A stretch of 64,000 nt of DNA, taken from NCBI GenBank assembly GCA_945896675.1, contig CAMDEM010000011.1, positions 1 to 64,000 of the forward strand, in the 5' to 3' direction. How positions within the stretch are numbered: the stretch's first letter is position 1; every line of letters starts with the position of its first letter. Below, in pieces: positions 1-64,000 of the stretch. Below the pieces are notes generated by a model that was not told the origin of the DNA, did not search any database, and saw only the letters and a list, made by a program, of their open reading frames with translations. Source of the stretch: Cyanobium sp. NIES-981 (GTDB taxonomy: Bacteria > Cyanobacteriota > Cyanobacteriia > PCC-6307 > Cyanobiaceae). The position numbers and the translations under genes were made by a program.

Positions 1-2
1 TG

Positions 3-1124
3 CTGCAATGCCAACTGCAATCCAAGCACTGGCTGGGCTGTGTGGGGGGCGGGGTCGTGGGCACCGATGGCTCCGGCAAGCCCCACGAACTCGAACATGC
101 TCCGGCCCTGAGCGTCACCCTGCTGCGGCTCCCGGGGGCCGAGCTGCGCCCTTTTGCCATCGACACGGCAGAGCTTCCCGATCTCGATGGGCCCGCAGAA
201 CCCTGGCAACACCTTCTCCAGGCCCCAGGGAACGAGCTCGCAACCATGCCCTCGATGCTGCTGTTGGTCGATCCCAGCTGCCCGGCCATCAACGACCTGA
301 TCAGTGGCCTGGATTACGCCTGTCCCCAGGCCGCCAAGCTGGGGGGCATCGCCGGCCAGCACAGTGCCTCCCATGGCTCCCTGCTGTTTAGCCATGGCTC
401 GGACCCGCAGGGCGGCGTGACAACCGGTGGGGTAACAACCGGTGGAGTGAAAACCGGGGCAGTGGGCTGCCTGATTGGCGGCAGCTGGCGCCTGGATCCC
501 TTGGTGGCCCAGGGTTGCCGTCCCATCGGCCCGGTGCTCGAAGTGGAGCAAGCCCAGCGCAATGTGGTGCTGGAGGTGAGCGAAGGCAGTAAGCGCCGTA
601 GCCCGGTGGCCGCCCTGCAGTCGATCCTCACCAGCCTCAGCGCCGATGAACGGGAACTGGCCAAAAACTCCCTCTTCCTGGGCGTCGGGCGCAGCAGCTT
701 CAACCTGGCCGCCAGCCAAACCGGCAACAGCAGTGCCTTCTTGGTGCGCAACCTGCTCGGCATCGACCCCCGCAATGGGGCCGTGGCCGTGGCCGAGCGC
801 ATGCGCGCCGGCCAACAGGTGCAATTTCAATTGCGGGATGGCACCACCTCCCGCCAGGAACTGCGCCAACTCCTAGAGCGTCAGCGCCTGCAGCAGCCCG
901 CACCCCTGGCAGCCCTGGTGTTTGCCTGCCTGGGCCGGGGCCAGGGGCTCTATGGCGAGCGCGATGGGGATGTGAGCGCCTGCCGGGAGGCCTTTGCCGA
1001 GGTTCCCATCGCTGGCGCGTTCTGCAATGGCGAAATCGGGCCCGTCGCAGGCAGCACCCATTTGCATGGCTACACCGCCAGCTGGGCCTTCCTGGTGCCC
1101 CATGGGAGCGACCATCCAGCCTGA
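3..1124 (+). CDS. FIST N/C domain sensor protein (5' partial)
   Basis: The reading frame is open from the left edge of the window, so the N-terminus is missing. The visible part starts with the typical FIST pattern [10 protein letters not shown] and continues through FIST_N into a FIST_C-like region with GRSSFNLAA, a '[11 protein letters not shown]' segment and a terminal CNGEIGP stretch followed by [16 protein letters not shown] domains are thought to bind small ligands, often amino acids, in signalling proteins. This one seems to stand alone, with no visible kinase or GGDEF domain. [16 protein letters not shown] pentapeptide repeat lies near its middle. The stop overlaps the trmB start, suggesting co-transcription. 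The family call is firm; ligand and role are unknown. Confidence 0.8.
411..455 (+). repeat. Three in-frame 15-bp tandem repeats inside the FIST gene
   Basis: Three consecutive 15-bp units encode [10 protein letters not shown] and GGVKT. The units differ only at a few bases. Because the unit is a multiple of three, expansion or contraction would keep the frame. It probably sits in a surface loop of the FIST_N domain. Confidence 0.7.
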
Positions 1125-1840
1125 TGCGCCAGCACGTCAACCCGCTCAGTCGGGTCCACCAACGGCCGCTGCCTTTGCCCCCACCAGCCGAGCTCTTTAG
1201 TGAACCGGCGCGGCCCATCCACCTCGACATCGGCAGCGCCCGCGGCGGCTTTTTGCTGGAGCTGGCCCAGCAGGAGCCAGGGCGCAATTACCTCGGCGTG
1301 GAAATCCGCCAGCCCCTGGTACAAGCCGCCGAAGCCGACCGCCAGGCCCTGGACTTACGCAATCTCCACTACCTCTATTGCAACGCCAATGTGAACCTCG
1401 AGCAGTGGCTGGCAGCCCTACCCCCAGGCCAGCTGGAGCGGGTTTCGATCCAATTTCCCGACCCCTGGTTCAAAAAAAAGCACCACAAACGGCGGGTGTT
1501 GCAACCGGCCCTGCTGCTCGCCATCGCCGGTGCCTTGGCGGAGCAGCAGGAGCTGTTCATCCAAAGCGATGTGCTGGAGGTGATTGAACCCATGGTGCTG
1601 CTGATCGAGGCCAGCGGTTACTTCCGCCGCCCCCCCGAGGACGGGCGGCCCTGGCGCCTGGACAATCCCTTAGCCGTGGCCACCGAACGGGAACGGCTGG
1701 TGCTCCAGCAGGGCCTGCCGGTGTATCGGGTGCTTTACGAACGCAATCGCCAACCCCTTGGGACTTGGCCTGAGCTCCCCCTAGAGCAACGGCCCAAAGC
1801 GACCGATAATCCGCCAGAACGTCCAGAGCTTTGCCCTTGA
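1124..1840 (+). CDS. trmB: tRNA (guanine-N7)-methyltransferase TrmB
   Basis: TrmB methylates guanosine 46 in the variable loop of tRNAs using S-adenosylmethionine. The 238-residue protein has the SAM-binding motif [10 protein letters not shown] at about residues 34-43. The family signature [14 protein letters not shown] starts at residue 111, and conserved LFIQSDV and [10 protein letters not shown] segments follow. Length is normal for the family. The ATG overlaps the FIST gene stop by one base, and the stop overlaps the next gene start, so the three genes probably form one transcript. Identification is secure. Confidence 0.95.
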
Positions 1841-3162
1841 GCAGCCCCGCCGCCGCCCCTGCGCCTCCCTTGATCCTGCGCTGGCAGGGCCTGATGGCCC
1901 AAGCGCCTGGGGGCCTGCTCAGCAAGCAACTGCCCCTGATTGCAGGAGTTGTGCTCTGCGCCCTGATGGCTGGGCTGCCCCTGGTCACCCGCAGTGGTTT
2001 CAGCTTGCTGATTGCAGCCTGCGGCCTGCTTTGGGTGCTTCTCGCCTTGCGCACGCCCCCCGGCCAAGTGGGCAGCATCAACCGCTGGATCCTGGGGATC
2101 ATGGCCCTTGCCCTGCTGGCAACAGGGTTTTCCCCCGTGCCATCGGCGGCCCTGCACGGCCTGGTCAAGCTCTTGAGCTACCTGGGCGTCTATGCCTTGA
2201 TGCGCGAGCTGCTGGCCACAGCCCCCATCTGGTGGGACCGGATCGTGGCGGCCTTCCTGGCCGGTGAACTGGTCACCAGCGTGGTGGGAATTCGCCAGCT
2301 GTTTGGCGACACCACCGAGCTGGCCCGATGGGCCGATCCCAATTCCGTGGCCGACGGCACCATCCGCATCTACGGAACCCTCGACAACCCCAATCTGCTG
2401 GCTGGCTTCCTGCTGCCGGCGGTCCCGCTTGCCCTGGTGGCCTTGCTGCGCTGGCAGGGACTGGCCCGCAAAGCCTTTGCCACCGTAGCCCTGGTGCTGG
2501 GCATTGCGGCTGTGGTGTTCACCTACAGCCGGGGGGCCTGGATGGGCCTGGTGGCCGAAGCCGCCGTGGTCGTGGTGCTCCTGGCGGCCCGTCAAACCCG
2601 CCAATGGCCACCCTTCTGGCGCCGCGTGTTCCCCTTGCTGCTGCTGGCTGTTGGCGCTGCGTTGTTGGTGGTGGTGGTCACCCAGGTGGAGCCCCTGCGG
2701 GTGCGGGTGCTGAGCCTGGTGGCCGGCCGCCAGGACAGCTCCAACAACTTCCGCATCAATGTGTGGATGGCCGCGCTCGACATGATCCAGGCCAGGCCCT
2801 GGCTGGGCATTGGCCCTGGCAACGATGCCTTCAACCAGATTTACCCCCTGTTTGCCCAACCCCGCTTTAACGCCCTCAGCGCCTACTCCATTCCCCTGGA
2901 ACTGACCGTGGAAGCTGGCGTCCCAGGGCTCCTCGCCGGCATCGGTCTGGTGCTCACGTGTGTGCGCACGGGACTGCGCCAATGGGGCAACGGTGGTTTC
3001 TTTGCCCTTCCCGCCCTGGCGGCCCTGGCTGTGATCGCAGGCCTTGGGGTGCAGGGCCTCACCGACACGATCTTCTTCCGCCCTGAAGTGCAACTCAGCG
3101 GTTGGTTCTGCGTCGCCACCCTGGCCGCGGCCGCATCTCCAACCCCCACTCCCCGTGGCTGA
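1831..3162 (+). CDS. ictB: IctB-family O-antigen-ligase-like membrane protein
   Basis: This hydrophobic protein of about 440 residues has many predicted membrane helices. It carries the O-antigen ligase/polymerase (Wzy_C-like) core seen in Ict[28 protein letters not shown], a conserved [21 protein letters not shown] and a late PEVQLSGWF segment. IctB was first described as a bicarbonate-accumulation protein, but its fold belongs to the O-antigen ligase superfamily, so its transport role is uncertain. TTG codons at 1831 or 1837 overlap the trmB stop and are the best starts. The 3' end overlaps the next gene by 8 bp. The family call is strong, the function less so. Confidence 0.85.
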
Positions 3163-4177
3163 GCCGCAGGCAGCAGCCCCCGGGGTGATTGCCGGCTTTG
3201 ATGCCGGCCAAACCCACACCACCTGTCGGCTTGCCTTGGCGAGCTCTGGCCAACTTGTCGGCGAAGGGCAGGGGCCCGGCGTTTGCCACTTAGCGGCCCC
3301 CCAGGGGCCAGAGCGATTCGCCGCAGCCCTGCTCCAGAGCCTGGAGAACGCCACAAGCCAGGGGCATGGTCAACCTGGAGCGGGTAACTTCACGCTGCTA
3401 GCGGCTGGCATCGGAGCCAGCGGCATTGAAGCGGGCAGCCCCCTGCAGATCCAGGGGCGAGCCATAGCCGCCACGGCCCTGGGCTTGGCCCCGAATCGGG
3501 TTGCCGTCACCGGTGATGAGCGCACAGCCCTGCGGGGTGCCATGGGCGGTGGCGCTGGAAGTGGGAGCGGTAGTGGAAGCGGGAGGGGCGGCATTGTGGT
3601 GATTAGCGGCACCGGCACGATTGCCGTGGGGCGCAATGGGGGCGGCCAGGAGCACCGCTGCTCCGGCTGGGGCTGGCTGCTGGATGGGGCCGGCTCCGCC
3701 ATGGACATCGGCCGCGACGGCCTGGCCCTCAGCCTGCAGATGGCCGATGGTCGGCGGCCTGATGGCCCCCTGCGCCCCAAGCTTTGGCAGGCCCTTGGCC
3801 TGGAGGCCTCAGAGCTGGCCAGCACCCAGGCGCTCAAGGCTTTAGTGGTGGAGCCAGGTTTTGGCGCCGCGGGATTTGCCAGGCTCGCTCCGGTGGTGGC
3901 CGAATTGGCCGCGGCAGGGGATCCCGACTGCCAAGCCATCGTGGAACGCTCAGCCCAGGCCCTGGCCGCCATGGCCGCCACCATCGCCAATCAGTTGCAT
4001 CTGCAGGCACCTCTGGTCTGGCCGATGGGCGGGGCCCTTGCTCACCTGGCGGCCCTGGGAGATGCCTTTGCCGCAGCCCTCAGCCAAGCCTGCCCCGGTG
4101 CCCAGATTGCCGTGCCCCAGGGTGACGCCTGCAGCGGCGCCCTTGAGATGGCTCGAGACCAGCTGGCATCGCGCTAA
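3155..4177 (+). CDS. BadF/BadG-type ATPase, probable N-acetylglucosamine-kinase-like sugar kinase
   Basis: The protein is about 340 residues with an actin-like ATPase fold. It has the phosphate-1 motif GFDAGQTHTTCRLA near the N-terminus, a VVISGTGTIAVGRN phosphate-2 loop, GWGWLLDGAGSAMDIG, and a late PMGGALAH adenosine-type motif. This family includes GlcNAc kinases and 2-hydroxyacyl-CoA dehydratase activators; the length and context next to glmM favour an amino-sugar kinase. The GTG at 3155 overlaps the previous stop and puts the first motif at the right distance from the N-terminus. A flexible Gly-Ser run (GAGSGSGSGSGRGG) precedes phosphate 2. The substrate is inferred. Confidence 0.8.
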   Translation: MAEPQAAAPGVIAGFDAGQTHTTCRLALASSGQLVGEGQGPGVCHLAAPQGPERFAAALLQSLENATSQGHGQPGAGNFTLLAAGIGASGIEAGSPLQIQGRAIAATALGLAPNRVAVTGDERTALRGAMGGGAGSGSGSGSGRGGIVVISGTGTIAVGRNGGGQEHRCSGWGWLLDGAGSAMDIGRDGLALSLQMADGRRPDGPLRPKLWQALGLEASELASTQALKALVVEPGFGAAGFARLAPVVAELAAAGDPDCQAIVERSAQALAAMAATIANQLHLQAPLVWPMGGALAHLAALGDAFAAALSQACPGAQIAVPQGDACSGALEMARDQLASR

Positions 4178-4184
4178 GCGTTCA

Positions 4185-5597
4185 TCAGCCAGCGTTGAGA
4201 TGTTGTTCAGCTTGGTCCGCCAGATGGCCAGCCCAGTGGTCCACCAAACCCTGCTCAGCCGCCTCCACCATCACGCGCAGGAGTGGTTCGGTGCCGCTCG
4301 CCCGCACCAGCACCCGACCCTCGCCAGCCATGGCTGCCTCGGCCTGCTCGACGGCCAGGCGTAGGGGATCGCACTGCTGCCACTGCTGGCGCCTCTGGCG
4401 ATCAGGCACGGTCACATTCACCAAGGTTTGGGGATAGGGCTCGAAGCTGCTGTCCATCCAATCGGCGAGGCTCTGGCCGCCCTGATGCAGCAAGGTGGCC
4501 ACCTGCAGGGCCGTGAGTAGGCCATCGCCACTCATCCCATGGCGGGCCGAGAGGATGTGGCCCGATTGCTCGCCGCCCAGGCCGGCCCCCATCTGCTCCA
4601 TGGCCTGGTGGACATATTGATCGCCCACCGCAGTGCGCTCGAGCACCCCGCCCTTGGCCTGCCAAGCCCGCTCAAAGCCCAGGTTTGACATCACCGTGGC
4701 AACGATCCGTTGGCCCGGGAGCTGGCCCTTGGCCAGCAGGTCGGAACCCCAGAGATAGAGGATCTGATCGCCATCCACCACCCGGCCTTTGCCATCCACG
4801 GCCAACATGCGGTCGGCGTCGCCATCAAAGGCAAAGCCCATGCTGGCGACTTGATCCAGCACCGCCTGGCGCAGTTGGTCCAGATGGGTACTGCCGCAAT
4901 CCACATTGATGCGCTCCCCATCGGCCGTGCCATGCAGCACCGTCAGATCGGCTCCCAGGGCTTGAAACACCGCTTCCCCACAGGCGGCCGCGGAGCCCCA
5001 GCACAAATCCAAAACAATCTTGCAGCCCTCCAGCCGGCGCCCCATCACGCTCGCCACTAGCGCCCGCTGGTAGTCGGCCAATAAATCGGATCGGTCTCGC
5101 ACCCGCCCCACCCCACTGAAGCCCTGGGCCGCCGATGCTTTGCCCGGCACCCCCGCCAGGCCCGCCTCCACCACCTGCTGTTGGGCCCGGCTGAGCTTGG
5201 CGCCAGACGCCCCAAACACCTTGATGCCGTTGTCGTGGGGTGGGTTATGGCTCGCCGACACCATCAATCCACCTGAAGCGGACAAGCGACGAATGGCCCC
5301 AGGAACCGCTGGGGTGGGGCAAAGGCCCAGGTTCCACACCTCTCGGCCCGCAGCCGTCAGGCCGGCGCTAAGGGCTGCCACCAGCATGGGCCCACTGCTG
5401 CGGGAATCCATGCCGATCAGTACAGGGCCACCTGGTGGCAACACCTGGCCACACCAATAGCCCACCTGTAGAGCCAAAGCCGGCGTGACCTGGGTGCCCA
5501 CCCGGCCGCGGATGCCATCCGTGCCAAACCCGGCTACCGATGGGCCCAAGGGCAGGCCAACGGGATGAACAACCTGATGGTGGGCCGCCGCGGCCAT
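4185..5597 (-). CDS. glmM: Phosphoglucosamine mutase
   Basis: GlmM converts glucosamine-6-phosphate to glucosamine-1-phosphate for UDP-GlcNAc, the precursor of peptidoglycan and lipid A. The 470-residue protein begins its conserved part with FGTDGIRGRVG at about residues 24-34. The catalytic phosphoserine loop SASHNPPHDNG places the active serine near residue 116. The metal loop FDGDADRMLAVD, the sugar-binding GGEQSGHIL and the phosphate-binding RASGTEPLLRVM are all intact. It converges with the sugar kinase gene upstream. A second alpha-phosphohexomutase lies at 50519-51985; the GIRG and HNPPHDNG forms favour GlmM here. Confidence 0.93.
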   Translation of the reverse strand: MAAAAHHQVVHPVGLPLGPSVAGFGTDGIRGRVGTQVTPALALQVGYWCGQVLPPGGPVLIGMDSRSSGPMLVAALSAGLTAAGREVWNLGLCPTPAVPGAIRRLSASGGLMVSASHNPPHDNGIKVFGASGAKLSRAQQQVVEAGLAGVPGKASAAQGFSGVGRVRDRSDLLADYQRALVASVMGRRLEGCKIVLDLCWGSAAACGEAVFQALGADLTVLHGTADGERINVDCGSTHLDQLRQAVLDQVASMGFAFDGDADRMLAVDGKGRVVDGDQILYLWGSDLLAKGQLPGQRIVATVMSNLGFERAWQAKGGVLERTAVGDQYVHQAMEQMGAGLGGEQSGHILSARHGMSGDGLLTALQVATLLHQGGQSLADWMDSSFEPYPQTLVNVTVPDRQRRQQWQQCDPLRLAVEQAEAAMAGEGRVLVRASGTEPLLRVMVEAAEQGLVDHWAGHLADQAEQHLNAG

Positions 5598-5667
5598 GGA
5601 GCACCTTTAACTCAAATGAGGCTACGCGGGCTTGCAACGGGGGCTATCGCCAGCACGACCTCCAGCC

Positions 5668-5919
5668 CTATCTCCAGCGCCGGGGCCACCAAATCCAGCC
5701 CAGCAATTCGACGCTGGCCCAAATCAGCAGGGCCCCCACCACCCAGCCGGGCAAAAAATTCAGGGGCCAGTAGGGGCGCAGCAACAACACACCACCAGCC
5801 AGCGCCCAGACCCGCAGGGTGCGGAGCCGTTGCTCCGCACCCGGAAGCGTGCTCAGCAACGGTGGCAACTGCGGCAACGGTGGCCTTGGAAGCCAAGGAG
5901 GTAGCGGCGGCAAACGCAT
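5668..5919 (-). CDS. Small hypothetical membrane protein
   Basis: This is a reading frame of about 83 residues. It has a proline-rich N-terminus, then two hydrophobic stretches: WALAGGVLLL and, after a short PYWPLNFLPG turn, WVVGALLIWASVELLGWIWW. It ends in a basic PRRWR tail. It lies between glmM and the divergent lytic transglycosylase gene, whose start is 29 bp away. The hydrophobic pattern and the gap it fills suggest a real membrane protein, but I recognise no family. The ATG at 5919 avoids overlap with the neighbour. Confidence is moderate. Confidence 0.5.
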   Translation of the reverse strand: MRLPPLPPWLPRPPLPQLPPLLSTLPGAEQRLRTLRVWALAGGVLLLRPYWPLNFLPGWVVGALLIWASVELLGWIWWPRRWR

Positions 5920-5948
5920 CCGAATAACCCAGCCGGAGTGTCCCCAGA

Positions 5949-7991
5949 ATGCCGCTAATCCTGTGCCAGTTGCCATTGGCCCGCCTTGCCCAACTCCTGG
6001 CCATCACCTGCCTGGGAACAGGGGCCGCCTTGGCCAGTGGGCAAGCCCTGCTTGGGCTGGGGCCGAAGCCCAACCCTGACACGCCCCGCCAGGTCCTGGA
6101 GGCCATCCGTCGACTGGCCCCAGATCCCGTAGCGCGCCGTGAAGCCAGCCTGCTGTTGGCCAGTGAAAACGAGAACGATCCCGCCGCCCAACAGCGCCTG
6201 CTGAAGGGCCAAGCCTGGGGCCCGGATCCCTTGGCTGCCGTCGTGCTCAAACGCCAGGCCCTCGTAGCGGCCAGCCTTGGGGAATCAGCCCAAGCCAAAG
6301 CCCTCTGGCAGCAACTCTTGATCCGTTTCCCCTTGGCCCCCGCTAGCGCCGATAGCCTCTACGCCCTGGGCAATCAGCAACCACTCTTGCTCGGCCAGCA
6401 GTTGCGCGGCCAGCTGCTCGGCAACTTTGCCGCCCATCCGGCCGCCCTCGCTGCGGCTTCTGAGATGGCTTCTGGGGCCAGCCCTGGCCCCGGCCAGCAA
6501 CACCAGGGTGCCCTGCATTTGGCCCGCTGGGGCGTGCGCTGGCCTGGGGCCCACGAGCACCTTGAACGGGCTTGCCAACGCAAGCAGGGGCTTACCCCCT
6601 GGGAGCGCGATCAACTGGCGGCTGGATTGGCCCAGCTAGGCGACAGCGCCGCAGCCACCGCTTGCCTGGCGAGCCAAAAGCCCTCCCGGCCCACCCAGCT
6701 GGCGATCGCCAAGGCCCTCCTGAAAGGCCCCGCCAACGAAGAGAGCCAGGGGGAGCAGCAACTCCTCAACCTCGCCCGCAGCGCTGCCCCCAGCCCTGAA
6801 ACCCGAGAAGCCCTGCAATTGCTTGGAGAAAGCGATAGCCAAGCAAGCCTCAAGGCCCTGAAGCAACTGCCCCAGGCCCTGCAAGCCCAAGCCCCTGTCC
6901 AAGCCCGCTACGCCATCGCCACGGACAACACCCGGGCGGCCCTGGCCGTGCTGCAACGCTGGCCCGCCGATCCAGCCAGCTGGGAGCTGCAGTGGCAATT
7001 AGCCCGTAAGGCCCTTCTGACGTCCCAATGGACCCAAGCCCGCGCCCTGCTCGCCGGTGCGGCCAGTCCTCACCTACCCCCGGCCTTGGCCGCCCGCCAA
7101 CAGTTCTGGCTGGGGTTTTCCCTCATCCAACTGGGCCAGAGCAGCCAAGGACGGGAACGTTGGCGGCACCTGCTACGCGAGTACCCCGATGGCTACTACG
7201 GCTGGCGGGCGGCGGTGCGCCTAGGCGCTGGCGATGTGTCGCTGGATCCAAACCAGGCCCCGCCCCTGCAGCCAGCCCCCTGGGGCCCCCTAAAGAGCGG
7301 CAACCACCAGCTCGATCGGCTCTGGCGGTTGGGGCAAAACCAAGAAGCCTGGGAAACCTGGCGGCAGCAACGCGGAGGTCAGACTCCCCAGCAAGCTGCC
7401 GACCTTCTGCTGGAAGGCCGACTCCGCCAGGGGGTGGGCGACAGCTGGATTGGCCTGGGTCAATTGGAGGAGGCCAGCCTGCGGCTCTCCCCCCAGCAAT
7501 GCCAGCAGAGGCGCCAACTGGCCCAAGCCCAGGCCACCCCCCGATTCACCAGTCTTTTGGCAACCGCAGCGCGGCAGAACCGCCTGCCAGCCAGCCTGCT
7601 CGCTGCCATTGCCAAACAGGAATCCCGCTTCAGCCCTGGGGTGTACTCAGGGGCTGGGGCCGTGGGCCTCCTGCAACTGATGCCCGAAACCGCCGCCGAT
7701 CTGTATGGGGCCCCGCTGGGCACAGCCGCCCTGGAAGAGCCCAGTCTCAATGCCCAACTTGGGGGTCGCTATCTCAAGCAGTTACTCACCCTCTGGGATA
7801 GAAATCCCCTGCTGGCGATCGCGAGTTACAACGCTGGACCTGGTGCCGTGGCCCGCTGGATCACACCGCAACTCCAGCAAGCTCCAGAGCTCTGGGTGGA
7901 AGCGATCCCCTATCCCGAAACCCGGCTCTACGTGAAGAAAGTGCTGGGCAACCTCTGGCACTTCCAACAGCGGCGCCTACCCGAGTGTTAG
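5949..7991 (+). CDS. Soluble lytic murein transglycosylase with helical repeat domain
   Basis: The 680-residue protein starts with a signal-like hydrophobic segment (LLAITCLGTGAALASG), so it should act in the periplasm. A long alpha-helical superhelix of TPR/HEAT-like repeats fills about residues 40-520, as in Slt70. The C-terminal SLT domain has the catalytic glutamate in AAIAKQESRFSP (E558), followed by SGAGAVGLLQLMPETA and ASYNAGPGAVARW. It cleaves glycan strands of peptidoglycan with formation of 1,6-anhydro ends. The family is sure; whether it serves recycling or septum splitting is not shown. Confidence 0.9.
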   Translation: MPLILCQLPLARLAQLLAITCLGTGAALASGQALLGLGPKPNPDTPRQVLEAIRRLAPDPVARREASLLLASENENDPAAQQRLLKGQAWGPDPLAAVVLKRQALVAASLGESAQAKALWQQLLIRFPLAPASADSLYALGNQQPLLLGQQLRGQLLGNFAAHPAALAAASEMASGASPGPGQQHQGALHLARWGVRWPGAHEHLERACQRKQGLTPWERDQLAAGLAQLGDSAAATACLASQKPSRPTQLAIAKALLKGPANEESQGEQQLLNLARSAAPSPETREALQLLGESDSQASLKALKQLPQALQAQAPVQARYAIATDNTRAALAVLQRWPADPASWELQWQLARKALLTSQWTQARALLAGAASPHLPPALAARQQFWLGFSLIQLGQSSQGRERWRHLLREYPDGYYGWRAAVRLGAGDVSLDPNQAPPLQPAPWGPLKSGNHQLDRLWRLGQNQEAWETWRQQRGGQTPQQAADLLLEGRLRQGVGDSWIGLGQLEEASLRLSPQQCQQRRQLAQAQATPRFTSLLATAARQNRLPASLLAAIAKQESRFSPGVYSGAGAVGLLQLMPETAADLYGAPLGTAALEEPSLNAQLGGRYLKQLLTLWDRNPLLAIASYNAGPGAVARWITPQLQQAPELWVEAIPYPETRLYVKKVLGNLWHFQQRRLPEC

Positions 7992-8009
7992 CGGCTAGCT
8001 GGAGAGGGT

Positions 8010-8489
8010 CTAACTGGAGAGGGGCTGGCTGGAGAAGGCGTGGCCCAAGCTCCCTCCTGCCAGCACGATTGCACTAAACGCCAAGGCCAATACGGCCGGT
8101 GATGGGGACACCCGAATGCGGGCTAAATCCACCCGCGCCAACAGAACGGTGGACGCCACAATCAAGACATGGCTGAGCACTTGCAGGTGCAACATGTACA
8201 GCCCACCGACCGTAATGATCAAGAGCGTGATCACGAGGCTGGCCACGCGGCTGGCTGCCATCAAGCTCGAAACCTGCTGTACAAGCAGATCCGGCATGGT
8301 GCAAACCACCACGACCAGCAGGGCATGCAAACAATCCAGCGACCAAAGCAAGTTGGGAAGCCCTCCGGGCAGGGAGGCCATGGCCGGGCCATGGCCCCAG
8401 CTGAGTCCCTCGTAGACCGCAATCGCAAACAGCACAAGAAGCATGGGCGCCCGTAGGGGCAGAACCAGGAAGCGCAGGGAAGCTTTCAC
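8010..8489 (-). CDS. Conserved hypothetical membrane protein (about four helices)
   Basis: The protein has 159 residues and four likely membrane helices: near the N-terminus (APMLLVLFAIAVYEGL), in the middle (LLWSLDCLHALLVVVVCTMP and SLVITLLIITVGGLYML) and near the C-terminus (AVLALAFSAIVLAGG). No catalytic motif is visible and I do not recognise a family. It lies downstream of the NIL-ferredoxin gene on the same strand, 24 bp away, so the two may be co-transcribed. It converges with the lytic transglycosylase gene. Confidence 0.7.
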   Translation of the reverse strand: MKASLRFLVLPLRAPMLLVLFAIAVYEGLSWGHGPAMASLPGGLPNLLWSLDCLHALLVVVVCTMPDLLVQQVSSLMAASRVASLVITLLIITVGGLYMLHLQVLSHVLIVASTVLLARVDLARIRVSPSPAVLALAFSAIVLAGGSLGHAFSSQPLSS

Positions 8490-8513
8490 AGCGTGTTCAT
8501 GGTGTAACCGGGT

Positions 8514-8948
8514 TCATGGTGCAACGGGGCCCAGCTCGGGACGGTCCAAGACCAGGGCAATGGCATTCAGCGGACAGCTTGGGATGCACTGCTCGCACAC
8601 CAGACAGCGTTGCGCATCAAATTCCAACTGCCAAGTCGGCGCGCCAACGTTCAAAGCCCCACTGGGGCACACACTCGAGCAGATGCCGCAATCAACGCAG
8701 GCCCCTGGGTCGATCTGGATCTGACCCGGAGCCCGATTGAGGCCTAGCCCCTGGCTTTCCAACCACGCCTCAGCGGCAGCCAGCTCATCGATGTCCCCGG
8801 ACAGCTCCACCACCATGGTGCCGCTCTGGTTGGGGGCGATCTGGGCCCTGAGGATCTTGGCCGCAATATCGAAATCGACGGCCAGCCGATAGGTGATCGG
8901 CTGATGCACCGCTTCCCGCGGGAAATGCAGGGTGAGGCGCCGTTTCAA
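8514..8948 (-). CDS. NIL-domain 4Fe-4S ferredoxin
   Basis: The N-terminal 80 or so residues match a NIL domain, a small regulatory fold also found in MetN-type transporters. The C-terminal part is a two-cluster bacterial ferredoxin: CVDCGICSSVCPSGA and CLVCEQCIPSCPLNAI each supply the CxxCxxCxxxCP pattern, so two 4Fe-4S clusters are expected. Proteins of this architecture occur widely in cyanobacteria, with an unclear role in electron transfer or sulfur/methionine metabolism. The divergent neighbour is a membrane-anchored thioredoxin, which hints at a redox theme. Domain calls are solid. Confidence 0.9.
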   Translation of the reverse strand: MKRRLTLHFPREAVHQPITYRLAVDFDIAAKILRAQIAPNQSGTMVVELSGDIDELAAAEAWLESQGLGLNRAPGQIQIDPGACVDCGICSSVCPSGALNVGAPTWQLEFDAQRCLVCEQCIPSCPLNAIALVLDRPELGPVAP

Positions 8949-9002
8949 CCCATGGAAACCACGTGGTTCAAAAACCTAGCAAGCACTGGCAAAGTGCTTG
9001 CC

Positions 9003-9575
9003 ATGACTTCACCCCCCAGCGCCTCCAGCCTCGGCGCCAAGGAACGCCTACTCCTGGTCTTACTGGCAGCCGTTTTGGCTGGCGCCGTGCTCTGGCTCCG
9101 GGGCGGCCTGCATCCGGAAGCCCCCTTAGAACGGCTTGCCCGCCAATCCCCCGACCTGCAGGTGGCCTTGGCCAACGGCAGGCCAACCGTGGTCGAGTTC
9201 TATGCCGACTGGTGCGAAGCCTGCCGGACCATGGCACCAGCCATGGAGGCCATGGAACAGGAGCACCGGGGCCAACTCGATGTGGTGTTGCTCAATGTGG
9301 ACAACCCCCGCTGGCAGCCGGAGATGGATCGCTTTGCCGTCAATGGCATTCCCCAGCTCGAGCTCTTCAATTCCCGCGGCGAGAGTGTCGGTCGATCGAT
9401 CGGGGCCCGAACGGCCAGCGACCTGCAGGCCCTAAGCCAGGCCCTGATCGAGGAGCGGCCGCTGCCGGCGATCGCTGGAGTTGGCAAGGTGAGCCAGCTC
9501 AACGAAGATCAAACGGAGTCAAGCCTGCGGGCCGCGCCCACACCGGCCCTCGCCGGCCCCAGAAGCCACGCCTAA
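9003..9575 (+). CDS. txlA: Membrane-anchored thioredoxin-like protein (TxlA/HCF164 type)
   Basis: The 190-residue protein has a single N-terminal transmembrane anchor (LLLVLLAAVLAGAVLWL) followed by a thioredoxin fold with FYADWCEACRTMAP. The active site is therefore CEAC rather than CGPC. The cis-proline loop is NGIPQLELF. This layout matches cyanobacterial TxlA and plant HCF164, which pass reducing equivalents across the thylakoid membrane for cytochrome b6f assembly. The ATG at 9003 is preferred to upstream codons because those would overlap the divergent ferredoxin gene. The ortholog assignment is likely. Confidence 0.85.
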   Translation: MTSPPSASSLGAKERLLLVLLAAVLAGAVLWLRGGLHPEAPLERLARQSPDLQVALANGRPTVVEFYADWCEACRTMAPAMEAMEQEHRGQLDVVLLNVDNPRWQPEMDRFAVNGIPQLELFNSRGESVGRSIGARTASDLQALSQALIEERPLPAIAGVGKVSQLNEDQTESSLRAAPTPALAGPRSHA

Positions 9576-9597
9576 CTCCACCCCACCTGCTGACCCC

Positions 9598-10323
9598 ATG
9601 GATCCCCGCTTCCGGGTGGCCCTGATTGCCGCCACACCCAATCCCCAACAGTGCGTGTATGCCGGCATGCACCAGGACTACAGCGAAGGCTTCGTGGCAG
9701 AGGATCCATCCAGCTGGCCCGACGAAACCAAAGCCGGTGAGGTCTGCGTCAAACGGCTGCTGGCTGGCGAGCGAGGCCATTACGGCCCCCTGGAACATGC
9801 CCAGATTGTGCTGAATGTGGGCTGGTTTCCCCACTCGGTGATGCAGCAGGCCCGCACCCACCGGGTGGGAGTGAGCTTCGATGTGCAATCGATGCGCTAC
9901 ACCGGCGATCGCATCTGTAAGGCCGCCAGCGGCGCGCTCCCCCTAGAAGAGGTGTTCTATCTCCGGCCCGAGGGCAACTACAGCGACCGCCAAGGCAAAA
10001 AGTATGCCTACACCGCGGAACAACGCCAAATTGATTTAGCGCTGTGCCAGCAAGCCGCCGAGCGTTACAGCGACCTCCTCCGGGCCGGTTTTGCTGAAGA
10101 ACATGCCCGCGGCATCCTGCCCTTCGATTACCGCCAACACTTTGTGGTGAGCTTCAGCCTCAGGGCATTTCTGCACTTCCTGGATCTCAGGGCCAAGCTC
10201 GATGCCCAGCTGGAAATCCGCGAACTCTGCGACCTGATGTGGCCCCACCTCCAGGGCTGGGCGCCCCAATTTGCCGACTGGTATGAAAAGAGCCGGCTGC
10301 ATAAGGCCCGCTTGGCTCCCTAA
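9598..10323 (+). CDS. thyX: Flavin-dependent thymidylate synthase
   Basis: ThyX makes dTMP from dUMP using FAD, NADPH and methylene-tetrahydrofolate. The 241-residue protein carries the ThyX signature region QARTHRVGVSFDVQSMRY starting near residue 84. It resembles the RHRxxSxxxxSxR motif, but the first Arg-His is spaced as R-T-H-R. An LEHAQIVLNVG segment and a C-terminal AHF-like FLHFLDLRAKLDAQLEIREL segment fit the family. Its 3' end overlaps dcd by 4 bp in convergent orientation, putting two dUMP/dTMP pathway genes side by side. Confidence 0.93.
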   Translation: MDPRFRVALIAATPNPQQCVYAGMHQDYSEGFVAEDPSSWPDETKAGEVCVKRLLAGERGHYGPLEHAQIVLNVGWFPHSVMQQARTHRVGVSFDVQSMRYTGDRICKAASGALPLEEVFYLRPEGNYSDRQGKKYAYTAEQRQIDLALCQQAAERYSDLLRAGFAEEHARGILPFDYRQHFVVSFSLRAFLHFLDLRAKLDAQLEIRELCDLMWPHLQGWAPQFADWYEKSRLHKARLAP

Positions 10324-10913
10324 ACCTTGGCCAAGGTAACCCGCTCGGGCTGGTGCTGATACTTACCGGCGCGATCTTTGTAGGTGGTCTCGCAGGGATC
10401 ACCCTCGAAGAACAACAACTGGCAGATGCCCTCATTGGCATAAATGCGGCAATCAGCCCCGGAAGAATTGCTGAATTCCAAGGTGAGATGGCCCTCCCAA
10501 CTGGCCTCAGCCGGCGTGGTATTCACGATGATGCCCAGGCGGGCATAGGTGCTTTTGCCCAAGCAAATCACGGTGATGTTGGGGGGCACCTTCATGTGTT
10601 CGAGGGCCACGCCCAGCCCGTAGGAATGGGCCGGAAGAATGAAGTAGGCACCGTCGCCGTCGTTGTGGAGCGGGGCGGGCTCCAAATTGGCGGGATTAAA
10701 GCGCTTGGGGTTCATGATCGTGCCCGGCACGTGCCGAAAAATCAGGAACTCCTTGGCAGAAAGGCGCAGGTCGTAGCCATAGGAGGAACAACCGAAGCTG
10801 AGCACCGGTGAAGCCCGGTTTTCGGGATCCAAATGGCGCACCAAAGTCGCTTGAAACGGTTCGAGCATGCCTTCTGCGGCTTGCTCGTTGATCCAGCGGT
10901 CGTTTTTCAGCAT
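10320..10913 (-). CDS. dcd: dCTP deaminase
   Basis: Dcd deaminates dCTP to dUTP, supplying dUMP for thymidylate synthesis. The 197-residue protein contains SFGCSSYGYDLRLS, the nucleotide-binding GKSTYARLGIIVNTTPAEASWEGHL region and the catalytic TLEFSNSS segment. It ends with FFEGDPCETTYKDRAGKYQ. Length and motifs fit the trimeric dCTP deaminase family. The convergent neighbour thyX uses the downstream product dUMP. Confidence 0.93.
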   Translation of the reverse strand: MLKNDRWINEQAAEGMLEPFQATLVRHLDPENRASPVLSFGCSSYGYDLRLSAKEFLIFRHVPGTIMNPKRFNPANLEPAPLHNDGDGAYFILPAHSYGLGVALEHMKVPPNITVICLGKSTYARLGIIVNTTPAEASWEGHLTLEFSNSSGADCRIYANEGICQLLFFEGDPCETTYKDRAGKYQHQPERVTLAKV

Positions 10914-10927
10914 GACGGGAAAGGAAC

Positions 10928-11557
10928 CTAGAAACCGCGGCGCAGTTGGGTGACCTGATCAGCCAAGGCCATCAGATCCGGCCCCATGGCAGGGCCCGTC
11001 AGGATGACATCCATCTGGGCCGGACGCTGCTCCAGGGTGGCCACCACCTCATCGAGCTCGAGGTAGCCCAACTCCACCGCCAATCCCAATTCATCCAGCA
11101 CCATCAAATCGACAGCCCCCGTCAGGAGCTGCTCACGGCTAAACGCCCACACCTGCTGCACGGCATCGATGGCTTCAGCCGAAGCCCCTGGGGCCGGAGC
11201 CGACAGGCAGGCAGGCACCCCAGGGCGCAACCACTGCAGGCGGCCACAGAGCCACAAACTGCTCGCGAGCCCCTGATCGACGCCGCCTTTCAGCAACTGG
11301 GTGATCAGAACCCGACTGCCCAAGCCAGCGGTGCGGAGCGCCTGGCTCAAGACGGATCCGAAACTTCCCCGGAAAGGAGCTGTGTGAATTTGCAGCAACC
11401 CCTCGGGCTTGGCCACCAACCGCAGGGGCTGCTCTGGCGTCACGGAGGGCTCTGGCGCCAAGGCCCCTGGGGACGGCCGATGGGCCGTGCCGGCCACTAC
11501 CTCAAGGCGCTGCGGATGGCGCGAATTGGCAGGGGTGGCAGACAGGCTGACGGTCAT
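10928..11557 (-). CDS. CobO/BtuR-like protein with degenerate P-loop
   Basis: The region after residue 40 follows the CobO/BtuR corrinoid adenosyltransferase fold: RVLITQLLKGGVDQG, DLMVLDELGLAVELGYL, then a DVILTGPAMGPDLMALADQVTQLR ending. The usual Walker A loop (GxGKGKT) is replaced by TAPFRGSFGS, which lacks the lysine. The Walker B-like acidic DEL is kept. It may have lost ATP:corrinoid adenosyltransferase activity or use another nucleotide-binding mode. The ATG at 11557 gives 209 residues; starts at 11599 or 11638 are possible. It is divergent from ntcA across about 220 bp. Confidence 0.75.
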   Translation of the reverse strand: MTVSLSATPANSRHPQRLEVVAGTAHRPSPGALAPEPSVTPEQPLRLVAKPEGLLQIHTAPFRGSFGSVLSQALRTAGLGSRVLITQLLKGGVDQGLASSLWLCGRLQWLRPGVPACLSAPAPGASAEAIDAVQQVWAFSREQLLTGAVDLMVLDELGLAVELGYLELDEVVATLEQRPAQMDVILTGPAMGPDLMALADQVTQLRRGF

Positions 11558-11717
11558 CAACACTCCAAGGATCGAAAGCTGGCGGACGCAATGCCGCATT
11601 GACCTGAATGTAGCGGGATCAACCCGGTTCACAACCAACGGGCACTACCGATAGTGGAAGCATCCGTACTAGTGAACGGCCAGGGCGCAAGGGCGAGCCC
11701 ACCGCAAGCCCTAAAAA

Positions 11718-11759
11718 GTGTGGATTGCTACTTGGAGAGCCGAGAGTGCTCCGTAGCGT
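11718..11759 (+). promoter_or_regulatory. Candidate NtcA-activated promoter upstream of ntcA
   Basis: A near-consensus NtcA box, GTGTGGATTGCTAC (GTA-N8-TAC with the third base changed), spans 11718-11731. After 22 bp follows TAGCGT (11754-11759), which fits the TAN3T -10 element. This spacing is that of class II NtcA-activated promoters, where the box replaces the -35 element. The start of transcription would fall close to 11766, shortly before the ATG at 11781. Autoregulation of ntcA is known in other cyanobacteria; here it is inferred. Confidence 0.55.
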
Positions 11760-11780
11760 CCCGATACTTATCCCATTGCA

Positions 11781-12521
11781 ATGGTTGGCGTGATCCACGG
11801 ATTCAGCCGTACCGCCAGCACCCCGTCAACCGGCGCCCCTGGGAGTGTGGTCAGCATGGGCAGCGCCGGCCAGGGCTCTCCCACCCTGCTCGAGGTGATT
11901 CGCGGCCTCTCAGGAAGCAGCGTGGAAACCATCGAACGGGGCAAAACCATCTTTTTCCCCGGTGATCCGGCCGAAAGGGTCTATTTGCTGCGCCGCGGCG
12001 CCGTGAGGCTCTCCCGGGTCTACGAATCAGGGGAAGAGATCACCGTGGCTCTCCTGCGGGAGAACAGCCTGTTTGGCGTGTTGTCGCTCCTGACAGGCCA
12101 ACGGTCAGACCGCTTCTATCACGCGATTGCCTTCACCAGGGTGGAGATGGTGACAGCGCCCGCCACCTCCGTGCGCAGGGCCATCGAACAGGACGCCAGC
12201 GTGGGGCTGTTGCTTCTGCAGGGCCTTTCCTCGAGGATCCTGCAAACCGAGACCATGATTGAAACCCTCACCCACCGGGACATGTCGTCCCGACTGGTGA
12301 GTTTCCTGTTGGTGCTCTGCCGCGATTTTGGTGTGCCCAGCAGTGAGGGCATCACGATTGATCTGCGCCTCTCCCACCAGGCGATTGCGGAGGCGATCGG
12401 TTCGACCCGGGTCACCATTACCCGCCTACTGGGGGATCTGCGCAATGAGGGTCTGGTACAGATCGATCGCAAAAAAATCACCGTGTTCGACCCGATCGCC
12501 CTGGCCAAGCGCTTTAGTTGA
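11781..12521 (+). CDS. ntcA: Global nitrogen regulator NtcA
   Basis: NtcA is the CRP/FNR-family activator of nitrogen assimilation genes, responding to 2-oxoglutarate with PipX. The protein contains [19 protein letters not shown], the beta-roll [20 protein letters not shown], a dimerisation helix, and the DNA-recognition helix [20 protein letters not shown]. It ends in [13 protein letters not shown]. These segments match cyanobacterial NtcA closely. The N-terminal 35 residues are low-complexity, and a second ATG at 11856 could be the true start. A candidate NtcA-type promoter lies just upstream. Confidence 0.96.
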
Positions 12522-12549
12522 GCCCCTGGGGGCCAATCCCCCCTGGGCC
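12522..12549 (+). other. GC-rich hairpin after ntcA
   Basis: Just past the ntcA stop, a GCCCCTGGGGG arm can pair with CCCCCCTGGGC across a CCAAT-like loop, leaving two mismatched pairs. No T-run follows, so it is not a canonical intrinsic terminator. It could stabilise the ntcA mRNA 3' end or attenuate read-through into the DUF3084 gene. Confidence 0.35.
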
Positions 12550-12579
12550 GAGAGATACTGAGTTCAACTGCGTATTGCT

Positions 12580-13740
12580 GTGTCCGGCTGGCTGCTGATC
12601 CTGGCCCTGCTGGTTCTGGGCGGCGTGCTCTCCACCCTGGGGGACCGGCTAGGGAGTCGCATTGGCAAAGCCCGCCTCAGCCTGTTTCATCTGAGGCCGC
12701 GGAGCACGGCCGTGCTGATCACCGTGCTCACCGGCAGCGTGATCAGTGCGATGTCCCTGGGACTGATGCTGCTTGTGAGCCAGAGGCTCCGGGTGGGGCT
12801 GTTTGAACTCGACCAACTGGAAGCCCGCCTCCAAACCAGTCGCAACCAATTGGCGGCCAGCACAATCGAACGCAACCGGGCCGAACAGGATCGCTCAAGG
12901 TCCCAAGGTCAACTGCACCAAGCCGAGCAACAACTGGGCACGTTGCGGAAGAGCCTGGCGCCCTTACTCGCCCAAAGGCGCCAACTCGAGGCGGAGCGCA
13001 ATCGCCTCGGCAGGGATGTGCGGGCCCGCGATGCCGACATTCGCCGCAACGAAGCGGAACTGGCCCAGGTGCGCGGACGCATTACCGCCAGCACCAAGGA
13101 ACTCAAAGATCTCGAAACCAACCTGATCGCCTTCCGCCGGGGTGATGTGGTGATCAGCAGCGGCCAAACCCTCGCCAGCGCCAAGGTGACCGTGGAGAGG
13201 GCGGAGCAGGCCAAATCGGTGGTGAATGCCCTCCTCCAACAGGCCAACCTCAACGCCTTCCGTCGGGTGTTGCCTGGGCAACCTGCCGATCGCCAGATCC
13301 TGCTAGTTCCCAAAATCGATGTGGCCAAACTGGAGGAGATGCTCACCAAGCGCGGCAGCTGGGTGGTGAGCATTGTGTCGGCCGCCAACGTGCTGCGGGG
13401 TGAGAAGCAGGTTCTGGCCTTCCCCGACCTGCGGCCCAACCGCCAGATCATCCAGGCCGGTGAGGTGTTGGCGAGCACCACGATTGAAGGGGAACTCCGC
13501 AACAGCGACCAACTCAACCGACGACTCAACCTGCTGTTGGCAGCGGCCTATGCCAAAGCCCAACGCCAGGGCACGGTGGTGGACGGACTCCAGGTCGACG
13601 CCAACGCCCTCACCCAACTCAACCGCAACCTGAGCGAACGTCCCAACGGCCAGGTGGTGCAACTGGCCGCGGTGGCCGTGAACAACGCCGACACCCCTGA
13701 TCCGGTGGTCGTGGAGGTGCGCTGGGCCCAGGCACGATGA
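12580..13740 (+). CDS. DUF3084 membrane-anchored coiled-coil protein
   Basis: The protein has 386 residues. Two N-terminal hydrophobic segments (WLLILALLVLGGVLSTLGD and AVLITVLTGSVISAMSLGLM) are followed by a long coiled coil rich in Gln, Arg, Glu and Leu at about residues 70-195. A C-terminal globular domain then ends in VVVEVRWAQAR. This is the layout of the cyanobacterial DUF3084 family. Its function is unknown; a scaffold role at the membrane is possible. The start is a GTG. The stop overlaps the start of the YqgF-like gene by 4 bp. Confidence 0.85.
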   Translation: MSGWLLILALLVLGGVLSTLGDRLGSRIGKARLSLFHLRPRSTAVLITVLTGSVISAMSLGLMLLVSQRLRVGLFELDQLEARLQTSRNQLAASTIERNRAEQDRSRSQGQLHQAEQQLGTLRKSLAPLLAQRRQLEAERNRLGRDVRARDADIRRNEAELAQVRGRITASTKELKDLETNLIAFRRGDVVISSGQTLASAKVTVERAEQAKSVVNALLQQANLNAFRRVLPGQPADRQILLVPKIDVAKLEEMLTKRGSWVVSIVSAANVLRGEKQVLAFPDLRPNRQIIQAGEVLASTTIEGELRNSDQLNRRLNLLLAAAYAKAQRQGTVVDGLQVDANALTQLNRNLSERPNGQVVQLAAVAVNNADTPDPVVVEVRWAQAR

Positions 13741-14195
13741 ACCCCAGCTTTGATACCCAGCACCTGATCGCCGGGCTCGACCCGGGCCGCAGCAAATGCG
13801 GGCTGGTGCTGACGGACAGGCTGACCCAGCAGATCCACCAGGCTGCAATCCTCTCTCCCTCCCAAACCCTGGACTGGCTGCGGCATTGGCACACCCAGGG
13901 CCTCAGGACCCTGGTGATGGGCAATGGCACCGGCAGCAAGCCCTGGTTCAGCCGGCTGGGCGATCTGGATCTCACCTTGGAGTTGGTGGATGAGCGCGGC
14001 ACCACCCTGGCCGCCCGCCAGCGCTACTGGGAGCTCTTCCCGGCGCGGGGGCTGGCCAAGCTGATCCCTCTGGGGCTGCGGATGCCCCCCCGGGACCTCG
14101 ATGACCTCGCCGCCCAATTGCTGCTGGAGCGCCAGCTGGGCCACCGGCTCCAGCGGCAGCTCGAGCCGGTGCTTAGAACTTGGCCCGCACCGTAA
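13737..14195 (+). CDS. YqgF/RuvX-like RNase H-fold nuclease
   Basis: The 152-residue protein has the RNase H-like first strand IAGLDPGRSKCGLVL, with the catalytic-type Asp, then VMGNGTGSK and ELVDERGTTLAARQRY. It ends with PPRDLDDLAAQLLLER, which supplies a late acidic residue. The pattern is that of YqgF/RuvX proteins, which process pre-16S rRNA or act as resolvase-like nucleases. It is shorter and more divergent than typical YqgF, so it may be a cyanobacterial paralog. The ATG overlaps the DUF3084 stop. The 3' end overlaps the DUF3146 gene by 23 bp. Confidence 0.75.
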   Translation: MNPSFDTQHLIAGLDPGRSKCGLVLTDRLTQQIHQAAILSPSQTLDWLRHWHTQGLRTLVMGNGTGSKPWFSRLGDLDLTLELVDERGTTLAARQRYWELFPARGLAKLIPLGLRMPPRDLDDLAAQLLLERQLGHRLQRQLEPVLRTWPAP

Positions 14196-14430
14196 AGGCG
14201 TAGTCGCCGCCAGGCTCCAGCTGGTAATCCACCTTGAGCAAAAAACGCAACAAGGCATCTTGTATGAGGGCCCGACCCAGGGAAGGTTCCACGCTCAGCT
14301 CGCCCCGATCAAACGCCCATCGAAACGTCCACTGGAAGCCGCCCGCACTCACCTCGCCCTCCAACAGCCGTTGGCTGAAGCTTTGGTGCAACACCCTCAA
14401 TTGGGCCGTGGTGGCAGGAAGACGGGCCAT
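14173..14430 (-). CDS. DUF3146 family protein
   Basis: An 85-residue protein that matches the small cyanobacterial DUF3146 family: TTAQLRVLHQSFSQRLLEGEV, a central FQWTFRWAFDRGEL and a C-terminal LEPGGDYAFTVRAKF. No membrane segment or catalytic motif is visible, and the function is unknown. It lies four bases downstream of pth on the same strand, so it is probably co-transcribed with it. Confidence 0.8.
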   Translation of the reverse strand: MARLPATTAQLRVLHQSFSQRLLEGEVSAGGFQWTFRWAFDRGELSVEPSLGRALIQDALLRFLLKVDYQLEPGGDYAFTVRAKF

Positions 14431-14434
14431 CGAA

Positions 14435-15067
14435 TCAGGCTGATGCCAGCTCGGGCTGAAAACGATTCAACCGATTGCCGGCCCGCTCCAAACCGAGGCG
14501 CTGGAGAAGGCCGATACCAGCCTCCACTTCGGCGAACACCGCCTCGAGAAGCTTGTGCTCCTGGGGCTCAAAACGACCCAACACATGGCCCACGGTGCGC
14601 TGCTTGCGCTCGATGGGGTTGGAGGCAGGCGCCCCAATGCCAATGCGCAGGCGCGGAAAGTCCTGGGTGCCCAGGTGGCTGATCGTGCTGCGGAGGCCGT
14701 TGTGGCCGCCCGCACTGCCCGAGGCCCGCAGGCGCAGCTTGCCGAGGGGCAAATCCATGTCGTCCACCACCACCAACAACTGGCTGGGCTCCAGCCCAAA
14801 CCAATCAAGGGCAGCGCGAATCGATCGGCCACTCTCATTCATATAGGTCTGGGGCATCAGCAGCCTGAGGCGACTGGCCCCCTGGCCCACTTCAGCCAAC
14901 AGTCCATGCAGCTTGGACTGGCTACGAAACCCCACCTGAGCCGCCGCCGCCATGCGCTCAAGGGCCATAAAACCCACGTTGTGACGGGTTCCGGCGTACT
15001 TCGCCCCCGGATTACCGAGGCCCACCAGAAGCTGCAAAGCAGCCGGAGCTGACGAGGACTCCACCAT
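14435..15067 (-). CDS. pth: Peptidyl-tRNA hydrolase
   Basis: Pth recycles tRNA by cleaving peptidyl-tRNA released from stalled ribosomes. From the ATG at 15067 the protein has 210 residues and begins near LLVGLGNPGAKYAGTRHNVG, with the catalytic His at about residue 29. PQTYMNESGRS, VVVDDMDLPLGKLRLR and GGHNGLRSTISHLGTQDFPR complete the family pattern. An upstream in-frame start at 15127 would overlap tatA and add residues not expected for Pth. The gene sits in a psbH-tatA-pth-DUF3146 run on the minus strand. Confidence 0.95.
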   Translation of the reverse strand: MVESSSAPAALQLLVGLGNPGAKYAGTRHNVGFMALERMAAAAQVGFRSQSKLHGLLAEVGQGASRLRLLMPQTYMNESGRSIRAALDWFGLEPSQLLVVVDDMDLPLGKLRLRASGSAGGHNGLRSTISHLGTQDFPRLRIGIGAPASNPIERKQRTVGHVLGRFEPQEHKLLEAVFAEVEAGIGLLQRLGLERAGNRLNRFQPELASA

Positions 15068-15092
15068 CACAAACCCCAGGCCATCAGAGAAA

Positions 15093-15383
15093 TCAGGCTG
15101 CCGGAGGCTGGCTGGAGGAGTCGGCAATCTCTGGAACTAGGGCAGCTTGTTCGACAACTGCAGGGGGGAGGAGCTCGGCTTTGGGCTCTTCGGCTTTGGG
15201 CCCAGGGGCCGGTTCCATGGCCGTGCGGAACTCCTTCTCAAATTCGGTGGAAGCCGATTGAAAACCCCTCAAGGTGCGTCCCAGGGTTTTGCCGAGTTCA
15301 GGCAGTCGCTTGGGCCCAAACACCAGCAAACCGATGGCGGCAATCACCGCCATTTCGGGTAAACCGATGCCAAAAAAGTTCAT
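15093..15383 (-). CDS. tatA: Twin-arginine translocase subunit TatA/E
   Basis: TatA forms the pore-like complex that exports folded proteins across the thylakoid or plasma membrane. The 96-residue protein has the hallmark short N-terminal helix FFGIGLPEMAVIAAIGLLVF, the hinge GPKRLPELGKTLG and an amphipathic helix. A variable, proline-rich acidic tail follows. It lies between psbH and pth, close to both, on the same strand. Only the tail is divergent, as usual for TatA. Confidence 0.92.
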   Translation of the reverse strand: MNFFGIGLPEMAVIAAIGLLVFGPKRLPELGKTLGRTLRGFQSASTEFEKEFRTAMEPAPGPKAEEPKAELLPPAVVEQAALVPEIADSSSQPPAA

Positions 15384-15398
15384 GGGGCCTCGCTCAGA

Positions 15399-15599
15399 TC
15401 AGCCGATGCCGTTCCAGTTGACGTTGATGCCCTCGAGCAGAAGGGACTTGTTGTACAGCTGCAGAATCACCAGCAAGAAGACCAGAAACAGCACCATGAA
15501 GATCCCCATCACCGGGGTGGTGCCCCAGCCGGGAACGACCTTGCCGTACTCAGAATTCAGCGGGCGCAGCAGGTTTCCGAGGCGGGTCTTTTGGGCCAT
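15399..15599 (-). CDS. psbH: Photosystem II protein PsbH
   Basis: PsbH is a one-helix photosystem II subunit needed for stable assembly around CP47. The 66-residue sequence has [19 protein letters not shown], a single membrane helix ([19 protein letters not shown]) and [13 protein letters not shown] at the end, all typical. It diverges from psbN across about 110 bp, the usual psbH/psbN arrangement in cyanobacteria and chloroplasts. Identification is secure. Confidence 0.97.
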
Positions 15600-15708
15600 G
15601 GCAGCTTGCTCCTCTCGCTCAATGAATCGCTGTCGTTACTGTAGTGGCCTCGCCGGTCCCGATGCGCTGGGCTGTCGAGAGTTGTGACGGAATTCGCCAC
15701 GAAACCCC

Positions 15709-15858
15709 ATGGATCCCAGTTCCACCAGCTCGCCCGCCCTATCGATTGCCCTTGCCGTATTGGCGGTCTTGCTGGCCCTCACAGGTTTTGGTGTGTATCA
15801 GGCCTTTGGGCCACCCTCCAAAGCCCTCAGCGATCCCTTCGACGACCACGAGGACTAG
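15709..15858 (+). CDS. psbN: PsbN protein
   Basis: A 49-residue protein with one membrane helix (IALAVLAVLLALTGFGVY) followed by the characteristic QAFGPPSKALSDPFDDHED tail. PsbN is an assembly factor for photosystem II rather than a core subunit. It is encoded opposite psbH, as in most oxygenic phototrophs. Its stop codon touches the stop codon of the large convergent mannosidase gene with no spacer. Confidence 0.95.
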   Translation: MDPSSTSSPALSIALAVLAVLLALTGFGVYQAFGPPSKALSDPFDDHED

Positions 15859-18800
15859 TCAGCGCTTGCGGATCCTCCAAAAGCGGATCTGCCAGGGCCT
15901 GAGCTCCAAGGAGAGTGGCAGGGCCTGGGGCGGCGATTGGTGGCCCTTGAGCACCTGATCCAAGCCGTCGAGCTCCGCAATCACCTCCCAGCCGTCGCCA
16001 AGACTGAGCTGACGTCGTAGGGGGGAGCTGTTCTGCACGGCGATCAGCCCATCGCCCTGGGTGGGATCCGGCCGGAGGGCCAGAAGCAGCAAGCCATCGC
16101 CCAGGGGAGGTAGCGCCGAAACGGCTTCGCCCCAATCCTGGGGGGCAGAGAAGGGCTGGGCTGGCCGCAGCCAGAGGGGCTCCCGGAAGCGGACGGCCTG
16201 CTGGGGAACCTGGGCCCGCTGCCAATCGGTGGCGCAGGGCAGCAAGGCCAGCCGCAGGCGCTGCCAGCCGTTGTCGGCGCCCGGATCCGGCCAGGTAGGG
16301 GCCCGCAGCAAGGACACCCCAAGGCGCCCTGGCGCGGCCGATACCCCCTGGGGGCCATCGAGAAGCACTGCCAAACCACCGCTTTGGGGCACCGAAGCCA
16401 TCCAAGTGATCGCCGGCACCTCCCAACGGGCCTGCTCCCGGGGCGTGATGGCCTGGGCCGGCCGTTCGATCACGCCACCCGTGGTGTCAGCAGCCCACCG
16501 CTGGGCAGGCTGCTGCAGGGGGATCTCCAAACGCAGCAACTCATGGCGGGCCCGCCAATCCACGCTCAGCACCAGCTCCAACCAGGGGCTCGCCGCCCTC
16601 AGGCGGCCCTGGAGCCGCACCGCACTGGAGCCGCAGCGTCCCCGCCGCACAAAGCTGGTACAGAGGGGCCCTTGCTCGGACCACTGGATGCCCCCATCCC
16701 AACGCCAGGCGAGGGGGTGGTCGGCGTAATCAGCGGCCACATCCCAAGCGTCCCAAAACTCACCGGCATCGCGGTAGCGCTGCCAGGCCAAGGGGGCCGC
16801 CAGCTGGGGCACTCCGTTGGCATCCCAGAGCTGCTCCACCCCCTCGGGGCCGAGCTCAAGCGCCACAAGACCATTACCAAGGCGCCAGCGCTCCAGCGCC
16901 CCATCAGGCCCAGCCGCGCCATCCGGCCCCGCCCCATCCCGCCAAGCCAAGCGCTCGAGCCGCACGGGGTGCTCAATCGCGGCTGGCTCGAGGGCCGCCG
17001 GAGCAGCCGTGCCAGCCATGGGCTGCTGCCGCACCAGCGGCAGGGCCGCCACACCTGCCAGGGGGGGCAGCTGCACCCACCCACCTCCGGCTGTAGCCGA
17101 CTGGGTGGCAAGGCGCTGGCCATTCCAGGTCCAGGAGCCGGCAGGCAGCCGCAGCACCTGACGGGACGCAGCCAGGGGCTGGAGTTGGCAGAGCCACCAG
17201 AGCGGAGCATCCCCCCCGGCCGGCCGGCTGCCAAGCCAATGGTGCAACGCCCGATCGCGCTGGCGACAGGCGCGCCGGCGGGCAAGGCGCCACTGGGATT
17301 CGGCCTGCTCGAACACCTCAGGAATCGACGTGCCCGGCAGGATGTCGTGGAACTGCTGAAACAGCAGCACCCGCCAATCCGTGGCTTCTCCTGGTTGCTG
17401 GTCAGAACGGCCTAGTTGCTGGGCAGAACGGGCCGCCAGCACCGCTGCCAGATCCGCCTCCCGAAGCAGCCGCTCCAGGGTGCGGTTGTGGCGTTTTTGG
17501 TCGGGCCTGCTCGTGGCGCAGCCCCGGTGCAACTCCAGATACAACTCATCGCGCCAAACCGGCAGACGCCCCTGGTGGGGCTCAAGGCGGGCCAAGTAAT
17601 CGCGCAGCAGTCCATGCACTTGGGGGGCGGCCTCGGCCTGGCCCTGCCACAACTGCAGCTGGTCGAGCATCTCCGCCGTAGGGCCACCGCCGTGGTCTCC
17701 CACCCCTGGCAGCCAGAGCGCCTCAGGGCATCCGGAGGCGGCCGTCCACTCCAGGCGGTAGCGCTCCATCGCCACCGGATCAGCATCGGTGCCAATGGGC
17801 GCGGTCATCAGGGCCTTCAGCTCCCGGCCGCAGCGGCTACGCCAGCGGAAGAGGCGATGGGGGAAGGGATTGCTGGCATTCCAAAACAGCTTGTGGGTGC
17901 AGAACCAATCCACCCCCGTGGCCTGGGCCATCGCCGGAAGGCCCGCGCCAAAGCCAAAGGTGTCGGGCAACCAGGCCAGCCGATGCTCAAGTCCGGGAAA
18001 CACCCGCCGGCTGAAGGCCTGACCCTCTTGAAACTGGCGCAGGAGCGAGGCGCTGCTGATCAGCACGCAATCGCTCTCGACCCAGGGGCCATTGATTGGC
18101 TCGAAACGGCCCGCCGCCACGGCCCGCTGGATGCGCGCGAACAGATCTGGGCGATTCAGCTCCAACCAGGCGAACAGGGCCGGGGTGGAGTGGCCGAAAT
18201 GGAGATCCGGGAAGCGCTCCATCAAATCCAGTGCTGAGCCAAAGGTCCGCTCGGCGGCCTGCCAGGTGTCGGCCACCGGCCACAGCCAGGCCAGATCCAA
18301 ATGGGCATGGCCGAGCACATGAAAATGCCCCTCCGGGGCAGGGGAGCTAGCCCGCAAGTCCCGCAGGGCCCCCTTGGTCTCATCCAGGAGGCCGAGGGGA
18401 TCCTTTGGATCCAAGGGCTCCAGAACCACGGCGCTGGAGATCAGGGCTCCGTCGTCATGGAGGGGGCTGCGCAGGCGCAACTCCAGATCGAGGGGCACAC
18501 CCTTCCACCAGCTCGCGGGTAGAGGCCACCGACAGGCCGTATCGAACAGATCACCGCGATGGACCCTGGCGCCATCCACCCAAAGCTCCACCTGATCCGC
18601 CCACCAGCGCAGGACCAAACGGGCTGCAATGCCTGGCCAATCTGGAGCCTGCCCTTGGCGGGCCAACGCCTGCCAAGCGGGAGGACAAACCAACTGAAGC
18701 TGCAATTGGCGCCACAGACCACCGCGGGGCCAAATCACCAGGCCGCGGGCATCCCAGTCAGGACGGTGAAGCGCACCCCAGGGGTGCTGACGCGCCGGCC

Positions 18801-18912
18801 CCGGGTGGCCATTGGGCTGCTCGCACCGCCACAGGGGCTGGAGATCCCACAGCGAACGTGAATGAAACGTTTCAATCCGGGGCAACTGGGCTGCACCATG
18901 GGCCTCAGGCAT
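15859..18912 (-). CDS. Glycoside hydrolase family 38 alpha-mannosidase
   Basis: The protein has about 1017 residues. The GH38 catalytic domain shows the metal site FHVLGHAHLDLAWLWPVA, a PINGPWVESD segment, the nucleophile region WLPDTFGFGAGLPAM and GVGDHGGGPTAEML. It is preceded by an N-terminal jelly-roll-like domain and followed by the long beta-rich C-terminal domains usual for class II alpha-mannosidases. No signal peptide is apparent from the ATG at 18912, so it may act in the cytosol on glycan turnover. An AGPDG-type short repeat occurs in the beta region. It lies antisense between psbN and psbI, with its 3' end abutting psbN. Confidence 0.9.
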   Translation of the reverse strand: MPEAHGAAQLPRIETFHSRSLWDLQPLWRCEQPNGHPGPARQHPWGALHRPDWDARGLVIWPRGGLWRQLQLQLVCPPAWQALARQGQAPDWPGIAARLVLRWWADQVELWVDGARVHRGDLFDTACRWPLPASWWKGVPLDLELRLRSPLHDDGALISSAVVLEPLDPKDPLGLLDETKGALRDLRASSPAPEGHFHVLGHAHLDLAWLWPVADTWQAAERTFGSALDLMERFPDLHFGHSTPALFAWLELNRPDLFARIQRAVAAGRFEPINGPWVESDCVLISSASLLRQFQEGQAFSRRVFPGLEHRLAWLPDTFGFGAGLPAMAQATGVDWFCTHKLFWNASNPFPHRLFRWRSRCGRELKALMTAPIGTDADPVAMERYRLEWTAASGCPEALWLPGVGDHGGGPTAEMLDQLQLWQGQAEAAPQVHGLLRDYLARLEPHQGRLPVWRDELYLELHRGCATSRPDQKRHNRTLERLLREADLAAVLAARSAQQLGRSDQQPGEATDWRVLLFQQFHDILPGTSIPEVFEQAESQWRLARRRACRQRDRALHHWLGSRPAGGDAPLWWLCQLQPLAASRQVLRLPAGSWTWNGQRLATQSATAGGGWVQLPPLAGVAALPLVRQQPMAGTAAPAALEPAAIEHPVRLERLAWRDGAGPDGAAGPDGALERWRLGNGLVALELGPEGVEQLWDANGVPQLAAPLAWQRYRDAGEFWDAWDVAADYADHPLAWRWDGGIQWSEQGPLCTSFVRRGRCGSSAVRLQGRLRAASPWLELVLSVDWRARHELLRLEIPLQQPAQRWAADTTGGVIERPAQAITPREQARWEVPAITWMASVPQSGGLAVLLDGPQGVSAAPGRLGVSLLRAPTWPDPGADNGWQRLRLALLPCATDWQRAQVPQQAVRFREPLWLRPAQPFSAPQDWGEAVSALPPLGDGLLLLALRPDPTQGDGLIAVQNSSPLRRQLSLGDGWEVIAELDGLDQVLKGHQSPPQALPLSLELRPWQIRFWRIRKR

Positions 18913-19025
18913 CGTTGGATAGCAAGCCAAGCCCCATAGGATGATCCGGATGCCGTGGGGTCGGCCAGGCCCTACCAGGCGCCTGTCACTCCCTGTCACC
19001 CGCCCGTCTCCCCTAAGACCGAACC

Positions 19026-19145
19026 ATGCTCGCCCTCAAGATCTCGGTTTACTCGGTCGTCTTCTTCTTTATCGGCATCTTCGTGTTCGGCTTTCTAGCC
19101 AGTGATCCCACCCGCACCCCGAGCCGCAAAGACCTCGAAGACTGA
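19026..19145 (+). CDS. psbI: Photosystem II protein PsbI
   Basis: A 39-residue protein with one membrane helix: [19 protein letters not shown], then [20 protein letters not shown]. This is the standard PsbI sequence. PsbI binds at the D1/CP43 side and helps photosystem II dimer stability. The gene stands alone, between the divergent mannosidase start and an LptD-like gene. Confidence 0.96.
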
Positions 19146-19184
19146 GCGCCAACCCCACCTGGCGGGGTCATGAACCCTGTGGGA

Positions 19185-19204
19185 TGATCACACCCTTGTG
19201 ATCA
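19185..19204. repeat. Perfect inverted repeat between psbI and the LptD-like gene
   Basis: TGATCACA and TGTGATCA form a perfect 8-bp stem around a CCCT loop, 39 bp past the psbI stop. There is no T-run, so it is not an obvious intrinsic terminator. It could be a regulator-binding site for the next gene or an mRNA-stabilising hairpin for psbI. Confidence 0.5.
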
Positions 19205-19216
19205 CGGGCATTCAAC

Positions 19217-21880
19217 GTGCAAGGCCCCAGAGCTGCCGCTGAATCCTGTCTTGGTGCAAATTCCAGTCCTCGTAACGATTGGGAAAGCCAAAAAAAAATT
19301 GGAACGCAGTGTCATAAAGAACGCTTGAATTTGAAATGGCTAATTGACACCAACAAGCTCTCCCTAGCAGCCTGTTCCTTAGCCATCCTCCAGCCCCATG
19401 CCCTGGCGCTTGCGGCTTCGCCTCCGGCGCCTCGACAACAGCCTGAGAGCTCAAGCGTCCAAAGCGGTAGCAACAATCCAGGCCCAGGCCCGGCGGCAAA
19501 AACCATCAGTCCAAAGCCCAAGCCAGGCGAGCCAAAGCCCACGGAAACCTTCGCGATCATCGAAGCAGGCCAGCAAAGTTATGACTCGCCCCTGGGCCGC
19601 TATGTCGCCAAAGGCCACGTCAAGGTTCGCTTCAACGGCTGGATCCTGCTAGCCGATCGCGTCGAAGTTGCCGAACGCAGCCGCAGTTTCTATGCCACTG
19701 GAAAAGTACGCCTCAAAAAAGGCGACCAGTACCTGCAAGCCAGCAGCGTTCGCTATAGCAACTGGGAAGGCACCGGCGAAATCGAAGATGTCTACGGAGT
19801 TATCGATCAAGACACCCTGAAACGCGACACAGCCCTACAAACAACCACAACCCCTTCTGCTGCCCAAGCAAACGCTCCTACAGAAGCCGAACTGCCCCCA
19901 TCCTTTGCCTGTCCGCAGTTGACAGCCAGTACAAATCGCAGCGCCATCAGCATCCTGCCCCCAGGCAAAACCACGCTGCCAACGATGGCTGCCCCCCATA
20001 GCTGCCTAGGAGCCGCGGGAACGAACGCAACAGCCAAACCCAAGCGGCTGATGGAAGCGCTCGAAAGCGTGGTCTTTCAACCAAGCCAGTACAAGGCGAA
20101 TCCCAGTTTCGCAGCACCAAATGTATTAGGCAACAAGCCAACCGCTAACCAGTCGATCAGCCCCATCGGGATTGATCAACGGGTTAAAAACGTGAGCTAC
20201 CAACAAAGCTGGAGCGCGGGAATCTCCATCAATCTGCTGGGCCTGATCGGCTACACAGCACCTACAAATGGAGTGAACGCCGGCCAACCCTCAGGGCCCA
20301 AATTTGAGAAAGCCAAGGGCACAATTAGCAGGATTCGCTTCCAAACCACAAATCTCCAAATTCAAAGAAATACCTGGACAGCGAGGCAACTCACATTCAC
20401 CAATGACCCCCTTACCCCGGCACGCTCCTGGACCATTGCCCGCAATGTGACAGCTGCCCAATCCCCCGATGGCACGACCAAGATCTGGGCTCGCAGTGGC
20501 AACATCATCCTTGAAAACAAGTATTCCCTGCCAGCCGTTCTAAGCCAAACCCTTGGCAAAGAAAAATCAGCATTCGCCTTTGGGGTCGACAACCTAGATC
20601 GAGATGGCTTCTACCTAGCCTACAATTTAAAGCCGATTAAAATCGGCCAAGGTGGGAGCCTCAGTCTCCAGCCCCAATTGTTAATTGAGCGCGTCATCAA
20701 CGGCGAAAGTAGCAGCTTTATTGCTCCAGGGGCAAGTCTTGATAGCGGCAACGTCACCCAATCGATCACGGCGGCAGATGCCTTTGGCCTCCTAGCCAAA
20801 CTGGACATGCCAATCAATGGGTTCAATCTCTCTTCCAACCTGAGTCTGGCCACCCTGAATCCGGAGCACCTGAGCTCCGGAACCCGCAACACGACGCGGC
20901 TGACGACGCCAATCCAACTACCAGGCCACAGCAGTGCGACAGCGGGTCTCTTTGGCACTTACCGGGAACGGACCTACAACGGCAGCCTGGGGCTCCAAAA
21001 TGTAATTTATGCCTATGGCGCCGACATGGGCGGCAGCCTTACTATTCAGACCAATGACTCTCAAAAGCAAGCAGAAAAAACAAACATTCAATCCCATAGC
21101 GGGACGCCAAATACTTTTCACAGCCCAAACGAAACCAGCAGCTACACCAACCCCGCCCAGTCAAAAAGCTTCTTCAATCCGATTAGCCTTAATTGGCAAC
21201 TACGCTCAGGCGATTACCAAGCAAATCTTTTCAGCACAGGTACCCTTGCCAATCTTTGGCGGTCAACGCTCAACATTTCTGCCACGTCCTCCTTCTCCAT
21301 TTGGGAAGGCAAGTCAATCGCCAGAGCGGCAGATCCAACTACGGGCCTTCGCTATTCACCCAGCTACATTATTCCAGGCCTGCGATTAGATTTTGGCGCT
21401 TCCGGCAATCTTGCCAATTACGGAGATGGCGGCAACCAAAACAGCCTCACCCTTTTCGGAGGGCCAGCTTTAACGCTAGGGCACTTTGACAAGCCGTTCT
21501 TTGATTACACCCGCATTGCCGCCTCGATCGCAGGCACCTTCAACAATGGACTAAGTCCCTTTAGCTTCGATCGGGCAGTCGACCTTCGCACAGCTTCATT
21601 TAGCGTGGCGCAACAAATTTACGGTCCGCTCGTCCTTGAAGCGGGAGCTACCTATAACATCGATCCCAGCTCGATCTACAACGGGGATTCCTCCTATTCC
21701 TACCTTGAGGTGAAACTTCAACGCCGCTCCTATGAGTTGGGCATCTATTACAGCCCCTACGATGGGATTGGCGGCATCCGGATTAAACTCAACGATTTCA
21801 ACTTTGACGGCAGCGGCGCACCCTTCATGCCGACAACCGCGACATCAACCATGCCGATCCGCCGCAATCCAATCGAGTAA
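19217..21880 (+). CDS. LptD/OstA-like outer-membrane protein (DUF3769-type)
   Basis: The protein has up to 887 residues. A hydrophobic signal-like segment (LSLAACSLAILQPHALALAA) is followed by a short OstA/LptA-type beta domain (GRYVAKGHVKVRFNGWILLADRVEV, YLQASSVRY). A long Thr/Asn/Ser-rich region and a C-terminal beta-barrel-like part then end near YYSPYDGIGGIRIKLNDFNF. This resembles the cyanobacterial LPS-assembly (LptD-like) proteins. The GTG at 19217 leaves 36 residues ahead of the signal; TTG at 19325 would give a more usual signal peptide. The base composition is clearly more AT-rich than in the neighbours. Confidence 0.75.
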   Translation: MQGPRAAAESCLGANSSPRNDWESQKKIGTQCHKERLNLKWLIDTNKLSLAACSLAILQPHALALAASPPAPRQQPESSSVQSGSNNPGPGPAAKTISPKPKPGEPKPTETFAIIEAGQQSYDSPLGRYVAKGHVKVRFNGWILLADRVEVAERSRSFYATGKVRLKKGDQYLQASSVRYSNWEGTGEIEDVYGVIDQDTLKRDTALQTTTTPSAAQANAPTEAELPPSFACPQLTASTNRSAISILPPGKTTLPTMAAPHSCLGAAGTNATAKPKRLMEALESVVFQPSQYKANPSFAAPNVLGNKPTANQSISPIGIDQRVKNVSYQQSWSAGISINLLGLIGYTAPTNGVNAGQPSGPKFEKAKGTISRIRFQTTNLQIQRNTWTARQLTFTNDPLTPARSWTIARNVTAAQSPDGTTKIWARSGNIILENKYSLPAVLSQTLGKEKSAFAFGVDNLDRDGFYLAYNLKPIKIGQGGSLSLQPQLLIERVINGESSSFIAPGASLDSGNVTQSITAADAFGLLAKLDMPINGFNLSSNLSLATLNPEHLSSGTRNTTRLTTPIQLPGHSSATAGLFGTYRERTYNGSLGLQNVIYAYGADMGGSLTIQTNDSQKQAEKTNIQSHSGTPNTFHSPNETSSYTNPAQSKSFFNPISLNWQLRSGDYQANLFSTGTLANLWRSTLNISATSSFSIWEGKSIARAADPTTGLRYSPSYIIPGLRLDFGASGNLANYGDGGNQNSLTLFGGPALTLGHFDKPFFDYTRIAASIAGTFNNGLSPFSFDRAVDLRTASFSVAQQIYGPLVLEAGATYNIDPSSIYNGDSSYSYLEVKLQRRSYELGIYYSPYDGIGGIRIKLNDFNFDGSGAPFMPTTATSTMPIRRNPIE

Positions 21881-21930
21881 GGACAAACCAGATTTCTCCA
21901 ATCAGAGCCTGAACAGCTCGGTGAGCTCTA

Positions 21931-22545
21931 TCAAAATCCAAAGATGTACGGCAGGTTTGCCGCCGTTGTTTGCAGGGCATCATCGTTGGCAAGCAACTGG
22001 GATGTGGCATCCCATTGGCCCGTGCGCAGCATTTGGCGGGGACCCGATGCCAACTCCAATGGCCAGGACAGGCCAGCCGCCGTCGAGGCCTGAAGGCCAT
22101 CCAGATCCAAGCGAATTGTTTGAGCCGGATCAGCCTGAATTGCTGCCTGCAAAGCAAGCACTTGGTCATGGCTGGCGGTAAAACAGGGAATGCCCAAGGC
22201 CAGGCAATTCCCATAGAAGATTTCGGCAAAGCTCTCTCCAACCACCGCCCGAATCCCCCAGCGCATCAGGGCCTGGGGGGCATGCTCGCGGCTAGAACCA
22301 CAGCCAAAATTCCGGTTGACCACAAGGATGCGAGCCCCTTGATGCGGCTCCAGATCAAAGGGGTGCCTTCCCTGAAGCTCAGCGCGATCATCGGCAAAAG
22401 CCTGGACGCCCAGCCCCTCAAAGGTGACGCACTTCAAAAAACGGGCAGGAATAATCCGATCCGTATCAATATCATCGCCGGTTAGCACCACGGCCCGCCC
22501 CTCCACCTGGGGAATGATGCCGAAAGGGAAGGAAGGAGCAGTCAT
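21931..22545 (-). CDS. leuD: 3-isopropylmalate dehydratase small subunit
   Basis: LeuD pairs with LeuC to isomerise 2-isopropylmalate in leucine synthesis. The 204-residue protein has the swivel-domain motifs TGDDIDTDRIIPARFL, NFGCGSSREHAPQAL and GNCLALGIP. The ATG at 22545 gives the normal N-terminus, and an upstream in-frame ATG would add 24 unrelated residues. It lies directly downstream of leuC on the same strand. Confidence 0.95.
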   Translation of the reverse strand: MTAPSFPFGIIPQVEGRAVVLTGDDIDTDRIIPARFLKCVTFEGLGVQAFADDRAELQGRHPFDLEPHQGARILVVNRNFGCGSSREHAPQALMRWGIRAVVGESFAEIFYGNCLALGIPCFTASHDQVLALQAAIQADPAQTIRLDLDGLQASTAAGLSWPLELASGPRQMLRTGQWDATSQLLANDDALQTTAANLPYIFGF

Positions 22546-22628
22546 CTGGGGAATCAAAGACGTCAAAGAATGGGATGTTGCTGTTGCCAAGGCCAGCACA
22601 AGGTGTCTGGCCCGCAAAAGGCCAGCAC

Positions 22629-24053
22629 TTAGCTCTGCAATAGGGCTCGCACATCACTCACCTTGCCGTGAATTGCCGCGGCAGCCACCATCGCCGGGCT
22701 CATCAACAAGGTGCGGCCCGTCGCCGATCCCTGGCGCCCCTTGAAATTGCGATTGCTCGAGCTCGCACTAATTTGACGGCCCTCGAGCCGGTCGGGGTTC
22801 ATGGCCAGACACATCGAACACCCTGGCTCGCGCCACTCAAAGCCAGCCTCACGGAAGACGGCGTCGAGACCTTCGGCTTCCGCAGCCGCTGCCACCTGCT
22901 CAGAGCCGGGGACCACAAAGGCCTTGATTCCTGGAGCCACGTGGCGCCCCTTGGCCACCGCAGCGGCAGCCTGTAGATCGCTCAGGCGGCCATTGGTGCA
23001 GCTGCCGATAAAGCACACGTCCACTGCCACTCCCGCGATCGGGGATCCGGGTTGCAGATCCATGTAGCGGTAGGCCTCTTCAGCCAGGGGACGCTCATCG
23101 GGATCGGTCTGCTCGAGGGTGGGCACGCTCTCATCCACACCGATGCCCTGACCTGGCGTGATCCCCCAGGTGATCGTCGGGGCAATCACCGTGGCATCGA
23201 AGCGCACCTCATCGTCAAACATGGCCTGATCCCCGCTGGCCAGGCTGGTCCACCAGGTCACCGCCCGATCCCAGGCGTCCCCTGCCGGGGCATAGGGACG
23301 TCCGTGCAGATAGGCAAAGGTGGTGGCGTCGGGGTTGACGTAACCGCAGCGGGCTCCGCCCTCAATCGCCATGTTGCAGAGGGTCATCCGCTCCTCCATC
23401 GACAGCGCTTCAATCGCGGGACCAGCAAATTCATAGGCGTAGCCCACACCCCCTTTCACCCCGAGGGTGCGAATGATGTGCAGAACCAAATCCTTGGCAT
23501 AGACCCCAGGCTGCAACTGGCCTTCCACCCAAATGCGGCGCACCTTGAGCTTGCCCATCGACAGGCTCTGACTGGCCAACACATCCCGCACCTGGCTGGT
23601 GCCAATGCCGAAAGCGATCGCCCCAAAGGCCCCATGGGTTGAGGTATGGGAATCACCGCAGGCCACGGTCATGCCTGGCTGGGTGAGTCCAAGCTCCGGA
23701 GCGATCACATGAACGATCCCCTGGCGGCCACTGCCAATCGCCTGGAGGCTGATGCCGTGCTCTGCGCAATTGCGCTCGAGGGTGGCGAGCATCTCTTCAG
23801 CCAACGGGTCGGCAAATGGCCTGGCTTGGGAGGTGGTGGGCACGATGTGGTCCACCGTCGCCACGGTGCGCTCGGGATGGCGAACGCCCAAACCCAAATC
23901 CTTCAGGGCTGAAAAAGCCTGGGGGCTGGTGACCTCATGAATCAGATGGAGGCCAATGAACAGCTGGGTGGAGCCCCCGGGCAGCTCGGCGACCTGGTGC
24001 AGATCCCAGACCTTGTCGTAGAGGGTGCCGGCGCTCACGGGCAGTGCAGCCAA
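22629..24053 (-). CDS. leuC: 3-isopropylmalate dehydratase large subunit
   Basis: LeuC is the aconitase-type catalytic subunit with a 4Fe-4S cluster. The 474-residue protein shows [10 protein letters not shown] at the N-terminus, [32 protein letters not shown] and [13 protein letters not shown]. These contain the three cluster cysteines. It forms a leuC-leuD pair. Identification is secure. Confidence 0.97.
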
Positions 24054-24088
24054 TGGAATGAATCACCCTAAAACCAAGTCCGTAGGCG

Positions 24089-25336
24089 TTACGCAGCCAG
24101 CAGCTGGAGGCGCAAGCGGTTGAGGGCCTCACCGGCGGTGAGCGTTTGAATCCAATCGCGGCCCCGCAACGCCCCAAACCGAACTCCCTCGGAGCAGGAG
24201 CCATCCGGACCAGCGATGGCGATATGGACCAGCCCCACAGGCTTCTCAGCGGTGCCCCCACCTGGGCCTGCAATCCCCGTCACCGCAATCGCCCAGGTGG
24301 CTCCGGTCAGCTGGCGGGCGCCCTGGGCCATGGCAAGGGCCACCGCATCACTCACGGCCCCATCGCGCTCCAGAAGCTCGGCGGGAACCCCCAAAACAGC
24401 CTGCTTGACGGCGTTGGCATAGGCGATCACCCCCCCGAGGAACCCATCCGATGCCCCAGGCACCGCCGCCAGGGCGGCCCCAATCCCCCCGCCGGTGCAG
24501 CTCTCGGCCACGGCCAGGGTCTGGCCCCGCTGGCGCAGGAGGGCTAGCACCACCGAAGCCAGGGAATCGGCATCTGAGCCAAAGCAAGCGTCCCCAGTGC
24601 GCTGGCGCAGCTCCTGCTCCACGGGCTGCAGCAAGGCCTCCGCCGCCGGAAGGTTGGTAGCCCTAGCGGTGATGCGCAGCTTGACCTCACCGGCTCCGGC
24701 GTAGGGCGCCACGGTGGGGTTACTTAAAGCCAGTAAATCAGCCACCTGCTCGGCCAAGGCGGATTCACCCACCCCCCAAAACCTCAGCATGCGGCTCGCG
24801 AACAGCCCATCAGCGAGCCCGTTCAGCCGCAACCAAGGCTCGGCAGTTGCCTGCCACATGGCCCGCATTTCACTGGGCACCCCAGGGAAGGTGATCACCG
24901 TGAACCCCGGGCAGGGGCTCCAGATCATCCCCGGGGCCGTGCCCGTGGCATTGGGCAACACCTCTGCCCCTTGGGGCAAGAGGGCCTGCTTGCGGTTGCT
25001 GGGGGCGCAAGGCCGGCCCCGGCCGCTGAGCTTGGCCTGGATATCGGCCCAGATCGCCCCATGCTCCACCAAGGGCGTATCAAAGGCTGCTGCGATCGCT
25101 TCGGTGGTGAGGTCGTCGGGGGTGGGGCCCAGGCCGCCGGTGGTGATCAACAGCCGGCACCGGCTAGAGGCTTCGCGCACAGCCGCCATCACCCGCCCGC
25201 GGTTGTCGCCCACCACCTCCTGGCGGTGGTGGGAAATGCCCAAGCCGGCAAGCTCTTCGGCGAGCCAGCGGGCATTGCCGTTGGTGATATTGCCGAGGAG
25301 GAGCTCGGTGCCAATGCAGAGGATTTCTGCGCTCAC
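24089..25336 (-). CDS. cinA: CinA-family protein (nicotinamide-nucleotide amidohydrolase type)
   Basis: The 415-residue protein has an N-terminal MoaB/MoCF-like domain ([20 protein letters not shown] and [17 protein letters not shown]). The C-terminal CinA domain has [37 protein letters not shown] and [20 protein letters not shown]. CinA proteins hydrolyse NMN or ADP-ribose in pyridine nucleotide recycling; they were named for competence induction in other bacteria. The start is GTG at 25336. A run of 15-bp repeats separates it from the gene upstream. Confidence 0.93.
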
Positions 25337-25350
25337 AGGCTGGTTTCGAT

Positions 25351-25395
25351 CAAGGACATTTCGCTCAAGGACGTTGCGCTCAAGGACGTTGCGCT
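25351..25395. repeat. Three 15-bp tandem repeats between cinA and the WecA-like gene
   Basis: Three copies of a CAAGGACGTTGCGCT unit lie end to end; the first copy differs at two bases. They fill most of the 43 bp between the cinA start and the WecA-like stop codon and run into the last four codons of the latter. Replication slippage is the simplest origin. Confidence 0.75.
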
Positions 25396-26492
25396 GTGAT
25401 GCGTTTGGCCTTTTCGAGCTTGTGCAGCTGGCGGCGGGAGCGCACCAGCACCCAGATCAAGACGGCTGTTGCCAAAGCCAGCCAAAGAAAACGCATCTCG
25501 GCATTCACCACGACCAAGGCCAGGGCGGCCAGCCATTGGGTGAAGGCATAAATGAGCAGCACGGTGCGCCGGTGACTCAACCCGGAGCGCAACAACCGGT
25601 GGTGAAGGTGACGTCGGTCGGGATAGAAGGGGGAATGGCCTGAACTGAGACGGCCCATGATCACGGCCGACATGTCGGCCAAGGGCAGGGCCAAGATCAA
25701 CAGCGGCAGAAGCAAGCTCACGCTGGTGAGGCCCTTGGCGGGGCCAACGATGCTGACGGCGGCCAGGGCAAAGCCCAGGAAGTAGGAACCCCCATCCCCC
25801 ATGAAAATCTTGGCGGGGTTGAAGTTGTGGCGCAAGAAGCCAAGGCACGAGCCCGCCAGCGCCGCGGCCAACAGGCCAGCAGCGGGTTGGTGAAGGCTGT
25901 AGCTCACCGAGAGCAGCCCCACGGCAGCAATGCCACTCACCCCGGCGGCCAAACCATCCAGGCCATCCAGCCAGTTGATCGCATTGGTGATCCCCACCAG
26001 CCACACCACGGTGGCCAGCAGGCTCAACCAATCCGGCAGCACCAACAGGGCATTGGGATGGCCCATGAAACCCAGGGGCATCTCGATGCTGCCAATGCGC
26101 ACGCCCTCGCCCCAGGCCACCGCTGAGACCGCCAGCTGGCCCGCCAGGCGGGGCAGCGGAGGCAAGGCGAAGAGGTCGTCAGCCAAGCCAATGAAGAAGA
26201 AACACAGCGCCCCGGCCAAGGTCGTCCAGATCAATTGGTCGTTGATGGTGGGGAGCTCGGCAAAACCGCCCAGACTCCAGACCAAACCCAAGGACAGGCT
26301 GAAGGCCAGCACAATCCCCACGCCACCGAGACGCACCATGGGAGTGGTGTGTTGTTTACGGGCATCGGGGGCGTCAATCAAACCCCAGTGCAAGCCGAGC
26401 TTTCGAACCCCAGGCACCAGTAAGGCTGTCAGCGCTGCCGCCACGGAAAACGTGAGCAGGGCAGCGGCATTGGGACTGTGGGCGAGATTCAC
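25380..26492 (-). CDS. WecA/TagO/MraY-family undecaprenyl-phosphate sugar-phosphate transferase
   Basis: This polytopic membrane protein of 370 residues has about ten helices. Family motifs are [57 protein letters not shown] and the cytosolic RRHLHHRLL, which bind metal and the undecaprenyl/UDP-sugar substrates. It should load a HexNAc-1-phosphate or similar sugar onto undecaprenyl phosphate, starting a surface glycan. The HLHHRL form points to WecA/TagO rather than MraY. It is followed on the same strand by cinA. Confidence 0.9.
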
Positions 26493-26498
26493 GGGCGA

Positions 26499-27764
26499 TC
26501 AGGCTGGCTGCAGGGTCGGCTGGTTGGCGTAGAGCGGGAAGCGCTCGCACAGGGCCGCAACCCGATCCCGGCAGCGCTGGGCCCCACCTGCATCGTCGGG
26601 CTGCAGGAGTCGGTCCGCAATCACATCGGCCACCTCCTTGAAGGCCGCCGCATCGAAGCCCCGGGTTGTCAGGGCCGCCGTGCCCAGACGCAGGCCGCTG
26701 GTCACAAAGGGCGACTCGGGATCAAAGGGCACGGTGTTTTTGTTGGCCGTGATGTGGACCTCACTGACCAGCTGATCCGCCAACTTGCCCGTCATGCCAA
26801 TGGAACGCAAATCCAGCAACACGATGTGGTTGTCGGTGCCACCACTCACCACGGCAATGCCCCGCTCCTGAATGCGGGCTGCCAGGGCCTGGGCATTGGC
26901 CACCACCTGCCGGCTGTAGGCCTGGAAGCTCGGTTGCAGCGCTTCGCCAAAGGCAACCGCTTTTGCCGCGATCACATGTTCCAGGGGGCCTCCCTGGGTG
27001 CCGGGGAACACGGCCTTATCGAACTGCTTGCCGAAGTCGGCATCGCGACACAGGATCAGGCCACCGCGCGGTCCCCGCAGGGTCTTGTGGGTGGTCGTCG
27101 TCACAACATCGCAGTGGGGCACTGGGCTGGCATGGACCCCTGCCGCCACCAATCCAGCGATATGGGCCATGTCGGCCAACAGGTAAGCCCCGACCTCATC
27201 GGCAATGGTGCGGAAGGCGGCGAAATCGATGCTGCGCGGGTAAGCCGAATAGCCACAGATGATCAGCTTGGGCTTGTGCTCCAGGGCCAACTGGCGAATG
27301 GTGTCGAAATTGAGCTGCTGGGTCTCTGGATCGACGCCGTAATGGACGGCCTTGAACCACTTGCCCGACACATTGACCGGGGAGCCATGGGTGAGGTGTC
27401 CCCCGTGGGAGAGATCCATGCCAAGGATCGTGTCGCCAGGCTTCAGCAAGGCCAGGAAGACCGCGAAATTGGCCTGGGCACCGCTGTGGGGCTGCACATT
27501 CGCCCAGGCCGCGCCAAACAGCTCCTTGGCCCGCTCAATGGCCAGGGCCTCAATCGCATCGACGTGCTCACAACCGCCGTAGTAGCGCTTGCCGGGCAAA
27601 CCTTCGGCGTACTTGTTGGTGAGGACCGAGCCTTGGGCTTCCATCACCGCCCGCGACGCGAAGTTCTCGCTAGCAATCAGCTCCAGGTGGCCCTGCTGCC
27701 GCTCCAACTCCTTCTGGGTCAGGCCACCAATGGCGGGATCAGCCGCTGCCAAGGACTGGTTCAT
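26499..27764 (-). CDS. glyA: Serine hydroxymethyltransferase
   Basis: GlyA converts serine and tetrahydrofolate to glycine and methylene-tetrahydrofolate, feeding thyX and purine synthesis. From the ATG at 27764 the protein has 421 residues. It shows [47 protein letters not shown] and the PLP-binding [17 protein letters not shown] start at 27788 is possible; the longer upstream frame runs into the tRNA and is not coding. The WecA-like gene follows 6 bp downstream. Confidence 0.97.
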
Positions 27765-27853
27765 GGCTGAGCCACCAAATTCAGGCATCGATCGCCGGTG
27801 AGATTGCTTCGATCGTAAGAAAAGACGCCCAGCCTGCACGCCTTGGTGAGCAC

Positions 27854-27876
27854 AAAAAAAAACCGCCCGAGGGCGG
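27854..27876 (-). terminator. Intrinsic terminator after tRNA-Arg
   Basis: On the minus strand a CCGCCCTCGGGCGG hairpin is followed directly by nine U residues. It lies just downstream of tRNA-Arg and upstream of glyA. A second short hairpin (CCTCTCCCTTGGAGAGG) lies between it and the tRNA. This is the clearest Rho-independent terminator in the window. Confidence 0.85.
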
Positions 27877-27918
27877 CGCCTCTCCAAGGGAGAGGAGAAG
27901 AGGAGTTGAATGAAGAAG

Positions 27919-27992
27919 CGCGCCTGGAGAGATTCGAACTCCCGACCCTCTGATCCGTAGTCAGATGCTCTAATCCGCTGAGCTACAAGCGC
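27919..27992 (-). tRNA. tRNA-Arg (anticodon ACG)
   Basis: A full cloverleaf reads on the minus strand. The acceptor GCGCTTG pairs with CAGGCGC, the D arm is GCTC...GAGC, and the anticodon stem TCTGA/TCAGA encloses CTACGGA. The T arm is GTCGG GAGTTCGAATC-type. The anticodon is ACG, normally edited to ICG to read CGU/CGC/CGA. CCA is not encoded. A strong terminator follows. Confidence 0.95.
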
Positions 27993-28051
27993 ATGGGTCC
28001 CATTCTCACCGCATGGGGTGCCCATCCGTCAAACCCCTCGCCCCCTTCACC

Positions 28052-28300
28052 ATGCCGATCCGTTGGTACGGCCCTGCCAATCCCGAAGACCCCACCTACC
28101 GGCATTTCGAGCGAATCGTCAATCTGACCCTCCATGCAGCCCTGTTTGCCCTGTTCAACAGCGGCCTCTGGGTGGTTCAAAACCTGCGCCACCCCTGGAC
28201 CCACCTGAACTGGCTAACCCTGGCGTGGCTAGCCATGCTGGTGATCCACGCCGGTGTGGTGATCAGCATGCGACCAAGCGGTGAACAACTCGAACCATGA
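28052..28300 (+). CDS. Small two-helix membrane protein, hypothetical
   Basis: An 82-residue protein that begins MPIRWYGPANPEDPTYRHFER and has two hydrophobic helices (NLTLHAALFALFNSGLWVV and NWLTLAWLAMLVIHAGVVI). It ends in a short polar tail. The conserved-looking N-terminus and the ATGA overlap with the following DUF3181 gene support a real gene. I recognise no function. The longer frame starting at 28013 overlaps the tRNA flank and is less likely. Confidence 0.75.
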   Translation: MPIRWYGPANPEDPTYRHFERIVNLTLHAALFALFNSGLWVVQNLRHPWTHLNWLTLAWLAMLVIHAGVVISMRPSGEQLEP

Positions 28301-28587
28301 CCCTCAGCGCCAGCGACCTGCATGACTTGGAACTAGCCCTTGGGGATCGCCTGTATCTCCAGGTGGCCGGCTGGCATCTGTATCTCAAGGATGCAGGCCT
28401 TGCCCAGGCCCTAGCCATTGAATGCTCGGCGCGCCTTAGCCAAGGGGCCTCCATTGCCGCCCGGCAAGCCCTTGAGGCCGTTCAAGTACCGATTGGCGGT
28501 AGCGCCACCAGGCTGCCCCTGGCCCGCTTGATACCGGCCGGCCAGCTTCGTGATCTGGAAGAAGTTCTCGACCCCTTTTGCCGATAG
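28297..28587 (+). CDS. DUF3181 family protein
   Basis: A 96-residue soluble protein with the pattern DLHDLELALGDRLYLQVAGWHLYLKDAGLA and a later LPLARLIPAGQLRDLEEVLDPF, as in the cyanobacterial DUF3181 family. The function is unknown. Its ATG overlaps the preceding stop by 4 bp, suggesting translational coupling. Confidence 0.8.
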   Translation: MTLSASDLHDLELALGDRLYLQVAGWHLYLKDAGLAQALAIECSARLSQGASIAARQALEAVQVPIGGSATRLPLARLIPAGQLRDLEEVLDPFCR

Positions 28588-28611
28588 GGTTGCCCCACCT
28601 GAATACGGGCT

Positions 28612-28872
28612 GTGCTGGTCATCGAGGTCACCAATGCTCGCGAAGTCATGCGCCAGAGGATTGGCCCCCTAGGGAGTCGTCTGATTGGCAAGGTTGTCGA
28701 TGCCGAAGCCCAGGTGGAAAAGGCGCTGATCCAGGAGATGGAAACCGCCTTCAAAGAATTTGGGATCGAAGCCCGCATCCTGTCGGTGGAGGGCCCCAAG
28801 ATGCTGGGTCGGTCCCACCTCGAGATCCCTGTGCACGTCAGGGAAGAGCGCTGCGTGAGACTCAGCGACTAA
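28612..28872 (+). CDS. Conserved hypothetical protein, 86 residues
   Basis: A GTG-started frame encodes a soluble protein of mixed charge. It begins MLVIEVTNAREVMRQRIGPL, continues GSRLIGKVVDAEAQVEKALI and carries IEARILSVEGPKMLGRSHLEI near the end. The even composition, its place after two same-strand genes and the convergent murJ only 10 bp downstream support coding. I recognise no named domain. Confidence 0.7.
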   Translation: MLVIEVTNAREVMRQRIGPLGSRLIGKVVDAEAQVEKALIQEMETAFKEFGIEARILSVEGPKMLGRSHLEIPVHVREERCVRLSD

Positions 28873-28882
28873 ACCAACTGGG

Positions 28883-30508
28883 CTACAAGAGAGTCGGTAG
28901 CCGGCGCTTCAACTGGGAGATGAGCTGGTTGGCCAACTGCTGGGCTTCTGGCACTCCGGCTGCTGTGGCCATCCATCCATAAATAGCCAAACCCATGGCG
29001 CCACTCAGGCCAAGCTGCAGGCCAAGGCCCACCAACCCCTGGGGCCAAACCACAAACGAGGCCAGGACCCAAGCCGCCCCACCAGCCACCGCAGCCGCAC
29101 CGAGGAGCAGCAGCGAATCTTTGGCCCAGACCCGCAAGGGCAAACCACCCAACCGGGATTGAAGGGCCAAAAGGAGCGCCAGGCAGGTGATGGCATTCAC
29201 CCCCACCGTGGCCAACACCAGCCCAGGGGCACCGAAATTCAAAGCAGGCAGCTGCTGGCCCCAGGGGGTGGGCCCTCCCACCAGCGTCCAGTCGAAGATC
29301 ACATTGAGGCCAATGCCTGCCACCGACAACCGAAATGGCGTGGTGCCATCGCCAAGGGCATAAAAGACGCGCACCAACACATCGCGCCCCAGATACACCG
29401 GCATGCCAAAGCCATAGGCCATCAGCAAGCTGGTCACAATCACGGCGGCCTGGTGGTCGAAGGCACCGCGCTCGTAGACCAGGGCCACAATCGGCCCGGC
29501 CAGGGCCACGAACAGGGCGCCAAGGGGCAGCATGCTGGCGCTCGAAAGCATCAGCCCCTGGCGGATCCGGTCAATGAGGGCCGGGCGATCGGAGGGGGCC
29601 GTAAGCCTGGCGAACACAGGCAACAGCGGCACCAGCAAGGCATTGGAGATCAGGCCCAAGGGTGTCTGTACCAACAAGTTGGCGTAGCCAAGGCCGGCGG
29701 CCGCACCAAGGATTCCTGAGGCAAAAAACAGATCCGTAAACACGTTGATCTGCAACATCCCGGAGGAGAAGGTGGCGGGCCCCATCACCTGCAGCACCTC
29801 TTGCACCCCGGAGTGCTTCCAATCCCAAACCAGCTGAAATTTGTTCAGCCCTTGTTTGGCCAGGGCCGGCAGCTGAATCAACCACTGGAACAGCGCCCCC
29901 AAGGTGGTGCTGGCCGCCAAAACAATGCCCCCGAGCACGGCTTGCTGGGGAAGGGCGAGGGCGGGACCTAGCTGCCACCAGAGCAGGCCAAGGCCGCCAA
30001 TCACCGCGACGCTGGAGAGCAACGGACTGACCGAAGGCAACCAAAAAACATCGGCGGCATTCAGCGCTCCAAAGCCCAGGCCGATCAACCCGGCAAAGAG
30101 GGCCATCGGCGCCATCCAGCGCAGCTCAAGCACGGCGATCGCATGGCGTTCGGCATCGAGGCCTGGACCCACCAGCGTGATCAAGGGGTCCGCCGCCACC
30201 AGCAACACCAAGGTGACCCCGATGAGGCCCGCCCCAACGATCGTGTTGATCGCCGCCAGCACATGGGCCCCCTCCTCCCGGGGGCGCCGGGCCAGCACGC
30301 TCACCATGGCGCTATGGAAGGGGCCGTTAATCCCCCCCAAAAGGATCAACAAAAAGCCCGGAAGTACATAGGCGTAGTTGTAGGCGTCATAGGCGGCACC
30401 CACGCCAAAGGCCGCCGCAATCACCTGTTGCCGCACCAGGCCCGCCACCTTGCTGAGGGCCGTGGCCACGGCCACGATCAAGGCAATCCGGCGCAGCGAT
30501 CGACTCAT
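28883..30508 (-). CDS. murJ: Lipid II flippase MurJ (MviN)
   Basis: MurJ flips the peptidoglycan precursor lipid II across the plasma membrane. The 541-residue protein has about fourteen helices and MOP-superfamily MviN motifs: ATALSKVAGLVRQQVIAAAFG, YAYVLPGFLLILLGG, INVFTDLFFAS, VLVRVFYALGDGTTPF. The ATG before SRSLRRIALIVAVA is the natural start; upstream in-frame sequence is shadow of sfsA. It diverges from sfsA across about 38 bp. Confidence 0.93.
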   Translation of the reverse strand: MSRSLRRIALIVAVATALSKVAGLVRQQVIAAAFGVGAAYDAYNYAYVLPGFLLILLGGINGPFHSAMVSVLARRPREEGAHVLAAINTIVGAGLIGVTLVLLVAADPLITLVGPGLDAERHAIAVLELRWMAPMALFAGLIGLGFGALNAADVFWLPSVSPLLSSVAVIGGLGLLWWQLGPALALPQQAVLGGIVLAASTTLGALFQWLIQLPALAKQGLNKFQLVWDWKHSGVQEVLQVMGPATFSSGMLQINVFTDLFFASGILGAAAGLGYANLLVQTPLGLISNALLVPLLPVFARLTAPSDRPALIDRIRQGLMLSSASMLPLGALFVALAGPIVALVYERGAFDHQAAVIVTSLLMAYGFGMPVYLGRDVLVRVFYALGDGTTPFRLSVAGIGLNVIFDWTLVGGPTPWGQQLPALNFGAPGLVLATVGVNAITCLALLLALQSRLGGLPLRVWAKDSLLLLGAAAVAGGAAWVLASFVVWPQGLVGLGLQLGLSGAMGLAIYGWMATAAGVPEAQQLANQLISQLKRRLPTLL

Positions 30509-30546
30509 GGCCGGCAGTATGGCGGGCCTGCCCAAGCCCTCCAACC

Positions 30547-31326
30547 ATGGCCACCGAGAAAACCGCGGGCGCACCCATCGAAATCCTCCAGCTCGGCCCC
30601 CTGGTGGAGGGCACCTTGGTGAAGCGCTACAAACGCTTCCTCGCCGATGTGGAACTCGACAACGGCGACCTGGTGACCGCCCATTGCCCCAATACCGGCC
30701 CCATGACGGGCGTGCTGCACCCCGGTGGACGGGTCCGCCTGCGCCACGCCCCCTCACCCACCCGCAAGCTGGCCTGGACCTGGGAGCAAGCCCAGGTCCT
30801 TGGCGCCCAAGGCGACCAGCTCTGGGTGGGGATCAACACAGCCCTACCCAACACCTTGGTGCGCGCCACGATCGAGGCCGGATGCCTGGAGCCCTGGCTT
30901 GGGCCGATTGGCGCCATCAAGCCTGAGGTGCCCTACGGGGAAGGCCGCCGCAGCCGCATCGACTTGCTGCTCACCCCCGGGGAAGGTGCCAGCGACCCCA
31001 GGCCCATCTATCTCGAAGTCAAAAACACCACCTGGACCCAGGGGGAGCTCGCCCTCTTCCCCGACACCGTGACCGAGCGGGGCCAAAAGCATCTGGTGGA
31101 GCTCAAGGCCCTCCTCCCCGAAGCCCGGGCCGTGCTTGTGCCTTGCTTGAGCCGCGCCGATGTCACCCGCTTTGCCCCAGGGGATTCGGCCGATCCTCGC
31201 TATGGAGAACTCTTCCGCGAGGCTCTGGAAGCGGGCGTGGAAGTGCTGCCCTGCACCTATGCCTTTTCCGAGACGAGCGTGGCATGGCTTGGGCTCGCCC
31301 AGGTTGAAGCAAGGGGGCCCGCCTAG
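30547..31326 (+). CDS. sfsA: SfsA family DNA/RNA nuclease-like protein
   Basis: The 259-residue protein matches SfsA: LVEGTLVKRYKRFLADVEL, TAHCPNTGPMTGVLHPGG, a central RSRIDLLLT, YLEVKNTTW and FPDTVTERGQKHLVEL. SfsA was first linked to sugar fermentation in E. coli; later work places it among restriction-nuclease-fold proteins that bind DNA. The physiological role here is not known. It is divergent from murJ, with ispH next on the same strand. Confidence 0.92.
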   Translation: MATEKTAGAPIEILQLGPLVEGTLVKRYKRFLADVELDNGDLVTAHCPNTGPMTGVLHPGGRVRLRHAPSPTRKLAWTWEQAQVLGAQGDQLWVGINTALPNTLVRATIEAGCLEPWLGPIGAIKPEVPYGEGRRSRIDLLLTPGEGASDPRPIYLEVKNTTWTQGELALFPDTVTERGQKHLVELKALLPEARAVLVPCLSRADVTRFAPGDSADPRYGELFREALEAGVEVLPCTYAFSETSVAWLGLAQVEARGPA

Positions 31327-31386
31327 GGAGACCAACCGGCGGCATGGGGCGCCCATAGAGTTTGGGAACCCCCAGTAGCGGCCTTT

Positions 31387-32583
31387 GTGGATACCCGCGC
31401 CTTTAAACGCTCGCTGCACCATTCGGAGCGCTACAACCGCCGCGGCTTTGGCCTCGGTGAAGAAGTAGCCGGGAGCCTCGAGCAGGCCTACCAAAGCGAC
31501 CTGATAGCCAAGCTGCGCGAAAGCGGCTACGAATTGCGCCGCGGTCGGCTCACCATTCGCCTGGCCGAGGCCTTTGGTTTTTGTTGGGGGGTGGAACGGG
31601 CTGTGGCCATGGCCTACGAAACCCGCCGGCATTACCCCACCGAGCGCATTTGGATCACCAACGAAATCATTCACAATCCCTCGGTGAATGACCACCTCCG
31701 CGAGATGGACGTGCAGTTCATCCAGGTTGAGGGCGGCGTGAAGGACTTCTCCGAGGTGGCTAGCGGCGACGTGGTGATCCTGCCGGCCTTTGGCGCCACG
31801 GTGCAGGAAATGCAACTGCTCAATGAACGCGGTTGTCACATCGTCGACACCACCTGCCCCTGGGTGTCAAAGGTGTGGAACACCGTGGAGAAACACAAAA
31901 AGCACGCCTTCACCTCAATCATCCACGGCAAGGTGAAGCACGAGGAAACCCTGGCCACCTCATCCTTTGCCGGCACCTATCTGGTGGTGCTCGACATGGC
32001 CGAAGCCCAGATGGTGTGCGACTACATCCTGGAGGGAGGCGATCGGCACGCCTTCATGGACCGTTTCGCCAAGGCCTGCTCCCCTGGCTTTGATCCCGAT
32101 CGCGATCTGGCCCGCGTGGGCGTCGCCAACCAGACCACGATGCTCAAAAGCGAGACCGAAGAGATCGGCCGCCTGTTTGAACGCACGATGTTGAAGCGCT
32201 ACGGCCCCGCTGAGCTAAGCGAGCATTTCTTGGCCTTCAACACCATCTGCGACGCCACCCAGGAACGCCAGGACGCCATGTTTGCCCTGGTCGATGAGCC
32301 CCTGGATTTGATGGTGGTGATCGGCGGCTACAACTCCTCCAACACCACCCACCTGCAGGAAATCGCCGTCAGCCGCGGCATCCGCTCCTTTCACATCGAC
32401 ACACCAGAGCGGATTGGTCCTGGCAACCAAATCGAGCACATGCCCCTGGGCAGTGCCCTGGAAACCGAGAGCCCGTTTTTACCTGAGGGGCCGATCCGTG
32501 TGGGCATCACCTCCGGTGCCTCCACCCCCGACCGCGTGGTGGAGGACATCATTGAGCGCATGGTTGCCCTGACGGAGGCCTGA
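31387..32583 (+). CDS. ispH: 4-hydroxy-3-methylbut-2-enyl diphosphate reductase
   Basis: IspH performs the last step of the MEP pathway, giving IPP and DMAPP for carotenoids, phytol and quinones. The 398-residue protein has the three cluster cysteines in [26 protein letters not shown] and [14 protein letters not shown]. It also has [10 protein letters not shown] and [11 protein letters not shown]. The N-terminal extension (about 45 residues) is typical of cyanobacterial and plastid IspH. The start is GTG at 31387. Confidence 0.96.
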
Positions 32584-32749
32584 GGCCCAACCCGGGGGCT
32601 TTACATTGTTTAAAGGTTCCTACCACCTCGAACAGTGGAGCCCCCTCGCCGCCAGGCCCGAGCGCTCCTTCGGGATTGTTCCCATTGTTTCGCCATTCTT
32701 GATGCCGTTGCCTTCCTTGCTGTCGTCGTCACGAACGCCAGCAACAGCG

Positions 32750-33388
32750 ATGGCATTCCAATCCCCGGCAGAGTCCTCGCCCATGCAGAGCCTGCGCCAC
32801 ACCGATGATCCACGGGTGCGCTGTTACACCAGCAGCTTTTCCGATCTGATGGAAATGCGGGCGCCAGCTCCTTTGGTGCAGGCCTACTTGGATAGCCATG
32901 GGGGATGGTTCCAGCGCTGTGCTGCGCCGATGCAGGTGAGCCCCATCAGCACGAATGGCTATCTGCTCATCCTCGGGCGCTTTGGCAACTTTGGCTTCGA
33001 TGTGGAGCCCACCATTGGCCTCGAGCTACTCCCGCAAAGCCAGGGGGTGTATCGCATCATCACCGTGCCCATCCCGGCTGGCGAAACCAGCCTCGAGGGC
33101 CTCTACGACGTGGAGTTCAACGCCTCTCTCCAGCTCCAGGAGCCCAGCGCAACCCCTGGAGACGCCGAAGCACTCACCTTCGTCCGGTGGGACTTGGATT
33201 TGAGTGTTTGGATCCAACTCCCTGGGGTGATCACCTTGCTCCCAGACAGCCTGGTCCAAAGCAGCGGCGACCACCTGCTCACCCAAATTGTGCGGCAGGT
33301 TTCCCGCAAACTCACCTGGAAGGTTCAAGAGGACTTCCACGCCAGCCATGGCTTGGAATGCCCCCCCAGGCAGAGGGCCCAGTTTTAG
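32750..33388 (+). CDS. DUF1997 family protein
   Basis: The protein has about 212 residues from the ATG at 32750. The conserved region includes LVQAYLDSHGGWFQRC, ISTNGYLLILGRFGNFGFDVEP, a central GLYDVEFNASLQL, then WIQLPGVITLLPDSLVQSSGDHLL and RQVSRKLTWKVQEDFHASHG. This pattern fits the DUF1997 family of cyanobacteria and plastids, whose function is not known. A longer frame from 32606 adds residues of low-complexity look. The 3' end overlaps the convergent DUF4079 gene by 4 bp. Confidence 0.8.
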   Translation: MAFQSPAESSPMQSLRHTDDPRVRCYTSSFSDLMEMRAPAPLVQAYLDSHGGWFQRCAAPMQVSPISTNGYLLILGRFGNFGFDVEPTIGLELLPQSQGVYRIITVPIPAGETSLEGLYDVEFNASLQLQEPSATPGDAEALTFVRWDLDLSVWIQLPGVITLLPDSLVQSSGDHLLTQIVRQVSRKLTWKVQEDFHASHGLECPPRQRAQF

Positions 33389-33849
33389 GCCGGGCGGTTT
33401 TCCCAGATTTTGGCCACAATCTGCATGCCACTGACGGCTTGCCAGAGGAACAGGGTCATGAGGCCCATATTCAGGCCCACATGGGCTTTGCGGGCAATCA
33501 GGTTGCCCTGCTGCATCAAGGGCGTGAGCGACGCCGCTATCGCAATCATGCAGGTCATGGCGATCCCCACAAGCAGGTGGGGCCCCACAAACAACTTGCC
33601 ATTGTTGAGGTAGGTGACGGCCATGCCCCCAAAGGTGCCGATCACCATGATCGCCAGCAAAACGCTGCCGATCTGGAAATGGCGCTTGGCGAATTGACCC
33701 TTGATCAATTGCTTGCGCGCCTCGGGATCCGCCGTGCGGGTGCGCTTGGCCTTGATGCCCAAGAACATGCCGTAGCCGGCGAGAGCTAAAAGGCTCCACA
33801 TCAACAACGGATGCAGAAAGTTCAGGTTGTAGGCAAGCGCTTCAGGCAT
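33385..33849 (-). CDS. DUF4079 membrane protein (cytochrome b561-like)
   Basis: A 154-residue protein with four likely helices: FLHPLLMWSLLALAGYGMFLG, QIGSVLLAIMVIGTFGGMAV, HLLVGIAMTCMIAIAASL and VGLNMGLMTLFLWQAVSGM. Histidines sit at helix ends (FLHP, RHFQ, GPHL, KAHVGLN), consistent with the DUF4079/b561-like family that may bind haem. The role in cyanobacteria is unknown. Confidence 0.8.
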   Translation of the reverse strand: MPEALAYNLNFLHPLLMWSLLALAGYGMFLGIKAKRTRTADPEARKQLIKGQFAKRHFQIGSVLLAIMVIGTFGGMAVTYLNNGKLFVGPHLLVGIAMTCMIAIAASLTPLMQQGNLIARKAHVGLNMGLMTLFLWQAVSGMQIVAKIWENRPA

Positions 33850-33968
33850 GGCAGCAAAGAGTGGGCCTAGGGAGCAGCCGGGGCTGAGAGAGCGAAACTA
33901 CAACTGGCCTGACCTTGGCGGCGAAGTCAGGGGAGAAAATTAAGTAGAAACGGGTCGGTCGAAAACGT

Positions 33969-35516
33969 TCAGTGAAGGAAGTGGCGGCGGCCCGTCACCA
34001 CCATGGCCAGCCCCAGCTCATTGCAGGCGGCAATTGAATCGGCATCGCGCACACTGCCGCCAGGCTGAATGGCCGCGGTGATGCCGTGGCGAGCCGCCAG
34101 GCGCACGGTGTCGTCAAAGGGGAAAAACCCATCGCTTGCCAACACCGCACCCTGGGCCTGGTCCCCAGCCGCCTCAAGGGCCAACTTGGCCGAGCCAACC
34201 CGGTTCATCTGGCCCGCTCCAACGCCAAGGCTTTGGCCCCCCTTGGCCACCGTGATGGCATTGGAGCGCACGTGGCGCGCCAGCTTCCAGGCAAAGCGCA
34301 GATCCTCCATCTCCTGGCTGGTGGGCTGGCGATCACTGACCACCTGCCAACTGGATTCCTCAACGGCCCCATCGTCCAACGCCTGCACCAACACCCCACC
34401 GAGCACACTGCGCAGCTGCTGATGGCCAGCCCGGCCAATGGCCTCGGGGCTGAGCTGCAGGAGCCGCAGGTTGGCTTTGGTCGCGAGATGCTGCTTGGCC
34501 TCAGAATCAAAACCTGGCGCAACCACGCATTCCAAAAACAAGCTGGTGAGCTGTTCTGCCGCGGCCTGGTCCACAGGGGTGTTGAGGGCCACGATGCCGC
34601 CAAAGGCCGAAACCCGATCGGCATCGAGCGCCCGCTGGAGGGCGTCAGCCGTCGCGGAGCCCGTAGCCACGCCACAGGGATTGGTGTGCTTGACCACCAC
34701 GGCGGCAGCTTGGGCGCCTGGGCCGTAGCCAAACTCCCGCACCGTGGCAAGGGCCGCCTCGAGGTCGATCAGGTTGTTGTAGCTGAGTTCTTTGCCCTGG
34801 AGCTGGTCGGCCGCCCCCCAGCCTGCTGCGGGGTGGCTATGCCAAGTGGCCTGTTGATGGGGATTCTCGCCGTAGCGCAGGGATTGCTTAGCCGGCACAT
34901 CCAATTGCAGGGGAGCCCCCGGGGCGGAGCCATCGGCCAATCGAGCCGCCAACCAGGTGCTGATGGCAGCGTCGTAGCTCGCCGTGTGTTGAAAAGCCCC
35001 CAGGGCAAGCTGACGGCGCAGGTCGCACGTCACAGCCCCAGAGGCCAGGGCCGCCAAGAACGGCTCGTATTGCGTAGGGCTGGTCAGGACGGCCACATCG
35101 GCATGGTTTTTGGCTGCCGCCCGCACCATGGCCGGACCGCCAATGTCGATGTTTTCGATGGCGGTCTCAAAGGCCACCGCCGGATCGGCCACCGTTTCCC
35201 GAAAGGGATAGAGGTTCACCACCACCACATCGATCGGATCAATGGCTTGGGCCGCCAGATCGGCTTGATGGGAGCCATCGGAGCGCTTCGCCAGGATGCC
35301 GCCGTGGATGCGCGGATGCAGGGTTTTGACCCTCCCGCCCAGGATCTCCGGTGCACCGGTGTAGTCGGCCACCTTGGTCACCGCCAGACCAGCGGCCTGC
35401 AGCGCCGCTGCGGTTCCACCACTGGAAATCAACCGATAGCCCGCCGCCAGCAGCCCCTCGGCCAAGGGGACCAACCCTTCTTTGTTGGACACACTGAGAA
35501 GGGCCGTGGGCGCCAT
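33969..35516 (-). CDS. purH: Bifunctional AICAR transformylase/IMP cyclohydrolase
   Basis: PurH carries out the last two steps of IMP synthesis. The 515-residue protein has the N-terminal MGS-like cyclohydrolase domain ([21 protein letters not shown] and [17 protein letters not shown]). The C-terminal transformylase domain has [40 protein letters not shown] and a late [20 protein letters not shown]. Both domains look complete. It diverges from a hydrolase gene. Confidence 0.96.
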
Positions 35517-35577
35517 GGCTGCAGCTTGGTTGGATGGGAGGCCAACCTAAGCAGCAGCAGTGTCCCGGTCCCATCCC

Positions 35578-36252
35578 ATGACCACACCCCCAGGCTCCAA
35601 TTCGGCTACCTCCAGCGAGCTCCGCAGTGGTCCAGCGGGAGCGCAACGGCGCCTGGTCTTACTGCACGGCTGGGGCGCCGATGCCCATGACCTGCTCGAG
35701 CTGGGGCCAATGCTGGTTGGGCCCGACGTGGAAGTGGTGGCGCTGCAAGCTCCCTGGCCCCATCCCGCCGGCATGGGACGCCAGTGGTACGACCTCCAGC
35801 AACCGAACTGGCCCGAACTGCCGGGCGCCCGTGCGGCCCTGAAACTGCGGCTGCTGGACCTCTCCAGGGAATTACCGCTGGAGAACACCATCCTTTTGGG
35901 CTTCTCCCAAGGGGCTGCGATGGTGCTCGATGTGGGCACGCTTGCCGAAGGATTAGATGGCCGCTCTTGCGCAGCCCTGATTGGTTGCAGCGGCTATCCC
36001 CATCCGGGCTGGGATCCCCAAACCCCCTACAAAACAAAGGTCCTGCTCACCCATGGCGAGCAGGACCCTGTCGTTCCCTTTGCAGCCAGCCAAGCCCTTC
36101 AGGAACAACTGCAGGGGGCTGGCCATGGGGTGGAGCTGCTGGGATTTAGCGGCGGACACACCATTGATGAACGCCTATTCCCAGCCATGAAGCGCTTTAT
36201 CGCGAGCCAATGGCCGACTCAATCGAGCATTCAAACCCTGGACGCCCCTTAA
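35578..36252 (+). CDS. Alpha/beta hydrolase, carboxylesterase/phospholipase type (YpfH-like)
   Basis: The protein of about 224 residues has the alpha/beta hydrolase core LVLLHGWGADAHDLLELG, the nucleophile elbow ILLGFSQGAAMVLD, the acid region LLTHGEQDPVVPF and the catalytic His in FSGGHTIDERL. It belongs to the Abhydrolase_2 group, acting on esters or lysophospholipids. The substrate is not determined. The ATG at 35578 is preferred; a start at 35560 adds six residues. Confidence 0.87.
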   Translation: MTTPPGSNSATSSELRSGPAGAQRRLVLLHGWGADAHDLLELGPMLVGPDVEVVALQAPWPHPAGMGRQWYDLQQPNWPELPGARAALKLRLLDLSRELPLENTILLGFSQGAAMVLDVGTLAEGLDGRSCAALIGCSGYPHPGWDPQTPYKTKVLLTHGEQDPVVPFAASQALQEQLQGAGHGVELLGFSGGHTIDERLFPAMKRFIASQWPTQSSIQTLDAP

Positions 36253-36257
36253 CCGCC

Positions 36258-36629
36258 TCAAACGAAGGCGTACTCGTACTCCTCCATTTCCTCCCAATCG
36301 TCAGCCGCCAAGGCTTCGATCCCCTCGAAGAGGACCTCTTCGCCAATGCTGTCCACAATCACGCGCAGGGAAGGGAACAGGAAATGATTTTCCTCGGCGT
36401 ACTGGGCACTGAAGAGGCCCTTTTCGCCCCAGAAAAAGCGATCGGTGGTGTGCTCGTTACGGCGCACATTCAGGATTGCCGGGGGTACCAAAGCCTGCTC
36501 AGCAATGAACCGGCGGGCAGCCGTCACAGGCTTGTGGTCGCCGGTTTCGAGATTGAACGTGGACACATGGGCCAAAACCCTTTGACCCGCGAGACGGCGG
36601 CGGCTGATGCGCTTGCGCTTCTTAGACAT
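36258..36629 (-). CDS. DUF3155 family protein
   Basis: A 123-residue protein. It starts MSKKRKRISRRRLAGQRVLA, a very basic N-terminus, continues FNLETGDHKPVTAARRFIAE and ends with a strongly acidic tail (AADDWEEMEEYEYAFV). The pattern matches the cyanobacterial DUF3155 family, whose function is unknown. GGGAG lies about 11 bases upstream of the ATG at 36629. The split between basic head and acidic tail suggests nucleic acid or protein binding. It converges with the hydrolase gene. Confidence 0.82.
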   Translation of the reverse strand: MSKKRKRISRRRLAGQRVLAHVSTFNLETGDHKPVTAARRFIAEQALVPPAILNVRRNEHTTDRFFWGEKGLFSAQYAEENHFLFPSLRVIVDSIGEEVLFEGIEALAADDWEEMEEYEYAFV

Positions 36630-37071
36630 GGAACAGCTCCCAAAGGGAGAGACGAAAGGGGACGGAGAGGAATCAGGAGGGAGATAGCCGTGGGCCCGGC
36701 GCAAAGCGCGCACAAAGACCGTGGCTCAGCCAGCTAGAGAGGCGCCAAGCAACCCAGAGGGCGCAAAACAACGACTCAGGCGACGTCCAACCATCTGTCG
36801 TCGTTGAGCATGAGCAGGTCCGAGGTCAGTGAAGCTGCTAATCCGCCCATTCGGGTTAGCAGAACAGCAAGAGGAGTGGTCAACAAGGGAGTGAACTGTC
36901 TCTGCTGTAGCCTCGAGGCACAAATCGTGCCAAGGGGCCGTCACGACTGTGACCTGCTGCCCGCTCGCGGACCGCGAAGTATTGGTCGATACCGAACACT
37001 TTAAGACTTTTTTTGGAATTTCTCCGAAAATCCGAAAAAGAATTTTTCAACGCCCCCACTGAGCGCGCCAG
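36630..37071. other. 442-bp intergenic region with promoters and a hairpin
   Basis: This is a long non-coding stretch between the divergent DUF3155 and histidine kinase genes. No convincing coding frame was found. It holds an 11-bp-stem hairpin at 36835-36862 and an AT-rich part near 37000-37050 with a direct repeat TCCGAAAATCCGAAAA. It may contain both promoters and possibly a small RNA. Confidence 0.5.
36835..36862. repeat. Inverted repeat in the DUF3155-kinase intergenic region
   Basis: CTGCTAAT pairs with GTTAGCAG (one T-G pair), and an inner CCG pairs with CGG around a CCCATT loop. The stem totals about 11 bp. No T-run follows on either strand, so a terminator is unlikely. A regulator site or part of an untranslated RNA is possible. 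Confidence 0.45.
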
Positions 37072-38196
37072 ATGCAAGTCTCCACGCGCTTTTTGAGCCT
37101 GCTGCACTTCCAGCTCGCCCAGTTCGTTGACAGCGACGAACTGCGATCGGTGGTGGTCTACGTGACCCAACCGGGGGAAGAAGAGGCCCCCTCCCTGGTA
37201 CCCATCGGCCAATGGCCCAGCGACGGGCGAGCCCTGCCCAACGTTGAAGTCAGCAGCCCCCTACGCCAGCCCGCCGCACAACGGCGATGGCTGCCGCTGC
37301 GCCACCAGGAGGTGTTACTCGGAGCCATCCAGGTGGAGAGTGACACCGTGCCCTGGCCAGAGGCCCTCAGCCAAAGACTGCAGGCCGTGGCCCTCTGCCT
37401 CACCGAGGCGCTCTGCCTCGACCTCGAACAACAGCGCCTTGCCCAGAACCTGCGCCTCCAGGACGAACAGCTCGATGTCTTGGTCCACCAGCTACGCAAC
37501 CCCCTTGCCGCTTTGCGGACCTTCGGCCAATTGCTGCTGCGCCGACTGGAACAGGACAACCAAAACCGCCCACTGGTGGAAGGCTTGCTGGCGGAGGAGC
37601 GCCAACTGAATCGCTACGTCGACGCCATTGGCCAACTCGGCAGCCAAGACAGCCTGCCAAGCCCTGAAGGGGGAGCCCAACCCCTGCTCCTGCCCCCAGT
37701 GTTGAGCGGCCCGGCAGGCCAACCCCTGGCGGCCCTGCTCGAACCGCTGCTGCAGCGGGCTGCTGCCACCGCAGCTCTCCAGCACCGGCCCTGGCATCCA
37801 CCGATCGCCCTGCCCCAGTGGCGCGGCGATAGCGGAGCCGTGGCCGAGATCCTGGCCAACCTGCTCGAGAATGCCTTTCGCTACAGCCCCACAGGAGCCG
37901 CCCTCGGGCTTGACTGCCAACCCACCGAGCAGGGCGGCTGGCAACTCACCCTCTGGGATGGGGGGCCGCCGATTGATCCCCGAGAACGGGCCACAATTTT
38001 TGGCAAAGGGGTGCGGGGCTCGAGCAGCACCAGCCAGCCCGGCACCGGGATGGGGCTTGCCCTAGCGCGCGATTTAGCCCATGCCCTTGGGGGCGAACTG
38101 TGCCTGGTGAACCAAGCCGCAACCAACTCCGTGGATGGCCAAGCCTGGGGCAATGCCTTTCAGCTCACCCTGCCGCCCGCAACAGCAGGCCCATAA
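37072..38196 (+). CDS. Soluble sensor histidine kinase
   Basis: The 374-residue protein has an N-terminal sensory region (about residues 1-120) without membrane helices, resembling a divergent GAF domain. The HisKA helix has the H-box LVHQLRNPLAALRTFG (His139). The ATPase domain has ILANLLENAFRYSP (N box), LWDGGPPIDP, IFGKGVRG and GTGMGLALARDLAHALGGEL (G boxes). It should autophosphorylate and pass phosphate to a response regulator, but no regulator gene is nearby. The signal is unknown. Its 3' end overlaps cobS by 32 bp in convergent orientation. Confidence 0.88.
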   Translation: MQVSTRFLSLLHFQLAQFVDSDELRSVVVYVTQPGEEEAPSLVPIGQWPSDGRALPNVEVSSPLRQPAAQRRWLPLRHQEVLLGAIQVESDTVPWPEALSQRLQAVALCLTEALCLDLEQQRLAQNLRLQDEQLDVLVHQLRNPLAALRTFGQLLLRRLEQDNQNRPLVEGLLAEERQLNRYVDAIGQLGSQDSLPSPEGGAQPLLLPPVLSGPAGQPLAALLEPLLQRAAATAALQHRPWHPPIALPQWRGDSGAVAEILANLLENAFRYSPTGAALGLDCQPTEQGGWQLTLWDGGPPIDPRERATIFGKGVRGSSSTSQPGTGMGLALARDLAHALGGELCLVNQAATNSVDGQAWGNAFQLTLPPATAGP

Positions 38197-39010
38197 CCAG
38201 CAGAGCCAGGGCTTCACTCCATTCGAGACAGGCGCCGTAACTATCGCCGCTGTGCCCGCCCAGCCGCCGGCCGAGCCAGAGGGGGACCACCACCACGGGA
38301 ACCACTCCAAGAGCCCCCCAAAGACCCAGGGCAGCCCCATGGGGCACCTGCAGGCCAGTACCTGGCAAGGCAGCACCCAACACCAAGACAAAACCCAGCA
38401 CCAGAAGAGCCCCCAGCACCGGGCGCAGCTCTCTGGCCAAACCCTGCCAATGCTCGCGGTGGAAGCCGGCGGTGCCCTGCTCGCGCAAATAGGGGAAGTA
38501 CTGCATCGCCAGCAGGGGTGAGACCCGAGCCCAGAACGCGGCCCAGACCATGGCCAGGGGAGCGGCCAATGGAACGACCAAAGGGGACCCATCAGCCAAA
38601 CAAATCAAACCGGCCCCACGCAACAACAGCACCACCAGCAACGCCTGCACGCCAGCCGCGCCGACCCGGCTGTCCTTCATCGCCTCCAAGGCCCTTGGGC
38701 CCGCCCCCAGGCCGTCGGCCGTATCCATGGCGCCATCGAGATGGAGGCCCCCTGTCAGCACAACCGCCAAGACCAACACCAGGGCCACCTGGGCCGCCAG
38801 GGGCAACCAGCCCGCCGTCAGGCCCCAAACAAGGGCCTGCAGCCCGCCAAGCACCAGGCCCACTAGGGGAGCGAAGCGGGCGATGCGCTCAAAGCGCGGC
38901 GCGATGAATGGCCAAGGAGGCAGCACCGAATAAAAGACCCAAGCTCCAGCCCAATCCCGCAGCCAAACCGGGGCCTGGCGGTGGTGGGGGCGGGAGGTGG
39001 TGGGGGGCAT
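38165..39010 (-). CDS. cobS: Adenosylcobinamide-GDP ribazoletransferase (cobalamin synthase)
   Basis: CobS joins adenosylcobinamide-GDP to alpha-ribazole in the last steps of (pseudo)cobalamin synthesis at the membrane. The protein of about 281 residues has several helices and the metal-binding family motif [19 protein letters not shown], followed by [12 protein letters not shown]-terminal helices around [20 protein letters not shown] complete the pattern. The ATG at 39010 places the first helix correctly. It overlaps the 5' end of the divergent tgt frame. Confidence 0.92.
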
Positions 39011-40172
39011 CGGGCGAGGCCTAGCGTCAAGCGAGCACCTAAGGGGCGCAATCGCCTTCTCATTCGACATCACCGCCCGATGCCCCCGCACCCGGGCACG
39101 CTGCGGCTGCTTCCAAACCCCCCATGGCCCGGTCACCACGCCGCGCTTCATGCCCGTTGGCACCCTGGCCACGGTGAAGGGTGTCACCGCAACCCAGCTG
39201 GCCGATACGGGGGCCGAAATGGTGCTGGCCAACACTTACCACCTGCACCTGCAACCCGGCGAGCAGATCGTGGCTGATGCGGGCGGGCTGCATCGCTTCA
39301 TGGGCTGGAACGGCCCCTTGCTCACCGACTCGGGTGGATTCCAGGTGTTCAGCCTGGGCGACATCAACACCATCGACGACCACGGCGTGGTCTTCCGATC
39401 ACCCAGGGATGGGGCCCGCATCGAGCTCACCCCGGAGCGCTCCATGCAAATCCAGATGACCCTGGGGGCCGACGTGGCCATGGCCTTTGACCAATGCCCC
39501 CCCTATCCGGCCAGCGAAGCCGATGTGGCCGCTGCCTGCGGGCGCACCCACCGCTGGCTGGAGCGCTGCATCACAACCCACCAGAAGAGCGACCAAGCCC
39601 TGTTTGGCATCGTTCAAGGCGGCTGTTACCCCCACCTGCGCGAGGAATCGGCCCGGGTGGTGGCCTCGATGGGGCTGCCGGGCATTGCCGTCGGGGGGGT
39701 CAGCGTCGGCGAACCCACCGAGGAAATGCACCGGATCGTGCGCCAGCTGGGTCCGCTCTTGCCCGAGGAGAAACCCCACTACCTCATGGGCATTGGCACC
39801 TTGCGGGAAATGGCCATTGCCGTGGCCAATGGCTTTGACCTGTTCGATTGCGTGATTCCCACCCGGCTCGGTCGCCATGGGGCCGCCCTGGTGGGCGGTG
39901 AGCGCTGGAACCTCAAGAACTCCTGCTTTCGCCATGACCACACCCCCATGGATGCCAGCTGCGGTTGCCCGGCCTGCACCCTGCACACCAGGGCCTACCT
40001 CCACCACCTGACCAAGAGCAACGAGATGCTCGGCAAAATCCTGCTCAGCCTCCACAACCTGCACCAATTGGTGCGCTTCTCGAGCGCCATGGGCCAGGCC
40101 ATCCGCGATGGTTGTTTTGCGGAGGATTTCGCTCCGTGGGAAGCCGACTCCCCAGCTGCCCACACGTGGTAG
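38997..40172 (+). CDS. tgt: Queuine tRNA-ribosyltransferase
   Basis: Tgt exchanges guanine 34 for preQ1 in tRNAs with GUN anticodons. The protein shows [39 protein letters not shown] with the active-site Asp, [19 protein letters not shown] and the zinc site [17 protein letters not shown]. The family's N-terminus normally begins just before FSFDITARC, but there is no ATG there. The closest standard codons are GTGs at 38997 and 39000, which overlap the divergent cobS start by 11-14 bp. The product is sure, the start is not. Confidence 0.93.
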
Positions 40173-40201
40173 CGTCCGCCACTAGATCAGTGATTTCTGG
40201 G

Positions 40202-40345
40202 ATGGCTGCTTACGCCCTGCAAACCCTGGCCCAGCTCCCTGAGGCCTACCAAGCTTTTGGTCCCCTGGTCGACATCCTGCCGATCATCCCCCTCTTCTTC
40301 CTGCTGCTTGCCTTTGTGTGGCAAGCCTCCGTGGGCTTCCGCTAA
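40202..40345 (+). CDS. psbK: Photosystem II protein PsbK
   Basis: A 47-residue precursor: [19 protein letters not shown], then [21 protein letters not shown] and QASVGFR. PsbK is cleaved before the LPEAYQAF-type sequence, and the mature one-helix subunit binds CP43. The tgt-psbK order occurs in other picocyanobacteria. It is too short to be found by length alone, but the sequence is diagnostic. Confidence 0.96.
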
Positions 40346-40379
40346 ACCAACTGCCAGCTGGGCTAACCCCCAATCTGGG

Positions 40380-41096
40380 CTAAGGCTTTTGAAGCACGGC
40401 CCAGGCAAACCGGGGCAACGCGAGCATGCGGCGCCAACGACTGGGCTCCTGCACCAACCGGTACAACCATTCGATCTGCAGAGCTCCCATCCAACTGGGG
40501 GCTCTTTTTTTGGTGCCCGCCCACACATCAAAGCTGCCACCCACCCCCATCCACAGGCCGCCGCGGCGGCCTGGCAGGCGCTGAATCCAGGTCTCCTGGC
40601 GGGGCACCCCGAGGGCGGCCAACACCAAATCGGGCTTGGCCGCCACCAGTTGCTGCTCCAATCCCCGCCAGGCGGCTGGAGGTTGGTAGCCATGGGCCGT
40701 CAACACCAGCTGTAAGCCCGGCAGCTCCTGCCGAAGCCGGGCGGTGAGCTGGGCCATCACCGTTGGCGAAGCTCCCACCAGGGCAACCCGCCACTGGTGA
40801 CCGGCGGCATGCACCAACAACTCCCGGGCCAGTTCAATGCCGGGGCTGCGGCGAACGCGATAGCCCTGCCGTCCCAGGGCCCACACCACCCCAGCCCCAT
40901 CGGGAATCACCAGCTGGGCCGCCTCAATCGCCGCTCCCAGGGCTGGGTCGGCCTTGGCTGCCATCGTCATTTCGGCGTTCAGGGTGACGATCTGACCCCC
41001 AGCGCGCTGTTTCAGGGCAAGGGCCGCCTCAAAAACGTCGGCGCACACGGCCACCTGCACACCCAGCACCCGGGTGCGCATCGGTTCTGTTGCCAT
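40380..41096 (-). CDS. WecG/TagA/CpsF-family glycosyltransferase (GT26)
   Basis: A protein of about 238 residues with the GT26 pattern: IVTLNAEMTMAAKADPALGA, VIPDGAGVVWALGRQGY, RVALVGASPTVMAQL, PDLVLAALGVPRQETWI and GVGGSFDVWAGTKKRAPSWM. These enzymes add a second sugar (often ManNAc or ManNAcA) to an undecaprenyl-linked GlcNAc. It could thus follow the WecA-type enzyme encoded at 25380-26492. The C-terminal ALQIEWLYRLVQEPSRWRRM is typical. The ATG at 41096 is divergent from the GH15-like gene. Confidence 0.92.
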   Translation of the reverse strand: MATEPMRTRVLGVQVAVCADVFEAALALKQRAGGQIVTLNAEMTMAAKADPALGAAIEAAQLVIPDGAGVVWALGRQGYRVRRSPGIELARELLVHAAGHQWRVALVGASPTVMAQLTARLRQELPGLQLVLTAHGYQPPAAWRGLEQQLVAAKPDLVLAALGVPRQETWIQRLPGRRGGLWMGVGGSFDVWAGTKKRAPSWMGALQIEWLYRLVQEPSRWRRMLALPRFAWAVLQKP

Positions 41097-41172
41097 TGCT
41101 GCCATGGGGGGTCCTGCTGCGGGAGAGAATCTATGGCTGGCTCCAGCCATCGATCGGATGACAGGCTTCGAC

Positions 41173-44100
41173 ATGGCTTCCCCTTCCGTCCCAGGTGGCG
41201 CCACCGCTGCGGAATCCTGGGCGGTCCTCGAAGAGATCGACCGTCAGATCGAAGCCGTCGTGCTCTCCCGCCAGAACCCGATGACGGGTCTGCTGCCGGC
41301 AAGCACCGCCAACACGGTGCACGGAAACTACGGCGACGCCTGGGTGCGCGACTGCGTCTATTCGATCCAATGCGTGTGGGGCTTGGCCATGGCCCATACC
41401 CGGCTGGGGGGCCATGGCCGCCGCGCTTTTGAGCTGGAGCAGCGGGTCGTGCAGCTGATGCGGGGCCTGCTCAACGCCATGCTGCGCCAGGCCCCCAAGG
41501 TGGAGCGCTTCAAACACAGCCTGGATCGGCTGGATGCCCTGCACGCCAAGTTCGACACCCCCAGCGGCGAACCCGTGGTGCCCGACGACGGATGGGGCCA
41601 TCTCCAACTCGATGCCACCGCCCTGTTTCTGCTGCAGCTGGCCCAGCTGACCCGCTCGGGCCTGGTGATCATCCAGACCCAGCACGAGCGGGACTTCGTG
41701 CAAAACCTGGTCTATTACGTGGCCCGGGCCTATCGGGTCGCTGACTACGGCATTTGGGAGCGGGGCGACAAGGGCAACCACGGGATGCCCGAGCGCAATG
41801 CCAGTTCGATCGGCCTCGTCAAGGCTGCCCTTGAAGCCCTGGAGGGGCTCGATCTCTATGGCCCCCATGGCGACGGCAGCTGTTGCCTGGTCATTCCCCA
41901 CGACGCAATTGTGCGGCTGCGGCGGGCCCTGCACGGGCTCTTGCCAAGGGAATCGGCCAGCAAGGAAGTGGATAGCGCCTGCCTCTCGGTGATTGGCTAT
42001 CCCGCCTGGGCCGTCGAAGACCCCCAACTGGCCCAACGCACCCGCCACAAGATTCGGTCCGAGCTGGGCGGGGCCTATGGCTACAAACGCTTCCGCCGCG
42101 ACGGTCACCAGACCGTGGTCGAAGACCACACCCGCCTCCATTACGAACGGGAAGAATTGGCGGCTTTCGAGCACATCGAATGCGAGTGGCCCCTGTTTTG
42201 GGCCTATGAATTGATCACCGCCTGCTGTGAGGAGCGCTGGGAGGAAGCCCGCCAATGGCGCCAGAAACTCACCACGGTGAGCGTTACCGTGGATGCCGTC
42301 GGCCTGTTGCCCGAGCTTTACCTGATTCCCGAGGGCTCCATCCAGGCGGAACGGCGCCAGCCCGGCAGCCAGCCCCGCCAGGCCAACCCCAACGTGCCCC
42401 TGCTCTGGACCCAGAGCCTCACCTGGTTGTCAGATCTGCTGCTGCAGGGCCTGATCACCCCAGGCGATCTTGACCCCATCGGCAGGAGACTCGCCCATCC
42501 CCTGGGAGCCGAAAAGGTACTGGTGGCGTTGGTGCCGGCCACGGCCGCGATCGCCGAAGCCCTCCACCGGGCCGGCCTCCCCCTGGCCGAAGACGGCGGG
42601 AACCCGATCACCATCAGCAGTTCCAAACAGCTGGCCCAACGCATGGCCCAGGTGGGCGCCAACGCCAAGCTCGGGCTTTCGGGCCATCCGCCCGTACGCA
42701 TGGAAACCATGGCCACTGCGCGGCTGTACCGGCACCAGGGTCCCGCCGGCAGCGAATGGATGGCCTTTTTGCCTGCGGTGCTGGAAGAGGGCACGTTCTA
42801 CTTGGCTGACGATCCGGTGCAATTGATCGATGCCGTGGGGGCGGAGCTGAAGCTGCTGCAACGCCATTGGCGCGGTGGTGGGGCGCCGCTGCTGCTCATT
42901 CCTATCGCCGAGGGGGCCTTCAAGGCCAACCCCAACGCCTTTGTTCAGCTGGGCCATCAGCTCACCACAGGCCAGCTCGAGGGGGTGGCGGTGCAGGTGG
43001 CCAGCTTGGCGGAGCTGAAGGATCAGGCCTGCTGGATTGACCTTCCAGCCCAGGCAAGCGCCCCACCGATGGCACCATTGGCGCCATCGCTCCCCTTACG
43101 CGCGAGTACGAGCCACCCACCCCTCTCTGCCGAAGAGGCGCTGGCGCTCGAGCGCCAAGAGATCAGCATTAGCGATTTAGCCGATCGCCTCTGGCGGAGC
43201 ACCTCGCTGGACGAGCAAAGCGAACTGCTGGAACAACTGGTGCGGCGCCTGGGGGTTGAAGCCCAGCTCCACGGCCCAAATACCACCCAAGCCGTGCGGC
43301 TCCAGGAGCTGCTGGAGGAGGTCTACCGACGGTCCCTGGCCGAAGCCAACTGGGACGTGGTGCGCCGGGTGGCGGGCTCCATGCAAATGGTCCACCCCCA
43401 ATTGGAAGACGCCCTGACCGACCTGTTGGTGCGCCAGAAGCAGGTGGTGGTAGGCAGGAATTACACCAACGACTCCCTGATCAGCACCCCCCAGGGCAGT
43501 GACGCCATTGCGGCCATGATCCGCCAGTTCAGCGGGGAAGACGGCAGGGAGTGGATGCTGCAGCAGGAGCTGCTCCTGGCCCTTGATGGCCTTGCACGCC
43601 ATGAACCCGCCCTCTTCAGTGGCAGCCTCACGCTGCAGCTGGGTCAACTGCTGCTCCTGCTGACCAGTGAGCTGGCCGCCGAGGCCGATCTCTCTCCCAT
43701 CGATGCCTTTGAAGCCCTGTGCAGCAAGCCCCCCCATGCGATTCGCCGGCGGCTGCGGGCCGTGCTGGCCGACGTGGAGCACGCCAGAGCTTCCCTGCAG
43801 CGCAAGGAAGAACTGCATCTGCGCGGCAGGGTGCTGTGGCAGGTGCCCGACCCCCTCGAGGAGCTCCCCAAAGGTGGCTGTTGGCTACAGCACCGTATGC
43901 GGCTCGGCGCCCTTGGCCGGGTGCCCCGGGATTTCTACCCGGGCATTTGGGATCTCCTGCATCACTGCCGCGGCCTGGTGATTGGCGACAAACTCGAGAA
44001 ACGCAACCGGCTCGAAAGCGCCCCATTGCTGAGTGAAAAAACCCCAGGGGAGCGCAATTTTGCGGCGCTGGTGGAACACCTGCTCAGCAAAATCGAGGCC

Positions 44101-44370
44101 TCCGAATACCGCCAGCTCTGCACCGAAACCCTGATCACCCTGATGGCCTTTTTCGGCGCCAACCCCAGCGTGCGCTTCGATGACGACCTCGCCCTCGACG
44201 TGGTGATTGGCCACGCCGTCCGCGTGGGCTGGCAGATCCAGAACCCCGACATTGCCGCCGAGCTCTATGGCCAGCACAAGGCGGAAGCCTGGGATGGGTT
44301 CTATCGCGCATCGCCTGCGGCATGCCGCCGCTGGCAACTCGAAGCCCTCAGGCAACTGACTGCTGGCTAA
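41173..44370 (+). CDS. GH15/phosphorylase b kinase alpha-subunit-like protein
   Basis: This very large protein (about 1065 residues from the ATG at 41173; 41158 and 41074 also possible) has an N-terminal (alpha/alpha)6 glucoamylase-like domain. Visible segments are NTVHGNYGDAWVRDCVYSIQ, GWGHLQLDATALFLLQL, ERGDKGNHGMPERNASSIG and VPLLWTQSLTWLSDLLLQ. Its best relatives are the regulatory alpha/beta subunits of eukaryotic phosphorylase kinase and bacterial homologues. The C-terminal half resembles their regulatory region (WQVPDPLEELPKGGCW, LGRVPRDFYPGIWDLLHHC). A role in glycogen control or alpha-glucan hydrolysis is inferred only. Confidence 0.82.
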   Translation: MASPSVPGGATAAESWAVLEEIDRQIEAVVLSRQNPMTGLLPASTANTVHGNYGDAWVRDCVYSIQCVWGLAMAHTRLGGHGRRAFELEQRVVQLMRGLLNAMLRQAPKVERFKHSLDRLDALHAKFDTPSGEPVVPDDGWGHLQLDATALFLLQLAQLTRSGLVIIQTQHERDFVQNLVYYVARAYRVADYGIWERGDKGNHGMPERNASSIGLVKAALEALEGLDLYGPHGDGSCCLVIPHDAIVRLRRALHGLLPRESASKEVDSACLSVIGYPAWAVEDPQLAQRTRHKIRSELGGAYGYKRFRRDGHQTVVEDHTRLHYEREELAAFEHIECEWPLFWAYELITACCEERWEEARQWRQKLTTVSVTVDAVGLLPELYLIPEGSIQAERRQPGSQPRQANPNVPLLWTQSLTWLSDLLLQGLITPGDLDPIGRRLAHPLGAEKVLVALVPATAAIAEALHRAGLPLAEDGGNPITISSSKQLAQRMAQVGANAKLGLSGHPPVRMETMATARLYRHQGPAGSEWMAFLPAVLEEGTFYLADDPVQLIDAVGAELKLLQRHWRGGGAPLLLIPIAEGAFKANPNAFVQLGHQLTTGQLEGVAVQVASLAELKDQACWIDLPAQASAPPMAPLAPSLPLRASTSHPPLSAEEALALERQEISISDLADRLWRSTSLDEQSELLEQLVRRLGVEAQLHGPNTTQAVRLQELLEEVYRRSLAEANWDVVRRVAGSMQMVHPQLEDALTDLLVRQKQVVVGRNYTNDSLISTPQGSDAIAAMIRQFSGEDGREWMLQQELLLALDGLARHEPALFSGSLTLQLGQLLLLLTSELAAEADLSPIDAFEALCSKPPHAIRRRLRAVLADVEHARASLQRKEELHLRGRVLWQVPDPLEELPKGGCWLQHRMRLGALGRVPRDFYPGIWDLLHHCRGLVIGDKLEKRNRLESAPLLSEKTPGERNFAALVEHLLSKIEASEYRQLCTETLITLMAFFGANPSVRFDDDLALDVVIGHAVRVGWQIQNPDIAAELYGQHKAEAWDGFYRASPAACRRWQLEALRQLTAG

Positions 44371-44398
44371 TGCCAGGTTGCAGCCTGATCAGTGCGCC

Positions 44399-45391
44399 TT
44401 AAATCGGGGCGTCCAGGCTCATGCTCAAGCTGGGCTGTTCCACGCACTGCTCGATCAAATCGGCCAGCAACAGGGCCCGAGACGCTTGCAAGCCGCCCAC
44501 CGCGGGTTTTTCGGCGCCTCGGACGCACTGCAGAAAATGCTCCAGCTCGGCATAGAGGGGTTCAATCGAGGTGGTGCTCACCTCCTCGATCACCCCATCG
44601 GAGCGGTACACCAGCTCGCCATGGTCGGCGCTGACCGACTCATGGGCGCGCCGATGAATGTGGAGCGTTCGGTTGAGGAAATCGGTTTCGACCAGGCTGC
44701 CGCGGCAATGGGCACTGAGGCTTCGGATCTTGCGATGGGCCATCTTGCTGGCCGTGAGGCTGGCCACCACCCCATTGGCAAAGCCCAAGGTGGCATTGAC
44801 GTAATCAATGGGACCGTCCGCACTGCGGCCGCCGGCGGCGGCGAGGCGCACCACCGGAGCACCAGCCAACTCCAGCACCAAATCGATGTCGTGAATCATC
44901 AAATCCAGCACCACTGACACGTCATTGGCGCGATCCGGATTGGGACTGTGGCGACGGGCCTCAAGCACCACCACCTCCTCGTTGGCGGTGACCTTGACGA
45001 GCTCTCGGAAAGCGGGATTAAACCGCTCAATGTGGCCCACCTGCAACAGCCGGCCCGCAGCTTCAGCGGCGCGGATCAAATCGGCGGCCTCCTCTTGGCT
45101 GGCCGCAATCGGCTTTTCAATCAGCACATCCACGCCCGCCTCAAGGCAGGCCAGGCCCACCCGATGGTGCAGGAGGGTCGGAACAGCGATACAAACCGCA
45201 TCGACCTCAGGGAGCATGGCCTCGTAGGAGGCGAACCAGCGGCAGCCAAATTGCTCGGTTGCCAAGGTGCCCCTGGCCTGGTCAGGGTCTGCCACCCCGA
45301 CGAGCTCAGCGTCCTTGATGAGACTCAGCACCCTGGCGTGGTGCCAACCCATGTTGCCAATGCCAATGACACCCACACGGACAGGGTTCAT
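44399..45391 (-). CDS. Gfo/Idh/MocA-family oxidoreductase
   Basis: The 330-residue protein has an NAD(P)-binding Rossmann motif GVIGIGNMGWHHARV at the start. Then come the family EKPIA signature, VGHIERFNPAFREL, and DLMIHDIDLVLELAG with the catalytic-type His. Members act on sugars or inositols, often UDP-sugars for surface glycans. The IERFNPA and HDIDL forms resemble UDP-N-acetylglucosamine dehydrogenase-like members, but the substrate is not certain. The ATG at 45391 is preferred to the upstream one at 45430, which would touch the CorC gene. Confidence 0.88.
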   Translation of the reverse strand: MNPVRVGVIGIGNMGWHHARVLSLIKDAELVGVADPDQARGTLATEQFGCRWFASYEAMLPEVDAVCIAVPTLLHHRVGLACLEAGVDVLIEKPIAASQEEAADLIRAAEAAGRLLQVGHIERFNPAFRELVKVTANEEVVVLEARRHSPNPDRANDVSVVLDLMIHDIDLVLELAGAPVVRLAAAGGRSADGPIDYVNATLGFANGVVASLTASKMAHRKIRSLSAHCRGSLVETDFLNRTLHIHRRAHESVSADHGELVYRSDGVIEEVSTTSIEPLYAELEHFLQCVRGAEKPAVGGLQASRALLLADLIEQCVEQPSLSMSLDAPI

Positions 45392-45426
45392 GGCCAAGGC
45401 ACTAAGAACCCTTTCATTATCGACGA

Positions 45427-46755
45427 TCAAGGGCCAGCAGGCCCATCCAACGCCTCGGCCCGACGCCGGTCTAGTTCGACCCGCTCAATCTCGACGCGCT
45501 CGATCCGGGGGCCATCCATGGCCACCACCCGGTATTGATACCCCTTCCAGCGCAAGCCCTCTCCCGGGGCCGGGATGTGCTGAAGACGCTCCAACAAAAA
45601 GCCCGCCAGGGTGTGATGGCCATCGGCTTCGGGCAGCTGCAATCCCAACTGGCGATTCAGCTCAAAGATCTCTAAATCACCCGCCACCGACCAGAGCGAT
45701 TCCCGCAACTGCTGGAGGTCGGCTGCCGCCTCGAGGGGGTTGTCATCCTCGCCGACAATTTCACTGGTGAGGTCGGCCACGGTGACCAATCCCTCGGTAC
45801 CTCCGTGTTCATCCACCACCACAAGCAACGGCTGACCGCTGCGAATCAAGGGCAGCAAATTGGCCAACGGAGTGCTCTCCTGCACCAGGGCAACTGGGAA
45901 GATATAGGGAGCCAAAGGGGTGTCGGCTTGCAGTTCCCCGCGGGCAATCGGATCAGCCAAGCGCCGCAAATCGAGCACCCCCCGCACGTCATCCAGGGAA
46001 CTGCCAATCACCGGAAAGCGGGCGTGGGCCGTCTCGTGGACCTCCCGCATCATGGCCGCAAAGGTCACCTCAATCGGCAAGGTGACCATCCCAGAGCGGG
46101 GCACCATGACCTCCCGTACCAGGGTGTCGCGCAACGAAAACACCCCTTCAAGGATGTTGCGCTCATCGGGCATCAAACCCGTGACACTGCCGGTTTCAAT
46201 CAGCGTTTCCAATTCGCCCGCCGATAACACCGGAACCAATTCATCCCAATTGCGGGGCAGGCCCAACAGCCGCAGCAGCAGGCCATTCACCCGTTCAATC
46301 AGGGAGAGCAAGGGCCCCAGGGTGCGGCTGACCGAATCCAGCAGAGGAGCCAACCGCAGGGCCGAGGCCTCCGGGCGATGCAACACCCAGGCTTTCGGCA
46401 CCAGCCCTCCAAACAGGGTGGCCAACAGCACCACCACCAGAAACACGAGTACATCCGCGGCTCCCTGGGAAACCACGGCACTGAGACCGGCAGCCTTCAA
46501 AGCAAGCACCAGTTGTTCTGCAACCCCACGGCCGGCCCACCCGAGCGCCACCAGGGCCAAGGCCGCTCCCAGTTGGGTTGCCACCAGCACCCGCCGGAGC
46601 CGGAACTGAAGCTTGGCCACGGCATGGGCCCCGGGCTCGCCGGCCTCCTCTAGCTGCCTGACCCGGCTGGGCCTGAGGCGAATCAGGGCGAATTCCCCTG
46701 CCGCAAAGAAGGCCAAAAGGGCCAAAAGCACGGCCAGGGCCAGAAGGGTGATCAC
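45427..46755 (-). CDS. CNNM/CorC (HlyC) family transporter-like protein
   Basis: The 442-residue protein has an N-terminal DUF21 membrane domain with about four helices (LLALAVLLALLAFFAAGEFALI start, DVLVFLVVVLLATLFGGLVPK), then a pair of CBS domains (REVMVPRSGMVTLPIE and GQPLLVVVDEHGGTEGLVTV). A C-terminal CorC_HlyC domain ends in a repeated IERVEIERVE tail. Such proteins are linked to magnesium or cobalt efflux. It lies 13 bp after tRNA-Met on the same strand. Confidence 0.92.
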   Translation of the reverse strand: MITLLALAVLLALLAFFAAGEFALIRLRPSRVRQLEEAGEPGAHAVAKLQFRLRRVLVATQLGAALALVALGWAGRGVAEQLVLALKAAGLSAVVSQGAADVLVFLVVVLLATLFGGLVPKAWVLHRPEASALRLAPLLDSVSRTLGPLLSLIERVNGLLLRLLGLPRNWDELVPVLSAGELETLIETGSVTGLMPDERNILEGVFSLRDTLVREVMVPRSGMVTLPIEVTFAAMMREVHETAHARFPVIGSSLDDVRGVLDLRRLADPIARGELQADTPLAPYIFPVALVQESTPLANLLPLIRSGQPLLVVVDEHGGTEGLVTVADLTSEIVGEDDNPLEAAADLQQLRESLWSVAGDLEIFELNRQLGLQLPEADGHHTLAGFLLERLQHIPAPGEGLRWKGYQYRVVAMDGPRIERVEIERVELDRRRAEALDGPAGP

Positions 46756-46768
46756 AGAAAGACCAAAG

Positions 46769-46841
46769 TGGGGGTCGCGAGGATCGAACTCGCCTAAGGC
46801 GAATTATGAGTTCGCTGCATTCACCAGATTGCTAGACCCCC
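46769..46841 (-). tRNA. tRNA-Met (anticodon CAT), probably elongator
   Basis: The cloverleaf on the minus strand has acceptor GGGGGTC/GACCCCC with A as discriminator. The anticodon stem GCGAA/TTCGC surrounds CTCATAA. The T stem GCGAG/CTCGC encloses TTCGATC. The anticodon is CAT. The first acceptor pair is a normal G-C, so it is not an initiator tRNA. Elongator Met is likely, but a CAU Ile tRNA with lysidine cannot be excluded by eye. The D stem is weak (GCA/TGC). Confidence 0.88.
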
Positions 46842-46854
46842 TGGTTTCCCGTGT

Positions 46855-47376
46855 CTACCACAGGCCTCGCACCGGTGCACGAAAGGAGGGCGCCGGTGCA
46901 CCAAAGGAGGCAGCAGAACCCAAACTGCTTGAAAACCCATTGCCCACATCGCCAGTCCGCCAGGGGATCAGCCCGCCCTGCTTGTCAAGCAACACCTGGT
47001 AGGTGTTCTCGAGGGCTGTGCCATCCCAAACGATGGTCTGGTCGGGGAAACCGAAGCCCATCACCTTGGTGCCATCGCCGCCGCCCATGGAAATCCCCAG
47101 GAGATCGGTGATTTGGTGGGTGATGTCGACGCCACGGGCAAAGGGCGCGGTGTACGAATAAAACCGCTGCTCCACCAGTTGGGGCGTGGTCTGCACGGCA
47201 CCACAGCGGGTGAGTTCCACGGGGCGCCTAGAAGCCTGCATCCCCTGGCGGGCCTGGGGCGCTTCGAGGGTGGTCGTGCAGACCACCGGGCCCGCCAGCG
47301 CAGGACCAGCCAGCAACGGACCCGCGAGGGACTGAGCCGCTATGAGCAGTGTGAGCAGCCGAAGAGCCTGCGCCAT
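46855..47376 (-). CDS. Secreted conserved hypothetical protein
   Basis: A protein of about 173 residues with a clear signal peptide ([26 protein letters not shown]). The mature part has [52 protein letters not shown] and [22 protein letters not shown], a pattern shared by picocyanobacterial proteins of unknown function. Two cysteines could form a disulfide in the periplasm. It ends 13 bp before tRNA-Met. A Gly/Ser/Ala-rich tail closes the sequence. Confidence 0.75.
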
Positions 47377-47426
47377 CAATCGGACCGAGCTACACGCAAA
47401 CTAGGCACCAAGTCGCTCCCGTACCA

Positions 47427-48014
47427 GTGGTCTCTCCGGTGTCCCTCCCAACAACGCCCTCCGCCATGCGGGACACCTTGCTGCCTTTGCTGGCCCAAAA
47501 GGCCTACCGGCACGGGCACTTCACCCTGGCCTCCGGCCGCACCAGTAATCACTACGTCAATTGCAAGCCGGTGAGTTTGAGCGGCGAGGGGCTGGCCCTG
47601 CTCGGGGCCCTGATGCTGGAGCAGGTGGAAGACACTGCAGCAGCCGTGGCGGGACTCACCCTGGGTGCCGATCCCCTGGTGAGCGCCGTGGCCATGCGAG
47701 CAGCCCTCGATGGCCGCAACCTCGACGCCTTGATTGTGCGCAAGGAAGCCAAAGGCCATGGCACCGGAGCCTGGCTGGAGGGCCCCTTGCCAAAACCCGG
47801 CAGCCGCATCACGGTGCTCGAAGACGTGGTCACCACGGGGGGCTCATCCCTCAAGGCGGTCAACCAGCTGCGCGAGGCCAGCTATCAGGTGGACCGGGTG
47901 GTGACCATTGTGGATCGCCAGGAAGGCGGCCTCGAGGCCATGACCGCGGCGGGCCTGGAGCTGCGCAGCCTGTTTTTGCTGGATGAGATCGCCGCCAGCT
48001 CTGCAGGCCAATGA
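47427..48014 (+). CDS. pyrE: Orotate phosphoribosyltransferase
   Basis: PyrE makes OMP from orotate and PRPP in pyrimidine synthesis. The 195-residue protein has [46 protein letters not shown] and the PRPP-binding [16 protein letters not shown]. Length is normal. The ATG at 47466 (MRDTLLPLL) is an alternative start. The stop overlaps the ygfZ start by 4 bp, so the two genes are probably coupled. Confidence 0.95.
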
Positions 48015-48982
48015 CAAGCCCTTGGGATTGGCAGCCGGCCCAAGCCAGCCGGATTGAACAAGCCGTGAGCCTGCTGCGCCTTGAAGGCGCTGACACCCGG
48101 CGCTTTTTGCACGGACAAACCAGTGCCGCCATCGAAACAGCCCCTGCGGGGGCCTGGATCCCGAGCTGCAGCATCAGTCCCACGGCCCGGATGCGGGCCC
48201 TGGTGGAGGTGCTACTGGATCCATCCGAGAGCGCCCCTGCGGGCACAAGTGCGGGCACAAAAACCGGCGCCTGGCTGGTCATCCATGGCATCCCGCCGGA
48301 AGCCGCTGCCGGGGTGCGCCAAAGCCTCGATCGGGTGCTGTTTCCCGCCGACCAGGTTCACCTGGGCGCCCTGGAGACGGCGCGCCTGATCACCCCTGTG
48401 GGGCCAGGACTAGCCCAGCTCCCCGCGAGCCCCAAGGACGCCTGGCAGGCCCTTGAAGCTGGTGCCGGCTGGTTGCTCGGCTGCCACGTTCTGCTGCGCC
48501 ACGGCAGCGAGGCTCCGGCCTGGTTGGCGGAGCGGGCCCTGTTGTCAGCCGCAGGCCAAGAACGCTGGCGGGTTCAACAGGCCATCCCTGCGGCCCCCGG
48601 CGAGCTCAATGACGACACCAACCCCTTTGAGCTGGGGCTGGCCGAGCGGGTGAGCCTCAACAAGGGTTGCTATGTGGGCCAGGAAACCCTGGCCAAACTC
48701 TCCACCTACGACGGCGTCAAACAGCAGCTGCGGCGTTGGAGTTGCACGCCCCAGGCTGGGGAGCTGCCTGGTGAGCCGCCGGCAGCCCTCAACCCCGGCA
48801 CCACCCTGTATGCCCCCGATGCCACCGGAGAGGGCACCAGCAGGGCCGGGGTGATCAGCTCCAGCCTGGAAGTTGAGGATGGGACCTGGATTGGCCTAGC
48901 CCTGGTGCGCAAGCAAGCCTTGGAGCAGCCGTTGCTTCAGGCCGGCGATGGCCCCCGACCAGCCACCCTCTTGCTGTCTTGA
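48011..48982 (+). CDS. ygfZ: YgfZ/GcvT-family folate-binding protein
   Basis: YgfZ proteins use tetrahydrofolate in repair or assembly of Fe-S enzymes. The 323-residue protein has the diagnostic [15 protein letters not shown] with the conserved cysteine, plus [13 protein letters not shown] and [14 protein letters not shown] short [10 protein letters not shown] run looks like a small in-frame duplication. Its 3' end overlaps the convergent nuclease gene by 46 bp. Confidence 0.92.
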
Positions 48983-50436
48983 AGCCATAGCCAATGGGCC
49001 ACCGTCCAGGTGGCCAGGTTGTCGTCGCGGTTGTAGCGAAAGATCCGATCCAGTTGATAGCGACTGGCGCGGCCTCGGGGGCCGGGCTCATGGCGCCAAT
49101 GGCGCCATTGGCGCCACCAGAGCAAGCAGCGGGCTCCATCCACCCCCTTTTGGCTCCAGGCAAACCCCAACCAACTCGCCACCGCCTTGAGGCCATAGCT
49201 ACTCACGGGAAGCCGCCAAGAGCGCTTCAACCGGGCGTGGACATCGACCAAACGGGGGCGCAATAGATCTATGTCGGCGTCGGTTGCCCCCTGGCGCCGG
49301 GCCAGACGCACCAAGGCGATCGATTCGGTTTCGCCGTAGTGCAACACCGGCCAGCCTGGATAGTGATCCAGCCAACGCCGCAACCGCTGCCACAGCAGGG
49401 GCTCCCCGTGCTCGAACAGGGCCAGCAGCGGTTGGTAACGGCCCTCGCCCAGATCGGCTGGCCAGCTGCCATCCGCCAAGCGCTTCACCACGACAAAGCC
49501 GTGAAGGAAATCATCCCGGGCATCGGGGTCCGATTCGATGTCGTAGAGGAGCAGCCCAGGGGCGCCATCCAGTTCGCTGAGCGCCAGGCCTGGGTCCAGC
49601 CGTTCGGGCTTGCCTTGCTGTTGCACCCGGGCTTGGGCCACCAACTGGGCCGCAATCTCCCGGTGCTGCTCGCCATGCACCTCCAGCTGGGTGGCCAACT
49701 GCTCGGGGTCCGTGGCCGCCAAGCCATCGAGGCTGGCAACCCCCAACTCCAGCAGGAGTTCACGGCGCTTCCCGCCGATGCCACTGACCTCGCTGAGATG
49801 GCCCTCAGCAGCAGCGGCCTGATCACAAAGTCCTCGCCAGCTACAGAGGGTGCATTTCTTGCGATCACTCACCAGCGCCGGAGGACTGGTGCGCTGCAAG
49901 TCGCCCTGGAGCCGCACAAGGCTCTCCTCGAGCTGGTGCTGCAGGCCAGCGCCAAGCGACAGGGCTTCCCGCTGAAAACCGCGGCCATCCCCGGCCACCA
50001 CCAAACCCTGGGGCACTTCAGCCTGCTGGTAATCGGCCAAGAGGCGCCCCCAGAGGGCCAATTGGAGCCGGTGCTCACGGGTGACCCGGCGCCCCTGGCG
50101 GGCCAGCACCGGCCGGTAGGCGAAATCGCCCCAGCGGCTGACGCCCCCAACCCGCTCCAGCAGGGCCGGGTGCGCTTGCAACTCAGCCCCGCCGGGGCCG
50201 GAGCCCCTGAGCCGCAGACCCATCACCCCAGGGGCTCCGGCGGCGCAGCCCGCCTCACCGTGCTGCGGTTTTTTCGGCAGCAAGGTTTGAAAGCTGCGCA
50301 GCTGATCGTGGAGTGCCAGGGCGCGATGGGCATTCCACTGACGGGCTTGTTGGTCACCAAATTGATCAAGCCAGGCCCGGCGCCGGCAGCGCACCCAGCT
50401 GCGAAGCAACCGGTCGGTGAGGGGAGGCGCGCCCAA
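48937..50436 (-). CDS. TM0106-family RecB-like nuclease with C-terminal RNase H-like domain
   Basis: The 499-residue protein starts with LLRSWVRCRRRAWLDQFGDQQ, typical of RecB/Cas4-like TM0106 proteins. A PD-(D/E)XK-type region follows (REHRLQLALWGRLLADYQQ), then the cysteine motif KKCTLCSWRGLCDQAA. A helix-hairpin-helix-like stretch (LSEVSGIGGKRRELLLELGV) precedes a C-terminal RNase_H_2-type exonuclease domain with LLLYDIESDPDARDDFL and HYGETESIALVRLA. It is predicted to cut or trim DNA; its substrate is unknown. A WRQWRHWRH run is encoded by a perfect DNA palindrome. Confidence 0.85.
   Translation of the reverse strand: MGAPPLTDRLLRSWVRCRRRAWLDQFGDQQARQWNAHRALALHDQLRSFQTLLPKKPQHGEAGCAAGAPGVMGLRLRGSGPGGAELQAHPALLERVGGVSRWGDFAYRPVLARQGRRVTREHRLQLALWGRLLADYQQAEVPQGLVVAGDGRGFQREALSLGAGLQHQLEESLVRLQGDLQRTSPPALVSDRKKCTLCSWRGLCDQAAAAEGHLSEVSGIGGKRRELLLELGVASLDGLAATDPEQLATQLEVHGEQHREIAAQLVAQARVQQQGKPERLDPGLALSELDGAPGLLLYDIESDPDARDDFLHGFVVVKRLADGSWPADLGEGRYQPLLALFEHGEPLLWQRLRRWLDHYPGWPVLHYGETESIALVRLARRQGATDADIDLLRPRLVDVHARLKRSWRLPVSSYGLKAVASWLGFAWSQKGVDGARCLLWWRQWRHWRHEPGPRGRASRYQLDRIFRYNRDDNLATWTVAHWLWLQDSKRVAGRGPSPA
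49091..49116. repeat. Perfect 26-bp palindrome inside the TM0106-family gene
   Basis: Three GGCGCC hexamers are separated by AAT and by ATT and flanked by T and A. The whole 26 bp is its own reverse complement. In the gene it encodes part of the WRQWRHWRH run. It could form a cruciform or arise from 9-bp slippage. Confidence 0.85.
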
Positions 50437-50518
50437 GGATTGGCCTGGAGTTCCCCGACGCTAAGTCCCCAAAGGCGGTGTTAGAGCGCAGAATTGGAGT
50501 ATCCGGCTTCCCCCATCC

Positions 50519-51985
50519 ATGGAGTCTGCCCCGCTAGCCCTGGAGGCCAGCCCGATTGCCTTCGGCACCGATGGCTGGCGGGGGGTGCTCGGCGTGGACA
50601 TCACCTTGGAGCGCCTCCTGCCCGTGGCGGCGGCGGCCGTCCAGGAGTTGGCCCACTCCCGCCCCCAGGGCATGGACAGCCGCGAGGTGGTGATTGGCTA
50701 CGACCGGCGCTTCCTGGCTCCGGAGCTGGCTGAAGCGATCTGCGCGGCGGTACGCGGTTGTGAGCTCGTTCCCCTGCTCTGCGAAACCGCCGTGCCCACC
50801 CCCGCCTGCAGCTGGGCCGTGGTGGAGCGCCAAGCCCTTGGAGCCCTCGTAATCACGGCCAGTCACAACCCGCCGGAATGGCTGGGATTGAAAATCAAAG
50901 GTCCGTTTGGGGGCTCGGTGGAGGGTGACTTCACCAAGCGGGTGGAAACCCGACTCGCCGCCGGGGGCATCACCGTGCCCATACCGGGGGCCACCGAGCG
51001 CTTTGATGCGATGGGCACCTACCTGGCCGGCCTGCAAGCGAAGCTCGATACCCAGGCCCTGAGTAGCGGGCTCGAATCGATGGGCCTGCACGTGATCGTC
51101 GATCCAATGCACGGCTCCGCCGCAGGGGGAATGGCTGGCCTGCTGCCAGGGGCGCTTGCTAGCGGCCATCTGCGTGAAATTCGTTCCAACCGCGACCCCC
51201 TGTTTGGCGGCCATCCCCCCGAACCCCTGGCGACCTATCTGCAACAGCTCATTGGGGAGGTCCAGGCCTCCACCGCCGCTGGTAAGCCCGCGGTTGGCAT
51301 CGTCTTTGATGGTGATGGTGATCGCATTGCCGCCGTTGATGAGCACGGCCGCTTCTGCAGTACCCAGCTCCTCATGCCCCTGTTCATCGACCACCTGGCC
51401 AGGGCCAAGGGGTTACCCGGCACCGTGATCAAAACCGTGAGCGGCTCCGATCTGATGCAGCTCGTGGCCGAAGCCCAGGGCCGCACGGTGCTGGAAATGC
51501 CCGTCGGGTTCAAGTACATCGCCAGTGAAATGCTCAGCAGCGAGGTGCTGGTGGGCGGTGAGGAATCCGGTGGGGTGGGCTTTGGCATGCACCTACCCGA
51601 GCGCGATGCCCTGTTCGCTGCCCTGCTTCTCATTGAAGCCCTGGTGGAAGGGGGCAAGCCGCTAGGCGAGCGCATCGATACCCTCCAAGAGCAGTGTGGC
51701 GGCGCTGCCGCCTACGACCGCCTCGATCTACGCCTGCCGGATATGGCCACGCGCAGGCGCCTCGAACAGCGGCTCGACGAAGCCCCCCCCACCGAGGTGG
51801 CAGGAGCCCCGGTGCAGCAGGTGGTCACCACCGATGGCGTCAAGTTGCGGCTCGGTGCGAGCCATTGGTTGATGTTGCGGTTCTCAGGCACCGAACCGCT
51901 CCTGCGGCTCTACTGCGAAGCCCCCACCCAAACCCGCGTTGACGAAGTGCTGGCCTGGGCCAAGCACTTGGCCGAAGCGGTCTGA
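50519..51985 (+). CDS. Phosphoglucomutase/phosphomannomutase family protein
   Basis: The 488-residue alpha-D-phosphohexomutase has FGTDGWRGVLGVDITLERL, the phosphoserine loop VITASHNPPEWLGLKIKG (Ser115), the metal loop FDGDGDRIAAVD, the sugar-binding GGEESGGVGFGMHLPE and the phosphate-binding RFSGTEPLLRLY. The GWRG and GLKIKG forms suit phosphoglucomutase or phosphomannomutase rather than GlmM. It could supply glucose-1-phosphate for glycogen or NDP-sugars. rdgB follows on the same strand 32 bp downstream. Confidence 0.93.
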   Translation: MESAPLALEASPIAFGTDGWRGVLGVDITLERLLPVAAAAVQELAHSRPQGMDSREVVIGYDRRFLAPELAEAICAAVRGCELVPLLCETAVPTPACSWAVVERQALGALVITASHNPPEWLGLKIKGPFGGSVEGDFTKRVETRLAAGGITVPIPGATERFDAMGTYLAGLQAKLDTQALSSGLESMGLHVIVDPMHGSAAGGMAGLLPGALASGHLREIRSNRDPLFGGHPPEPLATYLQQLIGEVQASTAAGKPAVGIVFDGDGDRIAAVDEHGRFCSTQLLMPLFIDHLARAKGLPGTVIKTVSGSDLMQLVAEAQGRTVLEMPVGFKYIASEMLSSEVLVGGEESGGVGFGMHLPERDALFAALLLIEALVEGGKPLGERIDTLQEQCGGAAAYDRLDLRLPDMATRRRLEQRLDEAPPTEVAGAPVQQVVTTDGVKLRLGASHWLMLRFSGTEPLLRLYCEAPTQTRVDEVLAWAKHLAEAV

Positions 51986-52017
51986 ACTTCCGATTGAACA
52001 CACTGTCCAGAGACGTG

Positions 52018-52644
52018 ATGGATCAAGCCAAGGTGCTCATCATCGCCAGCGGCAATGCCGACAAGGTGCGCGAATTCAGCCATTTGCTGGCCACTCTGGA
52101 TCTGGAGATCCGCCCCCAACCCCCGGGCCTTGAGGTGGACGAAACCGGCAGCACGTTTGCGGAAAATGCCCGGCTTAAGGCCTCTGCCGTAGCCAAGGCC
52201 TCGGGCCAGTGGGCCCTCGCCGACGACTCAGGGCTGTGCGTCGACGCCCTTGGCGGGGCCCCTGGGGTGCACTCGGCCCGCTACGCCGAGAGCGATCAAG
52301 CCCGCATCAGCCGATTGCTGGTGGAACTGGCCGCCGCCAACGGCTGCATCGATCCTGAGCAAGGCCAGGGGAATCGCCGAGCCCAATTCGTGGCAGCGCT
52401 GGCAGTGGCTGATCCCAGCGGCGCCATCCAGCTAGAGGTGGAGGGGCACTGCCCTGGAGAAATCCTCACCAGCCCAAGGGGTGAAGGGGGCTTTGGCTAT
52501 GACCCGGTCTTTTACGTGCCCGAAGCAGGCCAAACCTTCGCGGAAATGGCCAAAGAGCTCAAAGGCCGCATTGGCCATCGCGGGCGAGCCTTTGCAAAGC
52601 TTTCAGAACATCTTGCAGCCCTGAATCTCGTCAAAACTCAATAA
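52018..52644 (+). CDS. rdgB: Non-canonical purine NTP pyrophosphatase (RdgB/HAM1)
   Basis: RdgB removes dITP, ITP and XTP from the nucleotide pool. From the ATG at 52018 the protein has 208 residues: VLIIASGNADKVREFSHLL, ETGSTFAENARLKA, ALADDSGLCVDALGGAPGVHSARYA, LTSPRGEGGFGYDPVFYVP and MAKELKGRIGHRGRAF. All substrate and metal motifs are present. A TTG at 51994 is a possible longer start. A decayed copy of its last third is found at 54093-54294, on the far side of RgpF-A. Confidence 0.95.
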   Translation: MDQAKVLIIASGNADKVREFSHLLATLDLEIRPQPPGLEVDETGSTFAENARLKASAVAKASGQWALADDSGLCVDALGGAPGVHSARYAESDQARISRLLVELAAANGCIDPEQGQGNRRAQFVAALAVADPSGAIQLEVEGHCPGEILTSPRGEGGFGYDPVFYVPEAGQTFAEMAKELKGRIGHRGRAFAKLSEHLAALNLVKTQ

Positions 52645-52651
52645 AAACCCC

Positions 52652-53803
52652 ATGCAACTTGGGCCAGCAAAAATCTCTAGGGAAATCCGAAGACTATTTC
52701 GGCAACCGTTGGAAAACCTTGGCTATACGGCCAACAGAATATTTCACGACCTGATCATCAGACCGCACAATATCGTCTCACAAGGAAATGGCCTCCATAG
52801 CCAAAAGATTGCAATTTACCTCATATTCCCCCAGGAAGGCCTTAATTTTTCTCACCGAAAAACGATAGACGAACTATCAAGAAATCACTACAGAATCATT
52901 GCCGTAAGCAACCTAAAGCTAAAAAATGAAGACAAAGACGAGCTCCTCAACAGCGTCAGCCAGCTCATTGAACGTAAAAATTTTGGGTATGATTTTGCTG
53001 GCTATCGCGAAGGCATTCTCTACAATCTCAGAGAAATTCGAAACGCGCAAAAGCTTTTCCTCATCAATGATTCTACAATCTTTCCAATTCAGAAGACTTC
53101 CAACTGGATCAAACAAGCAGAGCAAAGTGGGTACGCCCTAACAGGCGCAATAAGCTCATACGGGAACAACATTAAAGTGAAAACAATCACAGACAACATC
53201 GACCTTGTAAAAACCAATAACGACAGAAGGATTAGACGCGGAATTCATTACTCGTCTTTCGCGCTTATGCTCGACAAAGAGATATGCAGGACCACGTTTT
53301 TATCTGGATTCTTTGGAAGACTAAGGCTATCAAATAGCAGGGCCAATGTAATCAGACTTGGAGAAATTGGACTCAGCCGAGCCATTAGAGAAGCAGGATT
53401 TACCCATGGCTACACTTTAACTCCCGAAGCCATTAAAGAAGCCATTAAAGAAGTAGATAACCACGAACTACTCAAAGCCTTAAAGAATGCACTAATTCCA
53501 AGCGACAGCACCTTCGGGCATCAATTGCAAGCCCTAATCGACAGTTTTGAAGAAAATTCAACTGCGTGGAAAAAGGACAGCGCTCAGGCTCTCTTCGTAT
53601 TATCAACACAATACCATCCTGCCTACATGCTTCCACACTTATTGTATTCTAAATTAAAATTTCCTTTTCTTAAAAAAGCAGTTGCCCGGAGACTTGGGCC
53701 GAGGGGAGCAAATGTATACAACCTAATTTTACGGCAGAGCAACAATGCAGAGGAAGTCGTTACAGACCTAAGCGAAGCTGGGAATTCGGCTCGAAAGATT
53801 TGA
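52652..53803 (+). CDS. RgpF-like (rhamnan synthesis F family) protein, copy A
   Basis: The 383-residue protein has the RgpF core IAIYLIFPQEGLNFSHRKTI, an IIAVSNLKL segment, RKNFGYDFAGYREGIL and LFLINDSTIFPIQKTS. Members take part in rhamnose-glucose or similar surface polysaccharide synthesis. The gene begins 7 bp after rdgB and is much more AT-rich than the genes to its left, which suggests transfer. An EAIKEAIKE repeat lies near residue 265. A frameshifted relative, copy B, lies 500 bp downstream. Confidence 0.82.
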   Translation: MQLGPAKISREIRRLFRQPLENLGYTANRIFHDLIIRPHNIVSQGNGLHSQKIAIYLIFPQEGLNFSHRKTIDELSRNHYRIIAVSNLKLKNEDKDELLNSVSQLIERKNFGYDFAGYREGILYNLREIRNAQKLFLINDSTIFPIQKTSNWIKQAEQSGYALTGAISSYGNNIKVKTITDNIDLVKTNNDRRIRRGIHYSSFALMLDKEICRTTFLSGFFGRLRLSNSRANVIRLGEIGLSRAIREAGFTHGYTLTPEAIKEAIKEVDNHELLKALKNALIPSDSTFGHQLQALIDSFEENSTAWKKDSAQALFVLSTQYHPAYMLPHLLYSKLKFPFLKKAVARRLGPRGANVYNLILRQSNNAEEVVTDLSEAGNSARKI

Positions 53804-53855
53804 TCTCTAGAGCCGAATCAATGTCAAGAAACCAATTCTCCCAAGTCAAATACCC

Positions 53856-54096
53856 TTAGAGTGATGCCCAGCTCCCGTGCAGCCCATACGGCATTGCCAC
53901 GGGCAGCTCAATCACCGCCTGCTCAGCCATTGTTGAGGCGTTGAGGATCACCAAGTCGCTGCCATTGCGGGCGCCGTTCCAAATTACGATAAGCACCCAA
54001 CCCTCGTCTTCGTTGGTGGCACCAGGCCGGGGAACCATGATCGGTTCACTCACGAATCCGCGCGGTGCAGCACTCCACACGCGCCGCTCTCCGATC
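53856..54096 (-). pseudogene. Detached 3' end of a carotenoid oxygenase gene
   Basis: This fragment encodes about 73 residues that match the C-terminus of the full oxygenase at 55434-56957 at all but two positions, from ERRVWSAAPRGFVSEPIM to AMPYGLHGSW. It then diverges and stops after three residues. The last iron-ligand His (HGSW) is present, but the rest of the enzyme is absent. At DNA level roughly nine of ten positions agree, and most differences are silent. The fragment ends abruptly at about 54092, where it is joined to an rdgB relic on the opposite strand. Confidence 0.88.
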
Positions 54097-54294
54097 AGGG
54101 GGCATCCTCTCCAGCCCCAGTGGAGAATGCAATTTTGGCTGTGACCCAATCATTTACGTACCCCCAAAGGACTCCCCCCTTATGCAGAGATAAACAAAGA
54201 ACTCAAAGTCCACAACGTGCACAGCCGGCGATCGACTGGCGCAGCATTTAGCATTATGTCCCAAAATTACAAAAATCAATTAAGATCAAGCTAG
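54093..54294 (+). pseudogene. Decayed 3' end of a second rdgB copy
   Basis: Read on the plus strand, this stretch gives GGILSSPSGECNFGCDPIIY and then VPPKDSP, followed after a one-base shift in a run of six C (54174-54179) by YAEINKELKVHNVHSRRS and a tail ending at the TAG at 54292. The intact RdgB has EILTSPRGEGGFGYDPVFYVP and FAEMAKELKGRIGHRGRAF in the same order. The conserved GFGYDP motif is damaged (FGCDP) and the frame is broken. It sits directly upstream of RgpF-B, just as rdgB sits upstream of RgpF-A. Confidence 0.75.
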
Positions 54295-54320
54295 AAATTT
54301 GTCCACCCAACAGATTCGAG

Positions 54321-55450
54321 ATGATCGAGAAAGTCTTGCGCGAGGCAAACAGACTTAGGCTTCAAATCGCCAGCCTGCCAAAATGGGCAGTCAATCTAAT
54401 ATTTACCAGCGCCAACACAGACCTTGCCCTCACGCAAAAAAGCAAGGCCACCAAAGGAAGACTGAAAAACAGTGGGAAGATAGCAATCTACCTTATATTT
54501 CCAATCAATGGGCTTAACCAATACCACAAGAGAACATTAGACGAGCTTCAACGCAATAACTACTCTCCGATCATCATTAGCAATTCCCGGCTACAAGAAA
54601 GCGATCTAAATTTTCTCGAGGACAATAGCCAACTAATAATCGAACGCGAAAATCTTGGATACGACTTTGGCGGATACCGGGAGGGAATTCTTGCCAGCTC
54701 AAGTATTCTCAAAAGCTGCAGAAAACTTTTACTGCTAAACGACTCGACAATATTCCCCCTACAGAAAAACTCCACATGGATACAAAGAGCAGAGCAGAGT
54801 GGCTTTGACTTCACTGGCTCAATTAGCATGAACGGGCACAAAAGCCAAAAAACATGAGAGCCAGACTACCTAAGCTCGAATGCATTAATACAAAAAGCAG
54901 AAAGTTTCACTATCCTTCATTCGCAATAATGCTGGATGCGTCTATTGCCCAAGGGGAGGAACTGCAACACTTTTTCAGAAAGCTTAAGCCAAGCAACCTA
55001 AAGAAAGAAGTGGTCAAGAGAGGAGAGATTGGGCTCAGCAAGTGGGCTATCAAGCAAGGCTATAGCCATGGAAGCTTAATAAGCAGAAAAGACATTTTTG
55101 CAGCCATCAAAATTCTTGACCACCAAGAGTTACTCAAAGAACTGAACATGGCAATAACCCCAAGGCACGCGGAAAGATATGATCAATTTACCCGGGATCT
55201 TGAGTCACTCGCCTTGGATTTCAAAGCAGATTGCGACGACTGGCGAAGCCACGCCATTCATGCTCTTTGCAATTTATCCTTGCGCTATCACCCAGCCTAT
55301 ACCCTTGCTCACTTATTATGCACAAAGTGCGAGTTCCCATTCCTAAAAAAAGCAATTCAATCAAAAGGTAGTCTGGGGAAATTGACTTACAACAAAATAC
55401 TGGGCACAAGTGCTGTTCAGTGCAGGCAGAATATTAATGCTCTTGAATAG
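54321..55450 (+). pseudogene. RgpF-like copy B, split by a frameshift
   Basis: Two overlapping frames (54321-54857 and 54854-55450) together cover a complete RgpF-like protein. The first has IAIYLIFPINGLNQYHKRTL, ERENLGYDFGGYREGIL and LLLNDSTIFPLQKNSTW. The second carries FHYPSFAIMLD, KRGEIGLSKWAIKQGYSHG and LRYHPAYTLAHLL. Both match copy A in order and spacing, with about half the residues identical. The break lies at a run of six A (54847-54852); one more A would restore a single frame. The two frames overlap as ATGA, so coupled translation of two half-proteins is conceivable. The 3' end overlaps the oxygenase gene by 17 bp. Confidence 0.75.
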
Positions 55451-56957
55451 GCCCAAGCATCCCCGCTCCTACCCAGCTGCCGTGGAGGCCGTAGGGCATG
55501 GCCACCGGCAACTCAATCACCGCCTGCTCAGCCATGGTTGAGGCGTTGAGGATCACCAAGTCGCTGCCATTACGGGCACCATTCCAGATCACGGTGAGCA
55601 CCCAACCCTCGTCTTCGTTGGTGGCATCAGGACGGGGAACCATGATCGGTTCACTCACGAATCCGCGCGGTGCAGCACTCCACACGCGCCTTTCTCCAGT
55701 CTGCAGGTCAAGCTTTTTGATGGCTTGCAGGGGGTCATTGCCCTGATCGCGTTCGGCCACGGCCATCCAGCCAAAACGGGCCGGTAAGCCTTGCCTGGTG
55801 GGATTAACCATCGCGAATTCACAGCAACGTTCACTGAGACGCTCACAGGTGAGGTTGCCGGTAGTGAGATCAATGCGGCAACGCTCAAGTAGGCCTTCGG
55901 GGATGAGCTCGAAATCAATCGAACGGAAATCCACATCGGGACCAACGGAAGGAAAATCGGCGTAAAAAATGCTCTCCACAACGAGCTGATCGCCCTCCTC
56001 ATAGGCATTGAGGTGGTGGAAGACAAACCCTTCAGGCGCATCAATCAACCGGGGCTGCTGCCCAGCAAACGCTCCACCATCGCGAGGCACCAACCAGAAC
56101 TGGGCCTGGCCACCTGCCTTGGAGCTCAAACACTGGGCCGCTCCCTTTTGCCCCAACACAAACGGCAAGGGGTTGAAATCGACTGCGTTTTGAAGGAACA
56201 CAGCCCAGTTGGGCGTGATCGCGAAGTCATGCAGAAAGGCGAAGCCCTTGAAGCCGTCACTCCGATCCGCCACCAATTGACCGGCCCTGGGGCCCTCGGT
56301 AGCGAACTCCATCAACCGCAAGGTGCTACGCGGGCCTGTCTTCACCCCAAAGGTGACCATGCGGGGTTCGCCGTGGTGGCCGGGATCAAAGCGAGGGTGG
56401 GCGCTGAAGGCTTCACCTGGCTTGAGCACCCCATTCAGCAAGCTCAGGCCCCGGGTCTCGAGGGTGGCTGGATCGAGGGCGTGGGGGGAACTGGCCTCCC
56501 AAAGGGCAAGCAGGTCATCGCCAAGGCGCACCACATGGGTGTTGGCAATATTCTTGAGCCGTAGATCAAAGGCATTGGCCAAAGGGCCACCGGGCTTCTG
56601 GGTGCCAAAAACGCCGCGATACAACACCTGGTCTGCAGCTTCCTCAGCCAGCCAGCCCTCTGTACGCACGAAGCGATTCGTAAACAGTGCGCCACCTTCA
56701 GAAAAGCGCAAGGCGCAGATCATGCCGTCGCCATCGAAGGGGTGGTGCACCCAACGGCCATCGCGCTCCAGCCGCCCAGGGCCATTGCGATAGAGGCAGC
56801 CACTCAGGTCAGGGGGAATCTCTCCGCGGGCGGCCACCAGGGGTTCGTTCTCAAGCTCCACCTCCACATTGCGAAAGGCACCAGCCCAGTCATCACGGTC
56901 GTAGGTGCTTGGGGGTGATGGCAGATCCGAAAGGGTTGGCACAATCGCAGGTGACAT
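55434..56957 (-). CDS. Carotenoid cleavage oxygenase family protein
   Basis: The protein of about 507 residues is an RPE65/carotenoid oxygenase. The four iron-ligand histidines are visible in FSAHPRFDPGHHGEP, FLHDFAITPNWAVF, FVFHHLNAYEEGD and GLHGSWVGAGML. The N-terminal PPDLSGCLYRNGPGRLERDGR is also typical. It would cleave carotenoids or apocarotenoids oxidatively. The ATG at 56957 is chosen because the upstream frame overlaps the ABC transporter gene. A detached copy of its 3' end lies at 53856-54096. Confidence 0.92.
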   Translation of the reverse strand: MSPAIVPTLSDLPSPPSTYDRDDWAGAFRNVEVELENEPLVAARGEIPPDLSGCLYRNGPGRLERDGRWVHHPFDGDGMICALRFSEGGALFTNRFVRTEGWLAEEAADQVLYRGVFGTQKPGGPLANAFDLRLKNIANTHVVRLGDDLLALWEASSPHALDPATLETRGLSLLNGVLKPGEAFSAHPRFDPGHHGEPRMVTFGVKTGPRSTLRLMEFATEGPRAGQLVADRSDGFKGFAFLHDFAITPNWAVFLQNAVDFNPLPFVLGQKGAAQCLSSKAGGQAQFWLVPRDGGAFAGQQPRLIDAPEGFVFHHLNAYEEGDQLVVESIFYADFPSVGPDVDFRSIDFELIPEGLLERCRIDLTTGNLTCERLSERCCEFAMVNPTRQGLPARFGWMAVAERDQGNDPLQAIKKLDLQTGERRVWSAAPRGFVSEPIMVPRPDATNEDEGWVLTVIWNGARNGSDLVILNASTMAEQAVIELPVAMPYGLHGSWVGAGMLGPIQEH

Positions 56958-56971
56958 AGAGAAAAGCCTGA

Positions 56972-58705
56972 CTAGGCGCTGGCGAATTGAGTCGAAAATA
57001 GGCGTGAATAAACGCCTCCGTGGCCCAAAAGTGCGGCGTGGGTGCCGGATTCCACCACCTGGCCCCCAGCAATCACACAGATGCAATCGGCATTCACCAC
57101 CGTGGAAAGGCGATGGGCCACCACCAGGGTGGTGCGGTTGGCCATGAGACGATCCAGGGCCTCCTGAACCACCTTTTCGGATGCCGAATCAAGGGCCGAC
57201 GTGGCCTCATCCAAAAACAGGATCGGGGCGTTTTTAATCAGGGCCCTGGCAATGGCCACCCGCTGTCTTTGCCCCCCGGACAACATCGTTCCATTTTCGC
57301 CAATCAGGGTGTTGTAGCCGTCGGGTAACTGCACAATGAAATCATGGGCATTCGCTGCACGGGCTGCAGCCTCAATACGTTGAGGGCTGGAATCGGTATG
57401 GCCATAGGCGATATTATTAGCGACGGTGTCATTAAAGAGGAAAGTATTCTGATCAACAACCGAGATTTGCTTGCGCAAATCATCAAGCGAGAGATCACGA
57501 AGGTCGATTCCATCGAGGGTAATGGCACCTGCTGTTGGTTCATAGAGGCGGCAAAAGAGATCAATAATTGTGCTCTTGCCTCCACCGCTTGATCCCACCA
57601 GGGCCACGGTGCGGCCCTTGAGAATTTCAAGGTTGAGCTGATTAATAACGTCATCATCGCCGTAGCCAAAACACACCCCCTTCGCAATCAGAGCGTCAGA
57701 GAAGTTTCCGATAGTTTGAGGGGCCAAGGCCTCAGCAGGGTCGGAGGGTACATCAAGAATTGCATAAAGATCCTCCGCCGCAGAAGCTCCCTGCTGCCAG
57801 GACGTATTCGACCTGGCGATACTTTTAAAGGGCGCATAACACAGATAGAGGGAGGTCAAAAAGGCGAACAAGCTGCCGGTCGTGCGGGCTCCCGCAATCA
57901 CGCTTTCTCCGCCGTACACCAAGACGGCACTAAACCCCACCGCCCCGAGCAATTCCATCAAAGGCTGGTTAGCCAGCTTGGCCCGAGTGGTCTTGAGAGC
58001 GCTATCTCGTACTGACTTATTTTCAGACTCAAATCGACGCAGCTCATAGGCCTGCATACCAAAAATCTTGACCACCCTGGAACCCACAATCGACTCCTGG
58101 AGATAGGTCGCCAACCGGGCAAGACTTGACTGACCCTGCTTCGACGTTCGCCTCACCTTTTTCGAAGACTTAATGACAGGATAAATAGCGAAGGGAAAGA
58201 GAATAAAAGCTATCAAAGACAGCAGCCAATCCTGATAAAAAGCAACCGAAACCAGAGCGACAAGGGTAATACCATCCTTAATAACCGAGACGAATCCGTC
58301 CACAATCCCGCCCTTAACAAGATTCACGTCCGAAAGAACCCTTGAGACCAGGACAGTCGAAGGGTTTTTATCGATGTACGACTGTGGCAAGTCTAAAATT
58401 TTTGCCGCCAAAGTATTGCGCAGATCGGCCGTCATCTCCTGGCCCACAATCTCCGTAAGATAATTGCCTAAATACTGGGCCGCCGCACGGATTCCAATGA
58501 CAACAACAATAGCAACCGGAGCGCTGTACAACCGAAATCGATCCTGGGACGGAAGAACCTCATCAAAGAGGTACTTGATCACCAGGGGTACGAGCCCCGT
58601 GGAAGCGCCGTAGATAAAGTTAAAAAAGAGTGACAGAGAAAAGCTGGGCCATAGATAGCGGCGCCCATAAAGAGCAAGTCTCCAATAGACAGATTGCTGA
58701 CTCAT
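56972..58705 (-). CDS. ABC exporter, MsbA-type
   Basis: The 577-residue half-transporter has an N-terminal six-helix membrane domain (FNFIYGASTGLVPLVIKYLFD onward) and a C-terminal ATPase domain. Walker A is GSSGGGKST, the signature is MLSGGQRQRVAIARAL, Walker B is ILFLDEATSALD and the H loop is VVAHRLST. The position directly after lpxB suggests lipid A/LPS flipping like MsbA, but related exporters carry other lipids. Its ATG overlaps the lpxB stop by 4 bp. Confidence 0.9.
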   Translation of the reverse strand: MSQQSVYWRLALYGRRYLWPSFSLSLFFNFIYGASTGLVPLVIKYLFDEVLPSQDRFRLYSAPVAIVVVIGIRAAAQYLGNYLTEIVGQEMTADLRNTLAAKILDLPQSYIDKNPSTVLVSRVLSDVNLVKGGIVDGFVSVIKDGITLVALVSVAFYQDWLLSLIAFILFPFAIYPVIKSSKKVRRTSKQGQSSLARLATYLQESIVGSRVVKIFGMQAYELRRFESENKSVRDSALKTTRAKLANQPLMELLGAVGFSAVLVYGGESVIAGARTTGSLFAFLTSLYLCYAPFKSIARSNTSWQQGASAAEDLYAILDVPSDPAEALAPQTIGNFSDALIAKGVCFGYGDDDVINQLNLEILKGRTVALVGSSGGGKSTIIDLFCRLYEPTAGAITLDGIDLRDLSLDDLRKQISVVDQNTFLFNDTVANNIAYGHTDSSPQRIEAAARAANAHDFIVQLPDGYNTLIGENGTMLSGGQRQRVAIARALIKNAPILFLDEATSALDSASEKVVQEALDRLMANRTTLVVAHRLSTVVNADCICVIAGGQVVESGTHAALLGHGGVYSRLFSTQFASA

Positions 58706-59835
58706 GGCATCAATCTAGCAAGCTCTTCTGCGGCCCTTTGCGAGGCACCAGACTCACCCATCGCCTTGCGCAAGTCCTGGACAGCCTGCAGACAACCTTC
58801 CCGATTGCCTGCCATCTTGCGCACGGCACGCACAATGTTGCCCGCCGTTACATCGCGCTGCAGCAATTCAGGGAAAAAAGGTCGTCCCAGCACCACATTG
58901 GGAAGGCCAACCATGCGGTGTCCAATCACAAGTTTTGCCAATAGATAGGTCAAGAACGAGAAGCGATAAAGAATCACATGGGGGCAACCCAACAGGGCAG
59001 CTTCCAGGGTTGCTGTACCGGAGGCAATCACACCCGCATTTGCCGCCGCGATCATGTTGTATGCGTCCCCCTCTACAACTGGAATCGGGAAGGGAAGGGT
59101 CCCATGGATCTGCTCGAGGTAGGCCTGATCAATGGTGGGAGCCTTCAACAGGGCCACCTGCCAGCCATCAGCCATCAAGATTTGGGCTGCCGCCAACATC
59201 GCAGGCAACAGCAACCGAACTTCCGAGCGCCGGCTACCCGGCATCAAGACTAAAAGCGGCTGCTGATCTGAAAATCCATGGACCGCGCGGCTGTCTTGGG
59301 CCGAGCGGGTGACCTCGAGCCCATCCACCAAGGGATGGCCCACGTAGCGGGCAAAGTCGCGGCCGTGGGCATTGAAAATCCCCGCCTCAAACGGAAAAAT
59401 TACAGCGAGTCGGTCGATGATACGGGCCATTGTTTTGGCCCTGCCCTTCCCCCAGGCCCAGACCTGGGGGGCGATATAAAAGAAGACCGGAATACCTCGC
59501 TTGTGGGCCTCCTTGGCCACAAACATGTTGAAGCCCGGGTAGTCCACCAGGGCCACCACATCGGGCCTGTGCTGATCCATCTGGGCCTTGAGCATCTCCA
59601 TCACCCGGTGATGGCGGGGAATGCTGCCGACAATCTCGACCAACCCAGCGGCAGAGAGGGTGCGCACATCGGCCAAAACCTCCATGCCATTGGAGCGCAG
59701 GTGATCACCCCCTACGCCAACCACGGTCACATCCGGCTGTTGACGTCGCAGGGCTTGGACCAGGGCCCCACCATGCATATCGCCGGAAGCTTCTCCCGCC
59801 ACCAGCAGTACACGCTTGGGCCGCGTTTCAAACAT
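58702..59835 (-). CDS. lpxB: Lipid-A-disaccharide synthase
   Basis: LpxB condenses UDP-diacylglucosamine with lipid X to form the lipid A disaccharide. The 377-residue GT19 protein has LLVAGEASGDMHGGALVQAL, LVDYPGFNMFVAKEAHKRG, YIAPQVWAWGKGRAK, VLMPGSRRSEVRLLLP and ASGTATLEAALLGCPHVILYR. The ATG at 59835 or a start two codons upstream is possible. Its 5' end overlaps the lpxK 3' end, and its 3' end overlaps the ABC gene. Confidence 0.95.
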   Translation of the reverse strand: MFETRPKRVLLVAGEASGDMHGGALVQALRRQQPDVTVVGVGGDHLRSNGMEVLADVRTLSAAGLVEIVGSIPRHHRVMEMLKAQMDQHRPDVVALVDYPGFNMFVAKEAHKRGIPVFFYIAPQVWAWGKGRAKTMARIIDRLAVIFPFEAGIFNAHGRDFARYVGHPLVDGLEVTRSAQDSRAVHGFSDQQPLLVLMPGSRRSEVRLLLPAMLAAAQILMADGWQVALLKAPTIDQAYLEQIHGTLPFPIPVVEGDAYNMIAAANAGVIASGTATLEAALLGCPHVILYRFSFLTYLLAKLVIGHRMVGLPNVVLGRPFFPELLQRDVTAGNIVRAVRKMAGNREGCLQAVQDLRKAMGESGASQRAAEELARLMP

Positions 59836-60829
59836 GACCAATCAAGCCAAGTACCTGCTGGACTAACGGGTCGAGGGCCACGGGATCGATGCTCAAAGGG
59901 ATCGGGACAACCTTGCTTCGAAACTGCAATGGCAGGCGATTGGCATCCTTGTTGGTGGTGACGAGGACAGCACCTTGGGCTTGGGCCACGGCCACGAGGC
60001 GTTCCAATTCGGCATCAGCATAGGGATGGTGATCCGGGAAGCTTTCCTGGGCGATCACCCGCAGGCCTCGGCCGCTCAGGGCTTGGAAAAACTTCTGCGG
60101 CAAGCCAATACCGCAGAAGGCAACCAAGGGCCTGCCCTGCAAGCCATCAGGTAGCTCGAGCTGAAAGTGCAAGCTGCACCGGGGCTTCTGGCTGGGCCAA
60201 GGCAACTGGGCTGCGCCCCCAGCGCGGGCACCCATGCCCGTTCCCGTCAGCACCAGCAAATCGGCCCTGCCCAGGTGGCAAGCCGGCTCCCGCAATGGTC
60301 CAGCAGGAAAGACCTGACCATTGCCAAGCCCGTGCTGGGCATCCAGCAGCGTGATATCCAGATCCCTAGCCAGCGGCCAGTGCTGCAGGCCATCATCGAG
60401 CAAGAGGAGTGTGGCGCCCTGATCAATCGCCAGGCGGGCACCCAGGCGCCGATTGGATCCCACCCAAATCTGTACCTGCTCGAGCTGGTGGGCGTACTCC
60501 AGCGCCTCATCTCCCACCTCGGCGTAGCTCGCCCCTGGAGTCACCAGCACGGGTTCGCGCCGCTTGGTGCCATAGCCCCGCAACAGCACAGCCACGGCGT
60601 AGCCCCGCTGCTGCAAGGCCCGGGCCAGGCCCAATACCACAGGGGTTTTACCCGTTCCCCCCAGGGTGATGTTGCCGATGGAGATGACTGGCACGGGCAA
60701 CTGCAACGGCCGCGTCGTCGATCGGTGCAACCAAACCCCGACCCCATAGAGCCAAGACAAGGGCAACAGCACCCTGGCTAGGCCGCTAAGCCTGGGCTGA
60801 TACCAAAAGCTGGGGGCGTTGCGGGGCAT
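59828..60829 (-). CDS. lpxK: Tetraacyldisaccharide 4'-kinase
   Basis: LpxK phosphorylates the 4' position of the lipid A disaccharide at the membrane. The protein of about 333 residues has an N-terminal hydrophobic anchor (ARVLLPLSWLYGVGVWL) and the P-loop PVISIGNITLGGTGKTPVVL. VLLRGYGTKR, the DDGLQHWPLARDLDITLLD motif and FPAGPLREP follow, and a late VLVTTNKDANRL completes the set. All LpxK motifs are intact. The ATG at 60829 lies 5 bp after the waaA stop. Confidence 0.94.
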   Translation of the reverse strand: MPRNAPSFWYQPRLSGLARVLLPLSWLYGVGVWLHRSTTRPLQLPVPVISIGNITLGGTGKTPVVLGLARALQQRGYAVAVLLRGYGTKRREPVLVTPGASYAEVGDEALEYAHQLEQVQIWVGSNRRLGARLAIDQGATLLLLDDGLQHWPLARDLDITLLDAQHGLGNGQVFPAGPLREPACHLGRADLLVLTGTGMGARAGGAAQLPWPSQKPRCSLHFQLELPDGLQGRPLVAFCGIGLPQKFFQALSGRGLRVIAQESFPDHHPYADAELERLVAVAQAQGAVLVTTNKDANRLPLQFRSKVVPIPLSIDPVALDPLVQQVLGLIGHV

Positions 60830-60833
60830 GGCA

Positions 60834-62189
60834 CTAACGATCCGAAGGCTCCAGGGGTTGCGCCGGGGGCTGCGCCCCACCGGCGAGGGCCTCGATCAGC
60901 CCCGTGGCGATCTGGCGGGAGGGCCCATGCAGGACTACACCCGCTGGGACGACCATCGGTGGTCCTTCATTAGGACCTTGCCTCTGGGTGTTCCTCTGGA
61001 TTTCAAGCAAGCGGACCACCCCATCAAAGGCTTGGCTGGCCGTGGGGTATTGGTGCAAGACACCCGCTTCAGCCAGGGCTGCGGTGACATCGGAGAAGTT
61101 GGCCATGTCGGGGCCGCAGACCACCGGCTTAGCCAAAGCCGCCGGCTCTAGGGGATTTTGGCCCCCATGGGGTCGACCATTGGGATAAAAACTCCCCCCC
61201 ATCACCACCACCGAGACAGCGCCAATCCAGGAGCCCATCGCGCCGATGCAATCGGCCACCACCAGGTCGCAGCAGACCGGCTGGTCGCTGGCCGCAAGCT
61301 CAGTCCAAAGCGCTGCCCTAGGCACTTTGGCTTTCTGACGGGAGAAGGCAGCCCGGGCCAGCTCCAACACCTGGGCCGAACGCTGGGGGTGGCGCGGAGC
61401 GATCAACAACCCAATCGCGCCTGGCCCCTGGCGCGCCGGCGAACCAGCCAGCCAGGCCTCGATCCACTGCTGTTCTTCGCCCGCATGGCTACTCGCCAAG
61501 AGCACCACGGGCCGCCGCCCAAAAACCTGGCCCAACCGCTCCACGATGGGGCGACTCACCGCCAGGGGGGCCGCATCCCGCTTGGTGGAGCCAGCCGCCA
61601 CCACCGCCTGGGCCCCTAGCCGGCGAAAGCGCTCAGCATCCTGCTCGGATTGGGCAAAGCAGCGCTCAGCGCGGCCAATCACCCAGTTAGCAAACCAGCC
61701 AAGCCGTTGATGGTTGCGAAAGGAGCCCGCACTCATGCGGGCATTGATCAGCTGCAGCCGCGGCATGGCATGGACGATCTCCGGCCACAACTCCGCTTCC
61801 GCTAAAACCCCCAAACTTGGCCGCCAATGCAGCCGAAACGGCAGCCAACACAGCCAATGGTCGATCGGCACGTATTGGTGGATCACCCCAGGGGGCAAGA
61901 CCGATGGCGCCAGCCGAGCGGAGCTGCGCGTCACCGTGGTGAGCAACACCGGAATCCCGCCATCCAGCTCCTGGAGAGCAGCAAAAACGGGCAGCAAACT
62001 GTTGAGCTCGCCCACGCTGGCGGCGTGAAACCACAACAAAGGGCCCGGGGGGCGTGGGCTTGTCGGCCAGCCCAGGCGCTCCTGGATCCGGGAGGGATCT
62101 TCCTTGCCTTGCAGCAAACGCCAGAGCAACAGCAGTAGCGCCAAGGGGGTGAGCAGGAGCCACAGCAGGCGATAGAGCAGCAGAAGCAT
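60834..62189 (-). CDS. waaA: Kdo (3-deoxy-D-manno-octulosonic acid) transferase
   Basis: WaaA adds Kdo from CMP-Kdo to lipid IVA. The 451-residue GT30 protein has an N-terminal membrane anchor (LYRLLWLLLTPLALLLLL). LLWFHAASVGELNSLLPVF carries the catalytic glutamate, LAEAELWPEIVHAMPRL and INARMSAGSFRNHQRL follow, and VVMGGSFYPNGRPHGGQNPLEPAAL is typical. The set indicates a true WaaA. No kds genes for CMP-Kdo synthesis are in this window. Confidence 0.95.
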   Translation of the reverse strand: MLLLLYRLLWLLLTPLALLLLLWRLLQGKEDPSRIQERLGWPTSPRPPGPLLWFHAASVGELNSLLPVFAALQELDGGIPVLLTTVTRSSARLAPSVLPPGVIHQYVPIDHWLCWLPFRLHWRPSLGVLAEAELWPEIVHAMPRLQLINARMSAGSFRNHQRLGWFANWVIGRAERCFAQSEQDAERFRRLGAQAVVAAGSTKRDAAPLAVSRPIVERLGQVFGRRPVVLLASSHAGEEQQWIEAWLAGSPARQGPGAIGLLIAPRHPQRSAQVLELARAAFSRQKAKVPRAALWTELAASDQPVCCDLVVADCIGAMGSWIGAVSVVVMGGSFYPNGRPHGGQNPLEPAALAKPVVCGPDMANFSDVTAALAEAGVLHQYPTASQAFDGVVRLLEIQRNTQRQGPNEGPPMVVPAGVVLHGPSRQIATGLIEALAGGAQPPAQPLEPSDR

Positions 62190-62191
62190 GG

Positions 62192-62860
62192 TCAGTTCAC
62201 CCGATCTGCAGCCAGAACCACCGTGGTTTGAATCGCGGTTTCAAGCTGCTGCTGCAGGGGTTCAAGCGGCGCCTCGGCGGGGCAATAGAGCGGCGCTCCC
62301 AGCACAAACACCGCCTTGGAAAAGGGCAGGGGCAGCAAACTTCGATCCCACGACTTCAAGCGATGGAGCCGCGAGGAGCCCAGGGCCACGGGCACAATCG
62401 CGCAGCCCGATTGCTGGGCCAAACGGATCACCCCACTTTTGACCCGCTCGGCGGGCCCCTTGGGCCCATCGGGGGTCATCACCACCGACTGCCCACCTTG
62501 CAAGACCGACATCAGCTGGAGGTAGGCCTTGGCTCCTCCGCGGGTTGAGGAGCCAAACACCAGGCGAATGCCCCGCAGACGGGCCGCCACGCCAACAATC
62601 TGGGCATCGCGGTGGGCGCTCAACAACACCGAAACCGCCCGCCGTTCATAGGTGCGAAACAGCGGCACAAAAAATACATGGCTATGCCACAGGGCATAGA
62701 TCACCGGAACCCGCTGCTCTCGCACCAGGCGCTCCACCTCGGGATCGGCCTCGATGCGCAGGCGGGAGGTGATCAGGAACAGCTGGCCATAGGCATTGAG
62801 CAGGGAGCCCACGAGCCAGACCAGGGCCCTGTTGTTGAGCAACGTCCGCTTTTGGGCCAA
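62192..62860 (-). CDS. DUF374/LPLAT-type lysophospholipid acyltransferase-like protein
   Basis: The 222-residue protein has one N-terminal hydrophobic segment (LVWLVGSLLNAYGQLFLI), VIYALWHSHVFFVPLF, LLSAHRDAQIVG (the HxD-like catalytic site), FGSSTRGGAKAYLQL and VVMTPDGPKGPAERVKSG. This fits the DUF374 acyltransferase family, often found with LPS genes. It lies 2 bp upstream of waaA, so it may acylate lipid A in place of an LpxL-type enzyme; that is inference. Confidence 0.88.
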   Translation of the reverse strand: MAQKRTLLNNRALVWLVGSLLNAYGQLFLITSRLRIEADPEVERLVREQRVPVIYALWHSHVFFVPLFRTYERRAVSVLLSAHRDAQIVGVAARLRGIRLVFGSSTRGGAKAYLQLMSVLQGGQSVVMTPDGPKGPAERVKSGVIRLAQQSGCAIVPVALGSSRLHRLKSWDRSLLPLPFSKAVFVLGAPLYCPAEAPLEPLQQQLETAIQTTVVLAADRVN

Positions 62861-62988
62861 AGGGTTTTACCGGTGTCTCAAGGGTGTTTCTCAGAAGGTG
62901 TCTTGGCCATATACAGCAATCCCCCGGAGGGTTCTGCAAAGGCAGCCCGCCAGGGGATTGGATGGCCTGAGAGGCTGAAAACCAGTTA

Positions 62989-63189
62989 TTAGGCGGAACC
63001 AACGCCCACATAGGAGCCGTAAAAGAACAGACCCACCACAAAAATCACCGCCATGCCGCCGGCTGTGGCCACGAGCCATAGCGGAAGGACACCCTCGGTC
63101 CAGCGGGAGCGCCAGGCCACTGCAGGTCGCCCATCGGGAAGGCGATCGGGGATCCGGCCATCAGGCAGGGAAGATTTCTTGCCGCTCAT
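62989..63189 (-). CDS. psbJ: Photosystem II protein PsbJ
   Basis: A 66-residue protein. Its N-terminus [19 protein letters not shown] is typical of picocyanobacteria, and one membrane helix ([20 protein letters not shown]) is followed by [12 protein letters not shown]. PsbJ helps photosystem II assembly and electron flow from QA. It is last in the psbE-F-L-J operon. Confidence 0.95.
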
Positions 63190-63204
63190 TGGATGCGCTC
63201 CCGA

Positions 63205-63324
63205 TCAGTTGAAGAAGTAGCTGGAGAACAGGATGCCAATGACGAAGACAAACAGCAGGCCCAAGTAAAGGCTGGTGCGGTTGAGCTCGACAGGCAGGTT
63301 GTTGGGGTTGGGGTTGCGTTGCAT
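63205..63324 (-). CDS. psbL: Photosystem II protein PsbL
   Basis: A 39-residue protein: [20 protein letters not shown], then [19 protein letters not shown]. PsbL sits at the photosystem II dimer interface. The sequence is nearly invariant in cyanobacteria. It is 4 bp after psbF. Confidence 0.97.
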
Positions 63325-63328
63325 GGCC

Positions 63329-63466
63329 TCAGCGGCGAACGAACTGCATGGCGGCCAGGGCGCCCAGGAAGAACACCGTGGGGACGCCAAGGGCATGAAT
63401 CGACAACCAGCGCACCGTAAAAATCGGGTAATTGCGCGGGGTCGTGGAGATGGGTGCTTGGGTCAT
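63329..63466 (-). CDS. psbF: Cytochrome b559 beta subunit PsbF
   Basis: A 45-residue protein with [20 protein letters not shown] containing the haem-ligand His, then [14 protein letters not shown]. It forms cytochrome b559 with PsbE in the photosystem II core. The ATG follows the psbE stop by 3 bp, within the standard operon. Confidence 0.97.
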
Positions 63467-63469
63467 GGC

Positions 63470-63718
63470 TTATTTCAGACGCGAGTCGAGGGAATCCTTG
63501 GCTTCATAGCGCTGGCTCACCACAGGAGCCTTACTTTCCTGGGCCTGGAAGTAGGCGTCAGGACGGGGGGTTCCAAAGGCGTCATAGGCCAGGCCCGTAG
63601 ACACGAACATGAAGCCAGCCAAAAAGATGGCAGGCAGGGTCACCGCATGGATAACCCAGTAACGAATGCTCGTAATGATCTCGAAGAACGGGCGTTCTCC
63701 TGTTGAGCCGGCAGCCAT
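63470..63718 (-). CDS. psbE: Cytochrome b559 alpha subunit PsbE
   Basis: An 82-residue protein with [20 protein letters not shown] (haem-ligand His), [20 protein letters not shown] and a lumenal [10 protein letters not shown] tail region. It is the first gene of psbE-F-L-J. A small inverted repeat (AGCTTT/AAAGCT) lies 15-27 bp upstream of the ATG. Confidence 0.97.
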
Positions 63719-63846
63719 AGCGACAAGCGTTCAGCTTTGAAAGCTTAAGGGTCGAGGTGAGGCTGGCGGGAGCCAGCCAGGAGCTTGGTTACAGAAATTG
63801 GCGGGAGGGGGCGCACCGAGTGCACCGGGCCCAGGGATCGGGCTGC

Positions 63847-64000
63847 CTAACCCACCCAGCGCAGCAGGGATCCCCGCTCACCGAGCACAAATCCCTTGCC
63901 ATCGGCACTGAACAAGATGCGGGTGAAATTGGTGGGTTGTTGGGCTCCCACGGGATCCTTTTGCCAGGTTTTGCCGTTATCGATGCTGACCAGCAGGGTG
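63847..64000 (-). CDS. ycf48: Photosystem II assembly factor Ycf48 (3' end only)
   Basis: The last 50 codons are visible before the right edge cuts the gene. They read [20 protein letters not shown] and [20 protein letters not shown], ending SLLRWVG. This is the terminal beta-propeller blade of Ycf48 (HCF136), which assists D1 assembly. Its place upstream of psbE-F-L-J is the usual cyanobacterial order, so the call is good even for a fragment. Confidence 0.88.

Follow-up and report, generated by a model that had tools for sequence, protein, structure and literature searches.

The window, a stretch of 64,000 nucleotides, is part of a 69-kb contig from a MAG of 1.97 Mb in 48 contigs. Between positions 52018 and 56957 it carries, in order, rdgB, RgpF-A, the tail of a carotenoid oxygenase gene (CCO), a joint, an rdgB tail, RgpF-B, and a full CCO gene (Table 1). 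This order had been read from the letters in an earlier note on this DNA, and it is present as claimed there. When unit A was aligned with unit B, as that note had proposed, the two proved collinear over their whole length (E=1e-91), far beyond chance. Three of its details needed revision. The joint exists but, by comparison with intact alleles, lies at ~54098-54104 instead of ~54092; the rdgB tail is present but is a decayed pseudogene; and the RgpF-B gene is present but is split by a one-base frameshift. The last two points had been missed.

Table 1. Features of the region from rdgB to CCO, in window coordinates
Feature	Position	Strand	Basis
rdgB, full, Ham1-type NTP pyrophosphatase	52018-52644	+	Pfam Ham1p_like 7.8e-59
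Part of rdgB assigned to the A haplotype	from ~52204 onward		identity step vs G009:C17
Homologous recombination boundary inside rdgB, approximate	52158-52204	.	differences to G009:C17 dense up to 52203
RgpF-A, intact, 383 aa, RgpF-family glycosyltransferase	52652-53803	+	Pfam PF05045 2.2e-09
CCO tail, A haplotype, RPE65-type carotenoid oxygenase	53856-54097	-	91% nt to live tail
Joint of CCO tail and rdgB tail, AGGGG-like microhomology	54098-54104	.	CCO and rdgB alleles compared there
rdgB tail, B haplotype, decayed pseudogene	54104 to ~54260	+	blastn to G008 and live rdgB
RgpF-B, frameshifted at A6 run	54321-55450	+	two ORFs
CCO, full gene, B-type C-terminal extension HGSWVGAGMLGPIQEH	55436-56957	-	Pfam RPE65 2.4e-128

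The two RgpF proteins share 43-46% of their residues, in line with the earlier estimate of about half. RgpF-A follows the rdgB stop by 8 bp. In RgpF-B, a single-base frameshift at an A6 run (54847-54852) leaves two ORFs (54321-54857 and 54854-55450). Since RgpF-B is frameshifted, RgpF-A is the only clearly functional RgpF of the pair. A one-base deletion or a sequencing error would be the simpler explanation of the frameshift, and a phase-variable switch at the A6 run is possible. Programmed frameshifting was considered and rejected, as an A6 run followed by C forms no canonical -1 slippery heptamer in frame.

Both proteins pass the curated cut-off of the RgpF family profile PF05045 (25 bits), RgpF-A with 37 bits and the first half of RgpF-B with 30.2 bits, although these proteins of ~380 aa match only the first ~180 of the 503 profile positions. 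The AlphaFold2 model of RgpF-A (pLDDT 78) gave Z scores of 12-15 against GT-A glycosyltransferases and nucleotidyltransferases, its best structural matches being GT-A/nucleotide-sugar folds; a sequence search for solved structures gave no match to RgpF. Here RgpF is a lone gene amid housekeeping genes, without a rhamnan operon. Outside cyanobacteria, its nearest relatives belong to SAR86 and Alphaproteobacteria (30-34%). The SAR86 relative likewise stands alone, with an MmgE/PrpD-family gene on one side and HAD hydrolase/chorismate synthase genes on the other (L070:3353-10337), a layout shared by L071 and L076. No relatives of the RgpF proteins were found among viral contigs or phage records, which leaves a phage carrier of RgpF unsupported.

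Among the 15 other genomes of the genus, 12 have an empty interval between rdgB and CCO, in which the matched ends of the two genes are no more than 85 bp apart. Of the three closest relatives (G009, G008, and G002), G008 and G002 have empty sites, and G009 carries an RgpF gene, RgpF-B', between rdgB and CCO. Two further genomes, G004 and G005, have other, unrelated genes there. Directly convergent rdgB and CCO are thus usually found in the genus, and RgpF is an accessory insert, since the site is usually empty, including in G008 and G002. Elsewhere in the family, the inserts at this site include anti-sigma RskA, DM13, SIMPL, an MFS transporter, glycosyl hydrolase 1, and a DXD glycosyltransferase (example loci with unrelated inserts: L060, L117, L120, L103, L087, and L092). 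Because unrelated genes occur there in other family genomes, the rdgB-CCO site tolerates many inserts.

Both RgpF types of the window were recovered in G009, on separate contigs. Contig C33 (L052) reads glmM-rdgB-RgpF-B'-CCO-msbA, with RgpF-B' as the sole insert and in single copy, starting ~30 bp after the final rdgB codon of the match. Contig C17 (L053) reads glmM-rdgB-RgpF-A and ends inside RgpF-A after 49 codons. Of the single-RgpF loci that the earlier note proposed to look for in relatives, that of B' was found complete, and for A the start next to rdgB was seen, up to the end of C17. Since C33 and C17 both carry glmM and rdgB and yet differ, this public MAG probably combines two strains. 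Among 251 sampled family genomes, close relatives of RgpF-A occurred only in the genome of the window and in G009, the other matches being weak.

The two copies in the window are nearer to alleles of other strains than to each other, as expected of stacked alleles. Specifically, RgpF-B is sister to B' in the tree (support 99/98), with RgpF-A outside, and the start of RgpF-A is identical to that on C17 over 49/49 aa. A, B, and B' group together, apart from the SAR86 and alphaproteobacterial relatives. A separate RgpF tree, one of the checks proposed at the outset, thus places A and B as non-sisters and B with the RgpF of another genome. The cargo is far more diverse than its flanks: RgpF-B and B' share 60-61% aa, with dN of 0.30 and dS of about 1.8-2.0 in both halves of the gene, each half being free of stops, whereas differences in the flanking genes reach about 10% at most. 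Altogether, the relatives favor allele stacking over duplication, because their sites are mostly empty, B' occurs alone elsewhere, and B is sister to B'. The earlier reading, that alleles of two lineages lie side by side rather than as a simple duplication, holds in this respect, with the two haplotypes separate elsewhere and A seen as far as its contig reaches.

Comparison with C17 points to a homologous recombination boundary inside rdgB near 52204, because identity steps from 95.1% in the 3 kb before it (147/2978 differences) to 99.2% after 52203 (5/597 differences). Up to 52203, 405 differences were counted in 8353 sites. The break was chosen after viewing the data; the block permutations, of which 2/2000 gave any stretch equally similar, take the most similar stretch anywhere and so allow for this choice. 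The pattern suggests that RgpF-A and the 3' part of rdgB were recently exchanged between the lineage of the window and that of C17.

At the other end of unit A, the CCO tail (53867-54092, 226 nt) is 91% identical in nucleotides to the live gene (55472-55697). Over ~75 codons, the two differ in 18 synonymous and only 2 nonsynonymous codons, which bears out the earlier claim that the tails are nearly the same protein. Neutral drift simulated with 20 changes gave a mean of 14 nonsynonymous codons, and 2 or fewer in 0/5000 runs. The distance between remnant and live copy is about that between the CCO genes of sister species. Since its changes are nearly all synonymous, unlike the simulated drift, the tail diverged while still functional, in another lineage, and was orphaned recently. 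The two CCO copies end as different haplotypes: the remnant ends in HGSWASL*, like the empty-site alleles (HGSWAAA*), and the extension of the live gene resembles that of C33 and is of B type. A mosaic remnant, part resident and part donor, was also considered; the two shared derived sites in its favor are too few. The joint with the rdgB tail shows microhomology of a few bases, and exact matches between CCO and rdgB tail alleles reach 11 bp at most, with no long shared k-mer. A search of the other 15 genomes of the genus did not recover the joint, so that it is seen in the MAG of the window only.

The rdgB scar has a different character. It matches rdgB of G008 at 69% over 133 bp (blastn, E=5e-8) and the live copy at 77% over 60 bp (E=2e-7), whereas intact rdgB alleles differ from the live copy by 1-4 nt in the same part. 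The remnant carries a frameshift, its motif GGFGYDP reads CNFGCDP, and of the codon changes in its in-frame part 7 are nonsynonymous and 3 synonymous, a nonsynonymous share well above that of the CCO scar (7/3 against 2/18; Fisher p=0.0017). A single event of homology-facilitated illegitimate recombination (HFIR) should leave an identity step that marks the homologous crossover on one side, a joint that lacks or nearly lacks homology on the other, and two equally decayed scars. The first two are seen here; the third is not. Decay has gone much further in the rdgB scar than in the CCO scar, whereas one step predicts equal decay; the history of the locus therefore probably comprises at least two events, as judged from ~54-130 bp of rdgB remnant. 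A one-event version is thus disfavored, and we do not class the structure as the product of a single HFIR event.

Altogether, the stack is real: this lake picocyanobacterium has kept two alleles side by side in well-preserved form, and the locus is a clear illustration from nature of a known kind of recombination rather than of a new system. The explanation that we consider best, and likely to be correct, is a stack of two variable-cassette alleles, in which A-type DNA was imported into a B-type locus through a homologous end in rdgB and an illegitimate joint at the other end. The earlier proposal of recombination through conserved flanks thus stands for the rdgB side, but on the other side we find an illegitimate joint with microhomology.

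A particular form of this explanation would have the joint and the tandem arrangement be old, with the present RgpF-A segment replacing an earlier gene in the first slot by ordinary double homologous recombination via rdgB and the CCO-tail remnant. The far greater decay of the rdgB remnant than of the CCO remnant fits this form, as does the recent exchange of RgpF-A and 3' rdgB with the C17 lineage. However, the rdgB remnant is short, and among the 15 other genomes of the genus none was found with another first-slot gene before the same joint; we regard this form as quite possible, if short of probable.

An assembly chimera of two co-occurring strains is very unlikely. The genome is a 48-contig MAG, and both alleles can share one bin, as they do in G009. 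However, misassembly driven by k-mers is improbable, because the exact match of at most 11 bp between CCO and rdgB tail alleles is too little to mislead a k-mer assembler. Moreover, the private decay of the rdgB remnant is absent from every intact allele, and the estimated contamination of the MAG is 0.07%. Tandem duplication within the lineage of a segment from the rdgB tail to the CCO tail, followed by RgpF divergence, fits a layout in which the segment begins within rdgB and stops within CCO, but is highly improbable given that RgpF-B groups with the RgpF of another genome and away from RgpF-A, that the changes in the CCO tail are nearly all synonymous, unlike the drift of a dead copy, and that the two CCO endings come from different haplotypes.

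The stacking of alleles may have proceeded as follows. The cassette would be an RgpF-family glycosyltransferase gene of GT-A type that lies between rdgB and CCO, two convergent genes. A B-type locus (rdgB-RgpF-B-CCO) would have received A-type DNA (rdgB-RgpF-A-CCO) from another lineage, a direction that we infer. On the rdgB side, homologous exchange would account for the identity step near 52204 against the relative that carries RgpF-A. On the other side, the A-type CCO tail is fused to the B-type rdgB tail, and the observed joint would be of illegitimate origin. The resident RgpF-B would thereby have been shifted downstream instead of replaced, and the rdgB tail had probably been orphaned by the time the A segment seen today came in. 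Since the assembly of C17 stops short of the end of the A haplotype, the donor type is known only in part.

RgpF-A lies 8 bp behind rdgB, where RgpF-B' is found in the relative, and has therefore probably become the gene that is expressed from the rdgB transcript. Scans for promoters and terminators in the region gave no more than in shuffled sequence. RgpF-B, removed from its place behind rdgB, would then have gained the frameshift that we observe, and the loss of that position may explain it. Since comEC and dprA homologues are present in the genome of the window, uptake of the A-type DNA by transformation is possible.

Phages and grazers are presumed to drive variation in the surface-glycan genes of picocyanobacteria. 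A surface-glycan role of RgpF is plausible given the predicted GT-A fold and the nearby lipid A genes, and the enzyme is, judging from family and fold, most likely to add a sugar to lipid A/core or to another surface glycan. After CCO come msbA, lpxB, lpxK, and a Kdo-transferase gene, a block that begins directly beyond CCO (window positions 56972-62189). Since msbA adjoins CCO in relatives that lack RgpF as well, this proximity is weak evidence for a glycan role. The locus may contribute to serotype-like diversity, as the earlier note proposed. Our literature searches turned up no relevant paper on RgpF or on LPS variation among freshwater picocyanobacteria.

The steps of a single-allele swap are rarely caught, and here both alleles and both scars are readable. 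The locus therefore offers a testable model of the exchange of one gene through conserved flanks, outside large genomic islands, and an example of a cargo gene that is highly diverse while its flanks differ by no more than about 10%. It would be a bolder proposal, and one that we consider unlikely, that cassettes are actively exchanged at the rdgB|CCO interval of these picocyanobacteria, with new glycosyltransferase alleles entering by transformation, occupying the expressed first place behind rdgB, and pushing older ones downstream. If true, surface-glycan genes would turn over at such a slot much as in an integron, but with no integrase involved.

Two known systems resemble this arrangement. 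HFIR is marked by a homologous anchor at one end and a joint lacking homology at the other (PMC3240628); likewise, the anchor in rdgB is homologous here and the other joint has microhomology only. Unlike HFIR as observed, the process here is deduced from natural sequence, and the unequally decayed scars suggest more than one event. In the orphan immunity gene arrays of the Vibrio cholerae T6SS (Kirchberger et al. 2017), new modules push old genes downstream, with homology on one side and proposed illegitimate recombination on the other, and the copies group with copies from other strains instead of with each other (PMC5361080). Our locus shares the single homologous side, the downstream displacement of the old gene, and the grouping of copies across strains. 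It differs in that its cargo is a glycosyltransferase, whereas theirs consists of effector-immunity pairs, in that we found only one stack, and in that the displaced RgpF-B is frameshifted, with no known reason for its retention.
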